The notes beneath the pieces were generated by a model. That model made no database searches and was not told where the DNA came from. It worked only from the letters and a program-made list of their open reading frames with translations. Below are positions 1-64,000 of a stretch of DNA of 64,000 nt, in pieces (the first letter of the stretch is position 1; the number at the start of each line of letters is the position of its first letter). The stretch lies in NCBI RefSeq assembly GCF_002902985.1, contig NZ_CP026167.1, forward strand, positions 2,356,001 through 2,420,000, given 5' to 3'. A program made the translations under genes and the position numbers. This DNA comes from Leclercia sp. LSNIH1 (GTDB lineage Bacteria; Pseudomonadota; Gammaproteobacteria; Enterobacterales; Enterobacteriaceae).

Positions 1-191
1 CCGGCGTCATGCCAGACCATCGTACCGCTGGCAATAGGCAGCAGGCCGGCGATGCAGTTTACGAGGGTGGTTTTTCCCATTCCGGGCAGTCCGACCACCC
101 CGGTACAGACGCCGGGCGGCAGATCAAGGTCGACGTTCCACAGGGTGTGGCGATCCCCGTAATACTGATTAACGGCACGCAGGCTCAACAT
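1..191 (-). CDS. UrtE-like ABC transporter ATP-binding protein (5' part only)
   Basis: Only the first 63 codons are present; the gene runs off the left edge. The translated start (MLSLRAVNQYYGDRHTLWNV) has the NQYYG signature typical of UrtE, one of the two ATPases of the urea/branched-chain amide ABC importer family. The Walker A motif reads GLPGMGKTT, unlike the GRNGVGKTT I expect for UrtE. An AAGGAG ribosome-binding site lies 7 bases before the ATG. The gene is first behind a sigma-54/NtrC-type promoter, so nitrogen-limitation control is likely. urtE is normally the last gene of urtABCDE, so a first-in-operon copy is unusual. The substrate could be urea, a short amide or guanidine-like compound and cannot be settled from this fragment. 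Confidence 0.75.
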   Translation of the reverse strand, partial: MLSLRAVNQYYGDRHTLWNVDLDLPPGVCTGVVGLPGMGKTTLVNCIAGLLPIASGTMVWHDA

Positions 192-231
192 GGTGTTTCT
201 CCTTAACAGGCATCGATGACCTCGGGTACAG

Positions 232-247
232 TGCAAGACTCTTGCCA
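232..247 (-). promoter_or_regulatory. Sigma-54 (-24/-12) promoter for the urtE-like gene
   Basis: On the minus strand the sequence is TGGCAAGAGTCTTGCA. It has GG and GC separated by exactly 10 bases, the invariant spacing of sigma-54 promoters, with a consensus TTGCA -12 element. Transcription would start near 220, about 30 bases before the ATG at 191. NtrC-like sites lie 75-125 bases upstream, as expected for an enhancer-dependent promoter. Confidence 0.8.
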
Positions 248-321
248 TCGACCTGAAAAGGAGGATTAAACCCCGTTTTTTCGGAATCCCCTCAGTAAAC
301 AACGCAGGTAGCCAGGAAGCG

Positions 322-359
322 TGCACTGCCCCGGTGCCCCAAAGGGTGAGCCTGGTGCA
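322..359 (-). promoter_or_regulatory. NtrC-type enhancer sites
   Basis: Positions 322-338 read, on the minus strand, GGCACC-N5-AGTGCA, matching the NtrC consensus TGCACC-N5-GGTGCA at 10 of 12 bases. A further perfect half-site TGCACC (minus strand) covers 354-359. The distance to the sigma-54 promoter suits NtrC enhancers. The second site is only a half-match and is less certain. Confidence 0.65.
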
Positions 360-516
360 GCGACTATTTGAACAAAATGTGAGCAGTGTCTCGTCAATTC
401 GTTATCCAATTTTTGGCAACAGATCGCCAAAATTGGGCGATAAAAAATTTTTACCGTCGCGCTGTGGGTAAAAACCGGGAATTAGCCGAGTCACGCTCCG
501 TATGGGCTGGAGGCAG

Positions 517-539
517 TTATCCACTATTCCTGTGGATAA
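517..539. promoter_or_regulatory. Pair of facing DnaA boxes upstream of uvrB
   Basis: TTATCCACT at 517-525 (plus strand) differs at one base from the DnaA box. TGTGGATAA at 531-539 is a perfect R1-type box (TTATCCACA) on the minus strand. The two face each other across 5 bases. A DnaA box is known upstream of E. coli uvrB, so this probably modulates uvrB transcription. A weaker TTATCCAAT lies at 402-410. The rest of 360-836 is AT-rich upstream DNA in which I see no gene. Confidence 0.6.
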
Positions 540-837
540 CCATGTGCATTAGAGTTAGAAAACGCGAGGTAAGCGAGAGAATACGCGGCCTGCGCCTGAA
601 TTGCTGCGAAACGCGTCTTTTTGAAAAGATTAAATTAAATCAATGCGTTAAATAAAATCAATCGTTGTCATTAAACGGTCACGATAATGCGCTTAAGTCC
701 GGCGTCTCGCCTTGACAAATGTTAAAAAATAAAAAGTTCTGGGGATAACCGTGCGTTGATGGAATTTTATCCCGTCGCAGCCGAAATTTTGTGCAGCTTC
801 GTTTGATTCTTACCCAGGGTGGCACAAAACGACGCGG

Positions 838-865
838 TTGCCACTGGATTTATGTCCAGTATAAT
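838..865 (+). promoter_or_regulatory. uvrB SOS promoter with LexA box
   Basis: The -35 element TTGCCA (838-843) and a perfect -10 TATAAT (860-865) are 16 bases apart. The LexA operator CACTGGATTTATGTCCAGTA (842-861) has the required CTG-N10-CAG core and fills the spacer, so LexA binding would block RNA polymerase. This is the classic DNA-damage-inducible arrangement of uvrB. Confidence 0.9.
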
Positions 866-936
866 TTACTGGCAAAAATAGCCATCAGGAGTAAAATTAC
901 TCACCTGCCGTATTAACCATCATCAGGTCGCCGTTC

Positions 937-2952
937 ATGAGTAAACCGTTCAAACTGAATTCCGCTTTCCGTCCTTCCGGCGATCAGCCTGAAGCGATTC
1001 GCCGTCTGAAAGAGGGGCTGGAGGATGGGCTTGCGCACCAGACGCTGCTGGGGGTGACCGGGTCGGGTAAAACCTTCACCGTTGCCAACGTGATCGCCGA
1101 TCTCCAGCGCCCTACAATGGTGCTTGCCCCGAACAAAACCCTGGCGGCGCAGCTCTACGGCGAGATGAAAGAGTTCTTCCCGGAGAATGCGGTGGAGTAC
1201 TTCGTGTCGTACTACGACTACTATCAGCCGGAAGCCTACGTTCCCAGCTCGGACACCTTTATCGAGAAAGATGCCTCGGTGAACGAGCATATCGAGCAGA
1301 TGCGTCTCTCCGCAACCAAGGCGCTGCTTGAGCGCCGTGACGTGGTGGTGGTGGCCTCGGTGTCGGCTATCTACGGCCTCGGCGACCCGGATCTCTACCT
1401 GAAGATGATGCTGCACCTGACCGTGGGGATGATTATCGATCAGCGCGCCATTTTGCGTCGCCTGGCCGAGCTGCAGTACACCCGTAACGATCAGGCGTTC
1501 CAGCGCGGCACGTTCCGCGTGCGCGGCGAAGTGATCGACATCTTCCCGGCGGAGTCGGACGACTTCGCGCTGCGCGTCGAGCTTTTCGATGAAGAGGTGG
1601 AGCGGCTGTCGCTGTTCGACCCGCTGACCGGCCATGTGGAATCGACCATTCAGCGCTTCACGGTCTACCCGAAAACCCACTACGTCACCCCGCGCGAGCG
1701 CATCGTGCAGGCGATGGAGGACATCAAGGTTGAACTGGCGGATCGCCGCAGGGTGCTGTTGGAAAATAACAAGTTGCTGGAAGAGCAGCGTATCAGCCAG
1801 CGTACCCAGTTCGATCTCGAGATGATGAACGAGCTGGGCTACTGCTCCGGTATCGAAAACTACTCGCGCTATCTCTCTGGCCGTGGGCCGGGCGAAGCGC
1901 CGCCAACCCTGTTTGACTACCTGCCGGCGGATGGCCTGCTGGTGGTGGATGAATCCCACGTCACCATTCCGCAGATTGGCGGGATGTATCGTGGCGACCG
2001 GGCGCGTAAAGAGACCCTGGTGGAGTACGGCTTCCGTCTGCCGTCGGCGCTGGATAACCGTCCGATGAAGTTTGAAGAGTTCGAGGCGCTGGCGCCGCAA
2101 ACCATCTACGTGTCGGCTACGCCAGGTAACTACGAGCTGGAGAAGTCGGGCGACGAAGTGGTGGATCAGGTGGTGCGTCCGACCGGCCTGCTGGACCCGA
2201 TTATCGAAGTACGCCCGGTGGCCACCCAGGTAGATGACCTGCTCTCGGAGATCCGCGCCCGGTCGGCTATTAACGAGCGTGTGCTGGTGACGACCCTGAC
2301 CAAGCGGATGGCGGAAGACCTGACCGAATACCTCGAAGAGCACGGTGAGAAGGTGCGCTATCTGCACTCGGATATCGACACCGTGGAGCGCATGGAGATT
2401 ATCCGCGATCTGCGTCTTGGCGAGTTCGATGTGCTGGTGGGGATCAACCTGCTGCGTGAGGGGCTGGATATGCCAGAAGTGTCGCTGGTGGCGATTCTGG
2501 ACGCCGACAAAGAGGGCTTCCTGCGTTCCGAGCGCTCGCTGATCCAGACCATTGGCCGTGCGGCACGAAACGTTAACGGCAAAGCGATTCTCTACGGGGA
2601 TAAGATCACCCCGTCGATGGCGAAAGCGATCGGCGAAACCGAACGCCGTCGCGAGAAGCAGCAACGCTATAACGAAGAGCACGGGATCGTTCCGCAGGGG
2701 CTCAACAAGAAGGTGGTGGATATCCTGCAGCTCGGACAGAATATCGCGAAAACCAAAACCAAGGGTCGCGGCAAGTCGCGCTCACCGGTTGAGGCCGATA
2801 CCGTGGCACTGACGCCGAAAGCGCTGCAGCAGAAAATCCACGAGCTGGAAGGGCAGATGATGCAGCACGCACAGAACCTGGAGTTCGAAGAGGCGGCGCA
2901 GATCCGCGACCAGCTGCATCAGCTGCGGGATTTATTCATCGCCGCGTCGTAG
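937..2952 (+). CDS. uvrB: UvrABC system protein B (excinuclease subunit)
   Basis: UvrB is the damage-verifying, DNA-loading subunit of nucleotide excision repair. It is delivered by UvrA and then recruits UvrC for incision. The 671-residue protein is near the usual length (E. coli 673). Walker A GVTGSGKT lies at residues 39-46 with Lys45. The beta-hairpin region rich in Tyr ([12 protein letters not shown]) follows near residues 92-115, a DESH Walker B motif lies near 338, and helicase motif VI (IGRAARN) near 540. The C-terminal UVR domain (last 40 residues, [12 protein letters not shown]) contacts UvrC. The ATG at 937 matches the E. coli N-terminus. The gene stands alone behind its own LexA-controlled promoter and faces ybhK at its 3' end. 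Confidence 0.98.
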
Positions 2953-2957
2953 TTTGT

Positions 2958-3028
2958 ACCCGGTGGCGCTTACCGGCTCAACAACGGCACGCTGCCTGTA
3001 GGCCCGGTAAGCGAAGCGCCACCGGGCA
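2958..3028. repeat. REP (PU) pair between uvrB and ybhK
   Basis: Two oppositely oriented palindromic units, CCCGGTGGCGCTTACCGG near 2959-2976 and CCGGTAAGCGAAGCGCCACC near 3004-3023, make a BIME-like element between convergent genes. Such elements stabilise 3' ends or terminate transcription. Confidence 0.8.
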
Positions 3029-3044
3029 TTACAGGCCGCGCAAG

Positions 3045-3953
3045 CTAACCCAACGCCTGAATCGCCCTCTCCAGCGCCACGCGGAGCAGATGCCGGTCGT
3101 GACGGTACTTGATGTCGCTTGCTTCGAGCGGCTCCTGCACCACCACCCGGCCCTCCATACCTGAGATATCCTCTTTCGGCCCGACCACTACCGCATCGAC
3201 GATCTTTTTACCGACATACTGCTCCATCAGCGCCAGCTTTGCGGCTAGCGAAAGCCCGGCGGCGGCCGGACTGAGTTCGCGACCCAGATTGCCGATATAG
3301 ACCACCGGGGCGGGCGTGCGCCGCAGCGCCTGGGCCAGCTCTTTAATCAGCAGGAGCGGCATCAGGCTGGTGTAAAAACTGCCGGGGCCGATGAGGATCA
3401 GATCCGCTTCACCAATCGCTTCTACCGCTTCACGGGTCGCCGGGACAGTGGGGTAGAGCATCAGCTCTTTCGGGGGCAGGGCAAGCTGATCGATATTCAC
3501 TTCGCCATACACTTCATGGTCGTTGCAGTCGATTGCCATCAAATCGACCGGAAGCTCGGACATGGGGATGAGAAAGGCGTCCACTTTAAGCAGGTTGCGG
3601 ATTAAATTGATCGCCTCCAGAGGCCGCACGCTGAGGTGATCCAGCGCCTTTAACATCAGATTTCCAAGGTTATGCCCGGAAAGCTCGCCATTACCGGCAA
3701 AACGATACTCAAACATGGCCGAAGCCACGCTCGGTTCCGTGATAAGCTGATTTAAACAGTTGCGCATGTCGCCCCAGGCGATACCGCCTTCGGAGCGGCG
3801 GATGCGCCCGGTTGAGCCGCCATTATCGGTGGTCGTGACGATCCCTGTCAGGCGGGAGCCGAGCGATGACAGGGAGGACATGACCCGGCCCAGTCCATGG
3901 CCTCCGCCGAGAGCGACCACCCGGTCAAGATCCGCAAAAGTGCGATTGCGCAT
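3045..3953 (-). CDS. ybhK: YvcK/CofD-family gluconeogenesis factor-like protein YbhK
   Basis: This 302-residue protein belongs to the YvcK/CofD-like family. Family members bind UDP-sugars or nucleotides; in Bacillus YvcK is needed for growth on gluconeogenic carbon and for correct cell-wall synthesis. A Gly-rich nucleotide-binding loop ([12 protein letters not shown], residues 12-23) opens the Rossmann-like fold. [13 protein letters not shown] (residues 40-52) and [10 protein letters not shown] are family signatures, and [11 protein letters not shown] lies near residue 193. E. coli YbhK is of equal length. Its exact biochemical role in enterobacteria is not established. It is divergent from moaA and convergent with uvrB. 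Confidence 0.9.
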
Positions 3954-4092
3954 AAAAATTCCTTATTGAGACCAACATGTAAACAGTAACGCAACTACTC
4001 CTAAATGACGATGCTGCGACCCGCGCAAAATGACGTATATCAATGCAAAAATGTGATAATGACGTATTCTGAACCGAAATTGCACGATTAGC

Positions 4093-4118
4093 TCGCTATA
4101 TACATTTTTATATAGCGT
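4093..4118. promoter_or_regulatory. ModE-type operator upstream of moaA
   Basis: CGCTATATA-N6-TATATAGCG (4094-4117) is a perfect 9-bp inverted repeat. It agrees with the molybdate-responsive ModE consensus, in which ATATA half-sites are separated by 6 bases. E. coli moaA is known to be activated by ModE-molybdate, and the position some 185-210 bases before the moaA ATG fits. Confidence 0.8.
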
Positions 4119-4120
4119 AA

Positions 4121-4161
4121 GTCGACGATAGCGAAACTCGCTTTAACACGCTACTATCGAC
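4121..4161 (+). repeat. Inverted repeat between the ModE site and Moco riboswitch
   Basis: GTCGACGATAGCG (4121-4133) and CGCTACTATCGAC (4149-4161) are imperfect inverted repeats around a 15-base spacer. They could form a hairpin at the start of the moa leader or serve as a second operator. I do not recognise a known factor for this sequence. Confidence 0.4.
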
Positions 4162-4189
4162 ATAACCACGTTTTCATCATTGAAAACAT

Positions 4190-4292
4190 ACACTCTAGCC
4201 TTTGCGCCTGTGTCGACAGATATGGCGCTCTGGCCGTGGCGCTTTTGCCACCAGGGTACAGGAAGAAATGACTGTGCCTCCCGTATCAGGAA
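4190..4292 (+). ncRNA. Molybdenum cofactor (Moco) riboswitch
   Basis: The segment begins with ACTCTAGCCTTTG and includes GACAGATA and TTGCCACCAGGGTACAGG. It matches my memory of the conserved Moco RNA motif in front of E. coli moaA, which represses translation when the cofactor is plentiful. In E. coli CsrA also binds this leader; GGA triplets occur here in CAGGAAGAAATG and TCAGGAAAGG. The leader continues into the moaA ribosome-binding site. An open frame starting at 4202 runs in phase through it and is not a credible start. Confidence 0.85.
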
Positions 4293-4300
4293 AGGTGTAC

Positions 4301-5290
4301 ATGGCTTCACAACTTACCGATGCATTCGCGCGTAAGTTTTTTTACCTGCGTTTGTCGATTACCGATGTGTGCAACTTCCGTTGCACCTACTGCCTGCCGG
4401 ATGGCTATAAGCCTGGCAGCGTCACCAATAACGGCTTTCTCTCCGTGGATGAAGTGCGCCGCGTCACGCGCGCGTTTGCCGCCATGGGAACGGAGAAGGT
4501 CCGTCTTACCGGCGGCGAACCCTCGCTGCGCCGGGACTTCACCGATATTATCGCGGCGGTGCGCGAAAACGACGCCATCCGCCAGATTGCGGTCACCACC
4601 AATGGCTATCGTCTGGCGCGCGATGTCGCGCAATGGCGCGACGCGGGGCTGACAGCCATCAACGTCAGCGTCGACAGTCTGGATGCCCGCCAGTTTCATG
4701 CCATCACCGGACAGGATAAATTCCACCAGGTGATGGAAGGTATCGACGCGGCCTTTGCGGCCGGCTTCGACAAGGTGAAGGTCAACACCGTGCTGATGCG
4801 CGATGTGAACCATCATCAGCTGGATACCTTCCTGGCGTGGATCAAGCCCCGCCGCATTCAGCTGCGCTTCATTGAGCTGATGGAAACCGGCGAGGGCAGC
4901 GACCTCTTCTCCCGTCATCACATCTCCGGCATGGTATTGCGCGATGAACTGCTCAAACGCGGCTGGATCCACCAGCTTCGCCAGCGCAGCGATGGCCCGG
5001 CGCAGGTCTTTTGCCACCCCGACTACGAAGGGGAGATTGGCCTTATCATGCCGTATGAAAAAGACTTCTGTGCCAGCTGTAACCGCCTGCGCGTCTCGTC
5101 GGTGGGCAAGCTGCACCTCTGCCTGTTTGGCGACGGCGGCGTCGACCTGCGCGATCTGCTGGCCGATGATGCGCAGCAGGCGGCGCTGCAAGCACGCATT
5201 TCTGAGGCGCTGATGCACAAAAAACAGACCCACTTCCTGCATCAGGGCAACACCGGGATCACCCAGAACCTGTCATACATTGGCGGGTAA
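4301..5290 (+). CDS. moaA: GTP 3',8-cyclase (radical SAM molybdopterin synthesis protein MoaA)
   Basis: MoaA rearranges GTP to 3',8-cyclo-GTP with S-adenosylmethionine, the first step of molybdenum cofactor synthesis; MoaC then makes cyclic pyranopterin monophosphate. From the ATG at 4301 the protein is 329 residues, equal to E. coli MoaA. The N-terminal radical-SAM cluster CNFRCTYC (Cys24, 28, 31) is followed by the GGEP-type motif (TGGEPSLR). The C-terminal second [4Fe-4S] site is in [10 protein letters not shown] with a third Cys 14 residues on, and the conserved double Gly ends the protein. An upstream in-frame start at 4202 would translate the riboswitch, so I rejected it. It is first in moaABCDE, controlled by ModE and the Moco riboswitch. 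Confidence 0.97.
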
Positions 5291-5310
5291 TCGCTACAAG
5301 GAACCAGAAG

Positions 5311-5823
5311 ATGAGTCAGGTAAGCGCTGAATTTATCCCGACGCGTATTGCTATTCTTACCGTTTCTGAACGCCGCGGCGAAGAGGATGACACCTCCGGC
5401 CACTGGCTGCGCGATGCGGCCCACGAGGCCGGGCATCAGATCGTCGACAAGGCCATCGTCAAAGAGAACCGCTACGCCATTCGCGCGGAAGTGTCGCGCT
5501 GGATCGCCAGCGATAACGTCCAGGTGGTGCTGATCACCGGCGGCACCGGTTTTACCGCAGGCGATCAGGCCCCGGAAGCGCTGCTGCCGCTTTTCGATCG
5601 CGAGATCGAAGGCTTCGGCGAGGTGTTCCGCATGCTCTCGTTTGAAGAGATTGGCACCTCGACCCTGCAGTCGCGCGCTGTTGCAGGGATCGCCAACAAC
5701 ACGGTGATTTTTGCCATGCCAGGTTCCACGAAAGCCTGCCGCACCGCGTGGGAAAACATTATCGCCCCGCAGCTGGATGCCCGCACGCGTCCGTGTAATT
5801 TCCATCCACACCTGAAGAAATAA
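5311..5823 (+). CDS. moaB: Molybdopterin-binding protein MoaB (MogA-like)
   Basis: This 170-residue protein equals E. coli MoaB in length. It has the MoCF-fold signature ITGGTGFTAGDQAPEAL (residues 71-87), the molybdopterin-binding loop shared with MogA and the MoeA central domain. MoaB is thought to bind or adenylate molybdopterin but is dispensable in E. coli, where MogA does this job. It lies 20 bases downstream of moaA and 3 bases before moaC, in the moa operon. Confidence 0.95.
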   Translation: MSQVSAEFIPTRIAILTVSERRGEEDDTSGHWLRDAAHEAGHQIVDKAIVKENRYAIRAEVSRWIASDNVQVVLITGGTGFTAGDQAPEALLPLFDREIEGFGEVFRMLSFEEIGTSTLQSRAVAGIANNTVIFAMPGSTKACRTAWENIIAPQLDARTRPCNFHPHLKK

Positions 5824-5826
5824 GCT

Positions 5827-6312
5827 ATGTCGCAACTGACCCACATTAACGCCGCGGGCGAAGCCCATATGGTGGATGTCTCCGCCAAGGCCGAAACCGT
5901 GCGTGAAGCCCGCGCGGAAGCGTTCGTCACCATGCTCCCGGAGACGCTGGCGATGATTATCGACGGTAGCCACCACAAAGGGGACGTCTTCGCTACGGCG
6001 CGGATCGCCGGCATTCAGGCCGCCAAACGCACCTGGGAGCTTATCCCGCTGTGCCATCCGCTGATGCTCAGCAAAGTGGAGGTCAACCTGCGGGGCGAAC
6101 CGGAGCAGAACCGCGTGCGCATCGAATCATTGTGCCGCCTGACCGGGAAAACCGGCGTGGAGATGGAAGCCTTAACTGCCGCCTCCGTGGCGGCATTAAC
6201 CATCTATGACATGTGCAAAGCGGTACAGAAAGACATGGTTATCGGCCCGGTTCGCCTGCTGGCGAAAAGCGGGGGGAAATCGGGTGATTTCAGGGCACAA
6301 GAGCATGATTAA
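5827..6312 (+). CDS. moaC: Cyclic pyranopterin monophosphate synthase MoaC
   Basis: MoaC converts 3',8-cyclo-GTP from MoaA into cyclic pyranopterin monophosphate. The 161-residue protein has the typical start [18 protein letters not shown], the LCHP motif (residues 75-78, [12 protein letters not shown]) and the [19 protein letters not shown] segment with the catalytic Asp/Lys region. Its length matches E. coli MoaC. The stop codon lies inside moaD (8-bp overlap), which suggests translational coupling. Confidence 0.97.
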
Positions 6313-6550
6313 AGTACTGTTTTTTGCGCAGGTGCGCGAGCTGGTGAATACCGACAGCCTGACGCTGGATATAGAGGTAGAAAACGTCGAAGCGCTGCGG
6401 GCGCATCTGGCGGCGCAAAGCGACCGCTGGGCGCTGGCGCTGGACGCGAGCAAACTGCTGGCGGCGGTAAACCAGACGCTGGTGGAGTTCACGCATCCGG
6501 TCAAACCGGGCGATGAGGTGGCCTTCTTCCCACCGGTGACCGGGGGCTGA
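6305..6550 (+). CDS. moaD: Molybdopterin synthase small (sulfur carrier) subunit MoaD
   Basis: MoaD is a ubiquitin-fold sulfur carrier. MoeB adenylates its C-terminal Gly-Gly, a thiocarboxylate is formed there, and with MoaE it puts the dithiolene sulfurs into precursor Z. Starting at ATG 6305 ([13 protein letters not shown]) gives 81 residues, the usual length, ending in PPVTGG. Longer in-frame starts would overlap moaC extensively and are unlikely. It overlaps moaC by 8 bases and is 1 base from moaE. Confidence 0.96.
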
Positions 6551-6551
6551 G

Positions 6552-7004
6552 ATGAGTGACACCAAAATCCTGGTCGAACCGGCGCGTTTTAACGTCGGCA
6601 CGGAGTATAACTGGCTTGCTGAGCGTGACGAAGATGGCGCGGTGGTCACCTTCACCGGCAAGGTGCGTAACCATAATCTCGGCGACAGCGTAAAAGCGCT
6701 GACCCTTGAGCACTATCCCGGCATGACGGAAAAAGCGCTGGCGGAGATCGTTGAACAGGCGCGTCAGCGCTGGCCGCTCGGCCGCGTGACCGTCATCCAC
6801 CGCATCGGCGAGATGTGGCCGGGGGAGGAGATCGTCTTCGTTGGCGTCACCAGCGCCCATCGCGGCAGCGCCTTTGCGGCGGGTGAGTTTATTATGGATT
6901 ACCTGAAAACCCGCGCCCCGTTCTGGAAGCGCGAAGCGACCCCGGAGGGCGATCGCTGGGTCGAGTCCCGCGACAGCGACAAGGAAGCCGCCAACCGCTG
7001 GTAG
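6552..7004 (+). CDS. moaE: Molybdopterin synthase catalytic subunit MoaE
   Basis: MoaE is the large subunit of the MoaD2-MoaE2 molybdopterin synthase. The 150-residue protein (same as E. coli) contains the conserved RNHNLG stretch near residue 38, VTSAHRGSAF around residues 98-107 and the catalytic Lys region in DYLKTRAPFWKRE (residues 116-128). It is the last gene of the moa operon, starting one base after the moaD stop. Confidence 0.96.
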   Translation: MSDTKILVEPARFNVGTEYNWLAERDEDGAVVTFTGKVRNHNLGDSVKALTLEHYPGMTEKALAEIVEQARQRWPLGRVTVIHRIGEMWPGEEIVFVGVTSAHRGSAFAAGEFIMDYLKTRAPFWKREATPEGDRWVESRDSDKEAANRW

Positions 7005-7062
7005 CCGGATTGCCGGGATGTGTTAGGCTTTAACAGTGTGTCCACTTAAAAAGGAGTGTGTT

Positions 7063-7770
7063 ATGGACAGATTTCCCCGTTCCGATTCCATCGTGCAGCA
7101 GAGCCGTACCGGGCTGCAAACCTACATGGCCCAGGTCTATGGCTGGATGACCTGCGGCCTGCTGCTCACCGCGTTTGTCGCGTGGTTTTCCGCCAATACC
7201 CCTGCGGTGATGATGTTTGTCTTCTCCAGCAAAATCACCTTCTTTGGCCTGATCATCGCCCAGCTGGCGCTGGTGTTTGTCCTCTCCGGGCTGGTGCATA
7301 AGCTCAGCGCCGGGATGGCCACCACGCTGTTTATGCTCTATTCGGCGCTGACCGGCCTGACGCTCTCCAGTATTTTCCTCGTCTACACCTACTCCTCCAT
7401 CGCCAGCACCTTTGTGGTGGCCGGCGGGATGTTTGGCGCGATGAGTCTCTACGGCTACACCACTAAACGCGACCTGAGCGGCTTTGGCAACATGCTGTTT
7501 ATGGCGCTGATTGGTATCGTGCTGGCGTCGCTAGTGAACTTCTGGCTGAAGAGTGAAGCGCTGATGTGGGCGGTAACCTATATCGGGGTGATTGTCTTTG
7601 TCGGGCTGACGGCGTATGACACCCAGAAGCTGAAAAACATTGGCGAGCAGATTGACGTGCGCGACAGCTCTAATCTGCGTAAATACTCCATTCTGGGGGC
7701 GCTGACGCTCTATCTGGACTTCATCAACCTTTTCCTGATGCTGCTGCGCATCTTCGGCAACCGTCGTTAA
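7063..7770 (+). CDS. ybhL: Bax inhibitor-1 family inner-membrane protein YbhL
   Basis: This 235-residue polytopic membrane protein has about seven hydrophobic segments and the BI-1/YccA family traits, including the GLTAYDTQKLKNIGEQ segment near residue 185 and a closing FINLFLMLLRIFGNRR. The family includes pH-sensitive Ca2+ leak channels and the FtsH modulator YccA; YbhL itself has no firm function. I chose ATG 7063, which has AAGGAG 6 bases upstream, over an in-frame GTG at 7036 that lies before the ribosome-binding site. In K-12, ybhM lies between ybhL and ybhN; here only REP sequence does. Confidence 0.93.
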   Translation: MDRFPRSDSIVQQSRTGLQTYMAQVYGWMTCGLLLTAFVAWFSANTPAVMMFVFSSKITFFGLIIAQLALVFVLSGLVHKLSAGMATTLFMLYSALTGLTLSSIFLVYTYSSIASTFVVAGGMFGAMSLYGYTTKRDLSGFGNMLFMALIGIVLASLVNFWLKSEALMWAVTYIGVIVFVGLTAYDTQKLKNIGEQIDVRDSSNLRKYSILGALTLYLDFINLFLMLLRIFGNRR

Positions 7771-7775
7771 GTAAT

Positions 7776-7848
7776 ATGCCCGGCGGCGCTGTGCTTGCCG
7801 GGCCTACGGTCTTCCTGGCCGGGTAAGCGCAGCGCCACCCGGCCAGTC
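7776..7848. repeat. REP pair between ybhL and ybhN
   Basis: GCCCGGCGGCGCTGTGCTTGCCGGGC (7778-7803, read as two arms around a short centre) and GCCGGGTAAGCGCAGCGCCACCCGGC (7819-7844) are opposed REP units. They lie between convergent genes and probably protect both 3' ends. No remnant of ybhM is visible. Confidence 0.8.
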
Positions 7849-7854
7849 CCGCCA

Positions 7855-8817
7855 CTACTTCGCCATCTGTTGTTCGTTTTTGGCCCGCAACTTCTTCGCC
7901 CGGCTCTCCAGCACCAGATAACAGACCGTCGCCAGCCCCAGAGGCAGGAAATAGTAGAGCATACGATAGGCCAGCAGGGCGGCGATGATGGTACCGTGAG
8001 AGACATGTTCCCCCGCTAACAGGGCGATAAACACCGCTTCCAGCACCCCAATCCCGGCCGGGATATGGACAATCACCCCGGCGATACTGCTCACCAGCAG
8101 CACGCCCAGCACAAAGAAGTAGTTGATATCTTCACCCATCAGCAGCCAGATAATGGCCCCCATCGCCATCCAGTTGGCGGCGGAAATGCCCATCTGCGCC
8201 AGCGCAAAGCGCCAGGAGGGGAGCACAAGCTTTTGCTTTTTGATGGTTACATGGCGCCGCTTAGCGAACGCGCAGGCCCACAGATAGAACCCAATCACCA
8301 GCAGCAGCACGATGCCAATAATGCGCAGCGTCGACTGATCGATATACCAGTGAGCGGGCAACTGCACTACGCCCGCGGTGAAGATTACCCCGCCCAGCAG
8401 AACGTAACCCAGCCAGTTGGTGGTAATACTCAGGGAGAAGATGCGGGTGATGGTGCTGCTGGGCAGTCCCAGGCGGGAGTAAAGCCGGTAGCGCATGCCG
8501 ATGCCGCCCACCCAGGTGCTCAGGGTCAGGTTAAAGGCGTAGCAGATAAACGACACCAGCATGACCTGGCGCTTGGCCAGCTTATGCCCGCAGTAGACTC
8601 GTCCCAGCAGGTCGTAACAGCCATACAGCAGGAAGCTCAGTATCACCAGCGCCACGGCGCCCATCAGCGACACACGGTCGTAGTCGCGGATGACCTTCCA
8701 CACCTCACCCCAGTCGACCTTTTTGGCGTAAATGACCAGCAGCACTGCAACGGCTATAAAAAATACCCAGGTGAGGATCTTTTTTGCCAGACGCCAGCGC
8801 GAATGTTTTTTGCTCAT
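7855..8817 (-). CDS. ybhN: Inner-membrane protein YbhN (LPG synthase TM-like family)
   Basis: This 320-residue protein has some eight to nine hydrophobic segments and a basic C-terminus (ESRAKKLRAKNEQQMAK). It belongs to the UPF0104 family, related to the membrane domain of lysylphosphatidylglycerol synthase/flippases, but lacks the aminoacyl-transfer domain. Its start overlaps the clsB stop by 1 base (TGATG), so it is translated with clsB and ybhP. The context suggests a role in phospholipid handling; the reaction is unknown. Confidence 0.92.
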   Translation of the reverse strand: MSKKHSRWRLAKKILTWVFFIAVAVLLVIYAKKVDWGEVWKVIRDYDRVSLMGAVALVILSFLLYGCYDLLGRVYCGHKLAKRQVMLVSFICYAFNLTLSTWVGGIGMRYRLYSRLGLPSSTITRIFSLSITTNWLGYVLLGGVIFTAGVVQLPAHWYIDQSTLRIIGIVLLLVIGFYLWACAFAKRRHVTIKKQKLVLPSWRFALAQMGISAANWMAMGAIIWLLMGEDINYFFVLGVLLVSSIAGVIVHIPAGIGVLEAVFIALLAGEHVSHGTIIAALLAYRMLYYFLPLGLATVCYLVLESRAKKLRAKNEQQMAK

Positions 8818-10058
8818 CAGGGTTTTACCCCCGTGTTGCTCGCCTCAACGCGATCCTGAGTCTCCATCTCGGGTTGTACCGGCGGGGGGACCTGCGCCAG
8901 TTTAGGCGTATGCGCAGGCAACCAGCCGACCAGCGCCGGGAAATGGCGCAGGAAGTGGAACACCACCACGCTTTTGCCCAGATTCCACCAGGTGCGTTTC
9001 GGCACCATCGACTCATCCACCCGGACGCAATCCTCGGCGATGATGGCGGTGAGATTGTCACGCAGGGTCTGGTTAAACTCGCGATCGTGAATAATCAGGT
9101 TGGCCTCCAGATTCAGCGACAGGCTAAGGGGATCGAGGTTGCTGGAGCCGACAGTTACCCAGTGATCGTCCATCAGCGCGACCTTACCGTGCAGCGGACG
9201 GCGGCGGTATTCGTAAATCTCGACGCCGCCTTTTACCAGATAGTTGTAGAGCAGGCGGGCGCCCACGGTCACAATGGGCATATCCGGCTCGCCCTGCACA
9301 ATCAGCTTAACCCGCACGCCGCGCCGGGCTGCGTTACGCATGGCGTGCAGCAGGCGATACCCCGGGAAGAAGTAGGCGTTGGCGATAATCACCTCCCGAC
9401 GGGCGTTGGTCAGCATCTTCAGATAGTGCCGCTCAATATCGTCCCGGTGCTCTTCATTATCGCGCCAGACAAACAGCGCCTGCGCTTCGCCCGGTTTGGT
9501 ATTCTCTTCGGCGCGATGACGCCGCTTCCACCAGCGACGCACTGCGGCTTTGCCGGGGAGGTTTTCCACGACAAACTGCAAAATATCCTGTACCACCGGG
9601 CCTTCGACCTGAACGGCATAATCCTGTTTGGCTTCAGGACCGTAGTCCGACATATGTTCCGCGGAATAGTTAATCCCGCCCACAAAGGCCACCTGATCGT
9701 CCACCACCACAATTTTACGGTGCATGCGGCGGAAGACGTTGGTACGCATACCCAGCAGAGGCGGGCGTGGATCGTAGTAGCGGAATACCACCCCTGCTGA
9801 GGTGAGTTCCCCCACGAATTCATCGCTGAGGTCGGGGGAGCCGTAGCCGTCCAGCAGCACTTCGATATGCACCCCGCGCTGGGCCGCCCGCAGGATCACC
9901 GAATGCAGTTTTCGCCCCACGTTGTCTTCAAACCAGATAAAGGTTTCAAGCAGTACCCGGCTTTGCGCTTTCTCGATGGCGGCAAATACCGCCGGGTAAT
10001 ATTGATCGCCATTTTCCAGCAGCTTTATCCGGTTGCCGCTTTGCCATGAACATTTCAT
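8817..10058 (-). CDS. clsB: Cardiolipin synthase B
   Basis: ClsB forms cardiolipin by phosphatidyl transfer at the inner membrane. The 413 residues match E. coli ClsB. Two phospholipase-D HKD motifs are intact: His113-x-Lys115-x4-Asp120 ([10 protein letters not shown]) and His290-x-Lys292-x4-Asp297 ([10 protein letters not shown]). There are no N-terminal membrane anchors, which separates it from ClsA and agrees with ClsB. It overlaps ybhP by 4 bases (ATGA) and ybhN by 1, so the three form one operon. Confidence 0.96.
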
Positions 10059-10816
10059 AGATGAATCTCCGCACTTAACGGCGCATGGTCGGAAAGGTGA
10101 CGCCAGTTGCTCAGGGCCAGCGCGGTAGGGCTGCTGGCGTGAGCGTTTTTGACATAGATCCTGTCCAGACGCAGCAGCGGGAATCTCACCGGGAAGGTAC
10201 GGGCGGGCCTGCCGTGGGCGAGGGTGAAGATCTCTTCTAACCCGGCCCCCGTTTTCAGCGGATGGTTGGCGCGCTGGCGCCAGTCGTTAAAATCTCCGGC
10301 GACCACCACCGGTTCGCCTTCCGGCAGGCCGTTGACCCACTCGGTCATCATCTGCAGCTGGGCCTGGCGGTGCGCTTCGCGCAGGCCAAGGTGGACCGAG
10401 GCCACATGCAGCGATCTGCTCAGCTCCGGGATCGCGACACGGCAGTAAAGCAGCCCACGTTTTTCACTCTCGCCCACCGAGACATCGTGATTTTCATAGT
10501 GTTCGATAGGGTAGCGGGAGAGAATGGCATTGCCGTGATGCCCCTCGGGATAGACGGCATTACGCCCGTAAGCGTAGTCGCTCCACATGGTGTCGGCGAG
10601 AAATTCGTAGTGGCTGGTATCGGGCCAGTTTTCCACATGCAAAGGATGAACTTCATGCGCGCCCATCACCTCCTGCAGGCAGACGATATCCGCGCTGACG
10701 GTTCGTACAGCGTCACGCAGTTCGGGCAGAATGAAACGGCGGTTAAAAGCCGCGAATCCTTTATGAATATTGATTGTTAACACTTTAAGCGAAAAATGCC
10801 GGGTTTGTTGGGCCAT
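10055..10816 (-). CDS. ybhP: Endonuclease/exonuclease/phosphatase-family protein YbhP
   Basis: This 253-residue protein carries the EEP fold pattern: LTINIHKGF near residue 14, the LQEV metal-ligand motif near residue 48, VAGDFNDWR near residue 170 and the terminal SDHAPL motif near residue 243. Members cleave phosphodiester bonds in DNA, phosphoinositides or lipids. Being first in an operon with clsB and ybhN suggests a lipid phosphodiester substrate, but that is inference. Upstream is the divergent ybhQ. Confidence 0.9.
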
Positions 10817-10948
10817 ACACTCCTTCCCGCGTCACTATCCTGATGAAAATAAAGTGTAGTCGTCGTCACAAAAAGGTGCTGTGTTACGGAATTTTCCGTA
10901 AAGTGCGATAGTCTGAACAGGCAGAGTAAAATCCTTCAGGAGAGTGCC

Positions 10949-11359
10949 ATGAAGTGGCAACAACGCATACGCGTCGCAACCGGCCTGAGTTGCTGGCAGA
11001 TTATGTTGCATTTATTGGTGGTGGCCGTGCTGGTGATGGCCTGGATGAGCGGTTCCCTGGTGCGGGTCGGCTTAGGATTATGCGTGCTGTACGGCGTGAC
11101 TGTCCTGTTGATGCTCTTTTTACAGCGTCATCATGAAGCGCGCTGGCGCGAAGTGGCGGATGTGCTCGAAGAGCTCACCACCACCTGGTATTTTGGCGCG
11201 GCACTGATTGTGCTGTGGCTGTTGTCCCGCGTGCTGCAAAACAACTTTTTGCTGGCTGTCGCAGGGCTGGCTATCCTTGCTGGGCCCGCGATCGTTTCCC
11301 TGTTAACCAAAGACAAAAAGCTACGCGATATTCCGCCTGAACATCGCGTACGCCACTGA
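10949..11359 (+). CDS. ybhQ: Inner-membrane protein YbhQ
   Basis: A 136-residue protein with four hydrophobic segments in two pairs (roughly residues 18-40, 42-56, 78-92 and 97-113), and a charged C-terminal tail ([16 protein letters not shown]). It matches E. coli YbhQ in length. Its function is unknown. A CAGGAGAG ribosome-binding site precedes the ATG. The last 39 bases overlap the 3' end of ybhR on the other strand. Confidence 0.88.
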
Positions 11360-12427
11360 ACCCGTCACGGCCGCTATCACCAGTAGCGGCCACAAACTCC
11401 CCCAGACAATATCCAGACTCGCATCCTTGAGATAGATCTGCTTGGTGATATCGGTGAAGTGCCGGATCGGATTCACCCAGGTTAAGTTCTGCAGCCAGAC
11501 CGGCATGTTCTCCACCGGCGAGACGTAGCCCGAGAGCAAAATGGCGGGCATCATAAAGACGAACACCCCGATAAACGCCTGCTGCTGGGTCGAGCAGAGC
11601 GCCGAGATCAGCAGACCAAACCCCACCAGCGACAGCCCGTAAATCACCATTGTGAAGTAAAAGAGCAGAAGCGATCCGGCAAACGGGATGTGATAGGCCC
11701 AGATGCCAATTGCCAGCACAATACTGGCCTGGAAAGTGGCGACAATCAGCGCCGGGACCGCCTTACCGACAAAGATTTGCCAGGTCGCCAGCGGGGAGAC
11801 CACCAGCTGATCGAAGGTGCCCTGTTCGCGCTCCCGGGCCACCGACAGGGAGGTGACGATCATCACCCCAATGGTGGTGATCATGGCGATCAGAGACGGC
11901 ACCACAAACCATTTGTAGTCGAGGTTCGGGTTATACCAGTTGCGCACCACCAGCTCGCTGTTGTTCGGTTTCGGTTTGCCCGCCATCAGCTCCTGCTGGT
12001 AATCCTTCACCACCTGTTGCAGGTAGTTGGCGGCGATTTGCGCGCTGTTGGAGTTACGCCCGTCGAGGATGAGCTGCATAGGGGCAGTTTGCAGGGTGTC
12101 GAGGTTACGGGAAAAATCGGCCGGGAAGCGCACCAGCAGCAGCGCCTTTTGCGTGTCGATGGTGGGCTGGATCTCCTGTGGGCTCTTCAGGATCAGCACA
12201 TGGGTAAAGGCTTTGGCGCGGGCGAAACGCTGGGTCAGCTCCACCGAATGTTTGCCGTTATCTTCGTTATAGACAGCGATCGTGGCGTTGGTCACCTCCA
12301 GGGTGGCCGCCCAGGGGAAGAGCAGCACCTGGATCAGCACCGGCAGAATCAATATCGCCCGGGTCTGCGGCTCGCGCAGCAGGGATTGCAGCTCTTTGCG
12401 AATCAATGTCCATAAACGGTAAAACAT
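11321..12427 (-). CDS. ybhR: ABC-2 type exporter permease YbhR
   Basis: YbhR is one of two permeases of the YbhFSR exporter, linked in E. coli to resistance against cefoperazone/tetracycline and to Na+/Li+ efflux. The 368-residue protein has an N-terminal membrane segment (about 20-40), a large periplasmic domain, then five C-terminal helices with the ABC-2 motif ([17 protein letters not shown], near residue 205). It is separated from ybhS by about 110 bases holding a REP pair, and its 3' end overlaps ybhQ in tail-to-tail fashion by 39 bases. Confidence 0.94.
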
Positions 12428-12441
12428 AGTGTCGTCCTCTC

Positions 12442-12517
12442 GTCGGGTGGCGCTATCGCTTACCCGACCTACAAAATCAACGGGCCTTGTAGGCCCGGTA
12501 AGGTAGCGCCACCGGGC
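12442..12517. repeat. REP pair inside the ybhGFSR operon
   Basis: CGGGTGGCGCTATCGCTTAC (12445-12464) and the opposed unit GCCCGGTAAGGTAGCGCCAC (12493-12512) lie in the gap between ybhS and ybhR. A REP pair inside an operon can stabilise the upstream message or lower expression of the downstream gene. Confidence 0.75.
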
Positions 12518-12535
12518 ACAATCGATGCACGACGG

Positions 12536-13669
12536 CTAATCCAGGCGCCGTTTGGTTTTCATCCATGTCAGGCCGATAAACATTACCGCCGAGGCAATCA
12601 AAAACAGCAGGTTCACCATCAGCACCACCGGAATATTGCCCGCCAGGAACAGGCTTTGCAGGGTGCTGACGAAATAACGCGCCGGGATGATATAGGTCAC
12701 CGCGCGGATCACCGCCGGCATACTGTCGATCTGGAAAATAAACCCGGACAGCATTATCGACGGCAAAAACGCGGCATTCAGCGCCACCTGGGCGGCATTA
12801 AACTGGTTGCGGGTGATGGTGGAGATAAGCAGCCCCATCCCCAGCGTGCTGAGCAGGAAAAGGCTGGTGATGGCGAACAGCACCAGCAGCGAGCCGCGAT
12901 AGGGCACGCCGAGAATAAATACGGATACCAGCATGCAGAGCAGCATCGCCAGCATTCCGAGGAAATAGTAGGGGATCAGCTTGCACAGCAGCAGTTCCGT
13001 GCGCGTCACTTCGGTGGAGAGCAGCGCCTCCATGGTGCCGCGCTCCCACTCGCGGGCAATCACCAGCGAGGTCAGAATGGCGCCGATCACCGTCATGATA
13101 ATGGTTACCGCACCGGGAATAATAAAGTGCTGGCTGATGGCCGCCGGGTTAAACCAGTAGCGGGTCTGGACGTCAATCAGCGGCTCAAACGTCTCGCCGC
13201 GATCGTCCGCCCGCTGCATCTGCCACAGCTGCCAGATCCCCTCTGAGTAGCCCTGCACGAAGTTGGCGGTATTGGGCTCGCTGCCGTCGGTGATCACCTG
13301 GATCGGAGCGGTATCGTTCGGGCGCGCCATGCGGGCGGCAAAATCCCCCGGGATCACAATCATCCCGCGAATGCGTCCGGCCTGCATCATCTGGGTGAGC
13401 TTATGGCGATCGTCACTCATGGTGGCGTCGATGTAGGGCGAGCCGGTGAGGGTATGGGTGAAGTCCAGCGCCTCTTCGCTGTGCTGCTCCAGCAGGATCC
13501 CCACCCGCAGCTTGCTGGAGTCGAGGTTTATGCCGTAGCCGAAGATAAAGAGCAGCAGCAGGGGGATCACCACCGCAATCAGCCAGCTGCTCGGGTCACG
13601 CACAATCTGCCGCGTCTCTTTGATGCACAGGACGCGGACCCGACGCCAGGAGAGGGCTTTGTCAGACAT
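12536..13669 (-). CDS. ybhS: ABC-2 type exporter permease YbhS
   Basis: YbhS is the second permease of the YbhFSR exporter. From ATG 13669 ([15 protein letters not shown]) it is 377 residues, equal to E. coli YbhS; a frame start at 13744 would lie well inside ybhF and is rejected. It has one N-terminal helix, a periplasmic domain, and five C-terminal helices with [19 protein letters not shown] near residue 205. It overlaps ybhF by 8 bases, pointing to coupled translation. Confidence 0.94.
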
Positions 13670-15398
13670 GGCCATGCTCCTTATCCCAGTCGTTAATGAG
13701 CGTGATAAACGCCTGTTCCATGGTGGGATCGGGCTGCTGCGCATCCGCCACCTGGGCTTTCAGATCGTCGGGTGTGCCGTGGGCAATCAGCTTGCCGCGA
13801 TAGACCAGCCCAATCCGGTCGCAATACTCCGCCTCGTCCATAAAGTGGGTGGTCACCATCACCGTAACCCCCTTTTCCACCATGCTGTTGATATGCAGCC
13901 AGAACTCCCGGCGGGTGAGGGGATCGACCCCGGAGGTGGGTTCATCAAGAAACAGAATGTCCGGCTCGTGCATCAGCGAGCAGGCCAGCGCCAGCCGCTG
14001 CTTGAACCCGAGCGGCAGCGCGTCGGTGGCCTGGCCGGCGACCTGGCGCAGGCCAAACGCTTCGCTCATGCGGGCGATTTTTTCATTCTGCACCCGCCCG
14101 CGCAGGCCGTAGACGCCAGAGAAAAAGCGCAGGTTTTGCTCAACCGTCAGGTTGCCGTAGAGCGAGAACTTTTGCGCCATATAGCCCAGATGCTGGCGCG
14201 CTTTGCCGGAGCTGACCTTCAGATCCATATCCAGCACCAGCGCTTTGCCGGCGGTGGGCACCAGCAGGCCGCACATCATTTTAAAGGTGGTGGATTTACC
14301 CGCGCCGTTAGGGCCCAGCAGGCCGAAGATTTCGCCGCGTTTTACCGTAAAGTTCACATTGTCGGTAGCGGCAAAATCACCAAATTTTTTGGTCAGGGAT
14401 TTGGCCTCGATCACCGTCTCGCCGGGGGTGCCCTCCACGGTATGCAGGATCGCCCCCAGCGGCGATTCGGCGGTGCCTGCGCCGCCGAGCAGATCGATAA
14501 AGGCATCTTCAAACCGCGGCGCAGTCTCATCAATCGCCAGATCCGGCAGATCCGCGTTTCGGCGCAGATCGTCGGCGCGGGCCTCTTTTTTGAGGATCAC
14601 CCGCACCGATTTCCCCTGGATCATGCCGTCGCTCACCTGGGGCAGCTTCAGCACCCGTTGCAGCAGGCGGCGGTTGTTCTCGTGGGGAGAGTGCAGCAGC
14701 ACGCTGCGCCCGGTCATGCTCCGGGTCAGGGCTGTGGGATCGCCCTGATAGAGCAGTTCACCTTCGTTCATTAGCAGCACGTCCCGGCACTGTTCCGCTT
14801 CGTCGAGATACGAGGTGCTCCAGAGGATCAACATCCCGTCGCCTGCCAGCTCATGCACCATCTGCCACAGCTCGCGACGGGAGATGGGATCCACGCCGAC
14901 GCCGGGTTCGTCCAGCAGCAGCACCTTCGGTTGCCCCACCAGCGTACAGGCCAGCCCCAGCTTCTGCTTCATGCCGCCGGAGAGCTTGCCCGCCAGCCGG
15001 TCGGTGAAGGGGCCGAGCGACGTAAACTCAAGCAGGCGCTGAAAGGTTTTCTCCCGGGTTTCGCCGGTGACGCTGCGCAGGTCGGCATACAGGGTCAGGT
15101 TCTCCATCACCGTCAGATCTTCATACAGTCCGAACTTCTGCGGCATATAGCCCAGCATCGCATGCAGGGCGCGATCGTCGCGAACCGGGTCCAGCCCCAG
15201 CACGCTGGCGCTGCCTTCGTCGGGCTTCAGCAGGCCGGCAAGCATCCGCATCAGGGTCGTTTTGCCCGCGCCGTCCGGGCCGACCAGCCCGGTGACGTAG
15301 CCTTTATGCACCGTGCAGTCGAGCGGCGCGACGGCGGGTTTGTCCATCCCGGCAAAGCGTTTGACCAGGCCGGTAAGCTGGATCACCGCATCACTCAT
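13662..15398 (-). CDS. ybhF: ABC exporter ATP-binding protein YbhF (two nucleotide-binding domains)
   Basis: This protein fuses two ABC ATPase domains in 578 residues. The first has Walker [10 protein letters not shown] (about residue 36), signature [12 protein letters not shown] and [12 protein letters not shown]. The second has GPNGAGKST (about residue 350), the degenerate signature [12 protein letters not shown] and [13 protein letters not shown] used ATG 15398 ([15 protein letters not shown]), matching the E. coli start, rather than 15410. It overlaps ybhG by 8 bases and ybhS by 8. With YbhR/YbhS and the adaptor YbhG it forms a drug/ion exporter repressed by CecR. Confidence 0.95.
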
Positions 15399-16386
15399 GG
15401 GCTTGCCCATTGTCGAAGCTGACGGTCACCGGCATTCCCTGGCGTAGGGCATCGTCGGCATCGTTCACGATAATGCGCAGGCGATAGACCAGATCGGTAC
15501 GCAGGTCCGGGGTTTCGACGGTTTTCGGCGTAAATTCCGCGGTCGGGGAGACAAAGCCGATTTTCCCGTGGTACGGCTTGTCGGGGCGACTGTCGGTATA
15601 GAGCAGCACTTCGCGCCCCGGTTTCGCCTCGCCGAGACTGGCTTCATTGACGTAAGCCCGCACCCATACCGGACGCGTCAGGGAGAGGGTCAGTACCGTA
15701 CTGCCCGCGTTCAGCATACTGCCGGGCTCCATGGCGCGTGTCAGCAGGGTACCGTTGGCCGGGGCCACCAGGGTAGTGTCGTGCAGATCCAGCTGCGCTT
15801 GCGCCAGCTGAGCCTGGGCCTGTTCGAGGCTGGCTTTTGCCTGGGCGATATCCTGCTCGCGGTTGCCGGAGCGGTACTGGCGCAACTTATCCTGGGAGGA
15901 TTTCAGCGTCGCCAGAGCCTGATCCCGCGAGGAGCGGGCGTTCTCCAGATCGTTGGCCGACACGGTGCGGCTTTTCCACAATCCCTGCTGACGGACAAAG
16001 AAGTTCTGCGCGTAGTCATAGGCGGCCTGCGCCTGTTTAACGGCGGCGGCGGCCTGCGCCACCTCTTCGTCACGGTAGCCCGCCTGCATTAAGTCGTATT
16101 GCGCCTGTGCCACGGCAACCCCCGCCTGGGCCTGCAACAGCGCATTCTGGTAGGGCGCCTGGTCCAGCGTACCCAGCGTCTGACCAGCGGTAATGGCATC
16201 ACCTTCATCCACGCTCAGGGAGGCGAGCCGTCCGCCGACGCGAAAGCTCATGTTCACGGTGCGGATATCGACGTTACCGTACAGGGTCAGCGTTTTATCC
16301 TGCTGGCTCTGATACCACAGCCAGCCGCCGATACCGGCTGCCAGCACAACCACCACAGCCACAATAATGGCGACAGGTTTTTTCAT
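15391..16386 (-). CDS. ybhG: HlyD-family membrane fusion protein YbhG
   Basis: YbhG is the periplasmic adaptor expected to link YbhFSR to an outer-membrane channel. The 331-residue protein has one N-terminal membrane anchor (residues 6-26), a biotinyl-lipoyl half-motif ([19 protein letters not shown]), a long Ala/Gln-rich coiled coil (about 80-200), the second lipoyl half ([15 protein letters not shown]) and a beta-barrel domain. It overlaps cecR by 4 bases (ATGA). Confidence 0.94.
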
Positions 16387-17060
16387 GACTCCAGGCTCCT
16401 TTGCGTTAAGCCCTGCAGGATCAAATCGACATGACAGGTGATGACCTGACTGATTTGCAGCGCTTTATCCTCATCAAATTCGGTCCAGCCGGTGCGTAAC
16501 AGAATGGTTTCACGCCCCAGGCGAAAGGCGAGCACTTCCCCCAGCAGGGCATGGGTATGCAAAATGGTCTGCGTATCAAGAGGGTCACGCCCGGTATAGG
16601 CCGCCACCAGCCGGGTCAGGTGGGAGTGCATCGGGGCGATAACCTGATCGTGGACCAGCTGGTAAGCGGCAGAGGGCGAGAGTTGCTCGCGTGAAATAAA
16701 CTTACTCAGGTTCAGCGTATCGTCATGGGTCAGCAGCTGAATCATGTTGTTGCAGGCGGTTAAGATCAGGCCACGAATGGCCGCGCGATCCGGCGACGGC
16801 TCGGCAAGCAGCGTGGTGGCTTCCTCCACGTGGGGGCGAAACTGGGTGCCAATGAAGTCGGCGATCCACTGGGCGCAGGCGAGGTAGAGATCCTCTTTCG
16901 AGCCAAAATAGTAGGTGATGGCGGCGATATTCTGCCCCGCCTGCGCGGCGATATCGCGGGTGGTGGCATGCAGCCCATATTCGCCAAACTGCGCCAGCGC
17001 GGCGGCGATTAACTGGCTTTTCGCCTGCTCACCTTTGGTGGTGGTCGGGATCGGATTCAT
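16383..17060 (-). CDS. cecR: TetR-family transcriptional repressor CecR
   Basis: CecR (YbiH) represses its own operon with ybhGFSR and also rhlE in E. coli; its inducer is unclear. From ATG 17060 ([18 protein letters not shown]) it has 225 residues. The N-terminal helix-turn-helix (residues 14-60, [27 protein letters not shown]) is typical of TetR proteins, followed by a C-terminal ligand/dimer domain. A GTG at 17072 is a possible alternative start. A perfect palindrome lies 15 bases upstream of the start. Confidence 0.93.
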
Positions 17061-17074
17061 AGCGGCACACAAAA

Positions 17075-17094
17075 TTAATCAATCGATTGATTAA
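17075..17094. promoter_or_regulatory. CecR operator
   Basis: TTAATCAATCGATTGATTAA is a perfect 20-bp palindrome directly upstream of cecR, the position expected for autoregulation by a TetR repressor. It lies in the divergent cecR-rhlE gap, about 240 bases before rhlE. Confidence 0.85.
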
Positions 17095-17137
17095 GAGTAT
17101 GACTGTTTTTTGAGCTTGTCCACTTTTGTCGGCACGT

Positions 17138-17169
17138 TTTGCGCCGGGCGGCACGGCGTTGCCCGGCAC
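17138..17169. repeat. Single REP unit between cecR and rhlE
   Basis: GCGCCGGGCGGCACGGCGTTGCCCGGC forms one palindromic REP-like unit (arms GCCGGGC and GCCCGGC). Unlike most others here it is between divergent genes, where it cannot protect a 3' end. Confidence 0.6.
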
Positions 17170-17330
17170 AGGTAATAACGCGGAGTTATGAGTTTGCAGG
17201 ATAATTTATGCGCCAAGTCACAAAAGCTGCTACACTCCGCTGCTTCGCGACACCGTGGTTTTTGTCCTTTCATTTGTTATATCTCCCTGAAAACTACACC
17301 TGAAAATGGTCGGGGCGGTTCGGAGTTGTT

Positions 17331-18692
17331 ATGTCTTTTGATACCCTTGGCCTGAACCCGGAAATTCTGCGCGCTGTAGCGGAGCAGGGTTACCGCGAAC
17401 CGACCCCTATCCAGCAGCAGGCCATTCCCGCTGTACTGGCAGGCCGCGATCTGATGGCCAGCGCCCAGACCGGGACCGGTAAAACCGCCGGCTTTACCCT
17501 GCCGCTGCTGCAACGCCTCATCTCAAGCGAACCGCACGCCAAAGGCCGTCGCCCGGTACGCGCCCTGATCCTGACCCCAACCCGTGAACTGGCCGCCCAG
17601 GTGGGTGAGAACGTGCGTGAGTACAGCCGCTATCTCAACATCCGCTCGCTGGTGGTGTTTGGCGGGGTGAGCATCAACCCGCAGATGATGAAACTGCGCG
17701 GCGGCGTGGACGTGCTGATCGCCACGCCGGGCCGCCTGCTCGACCTGGAACACCAGAACGCCGTTAAGCTCGACAGCGTGGAGATTCTGGTGCTCGACGA
17801 AGCCGACCGCATGCTGGACATGGGCTTTATCCACGATATTCGTCGCGTGCTGGCAAAATTGCCGGCCCGCCGTCAGAACCTGCTCTTTTCTGCCACCTTC
17901 TCCGACGAGATCAAAGGCCTGGCGGAAAAGCTGCTGCACAATCCGCTGGAAGTGGAAGTGGCGCGTCGCAACACCGCCTCCGAACAGGTGACCCAGCATG
18001 TTCACTTTGTTGATAAAAAGCGCAAGCGCGAACTGCTCTCCCAGATGATTGGTGAAGGCAACTGGCAGCAGGTGCTGGTCTTTACCCGTACCAAGCACGG
18101 GGCGAACCACCTGGCGGAACAGCTGAACAAAGACGGCATCCGCAGCGCGGCCATCCACGGTAATAAGAGCCAGGGGGCACGTACCCGCGCGCTGGCCGAT
18201 TTCAAATCGGGTGATATCCGCGTACTGGTGGCAACCGACATCGCCGCCCGCGGTCTGGATATTGAAGAGCTGCCGCACGTGGTGAACTACGAGCTGCCGA
18301 ACGTCCCGGAAGATTATGTCCACCGTATCGGCCGTACCGGTCGCGCGGCGGCAACGGGCGAAGCGCTGTCGCTGGTCTGTGTTGATGAGCACAAGCTGCT
18401 GCGCGACATTGAACGCCTGCTGAAAAAAGAGATCCCGCGTATCGCCCTCGAGGGCTATGACGTTGATCCGTCCATCAAGGCCGAGCCGATCCAGAACGGG
18501 CGTCAGGGCGGGCGTGGTCAGGGCGGTGGACGCGGGCAGGGCGGCGGTGGACGTGGTCAGCAGCAGCCGCGCCGTAGCGAAGGCGGCGCGCCGAAAGCGG
18601 CAAATAAACCGCCGCGTCGCGATGGCGAGGGCAAACCGGCGGGTGAAGGCCAGCGTCGACGCCGTCCGCGCAAGCCGTCAGCAGCGCAGTAA
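17331..18692 (+). CDS. rhlE: DEAD-box ATP-dependent RNA helicase RhlE
   Basis: RhlE is an RNA-dependent ATPase acting in ribosome assembly and RNA turnover. The 453-residue protein has the Q motif ([10 protein letters not shown], 23-32), Walker A AQTGTGKT with Lys51, DEAD at 156-159, SAT (FSATFS), and HRIGRTGRA. The C-terminal 80 residues are Gly/Arg-rich ([10 protein letters not shown] repeats), the usual RNA-binding tail. Length agrees with E. coli RhlE (454). In E. coli CecR also controls rhlE. A terminator follows directly. Confidence 0.97.
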
Positions 18693-18697
18693 TCTGG

Positions 18698-18725
18698 AAG
18701 CCCGGTCGTAAAGCCGGGCTTTTCT
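18698..18725 (+). terminator. rhlE rho-independent terminator
   Basis: AAGCCCGG and CCGGGCTT pair around TCGTAAAG and are followed by TTCTTTT. It ends 6 bases after the rhlE stop. Confidence 0.9.
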
Positions 18726-18754
18726 TTTGCGGCCCGCTTGAGAAAGTGCCACAA

Positions 18755-18774
18755 TAGTGGCTGTTTATACAGTA
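18755..18774 (+). promoter_or_regulatory. LexA box of dinG
   Basis: TAGTGGCTGTTTATACAGTA aligns with the known E. coli dinG SOS box and keeps the perfect right half ACAGTA. The left half has GTG in place of CTG (TTG in E. coli). It lies 14 bases before the dinG ATG. Confidence 0.8.
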
Positions 18775-18787
18775 CTTCAGGTTCATC

Positions 18788-20965
18788 ATGGCTTTAACCG
18801 CCGCGCTGAAAGCGCAAATTGCCGCCTGGTATAAGGCGCTACAACAGCAGATCCCCGACTTCATTCCCCGCGCACCGCAACGGCAGATGATTGCCGATGT
18901 GGCAAAAACGCTGGCCGGTGACGAGGGCCGACATCTGGCAATTGAAGCCCCGACTGGCGTCGGTAAAACCCTCTCTTACCTGATCCCCGGCATCGCTATC
19001 GCCCGGGAAGAACAAAAGACGCTGGTGGTCAGTACCGCCAACGTCGCCCTGCAGGATCAGATCTACAGCAAAGACCTGCCGCTGCTGCGCAAAATTATTC
19101 CCGAGCTGCGCTTCACCGCCGCCTTTGGTCGCGGGCGCTATGTCTGCCCGCGCAACTTAACCGCCCTTGCCAGCACCGAGCCCACCCAGCAGGATCTGCT
19201 GGCCTTTCTGGATGACGAGCTGACCCCCAACAATAAAGCTGAGCAGGAGCAGTGCGCCCGGCTTAAGGCCGATCTCGATAGCTATAAATGGGATGGCCTG
19301 CGGGATCACACCGATCAGGCGCTCAGTGACGAACTCTGGCGCAGGCTCAGTACCGATAAGGCCAGCTGTCTGAACCGCAACTGCCACTACTATCGCGAAT
19401 GCCCGTTCTTTGTTGCCCGCCGCGAAATTCAGGAGGCTGAAGTGGTGGTCGCCAACCATGCGCTGGTAATGGCGGCGATGGAGAGCGAAGCGGTGCTGCC
19501 GGATCCGAAAAACCTGCTGCTGGTGCTGGATGAAGGCCATCACCTGCCGGACGTCGCCCGCGACGCGCTGGAGATGAGCGCCGAGATAACTGCCCCCTGG
19601 TTCCGCCTGCAGCTCGATCTGTTCTGCAAGCTGGTGGCGACCTGCATGGATCAGTTCCGGCCGAAAACCATTCCGCCGCTGGCGATCCCGGAGCGCCTCA
19701 GCGAGCACTGCGAAACGATCTATAGCCATATCGCCTCGCTGAATAACATGCTCAATCTCTATCTGCCACCCGGCCAGGAAGCAGAGCACCGCTTTGAGAT
19801 GGGCACGCTGCCGGAGGAGATCATGGATCTTTGCCGCGAGCTGGCGCAGCTTATTGAAAAACTGCGTGGGCTGGCGGAGCTGTTTTTAAACGATCTCAGT
19901 GAAAAAACCGGCACCCATGACGTGGTGCGTGTCCACCGGGTGCTGCTACAGATGAACCGTGCCCTGGGTATGTTCGAGGGGCAGAGCAAGCTGTGGCGGC
20001 TGGCGTCGATGGCCCAGGCCTCCGGCGCGCCGGTCACCAAGTGGGCGACGCGGGAGGTCCGTGAGGGGCAGGTGCATCTCTTCTTCCACTGCGCGGGTAT
20101 TCGCGTCAGCGATCAGCTGGAAAAGCTGCTCTGGCGCAGCGTCCCGCATGTGGTGGTGACCTCCGCCACGCTGCGCTCGCTGAACAGTTTCTCCCGCCTG
20201 CAGGAGATGAGCGGTCTGAAGGAGAAGGCGGGCGATCGCTTTGTGGCCCTCGACTCGCCGTTCAACCACTGCGAGCAGGGCAAGCTGGTGATCCCGCGCA
20301 TGCAGTATGAGCCGCTGATCGACAACGAAGAGCAGCACCTGGCCGAAATGGCGGCCTACTTTCGCGAACAGCTGGAAAGCAAAAAGTATCCCGGCATGCT
20401 GGTGCTGTTCGCCAGCGCCCGGGCAATGAACCTCTTTTTAACCTTTGTCACCGACCTGCGCCTGTTGCTGTTGGTTCAGGGGGATCAGCCCCGCTACCGG
20501 CTGGTAGAGCTGCACCGTAAACGTATCGAGGCCGGAGAGCGCAGCGTGCTGGTGGGGCTCCAGTCCTTTGCCGAAGGGCTGGATCTGAAGGGCGACTACC
20601 TGACCCAGGTGCATATCCATAAGATTGCCTTCCCGCCTATCGACAGCCCGGTGGTGCTCACCGAAGGCGAGTGGCTGAAAAGCCTGAACCGCTTCCCGTT
20701 TGAGGTGCAGAGTCTGCCTGCGGCGTCGTTCAACCTGATCCAGCAGGTCGGGCGCCTGATCCGCAGCCACAGCTGCTGGGGCGAAGTGGTGATCTACGAT
20801 AAGCGGCTGTTGACCAAAAACTACGGCAAGCGGTTGCTGAATGCCCTGCCGGTCTTTCCCATCGAACAGCCTGAGGTTCCCAAAGTAAAAAAACGCCCGG
20901 CTAAGCTTGCCGCCGGGCGCAGGAAAAGCATCCGTGCTAAGGGGCGTGGTCCTACTGGTAAGTGA
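18788..20965 (+). CDS. dinG: ATP-dependent DNA helicase DinG (iron-sulfur, XPD-like)
   Basis: DinG is a damage-inducible 5'-to-3' helicase that resolves R-loops and other structures at stalled forks. Walker A APTGVGKT has Lys60, and DEGH is at 248-251. The four [4Fe-4S] ligands are Cys120, Cys194, Cys199 and Cys205, identical in position to E. coli. The protein has 725 residues, about nine more than I recall for E. coli. Its basic tail (VKKRPAKLAAGRRKSIRAKG) is encoded by DNA that on the other strand forms the fimbrial operon terminator. It overlaps the last fimbrial gene by 14 bases tail to tail. In E. coli ybiB follows at once; here the fimbrial operon intervenes. Confidence 0.96.
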   Translation: MALTAALKAQIAAWYKALQQQIPDFIPRAPQRQMIADVAKTLAGDEGRHLAIEAPTGVGKTLSYLIPGIAIAREEQKTLVVSTANVALQDQIYSKDLPLLRKIIPELRFTAAFGRGRYVCPRNLTALASTEPTQQDLLAFLDDELTPNNKAEQEQCARLKADLDSYKWDGLRDHTDQALSDELWRRLSTDKASCLNRNCHYYRECPFFVARREIQEAEVVVANHALVMAAMESEAVLPDPKNLLLVLDEGHHLPDVARDALEMSAEITAPWFRLQLDLFCKLVATCMDQFRPKTIPPLAIPERLSEHCETIYSHIASLNNMLNLYLPPGQEAEHRFEMGTLPEEIMDLCRELAQLIEKLRGLAELFLNDLSEKTGTHDVVRVHRVLLQMNRALGMFEGQSKLWRLASMAQASGAPVTKWATREVREGQVHLFFHCAGIRVSDQLEKLLWRSVPHVVVTSATLRSLNSFSRLQEMSGLKEKAGDRFVALDSPFNHCEQGKLVIPRMQYEPLIDNEEQHLAEMAAYFREQLESKKYPGMLVLFASARAMNLFLTFVTDLRLLLLVQGDQPRYRLVELHRKRIEAGERSVLVGLQSFAEGLDLKGDYLTQVHIHKIAFPPIDSPVVLTEGEWLKSLNRFPFEVQSLPAASFNLIQQVGRLIRSHSCWGEVVIYDKRLLTKNYGKRLLNALPVFPIEQPEVPKVKKRPAKLAAGRRKSIRAKGRGPTGK
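20887..20920 (-). terminator. Fimbrial operon terminator inside dinG
   Basis: On the minus strand CGCCCGGC and GCCGGGCG pair around GGCAAGCTTA and are followed by seven T. It lies about 30 bases after the stop of the last fimbrial gene. On the plus strand the same bases code for the dinG C-terminus. Confidence 0.85.
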
Positions 20966-21452
20966 AGGTAAACAGCACCGTGCTTGAAAACTCCCCCGCG
21001 TGGACCGGAACGTACGAGGCGTAATAGCGTGCCGCCATCGGGAAATCGGCGCTGTGGGTGATCGGGTCAATTACCGCATTGAAGCGCGCTTCTGGCGCCA
21101 GAATGATCGAGTCGGTGCGGTCGCCCAGTTCCAGCGCCAGCCCTTTCGCCGTACCGGTGTTGGCGAACTTGAACGGATGAAGCCTGTCGCGCTGCCCCTC
21201 CAGGTTGATCGTCGCCAGGGTGAGGCTTTGCGGGCAATGCGAAATGGTGATATCAAAATTTTTCCACACGCCGACATCCCCCGGCGCTTTAAAATCACTG
21301 GCCACCGCCTGGCCGAGATTGACCACTTTATTCTGGCTGGTGCTGTCCACCTCGCAGGCCGTATCGTAAATATTGCCTTTGATGCTGAGGAGCACGTCGG
21401 TGGCTGAGGCGGGCAGGCTGGCCAGCAGCACGAGCAGGGCTACATATTTCAT
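20952..21452 (-). CDS. Minor fimbrial subunit (FimA-type pilin)
   Basis: A 166-residue secreted pilin: signal peptide MKYVALLVLLASLPASA, then an immunoglobulin-like pilin domain with the two Cys (YDTACEV and SHCPQS) that form the conserved disulfide, and the donor-strand end SSTVLFTFTYQ with the penultimate Tyr recognised by the chaperone. It is last in the operon, so it may be a tip linker or a terminating subunit. I used ATG 21452, which follows the signal-peptide pattern and lies 7 bases after the adhesin stop; an earlier frame start at 21626 lies inside the adhesin gene. The specific system is not one I can name. Confidence 0.82.
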   Translation of the reverse strand: MKYVALLVLLASLPASATDVLLSIKGNIYDTACEVDSTSQNKVVNLGQAVASDFKAPGDVGVWKNFDITISHCPQSLTLATINLEGQRDRLHPFKFANTGTAKGLALELGDRTDSIILAPEARFNAVIDPITHSADFPMAARYYASYVPVHAGEFSSTVLFTFTYQ

Positions 21453-21459
21453 CGGGATC

Positions 21460-22449
21460 TCACTGATATTCAATGTCGATGGTGGCAATGGTATTGGCTC
21501 TTCCGGCAGTCGCCTGAACGCCAGTCTGGTAATACTGCACCCTGAAGGGCAGGTCGAACGGCTGGTTGGGAACGGTCTGGTCGCCAAAGGGGATAGGGTA
21601 GTTGTAGCGTAGCGCCACGCCGCCAACCATCATTCGCACCCCGATGCCCGTGGCGCTGTCGCTGCCCGGTGTCAGGTTCAGCACGTCATTGCCGTCACCG
21701 AGCGAGGTGCTGCCGTTGGCGCTGGTAACCCGGGCGGTCATGGTCACCGCGTCGGTACAGGTTGCCGTCAGGTTAAAGCTTTGCCAGCCGCTGGTGCTGC
21801 CGATGTGGGTAAAGAGAGTGACCGGAAAATTCCCCAGCATAATGACCAGGCTTCTCGGATCTACGGAGCAGGTGGTGGCCTTCAGCGCCAGGCTGCCGCC
21901 GTAGCGCACGGCGTTCAGTTGACCCAGCTGTTGATCGGGGTAGATACCCAGGGACCAGATGCCGTTACGCACCGTCGTTGACGTCTGCTCTTTGGTGGTG
22001 CTTGCCGTTTTGATCAGCTGCATCCTCAGCGATACGTTGAAGCTGCCGGAGCCGTCACTGCTGACGTACCCCAGGGGCGTGCTTCGGCTGTCACAGTGGG
22101 CGTTACGGCCCCGGACCGGCTGGCCGGCGCTGTTCAGCAGTTCAATACCAATCCCCTCGATACCGCTGCGCCAGACGCCCGGCATCCCCGGAATTTCATC
22201 GCCTTCGCCCAGATGGCAGGCGGTGATTGGCTTACCGCTGTCGGCAGCGTCACAGTGGCCTTTTACCGTGTGCGTGCGGGCGGAGCCCGGGATAGCATTG
22301 CCCACCCCCAGCGTGGCGGGCACCGTCAGCGCACCCGGCGTGGTTGTCCAGGGCAGATCTGCGGTAGAGCATGCTGCTTTAGCCTGCGGCATAAACAGAA
22401 ACAGGGCGGCAAACAGGGCCAGTACAGAGCCGTAACGGAAGGGTTTCAT
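21460..22449 (-). CDS. Two-domain fimbrial tip adhesin candidate
   Basis: This 329-residue protein has a signal peptide (cleavage after MPQAKA, about residue 25), an N-terminal domain of about 165 residues, and a C-terminal pilin domain with Cys pair (TTCSVD, TATCTD) and end IATIDIEYQ. Two-domain subunits of this length in chaperone-usher operons are usually tip adhesins. The receptor-binding domain has several Cys (CDAAD, ACHLGE, HCDSRS), and I see no clear FimH mannose-pocket pattern. Its ligand is unknown. It lies between the usher and minor pilin genes. Confidence 0.78.
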   Translation of the reverse strand: MKPFRYGSVLALFAALFLFMPQAKAACSTADLPWTTTPGALTVPATLGVGNAIPGSARTHTVKGHCDAADSGKPITACHLGEGDEIPGMPGVWRSGIEGIGIELLNSAGQPVRGRNAHCDSRSTPLGYVSSDGSGSFNVSLRMQLIKTASTTKEQTSTTVRNGIWSLGIYPDQQLGQLNAVRYGGSLALKATTCSVDPRSLVIMLGNFPVTLFTHIGSTSGWQSFNLTATCTDAVTMTARVTSANGSTSLGDGNDVLNLTPGSDSATGIGVRMMVGGVALRYNYPIPFGDQTVPNQPFDLPFRVQYYQTGVQATAGRANTIATIDIEYQ

Positions 22450-22465
22450 CTTTTCCTCGATGCTG

Positions 22466-25009
22466 TCACGAGCACTGCGCGGTGACGCTAATCACCGGGT
22501 CAGCGGATCGGGACGGCAGTTGATAGTGGGCGGAGCAGTGCGCGCCTGCGCCTTTGCCCCAGCTGACGTTGACACTGCCCCGGGCGTGCATCCCGGTCAG
22601 GTAGACCTGGCCGCCATCACCAACGATAAATTCGCCGCTCTCATGGGCCGGCGCCGCCGTGGCACCAAAGGGCACCGGGCGTCCATCGGCGCGGGTGAGG
22701 GTCAGCAGCACCCGGCTGCCGACGCGGGTATTGAAGTGGGTACGCACCACCGCCCCACGGGTTGGGGTAATAATTTGGGCCGCCTGGCCGACGTCGGCGC
22801 CTGCAGGCAGGCTCTCGGTATCCAGTGACACGGTATTGTGATGGTACGGCGTGACGTAAGGCACAATGGCATAGCCACGATAGTCGGTTTTAACCCCGGT
22901 CTGGTTTTCGATCCCGGTGCCGTTGGCCCCCGGCGCCTCTACCAATGCCACCGTGTCCCCCATCGGCTGGCCGAGGGTGATGCCGTGGGCATGAGCAATC
23001 ATGCTCCCCTGTACGCCGAGGTTGAGCTGGCGCTGCTGGTTATCCTGAGAATAGCCTGCCGTCATCTCGCCGTAGGTGGCTTTGTAATCGCTGTTCAGGT
23101 TGGTGCTATAGCCGGAAGTGTGGCTGTGGCCCTGCTGAATCCCCCAGCTGAGGTTATCCCCCGCCAGCGCGGTGCCGTTCAGGCCGACGCTCTGACTGGT
23201 GTCATGCTTGCTGTTGTTAAAGGTGTAATTGACCCAGGTATTGCTCAGCCAGCGATCCAGCGGAACGGAGACGTTAAAGCCGAAGGTCTGCTCGTTCTCC
23301 CGCCGATCGTCGTTATCCTCTTCATCCTGGACGTTTTTGCTCAGGCCATAGTTGATACCGTAGCTGATGCCGTGCCAGCTGCCGTTATAGCCGATGCTCA
23401 ACGAGGTCATACTCTGGTCGCTGTGCCAGTAATTCTCTTTGACCAGGCTTAACGTCATCGAGCCCAGGGAGCCGCCCAGGGATTGATCGATAGTGGCTTC
23501 CTGGCGGTTGCGGCGGCGATCCGCCGGGCTCCAGTCGTCGTCGTGGGTATGGGAGTTAAGGACGTCTGCCATGGTGTCAAACCCGGCGCTGTTGTAGCGA
23601 TACCCGGCCACCGTAAAGTGGGTGCCGGTGGTCGCGAAGTCTTTGCTATAGCGCACTCGCCAGGCGCGGCCACGGGAGGTTTTTTGCCCCTGCATCTGCG
23701 ATTTTGCCGCGGTCATATCCACCGAAAACGCTCCCCAGTCACCGATGTTTTTACCGGTGCCGAGCGCCAGGGCATCGTAATACTGACTGGTCTGGATACC
23801 GCCGTAGGCGGTGATATCGTACGGCAGGCCGTAGATCCCGGTGCCCTGCAGGAACGGCGTCTTCTCCACGCTGTGGTCATAGCTGCGGTAGCGCCCGCCA
23901 GTCAGGCTGTACTTGAAGCGGCCTTCACGCTGTAAAACCGGCACCGAGGCGTAAGGCACCACAAAATGCTGCTCGCTGCCATCGGTCTCTTTGACGGTAA
24001 CGTTCAGATCGCCGCTGCCGCCGGTAGGGTAGAGATCGTTAATTTCAAACGCGCCGGGGGCGACGTAGTTCTGATAGATCACGTAGCCGTTCTGGCGCAC
24101 CACCACCTGGGCGTTACTGTGCGCCACGCCGCGATTGCGCGGGGCGAAGCCCTTCAGGCTGTCCGGCAGCATGTCATCGTCGGAGGCAATCTGCGCCCCG
24201 GTGAACGACAGGCTGTCAAACACGTCGGAGGGGGTAGAGCTTTCTCCAAGGGTGACGACGCTGCCCAGCGACAGGATATTGCGCTGGGCATAGCTGTAGA
24301 CCGGGGAGAAGTTGTGCTGCGTGGTACGATCGTCCCGGGTGCGGCTCCAGGTGGAGTAGTTGCGTAGACGCCATGCGCCGAGGTTCAGTCCCGGCCGCAG
24401 GTTGAGATATTCATTACGCTGGTGGCTGCCCTCTTCACCCCGGCTGCGGCTATCCCCGGCGGAGTAGCTGTAGTTCAGCAGGAAAGCGTTGATCCCGTTG
24501 TCCATCTCATCCGGCGCCACATAACCGTGAGGCACGGGAACAATGGCCGCCTGGGGGATGCTCAGCAGCAACTGCTGCTGCCCGGGGCGGAAAGTGGCGC
24601 TGGCGGCCGGTAACCCAGAGAGATCGACACAGCCGTCATCCTTGGTGACGCTGAATTTATCGCTCTGGATACCCAGGCTCTTGAGGGTTTCTGGCGAGAG
24701 GCAGGGTTGCAGGGTGGCCGGACCGCTGGCTGGCTGTTGCAGGCCAAAGGCGATCTTTCTGTTAGCCACTTTATTATTATTCACATAGACATCCACCTGA
24801 TAGCTCCCCGGCGCGATGCCCGGGCCCTTCTCATACAGCGAGAGGTCGGTTTTGCCCTGGCCGGGCGTGTCGATATCCAGCAGTGCCGGGTTGAAATAAT
24901 CCTCCGCCAGCACCTGCTGTACCCCCACGCTCAGCACCGCGCAGCCCAGGGCAATCAGCAGGGTGCGTACGGGATTACGGGGGGCTGTGGTGGAGTAGTC
25001 CCAGGGCAT
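22466..25009 (-). CDS. Outer-membrane fimbrial usher (FimD/PapC family)
   Basis: The usher is the outer-membrane gate that catalyses subunit assembly and secretes the pilus. The 847-residue protein has a signal region ending near VLA (35), the N-terminal chaperone-binding domain (DYFNPALLDIDTPGQ...LSLYEKGPGIAPGSYQVDVYVN), the 24-strand barrel with plug domain (about 130-660) including QIASDDDMLPDSLKGFAP and VRQNGYVIYQNYVAPGAFEINDL, and two C-terminal domains with a Cys pair (AHCSAHY and the final QCS). Length and domain order are normal. It starts 14 bases after the chaperone stop. Confidence 0.93.
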   Translation of the reverse strand: MPWDYSTTAPRNPVRTLLIALGCAVLSVGVQQVLAEDYFNPALLDIDTPGQGKTDLSLYEKGPGIAPGSYQVDVYVNNNKVANRKIAFGLQQPASGPATLQPCLSPETLKSLGIQSDKFSVTKDDGCVDLSGLPAASATFRPGQQQLLLSIPQAAIVPVPHGYVAPDEMDNGINAFLLNYSYSAGDSRSRGEEGSHQRNEYLNLRPGLNLGAWRLRNYSTWSRTRDDRTTQHNFSPVYSYAQRNILSLGSVVTLGESSTPSDVFDSLSFTGAQIASDDDMLPDSLKGFAPRNRGVAHSNAQVVVRQNGYVIYQNYVAPGAFEINDLYPTGGSGDLNVTVKETDGSEQHFVVPYASVPVLQREGRFKYSLTGGRYRSYDHSVEKTPFLQGTGIYGLPYDITAYGGIQTSQYYDALALGTGKNIGDWGAFSVDMTAAKSQMQGQKTSRGRAWRVRYSKDFATTGTHFTVAGYRYNSAGFDTMADVLNSHTHDDDWSPADRRRNRQEATIDQSLGGSLGSMTLSLVKENYWHSDQSMTSLSIGYNGSWHGISYGINYGLSKNVQDEEDNDDRRENEQTFGFNVSVPLDRWLSNTWVNYTFNNSKHDTSQSVGLNGTALAGDNLSWGIQQGHSHTSGYSTNLNSDYKATYGEMTAGYSQDNQQRQLNLGVQGSMIAHAHGITLGQPMGDTVALVEAPGANGTGIENQTGVKTDYRGYAIVPYVTPYHHNTVSLDTESLPAGADVGQAAQIITPTRGAVVRTHFNTRVGSRVLLTLTRADGRPVPFGATAAPAHESGEFIVGDGGQVYLTGMHARGSVNVSWGKGAGAHCSAHYQLPSRSADPVISVTAQCS

Positions 25010-25022
25010 GGCGGCGTCGGGC

Positions 25023-25697
25023 TTATTGCAGTGGTGCAGACAGGGCGTGGCTCACCGCGCCATAATCGTTGATAATTTTCCAGGAAACCGTGTTGCCGGT
25101 GAAGCCGCCCGGCACGGCAAAGTGCGCGTCGCTGTCGGGAGCCACCCAGGTGACATTGCTGACTTTTTTGCCGCCTACGGTGATGGACTGGAAGTTCATG
25201 TAAAACGGTGTCGGGTTGCTCACCACCAGGTTATTCCCCTGTTTATGCCAGCGTAATTTATCTGCCACCTCATCCGGCTTGCCGCTCACTCCGCTCGGAC
25301 GGTAGATCAGTTTGATCCGCGTTTTAATGGCGATCTGCAGGGTATTGCTGCTCTCGTTCTGGGAGGTAGAGGGGATAGATTTAATATTCAGCCAGTAGAG
25401 CGATTCGCGATCGGCTGGCAGATTGCCCCCGGTGCGCACGACGCGCAGGACGTTGTCCTGTCTGCCATCGAGGCGAAACAGCGGCGGGGTGATAAGAAAC
25501 GGCGCTTTATCCCGCCCGGCATCAACGTTCTCTACCCAGGACTGCACCAGGTAGTCGAGGTTATCCGGGTTGGAAATCCCTAACGACGCTTCTTTTTTAT
25601 CTCCCTGATAAATTAAACGGGTCCCTTCGATAATCACCCCGGCGTGAGCGGCGGTGGTCATGACTAACAGGGAGGCGATGAAAATAGATTTACGCAT
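25023..25697 (-). CDS. Periplasmic fimbrial chaperone (FimC/PapD family)
   Basis: A 224-residue protein with signal peptide MRKSIFIASLLVMTTAAHA. The first immunoglobulin-like domain has GTRLIYQGDKKEASLGISN and the family signature LPADRESLYWLNIKSIP (about residues 94-110), with a short F1-G1 loop typical of the FGS type. The Arg and Lys that clamp subunit C-termini are in GTRLIY and AIKTRIKLIYRP. It lies between the major pilin and the usher. Confidence 0.93.
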   Translation of the reverse strand: MRKSIFIASLLVMTTAAHAGVIIEGTRLIYQGDKKEASLGISNPDNLDYLVQSWVENVDAGRDKAPFLITPPLFRLDGRQDNVLRVVRTGGNLPADRESLYWLNIKSIPSTSQNESSNTLQIAIKTRIKLIYRPSGVSGKPDEVADKLRWHKQGNNLVVSNPTPFYMNFQSITVGGKKVSNVTWVAPDSDAHFAVPGGFTGNTVSWKIINDYGAVSHALSAPLQ

Positions 25698-25754
25698 GGT
25701 GGGACTCTGAATAAAGCTGACTGCGCCTGGCCGCAGGGGCCAGGCGTAACAGGA

Positions 25755-26291
25755 TTAGTTGTACATTACGGTAAAGGTGGAGACGGCATTCGCCGGACCG
25801 GCGGTGATGGTGCTGCCGGTCTGGATATAGCGCGCGCCAAATACCAGATCGTTGGTAGTGGTGCCAGACTGCAGGGTATAGCTGGTCGAGGCGGTATAGA
25901 GGCTCAGCGGATTTTCGGTTTTATCCAGCAGCTGAATACCCACGCCGGTTGCCGCACCGGTGCCTGGGGTGACGGCCAGCACGTTGGCGTTGGTGCCGTC
26001 AGCGGAGCCACCAAAGGTGATGGCCGCGCTGGTGATGGTTTCCGGGCAGTCTTTCAGTTGAATATCAAATCGGATGGTGCCGGTGGTGGAACCAGAACCG
26101 GTGAAGGCCGTTTGTGACACTTTGCCAAGGGACACATCCAGCGGGCTGCTGACGCCATTGACCACCTGGCAGGCGGAATCAATGATCTCACCCGTAAAAT
26201 TAATTTGCCCCTCGCCGCTGGTTGCAGCCCAGGCAGAGACAGAACAACATAATGCAGTGGCAATAAAGGTGCCGGAGACAATTTTACGCAT
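25755..26291 (-). CDS. Major fimbrial subunit (FimA-type pilin)
   Basis: A 178-residue pilin with signal peptide ending at AWAA (about residue 23), Cys pair in DSACQV and KDCPET, donor strand near the N-terminus (GQINFTGEII) and the C-terminal end STFTVMYN with penultimate Tyr. As the first gene of the operon it is probably the shaft subunit. The 280-base gap upstream is AT-rich and must hold the promoter; I see no invertible fim switch repeats there. Confidence 0.88.
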   Translation of the reverse strand: MRKIVSGTFIATALCCSVSAWAATSGEGQINFTGEIIDSACQVVNGVSSPLDVSLGKVSQTAFTGSGSTTGTIRFDIQLKDCPETITSAAITFGGSADGTNANVLAVTPGTGAATGVGIQLLDKTENPLSLYTASTSYTLQSGTTTNDLVFGARYIQTGSTITAGPANAVSTFTVMYN

Positions 26292-26571
26292 AATAATTCC
26301 TGAGTGAATTCCGGTGTTTATAACATCCGTTGTGATTAGTTTTTGGAAAAAAGCGGGGCGACTTTTTATCGGGGGCTAATTTACGTAATTTATTGCAAAT
26401 TAATAAACATTGGCCTGGTCAATAGTAATTTCATTAGCGGTTGCAATATAATTTTTACTGTAAATACAACGTGTTAATTTTGATTTTACCCGATAGCGAT
26501 AAGAGAAATGTCTGTTCGATGGCCCCTTATCAACGCTATAGTGTTAATAAGATGTCACAAGGAGAACGATC
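26292..26571. promoter_or_regulatory. AT-rich divergent promoter region (fimbriae / ybiB)
   Basis: This 280-base gap is clearly richer in A+T than its surroundings and must contain the fimbrial promoter and a promoter for ybiB. No convincing LexA box, invertible repeat or named operator is visible. TACTGTAAATACAACGTGTT (26456-26475) keeps only the left half of a LexA site. Confidence 0.5.
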
Positions 26572-27534
26572 GTGGATTATCGCAAAATTATTAAAGAGGT
26601 CGGTCGAGGGAAAAATCATGCCCGCGACCTGGATCAGGAGACCGCCCGGGCCCTCTATACCGCGATGCTGAACGGTGAGGTGCCGGACCTGGAGATGGGC
26701 GGCATTTTGATTGCGCTGCGCATTAAGGGTGAGGGCGAAGGCGAAATGCGGGGCTTCTATGAGGCGATGCAGGCACAAACCCTGCGCCTGACGCCCCCGG
26801 TCGCAAAGCCGATGCCGGTGGTGATCCCAAGTTATAACGGGGCGCGTAAGCAAGCCAACCTGACCCCGTTGCTGGCGATCCTGCTGCATAAGCTGGGTTT
26901 CCCGGTGGTGGTGCACGGCGTGAGTGAAGATCCGACCCGCGTGCTGACGGAAACCATTTTCACCCTGCTGGGCATTGAGCCGACCCGTCACGGCGGCCAG
27001 GCGCAGGCGAAGCTGGATGGGCATCATCCGGTCTATATCCCGGTGAGTACTCTCTGTCCGCCGCTGGAAAAACAGCTGGCGATGCGCTGGCGTATGGGGG
27101 TGCGTAACAGCGCCCATACCCTGGCGAAGCTGGCGACGCCGTTTGCAGAAGATGCCGCGCTCCGCCTTTCCAGCGTGTCGCACCCGGAATATGTCACCCG
27201 CGTGGCGACATTTTTTGCCGATATCGGTGGCAGAGGGCTTCTGATGCACGGGACGGAAGGCGAAGTCTATGCCAACCCGCAGCGCTGTCCGCAGCTAACG
27301 CTGATTGATGCGGCGGGCACCCGGGTGGTGCTGGAGCGCGGCGAAGAGAACAGCGACGTTGTTCTGCCGCAAGCGAAGGATGCTGAAACCACGGCTCGCT
27401 GGATTGAGGGCTGCCTCGCCGGGCGCGAAGCGGTGCCGCACTCCCTGAAGCTGCAGATGGCCTGTTGCCTGCTGGCGAGCGGCCAGGTGGAGACGGTGGA
27501 GGCCGGTCTGGCGCGGGTTAACCAGAGTTTTTAA
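26572..27534 (+). CDS. ybiB: TrpD2-type nucleic-acid-binding protein YbiB
   Basis: YbiB resembles anthranilate phosphoribosyltransferase (TrpD) but lacks that activity; E. coli YbiB binds nucleic acids and is part of the SOS-regulated dinG-ybiB unit. The 320-residue protein has the helical N-domain (RDLDQETARALYTAMLNGEVPDLEMGG) and a phosphoribosyltransferase-like core (LLHKLGFPVVVHGVSEDPTR). The GTG start at 26572 is supported by AAGGAG 7 bases upstream. Here the gene is cut off from dinG by the fimbrial operon and must use its own promoter. Confidence 0.93.
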   Translation: MDYRKIIKEVGRGKNHARDLDQETARALYTAMLNGEVPDLEMGGILIALRIKGEGEGEMRGFYEAMQAQTLRLTPPVAKPMPVVIPSYNGARKQANLTPLLAILLHKLGFPVVVHGVSEDPTRVLTETIFTLLGIEPTRHGGQAQAKLDGHHPVYIPVSTLCPPLEKQLAMRWRMGVRNSAHTLAKLATPFAEDAALRLSSVSHPEYVTRVATFFADIGGRGLLMHGTEGEVYANPQRCPQLTLIDAAGTRVVLERGEENSDVVLPQAKDAETTARWIEGCLAGREAVPHSLKLQMACCLLASGQVETVEAGLARVNQSF

Positions 27535-27543
27535 CTAAAAAAA

Positions 27544-27573
27544 GGCCCGTCCAGCGATGGACGGGCCAAAAAA
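27544..27573. terminator. Terminator after ybiB (bidirectional)
   Basis: GGCCCGTCCA and TGGACGGGCC pair around GCGA with A-rich sequence before and after, so it can stop ybiB transcription and that of ybiJ from the opposite side. Confidence 0.85.
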
Positions 27574-27646
27574 ATAACAACAGGGTCAATGAGGGTTGGA
27601 ACATCTCGCCAGCGAACCGGCGAGCAGAGCAGAGATAAGGGTCAGG

Positions 27647-27907
27647 TTATTTGTAGATAACCGCGGTGCCGCTCAGCTTGTTGTTGGTATTAGCGGAGGT
27701 AATGGTATAACCGGTCGCGCCCGCGGCTTCAGCTTTCGCCGCCAGGCGTGCTTCCAGGCCATCCAGCGTGGTCGCGCCTTCTGCACTGACCACACCGATT
27801 TTATTCATGCTGTTTGCCTGGGCAGCGGTCACAGATTCCGCAGCGAAAGCTCCGAAAGAGAGAGTGGTCAGGGCAACAGCAGCGACAGCATATTTGATGG
27901 TTTTCAT
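27647..27907 (-). CDS. ybiJ: DUF1471 periplasmic small protein YbiJ
   Basis: From ATG 27907 the protein has 86 residues, as in E. coli YbiJ: a signal peptide (MKTIKYAVAAVALTTLSFGAFA) followed by the BhsA/McbA fold ending in SGTAVIYK. Related proteins respond to stress, affect biofilm and membrane properties, and are secreted to the periplasm. The specific role of YbiJ is not known. Starts further upstream lack a signal peptide and are unlikely. Confidence 0.92.
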   Translation of the reverse strand: MKTIKYAVAAVALTTLSFGAFAAESVTAAQANSMNKIGVVSAEGATTLDGLEARLAAKAEAAGATGYTITSANTNNKLSGTAVIYK

Positions 27908-28192
27908 GGTCAGTATCTCGCAGGTTATTCTGTTAAGGGGACGTTGTTCCGTCGATGTGATAAGTATCACGTTTTTTTGCGAGAGATAAAATCGAAGAGA
28001 ATTGACGCCATCCTTCGAAAAATTTGAATGACAAATAAGTTATTGAATATTAATAAATTCAGTGAATGGATTTACGTTTCTTGCCGTTGCGCTTTACAGA
28101 CGGGACGGAGAGGGCACATTTTGCCAAACCAGGGGCTAAAATTCGTGCACAAAAAAGTAATCGCTTGCGTGGCCTCATAGCCAGCATAGCAG

Positions 28193-28459
28193 TCAGCGTA
28201 ACTGGCTGTCTTTCGATCCTCTGCGATTATATCCTGCAGGTGATGCATTATGTGAATCTTTCTCCTGCTGACAGGCGATGCAAAGCCGCACGCCAGGCAC
28301 CGCCTTGCGCCGCGCTTCGGGGATCGGCTCTTCACACTCTTCGCAGAATTTCAGGCTCTCGCCTCGCGGAATTTCGCCCCGCGCCCGCGCCACTGCATCT
28401 TCAATGGTACTGTTGATCTGTTCGTTAACGGCATCATCATTCGCCCAACCGGAAGCCAT
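28193..28459 (-). CDS. ybiI: DksA/TraR-type zinc-finger protein YbiI
   Basis: An 88-residue protein with a four-Cys zinc finger, Cys39-x2-Cys42 and Cys60-x2-Cys63 (FCEECEEPIPEARRKAVPGVRLCIAC), typical of small DksA/TraR relatives. It lacks the long coiled coil with DxxDxA tip that DksA uses to enter the RNA polymerase channel, so its effect on transcription is uncertain. Length and ends (MASGWANDDAVNEQIN, GYNRRGSKDSQLR) match E. coli YbiI. Confidence 0.92.
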   Translation of the reverse strand: MASGWANDDAVNEQINSTIEDAVARARGEIPRGESLKFCEECEEPIPEARRKAVPGVRLCIACQQEKDSHNASPAGYNRRGSKDSQLR

Positions 28460-28531
28460 AGACCCCTCCTGACAGGTTATTGCGCTGTTCCGTAACTATG
28501 GGGCCAAAAAACGTACAATCAAGGCGAACGG

Positions 28532-29209
28532 CTAGATTTCAGACCATTCACGCAGCAGGTTGTGATAGAGATTCAGCAGGGAGAGCACTTCGTCGCTTTC
28601 GCCGTGACGGGCACGAAGGGTCTGGATGTTGCGATCCAGCTCGAACAGCATGCTGCGCTTTTTATCGTCGCGGATCATCGACTGGATCCACATAAAGGAG
28701 GCTACCCGCACACCGCGGGTGACCGGCGTGACGCAGTGCAGGCTGCTGGAGGGATAGAGTACCAGATCGCCCGCCGGGAGCTTGACGCTGTGCTGGCCGT
28801 AGGTGTCGTTCACCACCAGCTCGCCGCCCTCGTAGCTGTCGGGGTCGCTTAAAAAGAGGGTGGCGGAGAGATCGGTCCGCATCCAGCCGCTTTGCGGATG
28901 GCTTCGCACGGCGCCGTCAACGTGAAAACCGTAGGTCTCCTGCTGCTGGTAGCGGTTAAACAGCGGGCTTGAGATCTGGCGCGGCAGAGCGGCGGCAAAA
29001 AAGAGCGGGTGCTGATTCACCGCCTGCAATACCGCGGCCTGTAGCGTGGCATACAGCGGGCTTTGGGTGTCTACCTGCTGGTTGTTTTTAACCTGCGCCC
29101 CCTGGTTGCCTACCGTGGCGCGCCCGTCAATCCACGGGGCCTGCTCCAGTTGGGCGCAAAAGTGCGCTACCTCATCGGCGTTCAGCACGCCCGGAATGTG
29201 ATACATCAT
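28532..29209 (-). CDS. ybiX: PKHD-type Fe(II)/2-oxoglutarate hydroxylase YbiX
   Basis: YbiX belongs to the PKHD prolyl-hydroxylase-like family of 2-oxoglutarate dioxygenases. The iron ligands His96, Asp98 and His158 and the 2-oxoglutarate-binding Arg168 are all present in 225 residues, the E. coli length. It lies 82 bases downstream of fiu on the same strand, and homologues are commonly linked to Fiu-type siderophore receptors, so it may be part of iron-starvation physiology. Its substrate is unknown. Confidence 0.93.
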
Positions 29210-29223
29210 AATAATTCTCCGAA

Positions 29224-29285
29224 GCGTGGGGCTAAAGCCCCACGCGGATCAGACGTGCACTGAAACATGGGGAGCGAAGCTCCCC
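29224..29285. repeat. Two hairpins in the fiu-ybiX gap
   Basis: GCGTGGGGC-TAAA-GCCCCACGC (29224-29245) and GGGGAGC-GAA-GCTCCCC (29269-29285) are strong hairpins. Each is followed by nearly the same sequence: GATCAGACGTGCAC after the first and GATCAGAAGTGCAT after the second, the latter being the fiu stop region. Lacking T runs, they may act as RNA-stabilising or attenuating hairpins. Confidence 0.7.
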
Positions 29286-29291
29286 AGAGGA

Positions 29292-31577
29292 TCAGAAGTG
29301 CATGTTCGCCGTTAACATAAAGGTGCGCGGCTCGCCCGGATGGTAACGGTAGCCGCTCTTGTTGATGGAGGCGACATAGTCTTCATCAAACAGGTTGTAG
29401 ACGTTGAGCTGCATGTCGAGGTTGCGGTTGACGCGATAGCCCAGTTTGGCATCCGCCACCCAGTACCCTTCGGTGAACGACGGCGTACCCACCGCGCCGT
29501 CAGCGCCGCGGTGCATGCTGCCAATATAGCGGGCGCCTGCGCCAACGGAGAGATCGTCCGTGGCCTGGTACTGGCTCCACAGGGTAAAGGCATGTTCCGG
29601 GGTATAGGGCAGAGATGAGGTGCCATCCTGCGCCACGTCATTGCCGGTGCGCACGCTGGCGCGCTGCTGGGTATAGCCGCCGATCACCTGCCAGGCCGGG
29701 GTGATGTTACCGGCTGCCGACAGCTCATAGCCTTCGACGCGTTTTTTACCATACTGGGAGTAAGTGCCGTCGTCGTTCTGCTCGACTTCGTTTTCGATGT
29801 CGGTGCGGAAGACTGCCGCGGTCAGGAGCAGACGCTTATCGAGCACTTGCCATTTGGTGCCCAGCTCGCTGGTTTTGGCCTTCTGCGGCTTAAAGTCGGT
29901 GCGGTTGGCGCTGCTGCCGCTTCCGCCCTGGGCCAGCGCGAAGTTATTGCCGCCTGGCGGCTGCTGGGAGATGGCGTAGTTCACATAGACGTTGCCGTAT
30001 TCGTTCAGGTGATAAAGCGCTCCGGCCTTCCAGTTGACCAGGTTACCGGAGGTAGCGGTATCGATCGTCGTGACCGGGGAACCTTTCGGCGTGCCGGCCG
30101 GGCAGGCCACAGCTCCACGCCCCGTGCCGCCGCAAATGCTGGCGCTGTCATAGTCGGTATGGTAGGTATCGAGACGAATCCCGCCGTTCAGCTCGAAATC
30201 ACGGGTGACCTGCAACGTATCGAAGGCGTACAGACCGAAGGTATCGGTCCGGCCATTGGCATTAGCGCCATTGTTATTCAGACCGCCAATATCGACGTTG
30301 CTGTTCGGATGATAGATATTGACCGGCGGCGGGGTGATGGCATCCACGCCGTAGTTGGTCTGGGTTTCACGGGTGAACTCCACTCCGGTACTGATATCGT
30401 GGCCGACGCTGCCGGTATAGAATTTAGTGGTCAGGTTGGTCTGGTTGGTCAGGATCTTATTGCTGACATCTTTGGTGTTGGCGAGGCGCGACCAGGTCCA
30501 GGTGTCCACATTATTACGGTCAGGCTGGGTGATGTTGCTGGCGCCACCCATTACGGCGGTCATCAGATAATCCTGCTTCACCCGCGACCAGCGCGTGGTG
30601 TTGCGCAGGGTGGTGTTGTCGTTAAAGTCGTGCTCAAAGCGCATCGTGGCGGTGTCAGACGTAGAATCGTCATAATCGGAATCGGTGCCGTAGAAGTTGC
30701 TGGTGTTCACCTTGCCGGAGTGATTCAGCGCCGCGGTGCCCGCTGAGGGGGCAGAGTAGCCCGGCAACCCGATAGTCGGGATCCCGCCGTCCGGAGTGTT
30801 GTGCTGGGTGACATGCAGGTAGTTCAGGTAGAGGCGGTTTTCCGTTCCCAGCCCCAGGGCGAGGGAAGGGGCCACGCCGTAGCGCTCGTTTTTAACGTTA
30901 TCGCGCCCTTCATCGTGAGTTTTTTCACCCATCAGGTTCAGACGAAACGCCGAGGTATCGCCCATCACCTGGTTAATATCGAGGGTTCCACGGCGCATAT
31001 AGGCGCTGCCAATGCTGGCAGAGGCATCAATACCGGAATCCAGACGCGGCTGTTTGCTGATCATATTGATCGAGCCGCTCGGGGCGCTGCGTCCGTAATC
31101 GCTGCCGGACGGCCCTTTGATCACTTCCACCTGTTCGGTGTTGAAGGTGTCACGGGTGGTGGTGCTGATGTCGCGAATACCGTCAACGTAGATGCTGTTC
31201 GAGGTATCCACGCCGCGCATGTAGACCGCGTCGCCGGTGGTGGAGTTGCCGTTTTCACCGGCGAAAAAGGCGCCAACACCCGGAACGTTTTTCAACGCGT
31301 CGGTCAGATTGGTGGTGCCCTGATCCTTCAGCACCTGCTCGGAGATCACCGTCATGGTACGGGTGGTGTCTGCCACCGGGCGACTGAATTTGGCGTCGGC
31401 AGATTTCTGCGGGGCATAGAGCGAAGGCTGGGCGGCCTCCACCACCAGGGTATCGTCAGGTTTGTTATCCGTGCTGTCTGCGGCAAGCGCTGTCGCCACC
31501 GGGGAAAGGCCGATACACAGACCCGCAAAAAAGGTCAGCGAGTTAAAGCTGTTCGGAACGTTGCGATTTTTATCCAT
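29292..31577 (-). CDS. fiu: TonB-dependent catecholate siderophore receptor Fiu
   Basis: Fiu imports monomeric catecholate iron complexes such as dihydroxybenzoylserine, and siderophore-linked antibiotics. The 761-residue protein (E. coli 760) has a signal peptide ending near ALA (33), a TonB-box-like DDTLVVEAA near residue 42, a plug domain (about 55-215, VPGVGAFFAGENG, IKGPSGSDYGRSAPSGSINMISK), and a beta-barrel ending in the usual aromatic residue (MLTANMHF). Strong overlapping Fur-box sequence lies 100 bases upstream, so it is iron-repressed. ybiX follows. Confidence 0.96.
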   Translation of the reverse strand: MDKNRNVPNSFNSLTFFAGLCIGLSPVATALAADSTDNKPDDTLVVEAAQPSLYAPQKSADAKFSRPVADTTRTMTVISEQVLKDQGTTNLTDALKNVPGVGAFFAGENGNSTTGDAVYMRGVDTSNSIYVDGIRDISTTTRDTFNTEQVEVIKGPSGSDYGRSAPSGSINMISKQPRLDSGIDASASIGSAYMRRGTLDINQVMGDTSAFRLNLMGEKTHDEGRDNVKNERYGVAPSLALGLGTENRLYLNYLHVTQHNTPDGGIPTIGLPGYSAPSAGTAALNHSGKVNTSNFYGTDSDYDDSTSDTATMRFEHDFNDNTTLRNTTRWSRVKQDYLMTAVMGGASNITQPDRNNVDTWTWSRLANTKDVSNKILTNQTNLTTKFYTGSVGHDISTGVEFTRETQTNYGVDAITPPPVNIYHPNSNVDIGGLNNNGANANGRTDTFGLYAFDTLQVTRDFELNGGIRLDTYHTDYDSASICGGTGRGAVACPAGTPKGSPVTTIDTATSGNLVNWKAGALYHLNEYGNVYVNYAISQQPPGGNNFALAQGGSGSSANRTDFKPQKAKTSELGTKWQVLDKRLLLTAAVFRTDIENEVEQNDDGTYSQYGKKRVEGYELSAAGNITPAWQVIGGYTQQRASVRTGNDVAQDGTSSLPYTPEHAFTLWSQYQATDDLSVGAGARYIGSMHRGADGAVGTPSFTEGYWVADAKLGYRVNRNLDMQLNVYNLFDEDYVASINKSGYRYHPGEPRTFMLTANMHF

Positions 31578-31677
31578 ATTGTTTAGCGACTTATAATTTT
31601 TAGTATTGAGTTTTCATTACGTTGTCAGGCAGGTCTGCGCCTTATCCTGTGCCACGCTATATCCGTAATGAGCCTAC

Positions 31678-31712
31678 AAATGATAATTATTGTGATAAAC
31701 ATTATCATTTGG
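31678..31712. promoter_or_regulatory. Fur operator of fiu
   Basis: The stretch 31678-31712 contains AATGATAATTATTGTGATAA followed by ACATTATCATTT. Overlapping GATAAT/ATTATC hexamers match the 19-bp Fur box at most positions. It lies 100-135 bases before the fiu start. Confidence 0.85.
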
Positions 31713-31849
31713 TGTCACTTTTTATCACTCTCGTCAACAAAATGAAATACGTAAATTTACATTGCCTGTTAAAAAACTTCACAAAGTGGATTTTGGGCAA
31801 AAAATGAACTGCACCCCGGGGGATGCAGTATGCAGTGCAGAGCGGGGGA

Positions 31850-32110
31850 TTACTTGTAAATCGTGGCGGTACCGAACATGGTGTTGTCGCCGCTGGCAGA
31901 ATTCACCACGTAGCCTTTAGCACCTTGTTCACGCGCTTTTTCAGCCAGTTTGTCCTGCAGATCGTCAAGGTCTCTTGCGCCAGAAGCCTGCACGGTTCCG
32001 GCGGGTCTAAGTTGACCGGTATCGCCATTGCTGAGTGATTCGATTGACCATGCAGCAAACGACGCACCTGCCAGTGAAGCGGCAGCGAGCATTACCAGGT
32101 ATTTTTTCAT
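31850..32110 (-). CDS. mcbA: DUF1471 periplasmic protein McbA (colanic acid regulator)
   Basis: McbA (YbiM) in E. coli is a small periplasmic protein induced through McbR; when derepressed it drives colanic acid mucoidy and represses biofilm. From ATG 32110 it has 86 residues, with signal peptide MKKYLVMLAAASLAGASFA and the highly conserved LAEKAREQGAKGYVVNSASG and FGTATIYK end. This is the second DUF1471 gene in this part of the window (with ybiJ). Confidence 0.93.
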   Translation of the reverse strand: MKKYLVMLAAASLAGASFAAWSIESLSNGDTGQLRPAGTVQASGARDLDDLQDKLAEKAREQGAKGYVVNSASGDNTMFGTATIYK

Positions 32111-32351
32111 AATCACTTCCTCTGATTGACAACGGGTGATGCACAGTAAGTGTAGAACGGCTCAGAGCGTGATTTAGGGCAAAAAATTGATGATGATCTG
32201 CTTATTTTTTGAACGACATTTTTTGACAATTCCATGACAAATCAGCGACATACAGGTGACTGATTTCTGGTGTTTTATTCTGTGGCGCAGAGAAATATTT
32301 ACCGTTGCGCCCGCAACGGGTATCTTACGCCGCTGTTTACAGGAGAACGCC

Positions 32352-33266
32352 ATGACATCCCAGAAGCCGGGGTTGCATCCTCGCAACCGCCACCGTAGCC
32401 GTTACGACATGAATGCCTTATGCGAGAGCTGTCCGGCGCTGCGCGAATTTATCACCCAGACGCCCACAGGCGAGCCAACGGTGAACTTCGCCGATCCACA
32501 GGCGGTGAAGACGCTGAATAAAGCGCTGCTGATGCATTTCTACGGGGTGACGCAGTGGGATATTCCGGACGGCTATCTCTGCCCACCGGTGCCGGGGCGT
32601 GCCGACTACATTCACCATCTCGCCGATCTGCTGGCGGAGGGTAACAACGGCGTCGCTCCCGCAGAGGCAACCCTCCTGGATATCGGCACCGGCTCGAACC
32701 TCATTTACCCGCTGATTGGTGTGCATGAATATGGCTGGCGCTTTACCGGCAGCGAAGTGGACCCGCAGGCGTTTGCCAACGCCACGGCCATCATTAACGG
32801 TAACCCCGGCATGAGCCGCGCCATCCGTCTGCGTCGTCAGAAAGAGGCCTCGGCAATCTTCACGGGTATTATCCATAAAAACGAACAGTACGATGCCACC
32901 CTGTGTAATCCGCCGTTTCATGATTCCGCTGAATCCGCCCGGGCGGGCAGCGAGCGTAAGCGTCGCAACCTCGGCCAGGCGGCCGATGCCGCGCTGAACT
33001 TCGGCGGCCAGCAGCAGGAGCTGTGGTGCGAAGGCGGCGAAGTGGCCTTTATCACAAAGATAATTGCCGAAAGCGCCCAGTTTGCCCGTCAGGTGAAGTG
33101 GTTTACTACCCTGGTCTCCCGCAGCGAAAACCTGCCGCCGCTCTACCGCGCCCTGACCGACGTCGGCGCGGTGAAAGTGGTGAAAAAAGAGATGGCCCAG
33201 GGACAGAAGCAGAGCCGCTTTATCGCCTGGACCTTTATGGACAACGCCAGACGCCGCCAGCGTTAA
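32352..33266 (+). CDS. rlmF: 23S rRNA (adenine-1618-N6) methyltransferase RlmF
   Basis: RlmF methylates A1618 of 23S rRNA. From ATG 32352, preceded by CAGGAGAAC, the protein has 304 residues (E. coli 308). The SAM-binding motif LDIGTGSN is at 109-116 and the N6-adenine catalytic NPPF motif at 186-189. The N-terminus [16 protein letters not shown] matches the family. An open frame from 32256 extends upstream of the ribosome-binding site and is rejected. Confidence 0.95.
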
Positions 33267-33272
33267 CCGCTT

Positions 33273-33302
33273 CTCCCCGGTGGCGCTGCGCTTACCGGGG
33301 CT
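33273..33302. repeat. REP unit between rlmF and ybiO
   Basis: CCCCGGTGGCGCTGCGCTTACCGGGG is a single REP palindrome between the convergent rlmF and ybiO genes and ends at the ybiO stop codon. Confidence 0.75.
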
Positions 33303-35514
33303 ACAGGGTGGGCTCCTGCGGTGACGGTGGGGTCGGGCTCGGCGACGGCAGCAGCTGATACATCTGCACCGGCATCCGCACGTTCGCCTGGTCAAAGTGT
33401 TTTTTCACCATGCTGTCGAGGGCGAAACGCACCGTCCACTGTTTCAGCGGCTGGGTGGTGAACGACACGCGCAGGGTAAAGGCGGTGCTGGTCAGGCCGA
33501 CAATCCCGGCAAACGACGGCTCGCCGATAATCAGCCCGCGAATATCCTCCCTCTCCAGCAGCTCATCCACCGCCGCTTTCAGCGCGTCTTTCGCTTTTTC
33601 GGCATCTTCATGCCTGTCCACGTCATAGTTCGCCACCACCGACCCGATGCCGCGGACAAAGTTGGCGAAGGTAGTGATCGATGACCACGGAATAATGTGA
33701 TACGCCCCGGTATCCTGCCGCACCCCCACCGAACGAATCGACATCCGCTCCACCGTGCCGGTCAGCGGCCCGATGGTCACCAGATCCCCGGTATTCATCC
33801 CGTTTTCAAACTGAATAAAGATCCCGGTGATGATGTCCTTCACCAGCGTCTGGGAGCCAAAAGAGATCGCCAGCCCCAGCGCCCCGGCCCCTGCCAGCAG
33901 CGGAGCGATGTTGACGCCAATTTCCGAGAGCACAATCATGATGGTAATGGTGCTGATGACCACCGCCAGCGCGTTACGGAACAGCGTCAGCAGCGTTCGG
34001 GCGCGGGCGCTGGGCAGTGGCCGGCCATGAATATCTGACGCCAGCCGGTTCTCGATCAGGCTCGCCAGGATCGTCCAGCCGATGGCGGAGAAGAAGAGGA
34101 TCAGCGCGATACGGATCAGAATATCGACCGTCTTCTCCCCTGCGCCGTTGTGCAGCCAGTTCCAGAAGTCGAACAACCCCCAGGCGCTGAGCAGCAGCAT
34201 AATGGCGACGCAGACTGTCAGGAACCGCGCCACCTTCAGCGACACGGAGATCCAGCCGTTGAGCCGTTTTTGCAGCTCCGGATAGCTGCGCTGCACGTGC
34301 GGCGAGAGGGTGATGGTTTTAGCCAGCCAGCGGGAGAGCAGCCCCGACACGAAGGCGGCAATGCCGACGATGGCCAGGCTGCGGAAGGTCGCCCCCATCA
34401 TAAATTTCAGGCTGTTGCCCGGATCGAAGAGGGAGAAGAAACAGAGCACAATAAAATAGGCGCTCGCCAGCCAGTGCCACACCAGCGCGAAAGCGCGAAT
34501 AAACAGGCTGAAGAAGGCCAGTGAACGGTCGGCAAGGTGGAGCAGCCCTTCGGTAATGGCGCGCTTATTATGAAAGATCAAGTACAGCGCCCAGACGGTA
34601 ATACAGAGCATGATCAGCACGTTGGCCAGAGCGCCAATTTGCACGTTAACCTGATTGGAGATAATCGGCACCGCTACCAGCAGGCCATAGCCGATAAGGC
34701 CGCTCAGAATACTCAGGCGTAGCGACCAGTACTGCGCGGCGCTGTCGTTAATGGCGAAAGGTCGTAGATCGGGCACCCGCGGGCAAAATATCAACCGCAG
34801 GATCGCTTTAAAGAATTCAATCAGCGCGAAGGCATTGAGGAACAGCGCCTGCTGGAAGGCAATGGTCAGGTTGCCGGTGTTGAGGTACTCGCGCAGCATC
34901 TGGCCAATAAACAGGGTTAGCGCCAGCAGCAGCAGATCGATAATAAAGGCCGCGGCGATGGTCAGCGGCAGATGAACCCAGCTGCTGGTTTCGCGGTTCT
35001 TTTTGCGCCCCCAGCTCCCCATTTTGCGGTACAACGGCCAGGCGCAGAGCCTCACCATCCAGTAAAAGGCAAAAACCAGTCCGGCCAGGATCAGAAACTG
35101 CTGCGCGGCGGCGGTAAAGGTTTGCGGGTTAAAGGCCTTATGCGGGGAGCCGATCAGGTTGCGGTAGAGCTGAGCGAAACGGGAGGCGAGGGCATCGCCA
35201 TAGTGACGGCTGATATCAGTGACGTTCTCCAGCACCGTTTTCTCGTCGGCAATCTCCGGCGGGGTAATTTTAGGCACCGGTGTTTCAGGCGGTGTGGCAG
35301 CCACGCTGCGCAGCTGATCGATCAGCTCCTTGCGTGAGGCGTCATTTTCCAGCACATCGGCCAGCGCCGAGTAGGCCGCCTTTTTCTGCTCAACGTCCGG
35401 CTCCGGTGGCGGCGTGCTCTGCTCGCTGGCGGTGGCGGCGGGAATGCCCGGCAGGCTGACGGCCTGGGCAGGCAGACAAAACAGGCTTATCAGGAGCAGC
35501 AAAATCCACGGCAC
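33301..35514 (-). CDS. ybiO: MscS-family mechanosensitive channel YbiO
   Basis: YbiO is a large MscS homologue that opens under hypo-osmotic stress. I chose the GTG start at 35514: CCGGAGGACATC precedes it and the product begins MPWILLLLISLFCLPAQA, a proper signal peptide. That gives 737 residues (E. coli 741). A periplasmic N-domain (to about 135), some ten membrane segments, and the MscS core follow: the pore helix ALGLAISFGSQTLVKDIITG, the beta-domain FENGMNTGDLVTIG and the VGVRQDTGAYHIIPWSSITTF stretch. The upstream ATG would lack a signal peptide. Confidence 0.93.
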   Translation of the reverse strand: MPWILLLLISLFCLPAQAVSLPGIPAATASEQSTPPPEPDVEQKKAAYSALADVLENDASRKELIDQLRSVAATPPETPVPKITPPEIADEKTVLENVTDISRHYGDALASRFAQLYRNLIGSPHKAFNPQTFTAAAQQFLILAGLVFAFYWMVRLCAWPLYRKMGSWGRKKNRETSSWVHLPLTIAAAFIIDLLLLALTLFIGQMLREYLNTGNLTIAFQQALFLNAFALIEFFKAILRLIFCPRVPDLRPFAINDSAAQYWSLRLSILSGLIGYGLLVAVPIISNQVNVQIGALANVLIMLCITVWALYLIFHNKRAITEGLLHLADRSLAFFSLFIRAFALVWHWLASAYFIVLCFFSLFDPGNSLKFMMGATFRSLAIVGIAAFVSGLLSRWLAKTITLSPHVQRSYPELQKRLNGWISVSLKVARFLTVCVAIMLLLSAWGLFDFWNWLHNGAGEKTVDILIRIALILFFSAIGWTILASLIENRLASDIHGRPLPSARARTLLTLFRNALAVVISTITIMIVLSEIGVNIAPLLAGAGALGLAISFGSQTLVKDIITGIFIQFENGMNTGDLVTIGPLTGTVERMSIRSVGVRQDTGAYHIIPWSSITTFANFVRGIGSVVANYDVDRHEDAEKAKDALKAAVDELLEREDIRGLIIGEPSFAGIVGLTSTAFTLRVSFTTQPLKQWTVRFALDSMVKKHFDQANVRMPVQMYQLLPSPSPTPPSPQEPTL

Positions 35515-35601
35515 GATGTCCTCCGGTGACAAAATTGTGCAAAGTGATAAGTATAGAAGGCGCGCGGGGGCGGGGGGTTTTTGGGAGAATTCCGGCAATA
35601 A

Positions 35602-35636
35602 AAAAGCCGGGTGACGGCTACGCCTACCCGGCTTAC
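35602..35636. repeat. REP-like unit between glnQ and ybiO
   Basis: AAAAAGCCGGGTGACGGCTACGCCTACCCGGCTT has arms AGCCGGGT and ACCCGGCT. It follows the glnQ stop on the minus strand and ends in a T run there, so it may serve as the glnHPQ terminator. Confidence 0.75.
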
Positions 35637-35649
35637 AAAGGGCAAAAAC

Positions 35650-36368
<719 letters not shown>

Positions 36369-36372
<4 letters not shown>

Positions 36373-37028
36373 AGGATTTTCATCCTTCTTTCAAGACGAC
36401 GCAGCACGAAGCTCAGCGCCAGCGTAATAATCAAATAGACCACGGCCACGGCGCTCCAGATCTCCAGCGCACGGAAGTTACCGGCAATGATCTCCTGGCC
36501 CTGACGGGTCAGTTCAGCCACGCCGATAACAATGAACAGGGAGGTATCTTTAATGCTGATGATCCACTGGTTACCCAGCGGTGGCAGCATGCGGCGCAGC
36601 GCCAGCGGCAGGATCACGTGGCGGATGGTTTCGCGACGGGAGAGACCCAGCGCCAGACCGGCCTCGCTGAAGCCTTTGTGGATCGACAGTACCGCACCGC
36701 GGGTGATCTCGGCGATATAGGCGCCCGAGTTGATCATGATGGTGACCACCGCCGCGCTGAACGGGTCAATCCGCAGGTCGGTAAAGGCCATCGGCAGTGC
36801 GAAGTAGATAAACATCACCTGCACCACAATCGGCGTGCCGCGGATAACTTCGATGAAAACCAGCGCTACGTGGTTGGCTATCCAGCCGCCGTAGGTGCGG
36901 GCAAAACCGGCGACAAGGCCGATAATCAACCCGCCAACCAGACCGAGGACCGAAATCCACAGGGTCATTTTGGCGCCTTCAAGCAAAAGAGGAATGGCGG
37001 GCCAGATGGCGCTCCAGTCAAACTGCAT
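36369..37028 (-). CDS. glnP: Glutamine ABC transporter permease GlnP
   Basis: A 219-residue polar-amino-acid permease with about five membrane helices and the EAA loop ([30 protein letters not shown], about residues 135-165) that docks to GlnQ. It equals E. coli GlnP in length. A 120-base gap with a REP unit separates it from glnH, which fits a higher level of the binding protein than of the membrane parts. Confidence 0.97.
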
Positions 37029-37089
37029 GATGAGTTCCTGTATACCGTGGTGAAAACAGACAATTAACCATCAGGGGGATGGTTACAAT

Positions 37090-37124
37090 TGTAGGCCCGG
37101 TCAACGCAAGCGTCACCGGGCAGT
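37090..37124. repeat. REP unit in the glnH-glnP gap
   Basis: GCCCGGTCAACGCAAGCGTCACCGGGC forms a REP palindrome inside the operon directly after glnH. It probably stabilises the glnH message relative to glnPQ. Confidence 0.75.
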
Positions 37125-37148
37125 ACAGTTCCTGTTTAACAGGCTGTT

Positions 37149-38087
<939 letters not shown>

Positions 38088-38206
38088 TTATGCTATTTAG
38101 CGCAAATATTGATGAGAAAACAATCTTTCATTAACGATTGTGTGAGGTGATTATTACAAATGCTTTACTTTTGCCGGGGGAGAGGAGAAATGACTGCACC
38201 ATGAAA

Positions 38207-38236
38207 GTGCAAAACCCCCGCCAGGAGCGAGGGTGT
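38207..38236 (-). terminator. dps terminator
   Basis: On the minus strand CCCTCGC and GGCGGGGG pair around TCCT and are followed by TTTTGC. It lies 20 bases after the dps stop. Confidence 0.75.
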
Positions 38237-38255
38237 AATAGCAAAAAGCTATGGA

Positions 38256-38819
<564 letters not shown>

Positions 38820-38999
38820 CTATAGATAGCGCGACCGGGTACTGCCTATCGGTTTAATAGTGAAAGGTTGGTTGTTATATGTAACCTATTGAAAATAAAA
38901 CAATATGGATATATGCGGGTAAATTAATCTTATTTTTTAAGGGCTTTGAGGGAGGGGAGGAAGATATTTCAAAATAATGACGCTAATGCGAATGGGAAT

Positions 39000-39030
39000 A
39001 TTTTGCCGGGAAGCCGCTCCCCGGCAAAAT
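39000..39030 (-). terminator. rhtA terminator
   Basis: ATTTTGCCGGG (39000-39010) and CCCGGCAAAAT (39020-39030) form an 11-bp stem just after the rhtA stop, flanked by A/T runs on both strands. Confidence 0.85.
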
Positions 39031-39038
39031 AACGCCTG

Positions 39039-39926
39039 CTAGCGGATATCCACCTCTTCGACTTTACTCTCCCGGCGCAGGGTAAGGGTCGAACCCATCG
39101 AGGCGGCAATGATTGAGCAGAGCGCCAGAGTCTGGGTGAAGGTCAGGGATTCGCCAAGAAACACCATCCCGGATATTGCCGCCAGCGCCGGTTCCATGCT
39201 CATCAGGGTGCCGAAAATACGCGTCGGCAGGCGTGTTAAGGCAATCATCTCCAGTGAGTAGGGGAGCGCGGTGGAGAGCACCGCCACCGCCAGCCCCACC
39301 GGCAGGATTGACCACTGCCAGATCGATTCGGTGGCCTGGGCCATCCCCAGCGGAACGAAAACAATGGCGGCGATAAGCGATCCGAGGGCGACCGTGGCCG
39401 GGCCGTGCTCTTCTCCTGCGCGCTGTCCGGTCAGAATATAGATGGCCCAGCAGGCACCGGCCCCCAGCGCCAGCGCCGCACCAGTGAGATCAACGTGCGA
39501 GACGTCCTGGCCCAGCGGCAGGAGAAACCATAGCCCGAGCACCGCCAGCACCACCCAGATAAAGTCTACCCGACGTCGGGAGGAGAAAAGGGCTACCGCC
39601 AGCGGGCCGGTGAACTCCAGCGCCACGGCGATCCCCAGCGGCACCGTCTGAATCGACAGGTAGAAGAGGTAGTTCATCGCCCCCAGAGAAAGCCCGTAAA
39701 ACAGCAGGGGCAGGCGCTGCTCCTTCTGAAAGCGCAGCCGCCAGGGGTTAAAAATCACAACCAGAATGAGGGTGCCGAGCGCAATACGCAGCGCCGTCAC
39801 GCCAGGGGCACCCACTAGCGGAAAGAGCGATTTTGCCAGCGACGCGCCGCTCTGAATGGAGAGCATAGCAATAAGGATAACGATGACGGGCAACCAGACC
39901 GGCGCCCTGCGAGACAACCCAGGCAT
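39039..39926 (-). CDS. rhtA: Threonine/homoserine exporter RhtA
   Basis: RhtA is a ten-helix EamA/DMT-family exporter of threonine and homoserine. The 295 residues equal E. coli RhtA. Two EamA repeats are visible (ALRIALGTLILVVIF...VPLGIAVALEFTGPLAVA and ALGAGACWAIYILTGQRAG...LPYSLEMIALTRLP). A basic stretch (RRESKVEEVDIR) closes the protein. It is a single gene divergent from ompX. Confidence 0.95.
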   Translation of the reverse strand: MPGLSRRAPVWLPVIVILIAMLSIQSGASLAKSLFPLVGAPGVTALRIALGTLILVVIFNPWRLRFQKEQRLPLLFYGLSLGAMNYLFYLSIQTVPLGIAVALEFTGPLAVALFSSRRRVDFIWVVLAVLGLWFLLPLGQDVSHVDLTGAALALGAGACWAIYILTGQRAGEEHGPATVALGSLIAAIVFVPLGMAQATESIWQWSILPVGLAVAVLSTALPYSLEMIALTRLPTRIFGTLMSMEPALAAISGMVFLGESLTFTQTLALCSIIAASMGSTLTLRRESKVEEVDIR

Positions 39927-40281
39927 CCTTTCTCCTGTCAGTTTGTGTCAAAGGAAGTAAAGAGGAGGAGTGTAAAGGAAATAACGTCGGGCGGTTGAGA
40001 CTTTGTTGAAAAAAAGTCGTCACAAATCCGTAAAATGGCGTCACACGAGCGGATGATTTCTGTAACAGTTTAGGAATCGTCTGGATGAATGTATTGTGAC
40101 TGACGCGCAAAATTAGCTGATTGAAACACAAATCTGGTGTTTTTTGAATAAGATAGCTGCTGGTGGAAATGTTTAGTTACATGAAAACCCGCGTTAGACA
40201 TCATGAATCACAAAGAGTTTCACAAGTTTTTTTGATATATTTAAAACTTACGGATTTACTTGAAGCACATTTGAGGTGGTT
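39927..40281. promoter_or_regulatory. rhtA-ompX divergent intergenic region
   Basis: This 355-base AT-rich gap holds the promoters and the ompX leader. A GAGGTGG ribosome-binding site lies at 40272-40278. In E. coli the ompX leader is a target of the small RNAs CyaR and MicA; I cannot confirm pairing by eye. No gene or clear named operator is visible. Confidence 0.5.
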
Positions 40282-40800
40282 ATGAAAAAAATTGCATGTC
40301 TTTCAGCACTGGCGGCAGTTCTGGCTGTTACCGCAGGTTCCGCAATGGCGGATACTTCTACCGTTACTGGCGGTTACGCTCAGAGCGATATGCAGGGCGT
40401 GATGAACAAAACCAACGGTTTCAACCTGAAATATCGCTACGAGCAGGATAACAACCCACTGGGTGTTATCGGTTCCTTCACTTACACCGAGAAAGACCGT
40501 TCTGAAGACGGCGCGTACAACAAAGGTCAGTACTACGGCATCACCGCTGGCCCGGCTTACCGTCTGAACGACTGGGCGAGCATCTACGGTGTTGTGGGTG
40601 TTGGCTACGGTAAATTCCAGCAGACTGAAAACCAGGGCTTCAACCGTACTGCAAGCAACAGCGACTACGGCTTCTCCTATGGCGCAGGTATGCAGTTCAA
40701 CCCAGTTGAAAACGTTGCGCTGGACTTCTCCTATGAGCAGAGCCGCATCCGTAACGTTGACGTTGGCACCTGGATCGCGGGCGTAGGTTACCGCTTCTAA
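40282..40800 (+). CDS. ompX: Outer-membrane protein OmpX
   Basis: OmpX is an eight-stranded beta-barrel of the Ail/Lom family linked to adhesion and complement resistance. From ATG 40282 it has 172 residues (E. coli 171): signal peptide MKKIACLSALAAVLAVTAGSAMA, then ADTSTVTGGYAQSD and the terminal GVGYRF with Phe for BAM recognition. GTG at 40276 is possible in frame but lies on the ribosome-binding site. A strong terminator follows. Confidence 0.97.
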   Translation: MKKIACLSALAAVLAVTAGSAMADTSTVTGGYAQSDMQGVMNKTNGFNLKYRYEQDNNPLGVIGSFTYTEKDRSEDGAYNKGQYYGITAGPAYRLNDWASIYGVVGVGYGKFQQTENQGFNRTASNSDYGFSYGAGMQFNPVENVALDFSYEQSRIRNVDVGTWIAGVGYRF

Positions 40801-40820
40801 TCACTTCGGTGAGCCATTAT

Positions 40821-40852
40821 AAAAACCCGCTTCGGCGGGTTTTTTTGTTTTT
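40821..40852 (+). terminator. ompX terminator
   Basis: AAAACCCGC-TTCG-GCGGG followed by T7 and GTTTTTG: a classic tetraloop rho-independent terminator 20 bases after ompX. Confidence 0.95.
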
Positions 40853-40948
40853 GTCCTTCCCTGTGCGCTGAAGAGCCACCAGGAATATTTCGCGTCTACA
40901 GCAATGATCAAATTCTAAAAAAATCGCTAACTTACAGCGGCTCCCTGG

Positions 40949-41039
40949 TCCGGCTGAAAATCGCCGAAGCGTTTCCGGAAGGCCGGGGCGAGGCGCATGC
41001 TCTCCCTCACCCCAACCCTCTCCCTCAAGGGAGAGGGAG
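40949..41039. repeat. Dispersed intergenic repeat, short copy
   Basis: Positions 40949-40997 match 49501-49549 at all but two or three bases (the first 28 bases identical, then GCCGGGGCGAGGCGCA in both). After the shared part a different hairpin follows: CCCTCTCCCT-CAA-GGGAGAGGG at 41017-41038. The element lies between ompX and opgE, convergent genes. Confidence 0.8.
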
Positions 41040-41078
41040 CAGACCATAGTTGCGGACCGATAGGTGGGGGCTAACAAC

Positions 41079-42662
41079 CTACCGGCTTTTCGTTTCAAAC
41101 AGATCCGTCCCCAGATGGTTGTAATCGACTTTCTGTAATTTAAAGTTGGTCACATACACCGGCGGCGCTTTGTCATTCGACAGGAAGCGGTACTTATTCG
41201 CGATCTCTTTGGCCCTGATCCCCGTCCACTGCGAGAAGAAGCTCAGGAAATCATTCGCCGAGCGGCGCGCTTTGATGATGCGATGGGCTTTGTCATCGCT
41301 CGACAGCACCATAAACGGCACCTGGAAGTTCTGCTGATAAGCGTCGTCGTGCGCCAGATACTGCACCTCTTTTCCGCGCTCCTTGAACGCCAGCCCGTGA
41401 TCGGAGAAATAGACCATCGAGAAGCTCTCGCCGGTGTTTTGCAGCTGGGCATAGAGCTTGCTGAGCAGGTCATCGGTCTGGGTCATGGTGTAGAGATAGC
41501 ACGAGGTCTCTTTCGACTGCACGAACTCGGCATATTTCCCCTGAGTGCGATCGCAGGCCTGCGGGTGGGAGCCCATCAGGTGCAGAACGATCAGCTGCGG
41601 CTGGGTGCGATGGCTGCTGAAGACCTGTTCGGTCATCTTCAGTAACGCCTCATCCCGGGTATTTTTATCCGCCTCGAAATCACCGCTTTTCAGGAAATGC
41701 ACTTCGTCAGCCCGTTTGGCAATGCTGGCGATGGCGGTATCGTATTCCCCGATCTGCCCCTGGTTGGAGAACCACCAGCTCTGGAAGTCCGCGCGGTTGG
41801 CGAGGGTCACAAAGTTATCCTGATACTGTGGCTTGTTATCCACTACCCGGTTAAGCGTCAGCCCCAGCGACTTCTGGGTTGAACCGCTGGCGGCAATGTA
41901 ATCGGTAAACAGGGTGCCGTTGACCTTGCTGGCAAACGGGGTGTTATTCCAGTGGCCGCCAAACGCCCCCAGCGCATCGCGGCGGGCACTTTCACCGATC
42001 ACCACCATATAGATGTGATACTTCGGTTTTACCCCCAGCACGTTCCAGGTGTCCTTCATCTGTGACAGTTCGGCCATCCGGGCCTGCTCTTCAACCACTT
42101 CCTGGTTGTTCACCACCACATCTTTGACGAAGCGAAACACCGGATAGCCGGTATCTTTCAGCTTGAAGACGCCGCCCCAGGCCAGGTTCTGCACCGGGGC
42201 GACGAAAAAGGCCACCACGCTGAAGACCAGGCACAGGCTGTCGATTTTGCTCCACGCGTTTCTGGGCTGGGGCTTACGGCGCACGGCAATCACGCCGAGC
42301 GCAAAGATAAACAGGGCGACAATATAGCTGTACCACGGGAAGATGGTGAGGATCTCCGTCGACTCTTCCATGTTGGTGGAGTGCATCGCCAGCAGGGTAT
42401 TAAAGTTTGGCGCGCCGTAGGCCTGACCAAACGGGAAATACATGGCCGCCACCAGCGAGCAGATCCCAACCACCCCTTTCTGCAGTCGCGGCGCGCCGAG
42501 CCATAACAGATGCAGGATACAGGTGAAGGCAACGGCATACAGCAGGCTGAATTCGTAGCCCAGGGCAAAGTTAATCAGCAGCGACTGTAAAAAATAGAAT
42601 CCCGTCCACGGGCTTAAGGCCCGGCTGCGGGTAATGAGCGTCTCTTTCAGGGTTAAATTCAT
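41079..42662 (-). CDS. opgE: Phosphoethanolamine transferase OpgE
   Basis: OpgE adds phosphoethanolamine to osmoregulated periplasmic glucans. The 527 residues (same as E. coli) comprise about five membrane helices (to residue 175) and a periplasmic alkaline-phosphatase-like sulfatase domain. VVIGESARRDALGAFGG (about residue 222) has the catalytic nucleophile region, HLMGSHPQACDRTQGKYAEF follows and FSDHGLAFKERG carries the metal-binding Asp-His. The 255-base stretch upstream has no gene I can support. Confidence 0.94.
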   Translation of the reverse strand: MNLTLKETLITRSRALSPWTGFYFLQSLLINFALGYEFSLLYAVAFTCILHLLWLGAPRLQKGVVGICSLVAAMYFPFGQAYGAPNFNTLLAMHSTNMEESTEILTIFPWYSYIVALFIFALGVIAVRRKPQPRNAWSKIDSLCLVFSVVAFFVAPVQNLAWGGVFKLKDTGYPVFRFVKDVVVNNQEVVEEQARMAELSQMKDTWNVLGVKPKYHIYMVVIGESARRDALGAFGGHWNNTPFASKVNGTLFTDYIAASGSTQKSLGLTLNRVVDNKPQYQDNFVTLANRADFQSWWFSNQGQIGEYDTAIASIAKRADEVHFLKSGDFEADKNTRDEALLKMTEQVFSSHRTQPQLIVLHLMGSHPQACDRTQGKYAEFVQSKETSCYLYTMTQTDDLLSKLYAQLQNTGESFSMVYFSDHGLAFKERGKEVQYLAHDDAYQQNFQVPFMVLSSDDKAHRIIKARRSANDFLSFFSQWTGIRAKEIANKYRFLSNDKAPPVYVTNFKLQKVDYNHLGTDLFETKSR

Positions 42663-42913
42663 AGGTCACTATCGCGAAAACGCCATGTGCTCACCCTGGC
42701 GCCAAGGGTCAAAACCTGCCTGAGAATGCGTAGAAGGGGGATTGAGGTCCGCATCTGCGAGCCGCAAAAAGTGCAGGGCTGCAAGAAGATAGAGCCAGTA
42801 AGGTATAACGTCAACAGATATAAAAGGGGTGTTTTGCGAAGAGGGCTGCATTTCCGTAAAAAAGATCGGGGAATAGCCGTCCGCGAGGGAGTATAGCGAT
42901 GATAAATGACAAA

Positions 42914-42942
42914 AAAATGAAGCGGCGTACCGCGACGCCGCT
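42914..42942 (-). terminator. mntS terminator
   Basis: On the minus strand AGCGGCGT and ACGCCGCT pair around CGCGGT and are followed by TCATTTTTTTG. The stem touches the mntS stop codon. Confidence 0.85.
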
Positions 42943-43067
42943 TAGTGGGAAGGTTTGTTCTGCTCTGGCTTGCCGTTGATGATGTCGCAAATCATATTCA
43001 GCAGCATTAAGCGTACCTTAAAGGGAGAGTGGCTAAACACGCGCATACACCTCTTGAATTCGTTCAT
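42942..43067 (-). CDS. mntS: Small manganese-stress protein MntS
   Basis: MntS raises usable manganese in the cell, apparently by blocking the exporter MntP; in E. coli it is encoded in the rybA transcript and repressed by MntR. From ATG 43067 the product is 41 residues (MNEFKRCMRVFSHSPFKVRL start), nearly identical to the 42-residue E. coli protein as I recall it. The ORF that continues upstream to 43133 overlaps the promoter. A GGAGGT-like ribosome-binding site (minus strand GCAGGAGGTCAC) supports this start. mntR is the divergent neighbour. Confidence 0.93.
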   Translation of the reverse strand: MNEFKRCMRVFSHSPFKVRLMLLNMICDIINGKPEQNKPSH

Positions 43068-43125
43068 GTGACCTCCTGCGGGTTGATCCCTTCGATCCCT
43101 GAAGGGTGACTGCATTACATACAGA

Positions 43126-43162
43126 TATAGCACAGGCTATGTTGTATAGCTATGGCTATTAC
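43126..43162. promoter_or_regulatory. MntR operator(s) of mntS
   Basis: ATATAGCACAGGCTATGTT (43125-43143) matches the E. coli MntR box pattern (ATAGC-N5/6-GCTAT). A second similar element, TATAGCTATGGCTATTA, lies at 43145-43161. Both sit 60-95 bases before the mntS ATG. Confidence 0.75.
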
Positions 43163-43250
43163 GTTAATTTTTTGTGCTTGTGTAGCGATGGTTTACAATG
43201 GCCGCTTATGCATTGATACGCTTGATGTGTCACCGGATTGAGGAAGCACA

Positions 43251-43724
43251 ATGAATCGCCGTGCAGGTAAACCAACAACAAAAAAAATGACGCAACTGGT
43301 CAATGTCGAAGAGCATGTCGAAGGCTTTCGCCAGGTTCGCGAAGCGCATCGCCGCGAACTGATTGATGACTATGTCGAGCTGATCTCGGATCTGATCCGC
43401 GAAGTAGGGGAGGCCCGTCAGGTGGATATGGCGGCGCGTCTCGGCGTCTCGCAGCCGACGGTGGCAAAAATGCTCAAGCGTCTGGCCACGGTGGGCCTGA
43501 TCGAAATGATCCCCTGGCGCGGCGTCTTTCTCACTCCGGAAGGGGAAAAGCTGGCGCAGGCGAGCCGCGAGCGCCATCAGATTGTCGAAAACTTCCTGTT
43601 GGTGCTGGGCGTAAGCCCTGAGATTGCCCGCCGGGATGCCGAGGGGATGGAACACCACGTTAGCGAAGAGACGTTGCAGCAGTTCCTGGCCTTTACGCTG
43701 AAACACGGATCCGCCGCAGAATGA
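43251..43724 (+). CDS. mntR: Manganese-responsive transcriptional regulator MntR
   Basis: MntR is a DtxR-family repressor that, with Mn2+, shuts off mntH and mntS and activates the exporter mntP. The 157-residue protein (E. coli 155) has the winged helix ([22 protein letters not shown], about residues 59-80) and the metal-binding dimer domain with EHH ([10 protein letters not shown], about residues 128-137). It overlaps ybiR by 4 bases, so the two are cotranscribed. Confidence 0.96.
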
Positions 43725-44830
43725 CCTTTCCAGGCCTGCGGGCGCTGGCCCGCGATCGCTTCTTTCATCTGTTGCTGGTGGTCGGGATTGGACTCAGTTT
43801 TCTGGTGCCCTTCGCACCTGAGCGCTGGCCTGCCGCCATCGACTGGCACACCATTATTACCCTCGCCGGACTGATGATGCTCACCAAAGGGGTCGAGCAG
43901 AGCGGCTTTTTTGACGTACTCGGGCGCAAGATGGTGCGCCGTTTCGCTACCGAGCGGCGCCTGGCGCTGTTTATGGTCTTCTCTGCCGCGCTGCTCTCCA
44001 CCTTCCTGACCAATGATGTGGCGCTGTTTATCGTGGTGCCGCTGACGCTCACGCTGCGCAAGCTGTGCGAAATCCCGGTCAACCGGATGATCATCTTCGA
44101 GGCGCTGGCGGTTAACGCCGGGTCGCTGTTGACCCCGATTGGTAATCCGCAAAACATCCTGCTATGGGGGCGCTCCGGGCTGTCGTTCGCCGCCTTTACC
44201 TGGCAGATGGCGCCGCTGGCGCTGGTGATGATGCTCACCCTGGCGCTGCTGTGCTGGTTTGCTTTCCCGGCAACGCCGCTGCGCTACCACAGCGGCAGCG
44301 CCGTCGCCCAGGCGAAACCGCGGCTGGCGTGGAGTTGTCTGGCGCTCTATCTGGTCTTTCTGGTGGCCCTCGATCTGAAGCAGGAGCCATGGGGAGTGCT
44401 GCTGGTAGCGGGGGGCTTCCTGCTGCTGGCGCGTCGGGTGCTGATAAGCGTCGACTGGACGCTACTGCTGGTGTTTATGGCGATGTTTATCGATGTGCAC
44501 CTGCTAATTCAGGTCCCGGCGTTGCAGGGCGTACTGCAAAATGTCACCCATCTGTCGCAGCCGGGACTGTGGTTGACCGCCATCGGGCTGTCGCAGTTTA
44601 TCAGCAACGTGCCCTCTACCATTCTGCTGCTGAACTATGTGCCGCCGACGGCGTTGCTGGCCTGGGCGGTAAACGTTGGGGGCTTTGGTCTGCTGCCGGG
44701 ATCCCTCGCTAACCTCATCGCCCTGCGGATGGCAAACGATCGTCGTATCTGGTGGCGCTTCCATCTCTGGTCGCTGCCGATGCTGGCCTGGGCCGGGTTC
44801 GTCGGTTTCGGATTATTCCTTCTCATATAG
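43721..44830 (+). CDS. ybiR: Anion-permease-like inner-membrane protein YbiR
   Basis: YbiR is a polytopic protein (369 residues, about ten to eleven helices) of the ion-transporter superfamily that includes ArsB/NhaD and citrate/anion permeases. The motifs [16 protein letters not shown] and [23 protein letters not shown], with a mirrored [16 protein letters not shown], are the two re-entrant repeats of that superfamily. Its substrate is unknown. Translational coupling to mntR (ATGA overlap) hints at a link to metal or anion balance, which is inference. Confidence 0.9.
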
Positions 44831-44879
44831 TGCCCTCTTTGTCAGTTTTTCCTGGCAAATGTATAGCAACGTCCTAACT

Positions 44880-44915
44880 TTAGTGAGCGGTATAAATGGT
44901 GATACCGCTCACTAA
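44880..44915. promoter_or_regulatory. 14-bp palindromic operator or leader hairpin before the efflux operon
   Basis: TTAGTGAGCGGTAT (44880-44893) and ATACCGCTCACTAA (44902-44915) are perfect inverted repeats around 8 bases. They end 18 bases before the ATG of the adaptor gene. This position and symmetry fit a TetR/MarR-type operator of a drug pump, or an RNA hairpin in the leader. No regulator gene is adjacent. Confidence 0.7.
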
Positions 44916-44933
44916 CAGGATGGATGCTGTTCT

Positions 44934-46034
44934 ATGGCCGAAGAAAACCACACCTCTGACGACGCAGATAATAAAGACAGTAAAGAGACTGAACGTAAAC
45001 GCCCCGGCAAAAAACCGCTGATTATTCTGGGTATTGTGGTGATCGTGATGGTCATCGTGGCCCTGGTCTGGTGGTTGATGACCCGCAACCAGGAGACCAC
45101 CGACGATGCCTTCACCGAAGGCGACGCCGTCACCATCGCCCCGAAAACCGCAGGCTACGTCACCGAACTGCGGGTGCGGGATAACCAGCGGGTGAAAAAA
45201 GGCGATCTGCTGGTGACCATCGATCCCCGGGATACGCTCGCCCAGCGCGATCAGGCTAAAGCCCAGTTGGGTCTGGCCGAGGCCCAATTGCATCAGGCCC
45301 AGGCGCAGCTTGCCCTCTCGAAAGTGCAATATCCCGCCCAGCGCGACGAAGCGAATGCCCAGGTGATTAAAGCCCAGGCCGATCTCGCCAATGCCCAGGC
45401 GGAGTATCGCCGTCAGCGCGGCGTCGATCCCCGCGCCACTACCCAACAGAGCATCGACGCGGCCAATGCCCAGCTGCGCAGCGCCCAGGCCCAGCTAGCC
45501 AGCGCCAAAGCGCAGCTTGAGGTGGCCTCCCAGGTGCAACTGCAAATTCGCCAGCAGGAGACCAACGTCGAAGCCCGGGAACGTCAGGTGGAGCAGGCGC
45601 GCGCCCAGCTGGAGACCGCCGAGCTGAACCTTTCTTACACCCAGGTGCGTGCTCCCTTTGATGGCTACATCACGAAGCGCAACGTCCAGACCGGCACCCT
45701 GGTGCAGGCGGGCACCGCGCTCTTTTCTCTGGTTTCGAGCGATATCTGGGTGGTGGCCAACTTCAAAGAGTCCCAGCTGGAGCGGATGCGCCCCGGGAAT
45801 AAGGTTACGCTGAGCGTGGACGCCTGGCCGGATATGGAGCTGGAAGGGCATGTCGACTCTATCCAGCAGGGGAGCGGCTCGCGCTTTGCCGCCTTCCCGT
45901 CGGAGAACGCCACCGGTAACTTCGTGAAGATCGTCCAGCGCGTGCCGGTGAAAATTGTTATTGATAAAGGGCTGGACCCTAATAAGCCGCTGCCGCTGGG
46001 CCTGTCGGTTGAGCCGAAGGTAACCGTGGAATGA
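44934..46034 (+). CDS. EmrA/HlyD-family membrane fusion protein
   Basis: The periplasmic adaptor of a tripartite MFS efflux pump. The 366-residue protein has a charged cytoplasmic tail, one helix (29-50), lipoyl halves (VTIAPKTAGYVTELRVRDNQRVKKGD and YTQVRAPFDGYITKRNVQTG), a long Ala/Gln-rich coiled coil (about 100-225), and the EmrA-type barrel with VVANFKESQLERMRPG. It overlaps the pump gene by 4 bases. It is absent at this location in K-12. It could be named emrA-like or vceA-like; drug range is unknown. Confidence 0.92.
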   Translation: MAEENHTSDDADNKDSKETERKRPGKKPLIILGIVVIVMVIVALVWWLMTRNQETTDDAFTEGDAVTIAPKTAGYVTELRVRDNQRVKKGDLLVTIDPRDTLAQRDQAKAQLGLAEAQLHQAQAQLALSKVQYPAQRDEANAQVIKAQADLANAQAEYRRQRGVDPRATTQQSIDAANAQLRSAQAQLASAKAQLEVASQVQLQIRQQETNVEARERQVEQARAQLETAELNLSYTQVRAPFDGYITKRNVQTGTLVQAGTALFSLVSSDIWVVANFKESQLERMRPGNKVTLSVDAWPDMELEGHVDSIQQGSGSRFAAFPSENATGNFVKIVQRVPVKIVIDKGLDPNKPLPLGLSVEPKVTVE

Positions 46035-47602
46035 CCGACCACAGCCATGAAAACTGGCGGCCCGCCAGCAACCCGTGGGCGGTGGCGATCGTCGTCACCC
46101 TCGCGGTGTTTATGGAGATCCTCGACACCACCATCGTGAACGTGGCGCTGCCCCACGTGGCGGGCTCGCTCTCCGCCAGCTATGACGAATCCACCTGGGT
46201 GCTCACCAGCTATCTGGTGGCGAACGGCATCGTGCTCCCCATCTCGGCGTTTCTGAGCCGGCTTTTTGGCCGCAAGCAGTTCTTCCTGATCTGCATTGTG
46301 ATGTTCACCATCTGCTCCTTCCTGTGCGGGATCGCCACCGAGCTTTGGCAGATCATCCTGTTCCGTATTCTGCAGGGCTTCTTTGGTGGCGGGCTGCAGC
46401 CGACCCAGCAGTCGGTGCTGCTCGACTACTTTAAGCCGGAAGATCGCGGTAAGGCTTTTGGCCTGTCGTCCATCGCCATTATTGTCGCCCCGGTGCTGGG
46501 GCCGACGCTTGGCGGCTGGATCACCGATAACTACTCCTGGCGCTGGGTGTTCTTTATTAACATTCCGGTGGGGATAGTGACCGTTCTGGCGATCTATCAG
46601 CTGCTGGAAGATCCGCCCTGGGAGAGTAAATCGAAGGAGAAACTCTCCGTCGACTGGACCGGCATCGGGCTTATCGCCCTTGGCCTCGGCTGCCTGCAGG
46701 TGATGCTCGACCGCGGGGAAGACGAAGACTGGTTTAACTCGAACTTTACGCGCACCTTCGCCGTCCTGACGTTGATCGGCATTATCGGCGCCATCTACTG
46801 GCTGCTGTATGCCAAAAAGCCGGTGGTGGATCTGCACTGCATGAAGGATAAAAACTTCGCGGTCTCCAGCCTGCTGATGGCCGGTATGGCGATGATCCTC
46901 TACGGCAGTTCGGTGGTGATCCCGCAGCTGGCGCAGCAGGACCTGGGCTATACCGCCACCTGGTCAGGGCTGGTGCTCTCGCCCGGCGCGATCCTCATTG
47001 TGCTGACCATCCCGCTGGTGCTGAAGCTGATGCCGATTGTGCAGACGCGCTGGATCATCGCCTTCGGCTTTGCCTGCCTGGCGACGGCCTTCTTCTGGTC
47101 GCGGACGCTGACGCCGGATATCGACTTCGAGACCCTGGTGCTGTTCCGCAGCGCCCAATCGATTGGGCTGGGGTTCCTGTTTGTGCCCCTGACCACCATC
47201 GCCTTTATCTCGATCCCCCGGCGGCTGAACGCCGACGCTGCGGCGCTCTTTACCATGTTCCGCAACGTGGCGGGGTCGGTGGGCATTTCGCTCTCGACGG
47301 CAGCCATCACCGAGCGCTCCCAGGCCCACAGCGCGCATCTCGCCACGCATACCTCGGCGTTTGATGAGCCGTTCCAGCAGACGATCCGCGAGATGGCCCA
47401 GGCGATCCAGAACTTTACCACCCAGGTGGGCGACCCCACCGGCATCGCCACCGGGCGCATGTACCAGGCGATGATTGAGCAGTCGCGTTTCCTGGCCTAC
47501 GTGGACGTCTTCACCATTCTGAGCGCGGTGGCCCTCTTACTGATTCCGTTTTGTTTGTTGCTCTCGCCGGTTAAGAGCGAGGGGAGTGCAGGAGCACACT
47601 GA
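46031..47602 (+). CDS. DHA2-family MFS multidrug efflux pump (EmrB-like)
   Basis: The 523-residue inner-membrane pump has about 14 helices, as for the DHA2 (14-TMS) family. Motif D1 LDTTIVNVALPHVAGSLSASYDESTWVLTSY begins near residue 32, motif A-like SRLFGRKQFF near 76, and motif C (APVLGPTLGGWI) near 150. It overlaps its adaptor by 4 bases and the outer-membrane gene by 1, so all three are translated together as a proton-driven pump spanning both membranes. Confidence 0.94.
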   Translation: MTDHSHENWRPASNPWAVAIVVTLAVFMEILDTTIVNVALPHVAGSLSASYDESTWVLTSYLVANGIVLPISAFLSRLFGRKQFFLICIVMFTICSFLCGIATELWQIILFRILQGFFGGGLQPTQQSVLLDYFKPEDRGKAFGLSSIAIIVAPVLGPTLGGWITDNYSWRWVFFINIPVGIVTVLAIYQLLEDPPWESKSKEKLSVDWTGIGLIALGLGCLQVMLDRGEDEDWFNSNFTRTFAVLTLIGIIGAIYWLLYAKKPVVDLHCMKDKNFAVSSLLMAGMAMILYGSSVVIPQLAQQDLGYTATWSGLVLSPGAILIVLTIPLVLKLMPIVQTRWIIAFGFACLATAFFWSRTLTPDIDFETLVLFRSAQSIGLGFLFVPLTTIAFISIPRRLNADAAALFTMFRNVAGSVGISLSTAAITERSQAHSAHLATHTSAFDEPFQQTIREMAQAIQNFTTQVGDPTGIATGRMYQAMIEQSRFLAYVDVFTILSAVALLLIPFCLLLSPVKSEGSAGAH

Positions 47603-49122
47603 TGATTCGACGTTTAAGCCCCCTGATGTTAATGCTGCTGCTGGCAGGCTGTGCCGTAGGGCCTGATTACCAGCAGCCCGCGCCGCAAACCCCGAGCCAG
47701 TGGAACGATCCGGGAGATGGCGGCGTGAAATCACAAACCGCGTCGAGCGCCATCAATCCTCGCTGGTGGAAAACCTTCGGCGATCCTCAGCTGGATAGCC
47801 TGATTGAGCGCGCCATCGCCGGCAACCTGTCGCTACAGCAAACCGTGCTGCGCATCGCCGGGGCGCGGGAACAGATCAACCAGGCGGGCGGCGCCTTCTT
47901 CCCGGCGGTGAACGGCAACCTGCAGGCTACCCGGCAGCAGCTGGGGCTGGAGGGGGAGCTGAAATCCCACGGCGTGTACGACCAGCTTGATGATGTCGAC
48001 CCTGAATTGCGCGGGGCGCTGGGGCCGCTGACCCAGCCGATTAACCTCTATCAGGGCAGCTTTGACGCCCAGTGGGAGCTGGATCTGTGGGGCAAGGTGC
48101 GCCGCCAGGTTGAAGCCGCCAACGCTCAGCAGCAGGCGGCTATCGAGCAGCGCAACGATGCGCTGGTGTCGCTGGAGGCGGAAGTCGCCCGCGCCTGGCT
48201 CCAGCTGCGCGGTGCCCAGAGCAGCATCGCGACGCTCAACACCCAGATCGAGAGCGCGCAGCAGACTCTGGATCTGACCAGCAGCCGCCAGCGCGGCGGC
48301 CTGTCGCCGCAGATGGACGTGGAGAACGCCCGCGCCCAGCTTGGCAATCTGGAGGCGCAGCTTCCGCAGTATGAAGCCCAGGCGCGGCAGGCGATGAACG
48401 GCCTGGCGATCCTGCTGGGCAAACCGCCGGGGGCGCTGGACGGCGAATTGCAGGCCAGCAAACCGCTGTCCGAGTTGCCGGAAATTGTCCCCACCGGGAT
48501 CCCGTCCACGCTGGCGCGGCGACGTCCGGACGTGCGTGAGGCCGAGGCGAATCTGCATGCGGCCACCGCGCAGATCGGCGTGTCGGTGGCGCAGCTCTTC
48601 CCCAGCGTCTCCCTCAGCGGCCAGTTTGGGCTGCGTAACAGCGAGGCCAGCTGGCTCACCGACTGGAGCAGCCACTTCTACAGCGTCGGGCCGCAGGTCT
48701 CTATTCCCATCTTCCAGGGCGGACGGCTGGTCTCCAGCGTGAAGGTCGCCCGTGCCCAGCAGGGTGCCGCCGTGCTGGACTATCGTCAGACGGTGCTTAC
48801 CGCGCTGGGGGATGTGGAAAATGCGCTGGTCAGCTACCGCACCGACCAGAAGCGGGAGGCGGGATTAAGCAAAACCATCGATGCGCTGCAAAACGCTTTC
48901 GATCTGGCGAGCAGCAGCTATCGTCAGGGGATCGCCACCTTTATCGACGTGCTTGATGCCCAGCGCCAGCTGGCCCAGGCGCAGCAGCAGCGGGATCAGG
49001 CCCGGGTGCAGAGTGCGCTGGATCTGGTGGCGCTCTATAAAGCGCTTGGCGGGGGATGGGAGCCGTATCAGGAGGTGCAGCTGCCGGATTATGCTGTGTT
49101 TGGGGATGCGCCGAGGGGATGA
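47602..49122 (+). CDS. RND/MFS efflux outer-membrane lipoprotein (NodT/OprM family)
   Basis: The outer-membrane channel of the same pump. The 506-residue protein has a lipoprotein signal MIRRLSPLMLMLLLAGC with the lipobox Cys at 17, then AVGPDYQQP typical of the NodT family. Two TolC-like repeats with heptad Gln/Ala coiled coils follow (EINQAGGAFFPAVNGN..., QRGGLSPQMDVENARAQL; AQLFPSVSLSGQFGLR..., YRQGIATFIDVLDAQRQLAQAQ). It shares one base with the pump gene stop. A dedicated channel makes the system independent of TolC. Confidence 0.94.
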   Translation: MIRRLSPLMLMLLLAGCAVGPDYQQPAPQTPSQWNDPGDGGVKSQTASSAINPRWWKTFGDPQLDSLIERAIAGNLSLQQTVLRIAGAREQINQAGGAFFPAVNGNLQATRQQLGLEGELKSHGVYDQLDDVDPELRGALGPLTQPINLYQGSFDAQWELDLWGKVRRQVEAANAQQQAAIEQRNDALVSLEAEVARAWLQLRGAQSSIATLNTQIESAQQTLDLTSSRQRGGLSPQMDVENARAQLGNLEAQLPQYEAQARQAMNGLAILLGKPPGALDGELQASKPLSELPEIVPTGIPSTLARRRPDVREAEANLHAATAQIGVSVAQLFPSVSLSGQFGLRNSEASWLTDWSSHFYSVGPQVSIPIFQGGRLVSSVKVARAQQGAAVLDYRQTVLTALGDVENALVSYRTDQKREAGLSKTIDALQNAFDLASSSYRQGIATFIDVLDAQRQLAQAQQQRDQARVQSALDLVALYKALGGGWEPYQEVQLPDYAVFGDAPRG

Positions 49123-49221
49123 TTTAGCGCTTTGGAAAGAAATTGCATATTCGTCTTTCAGAGGCAAGTTCCGTTCACTTTATGACGGATAGAATATGAC
49201 GTTCCATCACACGTGAACGGG

Positions 49222-49249
49222 AAAAGGGGGCCACCGCGGCCCCCTTTTC
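49222..49249. terminator. Terminator after the efflux operon
   Basis: AAAAGGGGGCC-ACCGC-GGCCCCCTTTT is a strong bidirectional stem, 100 bases after the outer-membrane gene stop. Confidence 0.85.
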
Positions 49250-49254
49250 AATCC

Positions 49255-49500
49255 CCGCGGCCCCGCAAGAAATCGGTGCTTCGCACTGCGCTCACCTCCC
49301 GACCTGCTGCCTGCGGTCGGCTCAACTCGACAGCCTGTCTCGATTCGCCTCTGGCCGCCATCCCTGGCGTCCAGCCCTTGTCATCCGGTCTCCGGCTCGC
49401 CGATTTCAGCGGGAACTCAACCCCCGTGCCACATGCAAGACTTATAAAAAATCTTTTTAAATCTTCTTTCAAACAGCTGGAATGGTGGAGGGGGCGGGAG
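49255..49500 (-). repeat. Non-coding repeat arm, minus orientation
   Basis: This GC-rich stretch has no supportable ORF. Read on the minus strand it holds CGCC-AGGGAT-GGCG (49356-49369), the same loop found in the neighbouring plus-strand element, and other short inverted repeats. The right 60 bases (49440-49500) are AT-rich. It looks like an intergenic repeat of the type common in Enterobacter/Klebsiella relatives; I infer that from memory. Confidence 0.55.
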
Positions 49501-49740
49501 TCCGGCTGAAAATCGCCGAAGCGTTTCCTGTAGGCCGGGGCGAGGCGCAGGGATGCGCCGAGAGGGCGTGACCTACATGGATGTAGGATCACGCCCGACC
49601 CGAAAGCCGGAAGGAATAAGCTGAAGACAAAATTGCCGGGAGCAATTTTGGACAGCGCTTGCGCTGGCCCCGAAGGGGTGAGCCCCAGGGATGGGGCGAA
49701 CAATCCGCGAAGCGGCGATTTTCTTTGCCGGGAGCCGGGA
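49501..49740 (+). repeat. Hairpin-array repeat with GGA loops (possible structured RNA)
   Basis: Five hairpins follow one another: GGCGC-AGGGAT-GCGCC (49544-49559); an outer GGGCGTG/CACGCCC stem with inner CCTACA-TGGA-TGTAGG (49564-49596); CAAAATTGC-CGGGA-GCAATTTTG (49628-49650); CCCC-GAA-GGGG (49668-49678); and GCCCC-AGGGAT-GGGGC (49682-49697). Four of the five have GGA in the loop, like CsrA-binding sites. The first 49 bases recur at 40949-40997. No promoter is clear. Confidence 0.6.
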
Positions 49741-49743
49741 TTG

Positions 49744-49794
49744 TTAAGGGGGCGGCGATAGCCCCCTTAACACGTTCACCGCAGCGGGGTGAAC
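49744..49794. repeat. Two stem-loops downstream of ldtB
   Basis: TTAAGGGGGC-GGCGATA-GCCCCCTTAA (49744-49770) and GTTCACC-GCAGCGG-GGTGAAC (49774-49794) are strong hairpins. They lie between the ldtB 3' end and the repeat array and could contribute to termination from either side. Confidence 0.6.
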
Positions 49795-49819
49795 ATAATG
49801 CAGAAATGCTTTAGTGAAC

Positions 49820-49852
49820 GGAACAATTCCACCGTTACGACAGAATTGTTCC
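49820..49852 (-). terminator. Inverted repeat after ldtB (possible terminator)
   Basis: GGAACAATTC (49820-49829) and GAATTGTTCC (49843-49852) form a 10-bp stem with a 13-base loop, 17 bases after the ldtB stop. There is no proper T run, so its role as a terminator is uncertain. Confidence 0.5.
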
Positions 49853-49868
49853 TTTAACAAACGGTCGA

Positions 49869-50789
49869 TTAGTTCAGACGAACCGGCATCCCCGAACGAT
49901 TCTGAATCGCCTGATCCACAATCGTCGCATCCACATCCTGCTGGCCGGTCACCGCCTGCACATTGCTGGTCAGGGTAATTGGCACAGTCACGTTATTGTC
50001 GATCTGCTCTTCGCTGGTAGAGAGCGGGTTATGCACTTCGAGGTAACGGCTGCCATCTGGCTCGGTGGTCGCTTTTACCGGCTCGTTGATGAACTGTACG
50101 CGAGTACCCACCGGTACGTTTTCGAACAGGAATTTGATGTCGTCGTTACGCAGACGTACACAACCGTGGCTCACGCGCAGGCCGATACCGAAGTTGGCAT
50201 TGGTGCCGTGAATCGCATACAGACGGCCAATATAGAGCGCGTACAGACCCATTGGGTTATCCGGGCCCGCAGGCACAACGGCTGGCAGCGGCTCGCCCGC
50301 GGCAATGTATTCCGCGTGCATTTTCGCGGTTGGGGTCCAGGTTGGGCCCGCTTTCTTACGCTCAACTTTGGTGGTCCAGTTCATCGGGGTATCTTTACCC
50401 AGCTGGCCGATACCGATTGGCAGCACGATTACGGTGTTGGTGCCTTTCGGGTAGTAGTACAGACGCATTTCGGCGCTGTTGATGATGATACCTTCATGCA
50501 CGGTATCCGGCAGGATCAGCTGCTGAGGAATGTTCAGCACGGTGCCGCCTTTCGGCAGGTACGGATCGACGCCCGGGTTAGCTTCCATCATGTTGGAGAG
50601 GCCAAGTTGATATTCTGCTGCGAAATATTCCAGCGGCTGGCTGTTGCCTTCTTCAATGGTCACAACCTGGTTCTGACCGACCAGACGGCTACCGTCGGTT
50701 GGCAGTGGATAGGTGACAGCAGAAGCGGTCTTGCAAAACCCTACTACGGCAAACGCCGCCGCAAAAAGCGAAGTTAATTTCATATTCAT
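49869..50789 (-). CDS. ldtB: L,D-transpeptidase LdtB (YbiS)
   Basis: LdtB attaches Braun's lipoprotein to peptidoglycan meso-diaminopimelate in the periplasm. The 306 residues equal E. coli YbiS: signal peptide ending at ASA (23), a LysM-like domain (about 40-92), and the YkuD catalytic domain with SHGCVRLRN (His208, Cys210) and the preceding AIHGTN. Its promoter lies in the divergent gap with ybiT. In K-12 ldtB is next to ybiR; here the efflux operon and repeat lie between. Confidence 0.96.
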
Positions 50790-51008
50790 GTTGTGCGAGG
50801 TATCTGTGCCACGTTGGCAGGTTGTTTAAAAGTCAGAACGGTTTAGGGAGCGCATTATATGTGCATTCCCACCCGCATGGAATTCGGATGTGTACTAAAT
50901 CACACTTTTTTCAATTCTGTTAAGTGTAGCGCTACGTTGTTAAGCGGGATCTCATTTCGGAATTGTGGCATAATGCCGGGTTTATCACACTTCTCGCAGG
51001 AATCTCCC

Positions 51009-52604
51009 GTGTTAGTTACCAGCAACGTCACTATGCAGTTTGGCAGTAAGCCGCTGTTCGAAAACATTTCCGTCAAGTTTGGCGGCGGCAACCGTTACGG
51101 CCTGATTGGTGCCAACGGTAGCGGAAAATCCACCTTCATGAAGATCCTCGGCGGCGATTTAGAGCCGACCCTGGGCAACGTTTCTCTCGATCCGAACGAG
51201 CGCATCGGTAAGCTGCGTCAGGATCAGTTCGCCTTTGAAGCGTTTACCGTGCTTGATACGGTGATCATGGGGCACGTTGAGCTGTGGGAAGTGAAGCAGG
51301 AGCGCGATCGCATCTACGGCCTTGCCGAAATGAGCGAAGAAGATGGCTATAAAGTGGCCGATCTCGAAACCCAGTACGGCGAAATGGACGGCTACTCCGC
51401 CGAAGCCCGCGCCGGTGAGCTGCTGCTCGGCGTCGGTATTCCGGTTGAACAGCATTACGGCCCGATGAGCGAAGTCGCGCCAGGCTGGAAGCTGCGTGTT
51501 CTGCTGGCGCAGGCGCTCTTCTCCAACCCGGATATCCTGCTGCTCGACGAACCGACGAACAACCTGGACATCGATACCATTCGCTGGCTGGAGCAGACGC
51601 TGAACGAGCGTAACAGCACCATGATCATCATCTCGCACGACCGTCACTTCCTGAACATGGTCTGCACCCACATGGCCGATCTCGACTACGGCGAGCTGCG
51701 CGTTTATCCGGGCAACTACGACGAGTACATGACCGCCGCGACCCAGGCGCGTGAGCGTCTGCTGGCCGACAACGCCAAGAAAAAGGCGCAGATTGCCGAC
51801 CTGCAATCCTTCGTCAGCCGCTTTAGCGCCAACGCCTCTAAATCCCGTCAGGCCACCTCCCGCGCCCGTCAGATTGACAAAATCAAGCTGGAAGAAGTTA
51901 AAGCCTCCAGCCGTCAGAACCCGTTCATCCGCTTCGAGCAGGATAAGAAACTGTTCCGTAACGCGCTGGAAGTGGAAGCCCTCACCAAGGGCTTTGAAGA
52001 GGGGCCGCTGTTTAAAAACTTCAACCTGCTGCTGGAAGTGGGTGAGAAGATCGCGATTATCGGCGCCAACGGCGTGGGTAAATCCACCATGCTGAAGACC
52101 CTGGTGGGCGAACTCCAGCCGGACAGCGGCACCGTGAAGTGGTCCGAAAACGCCTCTATCGGCTATTACGCGCAGGATCACGAGTATGAGTTTGAAAACG
52201 ACCTGACCGTATTCGAATGGATGAGCCAGTGGAAATCAGAAGGCGACGACGAGCAGGTGGTGCGCAGCTTCCTGGGCCGTCTGCTCTTCAGCCAGGACGA
52301 TATCAAAAAACCGGCGAAGGTCCTCTCCGGGGGTGAGAAGGGCCGTATGCTGTTCGGCAAGCTGATGATGCAGAAACCGAACATTCTGGTGATGGACGAA
52401 CCGACCAACCACCTGGATATGGAATCGATCGAATCGCTGAACATGGCGCTGGAGATTTATCAGGGCACCCTGATCTTCGTCTCCCACGACCGTGAGTTCG
52501 TCAGCTCGCTGGCGACCCGCGTAATTGAAATTACGCCGGAGCGCGTGGTGGACTTCAGCGGTAACTACGAAGACTACCTGCGCAGCAAAGGTATCGACGG
52601 CTAA
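51009..52604 (+). CDS. ybiT: ABC-F family ATPase YbiT
   Basis: YbiT is a soluble tandem-ATPase of the ABC-F family, which acts on the ribosome to relieve stalling. From GTG 51009 (read [20 protein letters not shown]) the protein has 531 residues (E. coli 530); GCAGGAATC lies upstream. Two ABC domains have Walker [10 protein letters not shown] and GANGVGKST, Walker [14 protein letters not shown] and [13 protein letters not shown], and the signature [10 protein letters not shown] in the second. A charged linker ([20 protein letters not shown]...) lies between them, as in ABC-F proteins. The longer frame from 50859 is not preceded by a ribosome-binding site. Confidence 0.95.
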
Positions 52605-52616
52605 TCACCCGTTTCT

Positions 52617-52640
52617 GACCCTTCCCGTCCGGGGAGGGTC
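52617..52640 (+). terminator. ybiT terminator
   Basis: GACCCTTCCC-GTCC-GGGGAGGGTC, followed by TGCTTTCCCC; a stable stem 12 bases after ybiT with a short pyrimidine tail. Confidence 0.75.
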
Positions 52641-53011
52641 TGCTTTCCCCCTGTCTACACGCTTTCCCCCGCATTTTTCATAACTTATTGTTTATAAACA
52701 CAATATCAATGCGTTTATATAATTGGTATACCAATTATGGCACCATTTCACCTGTCATATAACTATCGGAAAATTGGTATAAAAACTTAAAAGAAAGGAG
52801 AACCGGCGGCGAGCGGAAATCAGGCAGTTTCGTGCAAAAAGCGGGATAAAAGCGGCACACACTTTGTAACCGTTATGCGGTGAGACATCATGACCTGTTG
52901 TTTGCGTTAAGAAAAATGATTTTTAACGTAACCGGAGCGCGGTCACAAAATTACCGGGGGGAGATTAAGCGGGGCGGCGACGCCCATACTGGACGCGCCG
53001 CCATAAAGGGG
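52641..53011 (+). other. Regulatory region without a gene (operator, -10, SD-like)
   Basis: A 370-base gap between the convergent ybiT and ybiU. It contains a perfect -10 TATAAT (52718-52723) overlapping the 20-bp palindrome ATAATTGGTATACCAATTAT (52719-52738), a partial copy AAATTGGTATAAAAACTT (52771-52788), and AAAGGAGAACC (52794-52804) that looks like a Shine-Dalgarno site but has no start codon at a usable distance. No convincing ORF follows. The palindrome resembles hexuronate repressor (UxuR/ExuR, GntR family) operators. The simplest reading is a deletion scar of a GntR-regulated gene. Confidence 0.6.
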
Positions 53012-54274
53012 TCAGGCCATGCCGAGTGCGCGCTTGCCGTGAATGTTCAGATCATCAACGGTGAAACGTGACTGCCACGTCGCTTCATAATCTTCACGCG
53101 GGAAATCGCCTGGCGAGGCGCCGGTTTCCAGCGCCGCTTTTACCTTCTTCGCATAGGCGAGGTTTTTCTCACACATCGGCGCCGCCGGAATGTACATCAC
53201 GTTGCCCCAGCCCTGCTGGTTCTCGACCGGGGCCACCGAGTGGATCACATCGCAGTGCCACCACACGGAGTCACCTGCTTCCAGAGCCGGAATGCTGGTC
53301 AACGCTTCCATTAACAGCGGATGCCACTTCTCGGAGATCGGCAGCACGCGTCCTGGCGCCACGCCGCAGAGTTCATCTTCCGGCACATCATCCAGCAGCG
53401 GACGCAGCAGAATGTACGCCATCGCTTCCGGGATTGGCACCACGTGCAGCAGCCCCTGATCCGGGATCATATCTGAGAGCGCCGTCCAGCCCTGGAAGGT
53501 GCGGAACACCGAGCATTTGGTGGTGTTGTCCACGGTGTACTCTTCCACTTCGGTGCGGTGGGCGGCATCCCACGGATCGTACTGCTCGATATTGCCATCA
53601 AAGACCCGGGCGAAGACCTGCTGATAGGCCGGAAGCAACCAGCGCTCCAGCGCGCCGGAGTCAGTGTGCGCCCCCAGACCCTTCGAGGTGGTTCCCGGCG
53701 GACGGCGACGAATGCGGTCCGGGTAGATCACGCTGACGTCCGGGTTGAACCACTGCTTGCCGTTGCTCTCAAAAGTCCATAAACGGTTCAGGAATGACTG
53801 CACCTGGGCCATCTCTTCGCTCTGACGGGCTTCCATCTGGGCGTGCGACCAGTAGATCGGGTAGATCTCCGGGCGGGAGGCGGTGAGGGTGCCAAAGAAG
53901 TTATCCCCCGGACCTTTATAGACATCATCAAAACGGTTGAGATCCAGATAGTCGAGCATCGCGTTATCCCACGCCAGCGCCTGCTCACGCGGGAAATGAC
54001 CTTTGATTACCGCACAGCCCCGGCGTTTCACCGCCTCGCGCTGCGCCGGGCTGATGTTACCGCTCTGCACGTCGGCAAAGGGGATCACCGGCCAGACAGG
54101 ATCGCCTTTGCTTTTCAGGGCATTAATTTCTGCCACGCGGCTGGCAATTTTATCGCTCAGGCGATCAAACACGCCCTGCACGTCGCCAATCTGCGCCCGC
54201 AGGTCACGTTTCATCTGGCGGATGGCCGCTTTGTGATCAGCGGGCAAAGTTTCACTGGTAAACGTTAAGGTCAT
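53012..54274 (-). CDS. ybiU: DUF1479 protein YbiU (jelly-roll dioxygenase-like)
   Basis: YbiU is a 420-residue protein (E. coli 421) of the DUF1479 family, whose fold is that of Fe(II)/2-oxoglutarate oxygenases. HTD in LGAHTDSGALERW (about residue 219) and the later HSVAPVENQ (about residue 360) could supply iron ligands. Substrate is unknown. The ATG at 54274 is preceded by GCGAGGCTGTT; an in-frame ATG at 54295 overlaps the operator. The shared CTTTC-N4-GAAAG operator lies 15 bases upstream. Confidence 0.92.
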   Translation of the reverse strand: MTLTFTSETLPADHKAAIRQMKRDLRAQIGDVQGVFDRLSDKIASRVAEINALKSKGDPVWPVIPFADVQSGNISPAQREAVKRRGCAVIKGHFPREQALAWDNAMLDYLDLNRFDDVYKGPGDNFFGTLTASRPEIYPIYWSHAQMEARQSEEMAQVQSFLNRLWTFESNGKQWFNPDVSVIYPDRIRRRPPGTTSKGLGAHTDSGALERWLLPAYQQVFARVFDGNIEQYDPWDAAHRTEVEEYTVDNTTKCSVFRTFQGWTALSDMIPDQGLLHVVPIPEAMAYILLRPLLDDVPEDELCGVAPGRVLPISEKWHPLLMEALTSIPALEAGDSVWWHCDVIHSVAPVENQQGWGNVMYIPAAPMCEKNLAYAKKVKAALETGASPGDFPREDYEATWQSRFTVDDLNIHGKRALGMA

Positions 54275-54288
54275 AACAGCCTCGCTAT

Positions 54289-54302
54289 CTTTCATTCGAA
54301 AG
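54289..54302. promoter_or_regulatory. Shared operator, ybiU copy
   Basis: CTTTC-ATTC-GAAAG, an inverted repeat 15-28 bases before the ybiU start. The same 14-bp element occurs before ybiV and ybiY. The style is that of DeoR/LacI-type repressor sites; the factor is not known to me. Confidence 0.65.
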
Positions 54303-54424
54303 TAAAAGTAATTACAAGTGATACTTTAGGTTAAAAAAAAGTTAATGCAAGTTAAATAACTTGATGAAGTGCACAACCCGGAGAAAAAGAGGGAGGTTCG
54401 CCGGAGGAGGCTCCGGCGGGAAAA

Positions 54425-55240
54425 TCAGTTGCTGAAAGGCGGGGTGTTATCGAGGACGGCCTGAATCACGTTCAGCGCGCCCTGGTGGTTGTTGTCGTCG
54501 GTCTGATAGCGGGTGATGGCTTTGATATTTTCGCCCGCGTTACCCATGGCGAAGGAGTAGTGGGCAAATTTCAGCATTTCGGCGTCATTACCGCTGTCGC
54601 CAATGGCGACGCACGCCTGCGGGGAGATGTGCCAGCGTTTCAGCAGGCGGCTGATGCCGTTGGCTTTATGCAGGCCGGGAATGATCAGATCGACAAAGCC
54701 AAACCCGCTGGTCACCGGCTTCATGATGCCGTCGAGGGAGACATGCAGGGCGTCAATCAGGTTCGGGATATCGCTGTCCGGCAGGTTCAACGAGAACTTG
54801 AACAGTACGTCGTCGATGTCGCGATAGTCGCTGATGCGCTGTAAGCGGTGATAGTGTTTTGACATCAGGTCGACGAAGGCATCGGGTGCCTTGTCGCTGA
54901 CGTAAGCACTCTCCAGACCGCAGGCGACAAAATTCAGGGCGCTATCTTTCAGCAGTTCGCCAATGACAATCTGCGACTCATGTTTGGTCAGTTCGCCGTG
55001 GAAGATCTGCTCGCCGTGATCGAACACCAGCGCGCCGTTCTCCGCCACGAAGGAGATCTGCGATTTCAGCTCCGGGAAGAAGGAGATGAGCTGGTAATAC
55101 TGGTTGCCGCTGGCGACAACGAACTCGATATTGCGGGCCTGAAGTTGCTGGAACTGCGCCTGAAAGCGGTCACGATCGTACTGCTTGGCGTCATCAAGAA
55201 AAGTTCCGTCCATATCGGTGACGATAACTTTAACGGTCAT
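54425..55240 (-). CDS. supH: HAD-family sugar phosphatase SupH (YbiV)
   Basis: YbiV/SupH is a Cof-type HAD phosphatase acting on sugar phosphates such as erythrose 4-phosphate, ribose 5-phosphate and fructose 1-phosphate. From ATG 55240 it has 271 residues, the E. coli length. The nucleophile motif DMDGTF has Asp9 and Asp11, followed by [10 protein letters not shown] (motif II) and the C-terminal [12 protein letters not shown] (motif IV). The frame start at 55303 has a non-matching N-terminus and is rejected. The gene lies alone, behind the shared operator. Confidence 0.95.
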
Positions 55241-55288
55241 ACATTGCGCTCCTGGATATAACTGCGACCAGCAACATTCTAATAACAA

Positions 55289-55304
55289 TGTGACCAAAAC
55301 CACA
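55289..55304. promoter_or_regulatory. CRP-like site upstream of ybiV
   Basis: TGTGACCAAAACCACA matches TGTGA-N6-TCACA at nine of ten conserved positions. It is 49 bases before the ybiV start, next to the shared operator. The distance to any -10 I can propose is not canonical. Confidence 0.5.
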
Positions 55305-55310
55305 AATTTA

Positions 55311-55324
55311 ATTTCGAATGAAAG
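55311..55324. promoter_or_regulatory. Shared operator, ybiV copy
   Basis: ATTTC-GAAT-GAAAG, identical to the ybiY copy except for the first base, 71-84 bases before the ybiV start. Confidence 0.65.
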
Positions 55325-55330
55325 TGAAAA

Positions 55331-55400
55331 GCCGGGTGGCGCTGACGCTTACCCGGCCTACGGGGGGAATTGTAGGCCCGGTAAGCGTAGCGCCACCGGG
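55331..55400. repeat. REP pair between ybiW and ybiV
   Basis: GCCGGGTGGCGCTGACGCTTACCCGGC (55331-55357) and GCCCGGTAAGCGTAGCGCCACCGGGC (55375-55400) face each other. The pair ends just before the ybiW stop region. Confidence 0.8.
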
Positions 55401-55408
55401 CAATGGGG

Positions 55409-57841
55409 TTACAGCGTATGCTCAGTACGCGCAATAATATCGTCCTGCGCATCCGGTGACAGGGCGGTGAAGAATGCCGAGTAACCCGCCACGCGCACCA
55501 CCAGATCACGATACTGATCCGGGTGTTTCTTCGCTTCCAGCAGCGTTTCGCGCGACACGATGTTGTACTGGATATGCCAGCCTTTATGCACCTCGAAGAA
55601 GGTGCGCAGCAGCACCATCAGCTTCTGGCGGTCGCTGTCGTTATCCAGCGTCGCCGGGTTGAGCTTCTGGTTCAGCAGCACGCCACCCAGAATCGCCTCG
55701 GTCGGCAGTTTGCCCACGGAGCCGATAACCGCGGTTGGGCCCAGGTGGTCCGTACCGGAGGCCGGGCTGGCCCCTTCCGCCAGCGGAGTATGCGCTTTAC
55801 GCCCGTCCGGGGTCGCCATGGTTGCCGCGCCAAACGGCACGTTGGCGGAGATGGACGAGGTGCCGGCATAGTAGTTGCCGCCAATTGGACCGCGACCGTA
55901 GCGCGGGTTATGGTACTGCTTCAGCTCTTCGATGTAGGTCTGGTAGGCACGGGTCAGCAGCAGATCCACGCTGTCGTCGTCGTTGCCGTACTTCGGCGCG
56001 CCGTTGATCAGACGCTGGCGCAGCTGCTCGTGGGTCAGCCCCTCGTAATCATCCGCAAGGGCCGCCGCCAGCTGCTGCTGACCAATCGCCCCCTCTTCAA
56101 AGACCAGCTTCTTCACCGCCGCCAGGCTGTTGCCAAGGTTGGCGATGCCCACCTGCAGGCCGGATACCCAGTCGTACTTCGCGCCGCCCTGCTTTATGCT
56201 CTTCGCGCGCTCAATGCAATCATCCACCAGCGCCGAGCAGAGAATGTCGTGGACGTTCTCTTCCAGCATGGTGTCCACCACATATTCGATTTCGATGGAC
56301 TTGCGGGTGTAATAGCGGATCTGGCTATCCCAGGCGGCCATCACTTCGTCAAAGTTGTTGAAGTTGCCCGCCGAGAGCGCTTTTTCCTGCGGCAGGAATA
56401 CTTTACCGCTGGTGGCGTCGCGGCCACCCTCCATCGCCGCCAGCATCACGCGGGCGAAGTTAATGAAGCTCATGCCGGTGCAGCGATAGCCCCACTTGCC
56501 GCCCACGGCGGTTTCGATACAGCCGATGGCCGCATAGTCGTAGGCGTCCTCTTTCTCTACCCCGAGCTTGATAAATTCCGGGATCACAATCTCATCGTTG
56601 TTGAAGGCTGGCATCCCGAAGCCACAGCGGATCACCTGCACGCAGGCGTCGAGGAAGTCGTTGCTCATGCCTGCATGGTAGCGCACGCTCAGGTTCGGCT
56701 GGGTGGAGCGCAGACGACCGCAGGATTCCAGAATCGCGTAAGAGAGCGGGTTCACCGCATCCATCGCCATACCGTTCACCAGTTTCTGTCCGCCGATGGT
56801 AACGTTCTGATACAGCGGGCTACCGGCAGAGGCTTTGGAGTGGGAGCCGGAGCGGATCTTGTTCACCTCCAGCAGCTTCAGCCAGCAGCTGTGCAGCAGC
56901 TCAATGGCGTGCTCACGATCCAGAGACTGGTTCAGCTCCACGTCGCGGCGGTAGTACGGGTAGAGATACTGGTCCATCCGGGCAAAGGAGACCGAATGGC
57001 CGTTGGACTCAATCTGCAGGATCAGCTGGATGAAGTAGCACAGCTGCAACGCCTGCCAGAAGGTTTTTGGCGGTTCGTGGGCGATCACATCGCAGTTTTC
57101 CGCCATGGCCAGCAGTTCGTCGCGGCGGCGTTCGCGGGTTTCGCTGGCGGCCATCTCACGCGCCAGGTCGGCAAAGCGTTCGATATGCATACTTACCGCT
57201 TCCAGCACGATATCGATCGCTTTCAGGAACTGTTCACCGTGCAGATCATCCAGTACCGTCAGGTTGATGCGGGAGCGGCGCTCGGCCACCTTGTGGCGCA
57301 GGCCGTCGAGCCCCTTTTCCAGCAGCAGTGGGAAGTTCACCGCCAGGTGGGCGTCGCCGGAGGTCATGTTGCCTTCGGCTTTAATAATCCCGGTTTCCAG
57401 CAGGCCTTTTTGCTCATCGGTGAACATACCGTAGCAGCGATCCTGCACCGTCTGGCCACGCCACCACGGGCAGAGTTCATGCAGAACGCGTTTGTTCTCT
57501 TCGCTTACCGCAAAGCCCGCGCCCGGACGGTCGGCGAGATCGTCGATCTCTTTTTCAATCCACGAGACGGTGTATTCCGGGAAGATCGGCGCAGCGCGCA
57601 CTTCGCTTGCCTGGTTACCCATAATCAGTTCGTCATGTTTGATCCAGATGGTGCGCTGCGCCAGGTGATGCGCCAGGGCCAGCGCGCGGCGGACCGGGAT
57701 CGGCTTATCCATATGCTGCTGGTACATCTCGGTATAGTGCTGCGCACGTTCGGTACAGACCGGCGGCTTTACAATATGGACCAGGGCAGTTTTATGCGCC
57801 TTAATGCGATCGCTCAGGGTAGTAAGATTCAGCTGTGTCAT
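55409..57841 (-). CDS. ybiW: Glycyl-radical enzyme YbiW (PflF)
   Basis: YbiW is an anaerobic glycyl-radical enzyme once called a pyruvate formate-lyase homologue. The 810 residues match E. coli. The active-site GCIE has Cys441 and Glu443; the radical Gly786 is in RVAGYSAFF. It lacks the double-Cys site of true pyruvate formate-lyase, so it belongs with the dehydratase/lyase group. I recall a recent proposal that it is a 1,5-anhydroglucitol-6-phosphate lyase, which should be checked. It starts 5 bases after the ybiY stop and needs YbiY to install the radical. Control is probably by FNR and the shared repressor. Confidence 0.95.
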   Translation of the reverse strand: MTQLNLTTLSDRIKAHKTALVHIVKPPVCTERAQHYTEMYQQHMDKPIPVRRALALAHHLAQRTIWIKHDELIMGNQASEVRAAPIFPEYTVSWIEKEIDDLADRPGAGFAVSEENKRVLHELCPWWRGQTVQDRCYGMFTDEQKGLLETGIIKAEGNMTSGDAHLAVNFPLLLEKGLDGLRHKVAERRSRINLTVLDDLHGEQFLKAIDIVLEAVSMHIERFADLAREMAASETRERRRDELLAMAENCDVIAHEPPKTFWQALQLCYFIQLILQIESNGHSVSFARMDQYLYPYYRRDVELNQSLDREHAIELLHSCWLKLLEVNKIRSGSHSKASAGSPLYQNVTIGGQKLVNGMAMDAVNPLSYAILESCGRLRSTQPNLSVRYHAGMSNDFLDACVQVIRCGFGMPAFNNDEIVIPEFIKLGVEKEDAYDYAAIGCIETAVGGKWGYRCTGMSFINFARVMLAAMEGGRDATSGKVFLPQEKALSAGNFNNFDEVMAAWDSQIRYYTRKSIEIEYVVDTMLEENVHDILCSALVDDCIERAKSIKQGGAKYDWVSGLQVGIANLGNSLAAVKKLVFEEGAIGQQQLAAALADDYEGLTHEQLRQRLINGAPKYGNDDDSVDLLLTRAYQTYIEELKQYHNPRYGRGPIGGNYYAGTSSISANVPFGAATMATPDGRKAHTPLAEGASPASGTDHLGPTAVIGSVGKLPTEAILGGVLLNQKLNPATLDNDSDRQKLMVLLRTFFEVHKGWHIQYNIVSRETLLEAKKHPDQYRDLVVRVAGYSAFFTALSPDAQDDIIARTEHTL

Positions 57842-57845
57842 AACA

Positions 57846-58745
57846 TTATCCTCGTAAGGTCGCGGTTAACCCTTTCTGGGCGGCGTACTGCCGGGCAAAG
57901 TCCAGTAATGCAGGATTATCGAGTGGTTTATTAGGGGCAGAGTAGGGTTGGCCGAGCAGGGTGTATTTGTTCATGCCCAGCGTGTGATACGGTAAAAAAT
58001 GGATGTCACGGACGTTCAGTTCATCCGCGGCAAAATTGGTAATCGCGGTAATCGACGCTTCATCGGCGTTAAAGCCCTGGATCAGCGGCACGCGAATGGT
58101 GAGCGTTTTCCCGGCGGCGGCGAGGCGCCTGAGGTTATCCAGCACCCGTTTCGCCGAGCCGTCGGTCCACTGCTTAAAGACCGCGCCGTCGACATGTTTC
58201 AGGTCGGCGAGAAACAGATCGATGTACGGTAACGACGGTTCGATATAGTGCCACGGCACGTGCAGACAGGTTTCCACGGCGGTATGAATGCCCGCGTCGT
58301 GGCTGGCCTGGAAGAGGGCGCGGGCCAGCGTCGGGTTCATAAAAGGTTCGCCCCCGGAGAGGGTGACGCCGCCGCCGCTGCGATCGTAAAACGGCTTATC
58401 CCGCAGGACGGTGCTCATGATCTCTTCCACCTGCTTCTCTTCACCGCAGACGGTCAGGGCCTGAGTCGGGCAGCAGTGGGTGAGGGCATCCAGATGGGTA
58501 TCGTCGAGTTTTTCGCGGTGGATCACCAGGCCATTCAGCGTGCGGTGGATGACCGCGGGCGCCGCCTGCTGGCAGAGGTTACACCCCTCCAGGCACAGGC
58601 GAGCGTCGAACAGCAGATCCCGCGAGCGTTCGCGGCTTTCAGGGTTCTGACACCAGCGGCAGCACAGGGAGCAGCCTTTCATAAAGACCACGGTACGAAT
58701 CCCCGGGCCGTCGTGTGTCGAATAACGCTGAATGTTGAAGATCAT
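57846..58745 (-). CDS. ybiY: Glycyl-radical enzyme activase YbiY (PflE-like)
   Basis: YbiY is the radical-SAM activase that generates the glycyl radical in YbiW. The 299-residue protein starts [20 protein letters not shown] and has the activase cluster motif CSLCCRWC (Cys25-x3-Cys29-x2-Cys32), then a Cys-rich insert (CLEGCNLC) as in activases with extra Fe-S clusters, and the GGEP motif ([11 protein letters not shown], about residue 130). E. coli YbiY is about 308 residues, so slightly longer. It is first in the operon with ybiW. Confidence 0.94.
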
Positions 58746-58780
58746 AATGTCGCCTCTTGTTGCGTATGAATATTAAATTA

Positions 58781-58794
58781 CTTTCGAATGAAAG
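58781..58794. promoter_or_regulatory. Shared operator, ybiY/fsaA copy
   Basis: CTTTC-GAAT-GAAAG lies 36 bases before ybiY and 79 before fsaA. If the FNR-like box next to it acts at -41.5, this operator covers -16 to -29 of the ybiY promoter, a repressing position. Confidence 0.7.
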
Positions 58795-58799
58795 TTATC

Positions 58800-58813
58800 T
58801 TGACGCAAATCAA
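58800..58813. promoter_or_regulatory. FNR box of the ybiYW operon
   Basis: TTGAC-GCAA-ATCAA matches the FNR consensus TTGAT-N4-ATCAA at nine of ten positions. Centred at -41.5 it implies a start at 58765; at the right distance (58772-58777) the minus strand has TTTAAT, a 5/6 match to -10. This is a textbook class II anaerobic promoter for an oxygen-sensitive enzyme. Confidence 0.7.
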
Positions 58814-58872
58814 CTCTGAGGCAGGTTTTGCCGTGATAGGGTTACGGCATAGTCATTTTTGAGGACCCCATC

Positions 58873-59535
58873 ATGGAACTGTATCTCGACACATCCGACG
58901 TCATTACTGTTAAAAAACTGGCCCGCATCTTTCCGCTGGCAGGCGTCACCACCAACCCAAGCATTGTTGCCGCGGGCAAAACGCCGCTGGAAGTCCTGCT
59001 GCCGCAGCTGCAGGAGGCGATGGGCGGCCAGGGCCGTCTGTTTGCCCAGGTGATGGCGACCAGCGCGGAAGGGATGGTGGAAGATGCGCTGAAGCTGCGC
59101 GGTATCGTCGCGGATCTGGTGGTCAAAGTGCCGGTCACGGCGGAAGGGCTGGCGGCCATTAAGATGCTGAAAGCGCAGGGTGTGCCGACGCTCGGTACGG
59201 CGGTCTACAGCGCGGCGCAGGGGCTGATGGCGGCGCTGGCGGGGGCGGAGTATGTCGCGCCCTATGTCAACCGCGTGGATGCGCAGGGCGGGGATGGCAT
59301 TCAGACGGTGGCGGAGCTGCAACAGCTGCTGACGCTCCACGCGCCGCACGCCAAAGTGCTGGCCGCGAGCTTCAAAACCCCGCGTCAGGCGCTGGATTGC
59401 CTGCTGGCGGGCTGTGAATCCATCACCCTGCCGCTGGATGTGGCCCAGCAACTGATTACCTCTCCGGCGGTGGACGCGGCGATTGCAAAATTTGAGCAGG
59501 ACTGGCAGAACGCCTTTGGACGGACATCGATCTGA
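58873..59535 (+). CDS. fsaA: Fructose-6-phosphate aldolase FsaA
   Basis: FsaA cleaves fructose 6-phosphate to dihydroxyacetone and glyceraldehyde 3-phosphate, or runs in reverse. The 220 residues equal E. coli FsaA; the Schiff-base Lys85 is in DLVVKVP, and the transaldolase-like VTTNPSI (25-31) is present. TGAGGACC precedes the ATG. The gene is divergent from ybiY with a shared control region, so the aldolase may serve the same pathway as YbiW. Confidence 0.96.
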
Positions 59536-59541
59536 CCTTAT

Positions 59542-59622
59542 TGCCGGGCGGCGCTAACGCTTGCCCGGCCTACGGTTCGAGGTTTTTGTAGGCTGGGTAA
59601 GGCGAAGCCGCCACCCGGCATG
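59542..59622. repeat. REP pair between fsaA and moeB
   Basis: GCCGGGCGGCGCTAACGCTTGCCCGGC (59543-59569) and GCTGGGTAAGGCGAAGCCGCCACCCGGC (59592-59619) face each other between the convergent fsaA and moeB genes. Confidence 0.8.
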
Positions 59623-59624
59623 TT

Positions 59625-60377
59625 TTACCCCCCGCACACCTCACACCCCGGATTGCGCATCAGCTTCATCTCGCGGAACTGGCAGGTCATCGCGTCGTAC
59701 ATCACGATTTTCCCCGCCGCGGGCGTGCCGTAACGGGCCAGCACCTTAATCGCCTCCATCGCCTGCATCGACCCGATCACCCCCACCAGCGGCGCCATCA
59801 CCCCCGCCTCAACGCAGGTCAGGGCGTTTTCGCCAAACAGACGGCTCAGGCAGCGGTAGCAGGGCTCGCCCTCCGCCCAGGTAAAGACGCTCACCTGGCC
59901 CTCCATGCGGATAGCCGCTCCGGAGACCAGGGGCGTTTTATGGCTGAAACAGCCGGCGTTAAGCTGGTTACGAATGGTGACGTTGTCAGTGCAGTCGAGC
60001 ACCAGATCGTGTTGGGCTATCTGGTCAGAGAGCGCGGCGTCGTCGAGCAGGGCGTTGAGCAGCGTAAACTGCACGTTAGGGTTGATGCGCGAAAGCGATG
60101 CCTGGGCCGAGACCACTTTCGGCTCACCCAGGGTCGCATCGCTGTGCAGGGTCTGGCGTTGCAGGTTGGAGAGCGACACGGTGTCGAAATCGAGCAGCGT
60201 CATGCGCCCGACACCGGCCGCCGCCAGATACTGCGCCGCGGCGCAGCCTAATCCGCCGAGGCCGACCACCAGCACATTCGCGGCCTTTAACGCTTCCTGG
60301 CCGTCGAAATCAAAGCCGCGCAGCACAATCTGGCGATTGTAGCGCAGCATCTCGTTGTCGCTCAGCTCCACCGTCAT
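59625..60377 (-). CDS. moeB: Molybdopterin-synthase adenylyltransferase MoeB
   Basis: MoeB adenylates the C-terminal Gly of MoaD with ATP. The 250 residues (E. coli 249) include the E1-like nucleotide-binding GLGGLGCAAAQYL (about residue 38), and two zinc-binding Cys pairs, CYRC (about 172) and CEVC (C-terminal). It follows moeA by 2 bases, forming the moeAB operon. Its partner moaD is in the same window, at 6.3 kb. Confidence 0.96.
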   Translation of the reverse strand: MTVELSDNEMLRYNRQIVLRGFDFDGQEALKAANVLVVGLGGLGCAAAQYLAAAGVGRMTLLDFDTVSLSNLQRQTLHSDATLGEPKVVSAQASLSRINPNVQFTLLNALLDDAALSDQIAQHDLVLDCTDNVTIRNQLNAGCFSHKTPLVSGAAIRMEGQVSVFTWAEGEPCYRCLSRLFGENALTCVEAGVMAPLVGVIGSMQAMEAIKVLARYGTPAAGKIVMYDAMTCQFREMKLMRNPGCEVCGG

Positions 60378-60379
60378 GG

Positions 60380-61612
60380 TTAGCCTCCAAACAGGGCGTT
60401 AAACGGCTCGACTTCCACCCACTCACCCGCTTCCACGTTACCGCGTTCGCGCTCAAGCACGATAAAGCAGTTCCCCTGGCTGAAGGAGCTGAAGATATGC
60501 GAGCCCTGATGTCCGGTGGAGCGCACCTCCAGCTCGCCCTCGGCGTTACGCGCCAGAATGCCGCGCTGGAAGTCGAGACGGCCCGGCGATTTTTTCAGCC
60601 GGGTGGCGGCGCGGACGCGCTGGCGGGCAGGCAGGCTGTGCGCCCGGTTGCCGGAGAGCTTCGCCAGCAATGGCTGTACCAGCTGATAGAAGGTGAGCGC
60701 CGCAGAGACCGGGTTCCCCGGCAGGCCGCAGAACCAGCTATCCGGCAGTTTGCCGAAGGCGAAAGGTTTGCCGGGCTTGATGGCCAGTTTCCAGAAGCCG
60801 ATCTCACCCAGTTCATCGAGGATCGTTTTGGTGTAGTCCGCTTCGCCCACCGAGACGCCACCGGAGCTCAGGACCACGTCGGCCACGCGATCGGCTTCGA
60901 TAAAGGCCTCCCGCAGTTTTTGCGGATCGTCAGGAATAATGCCGAGGTTGATCACCTCACAGCCGAGCTGCTCCAGCATCAGGTGCACCGCCAGCCGGTT
61001 GGTGTCGTAGATCTGCCCTTCGGCCAGCGGCTGGCCCGGCAACTGAAGCTCATCGCCGGTGGAGAAGAGCGCCACGCGCACCTGGCGCACCACGGCGATC
61101 TCTGCAATGCCCAGCGAGGCCAGCACCGGCAGTTCGGCGACGGTCAGTTTTGTCCCCGCCGGGAAGACGGTCGCGCCGAGGGCAATATCTTCCCCGCTGC
61201 GGCGGATATTTTGTCCCGGCTTCACGCTGGCGGTAAAACGCACGCCATCGTCGGTCTGCTCGGTCTCCTCCTGCATCACCACCGCATCGCAGCCTGGCGG
61301 CACCGGCGCGCCGGTCATAATGCGCACGCAGCTTCCGGCAGGCCATTCACCCTGGAAAGGCTGACCGGCAAAGGCTTTTCCCGCCACCGGCAGCGCGGTG
61401 CCTGCCGCCAGATCCGCCAGACGCACGGCGTAGCCATCCATCGCTGAGTTATCAAAGCCCGGCACGTTCAGGGGAGAGATGATGTCGGCGGCGGTCACGC
61501 GGCCAAAACAGCGCAGCAGCGGCAAGGTTTCCTGCTCTGTAAGCGGAGAAATTCGATCGAGCATCTGGGTGAGTGCCGTCTCAAGCGGCATCAGTCCGGC
61601 GGTAAAATCCAT
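60380..61612 (-). CDS. moeA: Molybdopterin molybdenumtransferase MoeA
   Basis: MoeA inserts molybdate into adenylated molybdopterin. The 410 residues (E. coli 411) have the N-domain ([14 protein letters not shown]), the MoCF-fold central domain with [14 protein letters not shown] (about residue 245), and [11 protein letters not shown] (about residue 296). The product completes molybdenum cofactor synthesis. Promoter must lie in the divergent gap with iaaA. Confidence 0.96.
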
Positions 61613-61801
61613 GGGTCACTCCAGGGAGAGAATAACGAAGGCGGCCATTATGGCAGAAAAGTGCCGTTAACTGTATGACACCATGGGCTTACCCTTTACA
61701 TCACGGTGACGTCTTTCTATATTCAAAAATTATATGAATTGTCAGCCACGATAATGATATTTATAAAAAAAGCGGCCATTACGTGCCCAAAGGTAAAGTA
61801 A

Positions 61802-62740
61802 ATGGGGAAGGCAGTCATCGCAATCCACGGCGGCGCCGGGGCTATCACCCGCGCGCAGCTTAGTCAGGAGCAGGAGAGGCGTTACGTTGAGGCGCTCTCA
61901 TCGATTGTGGAAACCGGCCAGCGGATGCTGGAGGCGGGCGAGAGCGCGCTGGATGTGGTTACCGAGGCGGTACGCCTGCTGGAGGAGTGCCCGCTGTTTA
62001 ACGCCGGGATTGGCGCGGTATTCACCCGGGATGAAACCCACGAGCTGGATGCCTGCGTGATGGACGGCATTAGCCTGAAAGCGGGCGCCGTGGCCGGGGT
62101 CAGCCATCTGCGCAACCCGGTGCTGGCCGCCCGTCTGGTGATGGAGCAGAGCCCGCACGTGCTGCTGGTCGGGGAGGGCGCCGAGAAATTTGCCTTTGCC
62201 CACGGCATGGAGCCGGTGTCGCCGGAGATTTTCTCTACCCCGGAGCGCTATCAGCAACTGCTGGCGGCCCGCGGGGCGGATGAAACCCGGCTCGACCACG
62301 CCGCCCCGCTGGACGAGGCGAGCAAAATGGGGACCGTGGGCGCCGTCGCGCTGGATAAAGCGGGGAATCTGGCTGCGGCCACCTCCACCGGGGGAATGAC
62401 CAATAAACTGCCTGGCCGGGTGGGCGACAGCCCGCTGCCCGGTGCAGGCTGCTACGCCAATAACGCCAGCGTGGCGGTCTCCTGTACCGGTACCGGGGAG
62501 GTGTTTATCCGCACCCTGGCGGCCTATGACATTGCCGCGCTGATGGATTACGGCGGCTTAAGCCTGCCAGAAGCCTGCGAGCGGGTGGTAATGGAAAAAC
62601 TCCCGGCGCTGGAGGGCAGCGGCGGGCTGATTGCCATCGATCGCGAGGGCAATGTGGCACTACCGTTTAACAGTGAGGGCATGTACCGTGCCTGGGGATA
62701 CGCAGGCGATACGCCGAGCACCGGGATTTACCGTGAATAA
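61802..62740 (+). CDS. iaaA: Isoaspartyl peptidase / L-asparaginase IaaA
   Basis: IaaA is an Ntn-hydrolase that self-cleaves to form active subunits and hydrolyses isoaspartyl dipeptides. The 312 residues (E. coli 321, so a slightly shorter C-terminus) have the N-terminal HGGAG (9-13) and the processing site GTVG with nucleophile Thr178, followed by [18 protein letters not shown]. The gsiA start is 11 bases downstream, so iaaA-gsi is an operon; dipeptide products feed the peptide importer. Confidence 0.95.
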
Positions 62741-62751
62741 GGGGGAGAGGC

Positions 62752-64000
62752 ATGCCGCACAGTGATGAACTGGACAGTCAGCAGGTGCTGGCGGTACACA
62801 ACCTGAACGTTGCCTTTTCCGACAACCGTCAGTCGATCCCGGCGGTTAAACACCTCTCTTTTTCGCTAAAACGCGGCGAGACGCTGGCGATTGTCGGTGA
62901 GTCCGGTTCCGGTAAATCGGTGACCGCGCTGTCGCTGATGCGCCTGATTGAACAGTCCGGCGGGCAGGTGGCGTGCGATAGCCTGCTGCTGCGCCGTCGC
63001 AATGGCCAGGTGAGCGATCTCACCGCCCTGAACCCCTCCCAGATGCGCAGCGTGCGCGGCGCGGATATCGCCATGATTTTCCAGGAGCCGATGACCTCCC
63101 TCAATCCGGTTTTTCCGGTGGGGGAGCAGATCGCCGAATCCATTCGCCTGCATCAGGGTCTGAACCGCGATGGGGCGCTGGCCGAAGCCCGGCGCATGCT
63201 GGAGCAGGTACGGATCCCGGAGGCCGACGCCGTGCTGTCGCGTTATCCGCACCAGCTTTCCGGCGGCATGCGCCAGCGGGTGATGATCGCCATGGCGCTC
63301 TCCTGTCGCCCGGCGGTGCTGATTGCCGATGAACCGACCACCGCGCTGGACGTCACCATCCAGGCGCAGATCCTGCAGCTCATCAAGGTGTTGCAGGAGG
63401 AGATGGAGATGGGGGTGATCTTTATCACCCACGATATGGGCGTGGTGGCGGATATCGCCGATCGGGTGCTGGTGATGTATCAGGGCGAGGCGGTTGAAAC
63501 CGGCACTGTGGAGCAGGTTTTCCATGCCCCTGAGCACCCCTATACGAAGGCGCTGCTGGCCGCGGTGCCACGTCTGGGGGCGATGAACGGCAGCGATCTG
63601 CCCCGGCGTTTTCCGCTGATCTCCCTTGCCGAACCCGGCCATCAGGAGGCCGAAACCGAGCAGGATACCGTGGTGCCCGGCGAGCCCATTTTACAGGTGC
63701 GCGACCTGGTAACCCGCTTTCCCCTGCGCGGCGGCCTGTTTAACCGCGTCAGGCGCGAAGTCCACGCGGTGGAGAGCGTCAGTTTCGATTTATGGCCCGG
63801 CGAAACGCTGTCGCTGGTGGGCGAATCCGGCAGCGGCAAATCGACCACCGGCCGGGCGCTACTGCGGCTGGTGGAGGTCCAGGAGGGCACCATCACCTTT
63901 AACGGTGAGCGCATCGACACCCTGCCGGACGGGAAGCTGCAACCCCTGCGGCGGGATATTCAGTTTATTTTCCAGGATCCCTACGCCTCCCTCGATCCCC
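62752..64000 (+). CDS. gsiA: Glutathione ABC importer ATP-binding protein GsiA (3' end missing)
   Basis: GsiA energises the glutathione importer GsiABCD. 416 codons are present before the window edge. The first ABC domain has GESGSGKSV (Walker A, about residue 48), [15 protein letters not shown] and [12 protein letters not shown]. The second begins with [25 protein letters not shown] and GESGSGKST. The tandem-ATPase design and N-terminus [15 protein letters not shown] agree with E. coli GsiA. The ATG at 62752 has GGGGGAGAGGC upstream. Confidence 0.96.

Follow-up and report, generated by a model that had tools for sequence, protein, structure and literature searches.

Introduction

AgaR, SrlR, UlaR, DeoR and GlpR control local sugar or sugar-phosphate regulons through operators of the TTTC/GAAA type. 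YciT belongs to the same DeoR family, and its recognition helix differs from theirs. In E. coli K-12, ChIP-exo placed YciT at ybiV, ybiY and fsaA, with peaks upstream of the operon ybiUVWY, fsaA and ybiO; ybiV, ybiY and fsaA were "differentially expressed" upon deletion of yciT (PMC8464067). The YciT passages of that paper name these three genes as targets and no separate ybiU site. The role they propose concerns osmolarity and not anhydrosugars. DNA chromatography combined with mass spectrometry found YciT enriched near -5 on the K-12 ybiY promoter, which serves ybiYW (PMC12132413, a 2025 preprint). This promoter is anaerobically active, and the preprint's account of it assigns no protein to an activator near -20. 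Reg-Seq assigned phnA to YciT (PMC7567609), and a component named YciT receives a mere mention in PMC11748552.

The central claim of this study, that YciT acts on the ybi genes and fsaA, is largely known for E. coli. Ma et al. reportedly described an anaerobic 1,5-anhydroglucitol pathway with YbiW. Its later steps run through FsaA and GldA, and we assume that the fsaA gene at this locus takes its place there. After uptake of the anhydrosugars by a PTS, YbiW and PflD convert 1,5-anhydroglucitol-6-phosphate and 1,5-anhydromannitol-6-phosphate to 1-deoxyfructose-6-phosphate without oxygen (PMC12441222). The passage on this pathway mentions neither its regulation nor YbiU or YbiV. The same article describes 1,5-anhydroglucitol-6-phosphate as the toxic metabolite that underlies neutropenia in two human diseases, so its turnover by bacteria is of wider interest.

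Here we add a separate operator of ybiU, the depth of operator conservation, the linkage of yciT to pathway genes, an operator in the promoter of yciT itself in other lineages, and a second input that differs from promoter to promoter. In the open-licence literature we met no description of yciT linkage to ybiW or ybiU, of the operator in its own promoter, or of the differing second sites.

Results and discussion

One inverted repeat at three promoters

An earlier note on this DNA had described a 14-bp element at three places, unique within the window, which is the whole 64-kb stretch analyzed. A pattern scan recovered its core, TTTCGAATGAAA, exactly at 54290-54301 (minus strand), 55312-55323 (plus) and 58782-58793 (plus), and nowhere else in the window. 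With up to two mismatches allowed there are only two further places, both with two mismatches. The element is an inverted repeat, CTTTC-N4-GAAAG, and its spacer is non-symmetric (GAAT, which reads ATTC in the opposite direction). Both arms are perfect in two of the three 14-mers. In the ybiV copy, A replaces the first C.

The operator of ybiU (54289..54302, minus strand) reads CTTTC-GAAT-GAAAG toward the gene. ybiU (53015..54274, minus) encodes a protein of the Gig2-like family PF07350 (DUF1479). The first start in the list of open reading frames, 54295, would overlap the element; the start that matches K-12 is 54274, so the element occupies a leader position, 14 nt before the ATG. A candidate promoter (54323..54350, minus) is formed by a -35 box TTGCAT at 54345-54350, a 16-nt spacer and a -10 box TAAAGT at 54323-54328; it was called by eye from the sequence and a 15-locus alignment, and the transcription start is predicted. 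The operator of ybiV (55311..55324, plus) reads ATTTC-GAAT-GAAAG and lies 70 nt before the start of ybiV (54425..55240, minus), which encodes a HAD-IIB (Cof-type) phosphatase. The third operator (58781..58794, plus), CTTTC-GAAT-GAAAG, is common to ybiYW and fsaA. It is 35 nt from ybiY (57846..58745, minus; a glycyl-radical-enzyme activase of the radical SAM type) and 78 nt from fsaA (58873..59535, plus; fructose-6-phosphate aldolase). ybiW (55409..57841, minus) encodes a glycyl radical enzyme, a near relative of the solved YbiW (8yjn, 8id7) of the 1,5-anhydroglucitol pathway (PMC12441222). In E. coli K-12, whose YciT is NCBIfam NF040887, all three elements occupy the same places upstream of ybiU, ybiV and ybiY/fsaA; one arm position of the ybiU copy is mismatched.

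At a GC content of 0.55, base composition predicts about 0.004 chance occurrences of the exact 12-mer per 64 kb, both strands counted, and 0.33 per genome. The whole genome (5.41 Mb) has five copies: the three in the ybi locus, one between bsmA and yjfP, and one within an open reading frame (L005). Counts across 29 relatives are 118 for the 12-mer and 11 for the reversed control pattern.

The earlier note had proposed conservation at the same three promoters across genera as a check, and the motif is found there. A search for YbiW in genome contigs returned 554 relatives, and the best 80 were used. Operators were counted when arms with at most two mismatches lay inside the 110 nt upstream of each gene. 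Among these best 80 of 554, the operator is kept in 67/68 loci at ybiU, 67/70 at ybiV, 80/80 at ybiY and, as the one shared with ybiY, 62/63 at fsaA. Controls gave 1/71 upstream of moeB, 2/80 upstream of ybiW and 4.8% of random 110-nt pieces of the same loci. The loci without a counted ybiU (12) or ybiV (10) are partly short contigs. In these 80 loci together with the window and K-12, the distance from operator to gene start is 34-39 nt at ybiY and 65-71 nt at ybiV; it is 7-25 nt at ybiU and 77-89 nt at fsaA, with one exception each. The spacer at ybiV is ATTC in 35 and GAAT in 26 of the 67 loci, a mixed orientation that a symmetric dimer would allow. Both arms have changed together in two loci, to CCTTC/GAAGG (L084) and GTTTC/GAAAC (L198).

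Second sites and the sign of regulation

The consensus for FNR is TTGAT-N4-ATCAA. An FNR-like site, TTGAC-GCAA-ATCAA (58800..58813, plus), lies 5 nt from the ybiY/fsaA operator. A match with at most two mismatches is found at this spacing in 80/82 cases (the window, K-12 and the best 80 of 554 relatives). One exception has a 3-mismatch match in place (L106), the other a match elsewhere (L060). Shuffled versions of the region contain a match in 9-11% of cases, counted anywhere in the region. This site may correspond to the activator near -20 that is reported in the preprint (PMC12132413).

A CRP-like site, TGTGG-N6-TCACA (55289..55304, minus), lies between the operator and the start of ybiV. 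It recurs with at most two mismatches in 70/72 loci, 44-49 nt upstream of the gene (window, K-12 and the best 80 of 554 relatives), compared to 6% in shuffled sequence. By eye, the site in the window apparently overlaps the likely core promoter instead of lying at the usual activating distance. Upstream of ybiU no constant second site was found; FNR-like matches (13/70) and CRP-like matches (9/70) are scattered, with 11% and 3%, respectively, in shuffled sequence (window, K-12 and the best 80 of 554). The promoters thus appear to combine one operator type with a differing second site, FNR-like at ybiY/fsaA and CRP-like at ybiV.

Judged by eye, the ybiU operator lies just downstream of the predicted transcription start, and the ybiY operator has the FNR-like site on one side and the -10 region on the other. 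These positions indicate that YciT most likely represses. The ybiV operator precedes the likely core promoter, a position from which repression would not be the first expectation. This position, that of the third operator at about 80 nt before the start of fsaA and the NCBI product name of YciT, "dual regulator", would fit a dual regulon in which YciT activates at least one promoter, ybiV or fsaA. We consider this possible but rather unlikely, as the ybiU and ybiY operators are positioned for repression and the operator of fsaA is also that of ybiY.

Looping between the operators was also considered. At the 10.5-bp period, helical phasing gave R 0.23 for 66 ybiU-ybiV distances and 0.05 for 69 ybiV-ybiY distances. 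The strongest of three periods was 11.0 bp, and this at just one of the intervals (R 0.35, with a Rayleigh z of 7.9, or 3.7 on 34 distinct distances). Because the loci are related and the lists contain outliers, looping is not claimed.

YciT as the probable regulator

The three elements are very probably operators of YciT, encoded elsewhere in the genome. The YciT relative of this genome (C1:3618213-3618950) is 78% identical to K-12 YciT, is located beside osmB as in K-12, and lies about 1.2 Mb from the ybi locus. The earlier note had placed the regulator outside the window, which agrees with this location, and had called it a DeoR/LacI-type protein. K-12 YciT matches PF08220 (DeoR HTH) and PF00455 (DeoR C-terminal sensor) above the cut-off, and no LacI family is among its Pfam matches, so the DeoR assignment stands and the LacI one is not supported. 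That a single regulator acts at all three promoters is in line with the published occupancy of ybiV, ybiY/fsaA and ybiYW by K-12 YciT (PMC8464067, PMC12132413). An anaerobic sugar-phosphate pathway as its target, also proposed earlier, fits the published anaerobic 1,5-anhydroglucitol pathway of YbiW (PMC12441222).

YciT is present in 30/30 operator-bearing genomes tested (30 of the best 80 of 554 YbiW relatives). Its recognition helix carries R-[QNH]-D in 27 YciT proteins, compared to R-R-D or R-K-D in ten paralogues. DeoR-family operators often have TTTC/GAAA half sites in common, and this genome contains 11 other matches to YciT, its other DeoR-family members being 23-36% identical to it. 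The elements might then belong to one of these proteins, the YciT signals in E. coli reflecting cross-binding. We regard this as highly improbable. The YciT recognition-helix residues occur in 0/9 paralogues extracted from the same genome, and it is yciT, and no paralogue, that travels with ybiYW, ybiU or fsaA and the operator. In addition, the published pull-down recovered YciT (PMC12132413).

Eight published K-12 targets outside the ybi enzyme genes and fsaA were checked for the element. Arms with 0 and 1 mismatch are found at ybiO and phnA, respectively; we take phnA to be a synonym of yjdM. The best arms have two mismatches at cusF, ycaP and ydbD, three at ompX and yfdQ, and four at ykfC. 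Fifteen control K-12 promoters gave one mismatch in one, two in one and three in thirteen. The mismatches at these six targets are little better than those of the controls. Six of the eight checked targets therefore have no close element, and the element marks only part of the target list. No element with fewer than two mismatches was found in 15 kb around pflD-fsaB-gldA of K-12.

Linkage of yciT to the pathway genes

Gene neighborhoods were compared in two overlapping samples, an order set of 158 genomes and a family set of 149. In the order set, YciT is present in 24 genomes and YbiW in 12, all of them within the 24. In 10 of these 12, yciT and ybiW are no more than about 510 bp apart, the exceptions being this genome and G110. 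The ybiY/fsaA region of the ten clusters contains arms with 0-1 mismatch in eight and with two mismatches in two (L173, L176). One distant cluster, L170, carries a lactose/cellobiose-type PTS (IIC, IIB, IIA) between fsaA and yciT. In the family set, YciT is present in 59 genomes, YbiW in 47 and orthologous YbiU (64% identity or more) in 33; YciT accompanies YbiW in 47/47 and orthologous YbiU in 33/33. A distance of at most 500 bp separates yciT from ybiW in 15/47, and one of at most 150 bp separates it from ybiU in 7/33. A distant DUF1479 relative (46-49%) occurs in 17 further family genomes, by eye away from yciT. The association of YciT has p = 7e-28, a value that ignores phylogeny and draws its negatives from a sample with many reduced genomes; we therefore place weight on adjacency only.

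Twelve family genomes have YciT and no YbiW, and the neighborhood was mapped in 11 of them, leaving out the half-complete G211. ybiU adjoins yciT in five, with ybiU operators at 0, 1, 1, 2 and 2 mismatches (the last two in L185 and L186). fsaA adjoins yciT in two, with an operator at one mismatch in L193 and none in L195. In L194 (G328), ybiYW fragments lie between fsaA and yciT, and no operator is found. Both genes are present and unlinked in G210, and no pathway gene is near yciT in G197 and G318. In L196 (G311), ybiU carries a stop. The pathway appears to be decaying in some lineages, judging from the ybiY and ybiW fragments of L194 and the ybiU stop of L196.

The operator is also found at yciT itself. 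In genus g10 a perfect copy stands 50-52 nt before yciT in 10/10 genomes; in families f20 and f21 a copy with 0-1 mismatch stands 45-49 nt before it in 4/4 genomes. No operator with at most one mismatch was found upstream of 34 unlinked yciT genes, including those of K-12 and this genome. The same holds upstream of cluster-linked yciT genes outside g10, f20 and f21, except in L193 and at the first gene of L170. The earlier note had suggested seeking a DeoR/LacI-type gene whose own promoter contains the motif; such a DeoR-type gene exists in 14 genomes of other families and not inside this family.

Origin of the K-12 yciT locus

In 28 of 30 yciT loci, yciH and osmB adjoin yciT as in K-12. yciT adjoins fsaA and osmB in L138, and L128 ends with its contig, so that its neighbors fall outside the data. 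In a tree of 64 YciT proteins, linked YciT occupies deep branches. The 33 orphans group in a single nested clade (support 100/99), in which the linked L168 and L169 are placed as well. The tree leaves out L192, the paralogue rows L025-L028 and L188b, and yciT of G211. Its root serves display purposes only, and long branches lead to L170, L197 and the L181/L182 pair. The gene order in L168 is pdeR ... fsaA-ybiY-ybiW-yciT-osmB-yciH-pyrF-lapB, and that in L169 is the same to pyrF. The whole fsaA-ybiY-ybiW-yciT cluster of these two genomes is therefore located between pdeR and osmB, at the address of K-12 yciT, and the K-12 neighborhood looks like a remnant, unless the cluster was inserted there. 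We infer that the enzyme genes moved away and that yciT of K-12 stayed in place; the alternative is a re-insertion in L168 and L169.

These neighborhoods suggest that the original job of YciT was control of the anhydrosugar pathway, not osmotic stress. A mainly osmotic-stress regulator with the ybi and fsa genes as minor targets would account for the position of yciT beside osmB in K-12, for the poorer growth of a yciT deletion strain at high salt, and for binding to the mechanosensitive channel gene ybiO (PMC8464067). Yet osmB has no operator (three mismatches at best). At ybiO in the window no counterpart of the K-12 site is in place; a match with one mismatch is found about 255 nt before the start of the gene. 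In deeper lineages yciT adjoins pathway genes, and in two genomes the fsaA-ybiYW-yciT cluster itself stands between pdeR and osmB. A primarily osmotic role thus appears very unlikely to us.

A model for the regulon

In the model that we favor, control of the anhydrosugar pathway by YciT, a YciT dimer would bind the CTTTC/GAAAG arms; occupancy is published for E. coli, and the base contacts are predicted. YciT would act as a repressor from an operator downstream of the predicted promoter at ybiU and from one flanked by the FNR-like site and the -10 region at ybiY. It is probably released by a phosphorylated pathway sugar, e.g. 1,5-anhydroglucitol-6-phosphate or 1-deoxyfructose-6-phosphate, given its DeoR sensor domain and the pathway. 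At ybiYW/fsaA, FNR would add an anaerobic signal through the conserved putative site, and CRP may likewise add a carbon signal at ybiV. YbiYW and FsaA would then perform the published anaerobic anhydrosugar pathway, and YbiU and YbiV may constitute a second YciT module.

YbiU has solved structures (2dbi, also 2csg), one of them titled "hypothetical protein". H203-T-D205 and H345 are invariant in 10 sequences. This H-x-D...H triad, whose residues would be the metal ligands, leads us to infer that YbiU may be an Fe(II)/2-oxoglutarate oxygenase. A more tentative reading, which we put forward as a possibility short of even odds, is that YciT is a dedicated sensor of phosphorylated anhydrosugars governing a pair of oxygen-switched branches through one operator type. 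YbiYW-FsaA, under FNR and YciT, would be the anaerobic branch. The oxygen-using branch would comprise the oxygenase-like YbiU and the phosphatase YbiV, and would remove or exploit this same toxic sugar phosphate under conditions in which the glycyl-radical enzyme is unable to function. The position of E. coli yciT beside osmB would then be the leftover of a pathway cluster once complete there.

Under the proposed regulon, the orphan E. coli regulator YciT would gain a specific job, and the presence of one operator type on anaerobic, carbon-related and uncharacterized enzymes would be explained. If this is true, YciT should be released by anhydrosugars, and in air these compounds or their phosphates should be substrates of YbiU.

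Further copies of the element

The copy outside the ybi locus in the bsmA-yjfP intergenic region lies at L001:1501-1512 in this genome and at L199:1835-1846 in K-12. Of the 118 places of the 12-mer in relatives, 40 picked outside the ybi locus were fetched, and two of these (L226, L234) proved to lie inside it. K-12, this genome and 20 of the 40 fetched loci all have the 12-mer upstream of bsmA at a distance of 63-65 nt. This spacing is kept and that to yjfP varies (62-63 or 105-113 nt), which assigns the element to bsmA. The 400 nt preceding yjfP contained perfect TTTC/GAAA arms in 0/9 deeper YciT-bearing relatives and 0/7 YciT-lacking genomes, and 1-mismatch matches in 2/9 and 2/7; bsmA was unrecognized in nine of these 16 genomes. 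The bsmA site is either a further YciT site or that of another regulator.

Several unusual arrangements of YciT genes were also seen. G201 has two (L197 and C1:2851506-2852237), one of 73% identity and one of 58% located beside ybiW; a duplication or a transfer of the linked form is suggested by this pair. In the compact L170 cluster (G132:C2:1-18000), two different YciT-like genes flank ybiYW, the PTS and fsaA, and perfect-arm elements are located at 6385 and 7637. In genus g10 (L181, L182, L257-L264), the gene with the perfect operator in its own promoter is YciT-like. No ybi or fsaA gene is nearby in its two mapped regions, L181 and L182, and in L181 a gene for a HAD-type phosphatase is located just upstream of the YciT-like gene.
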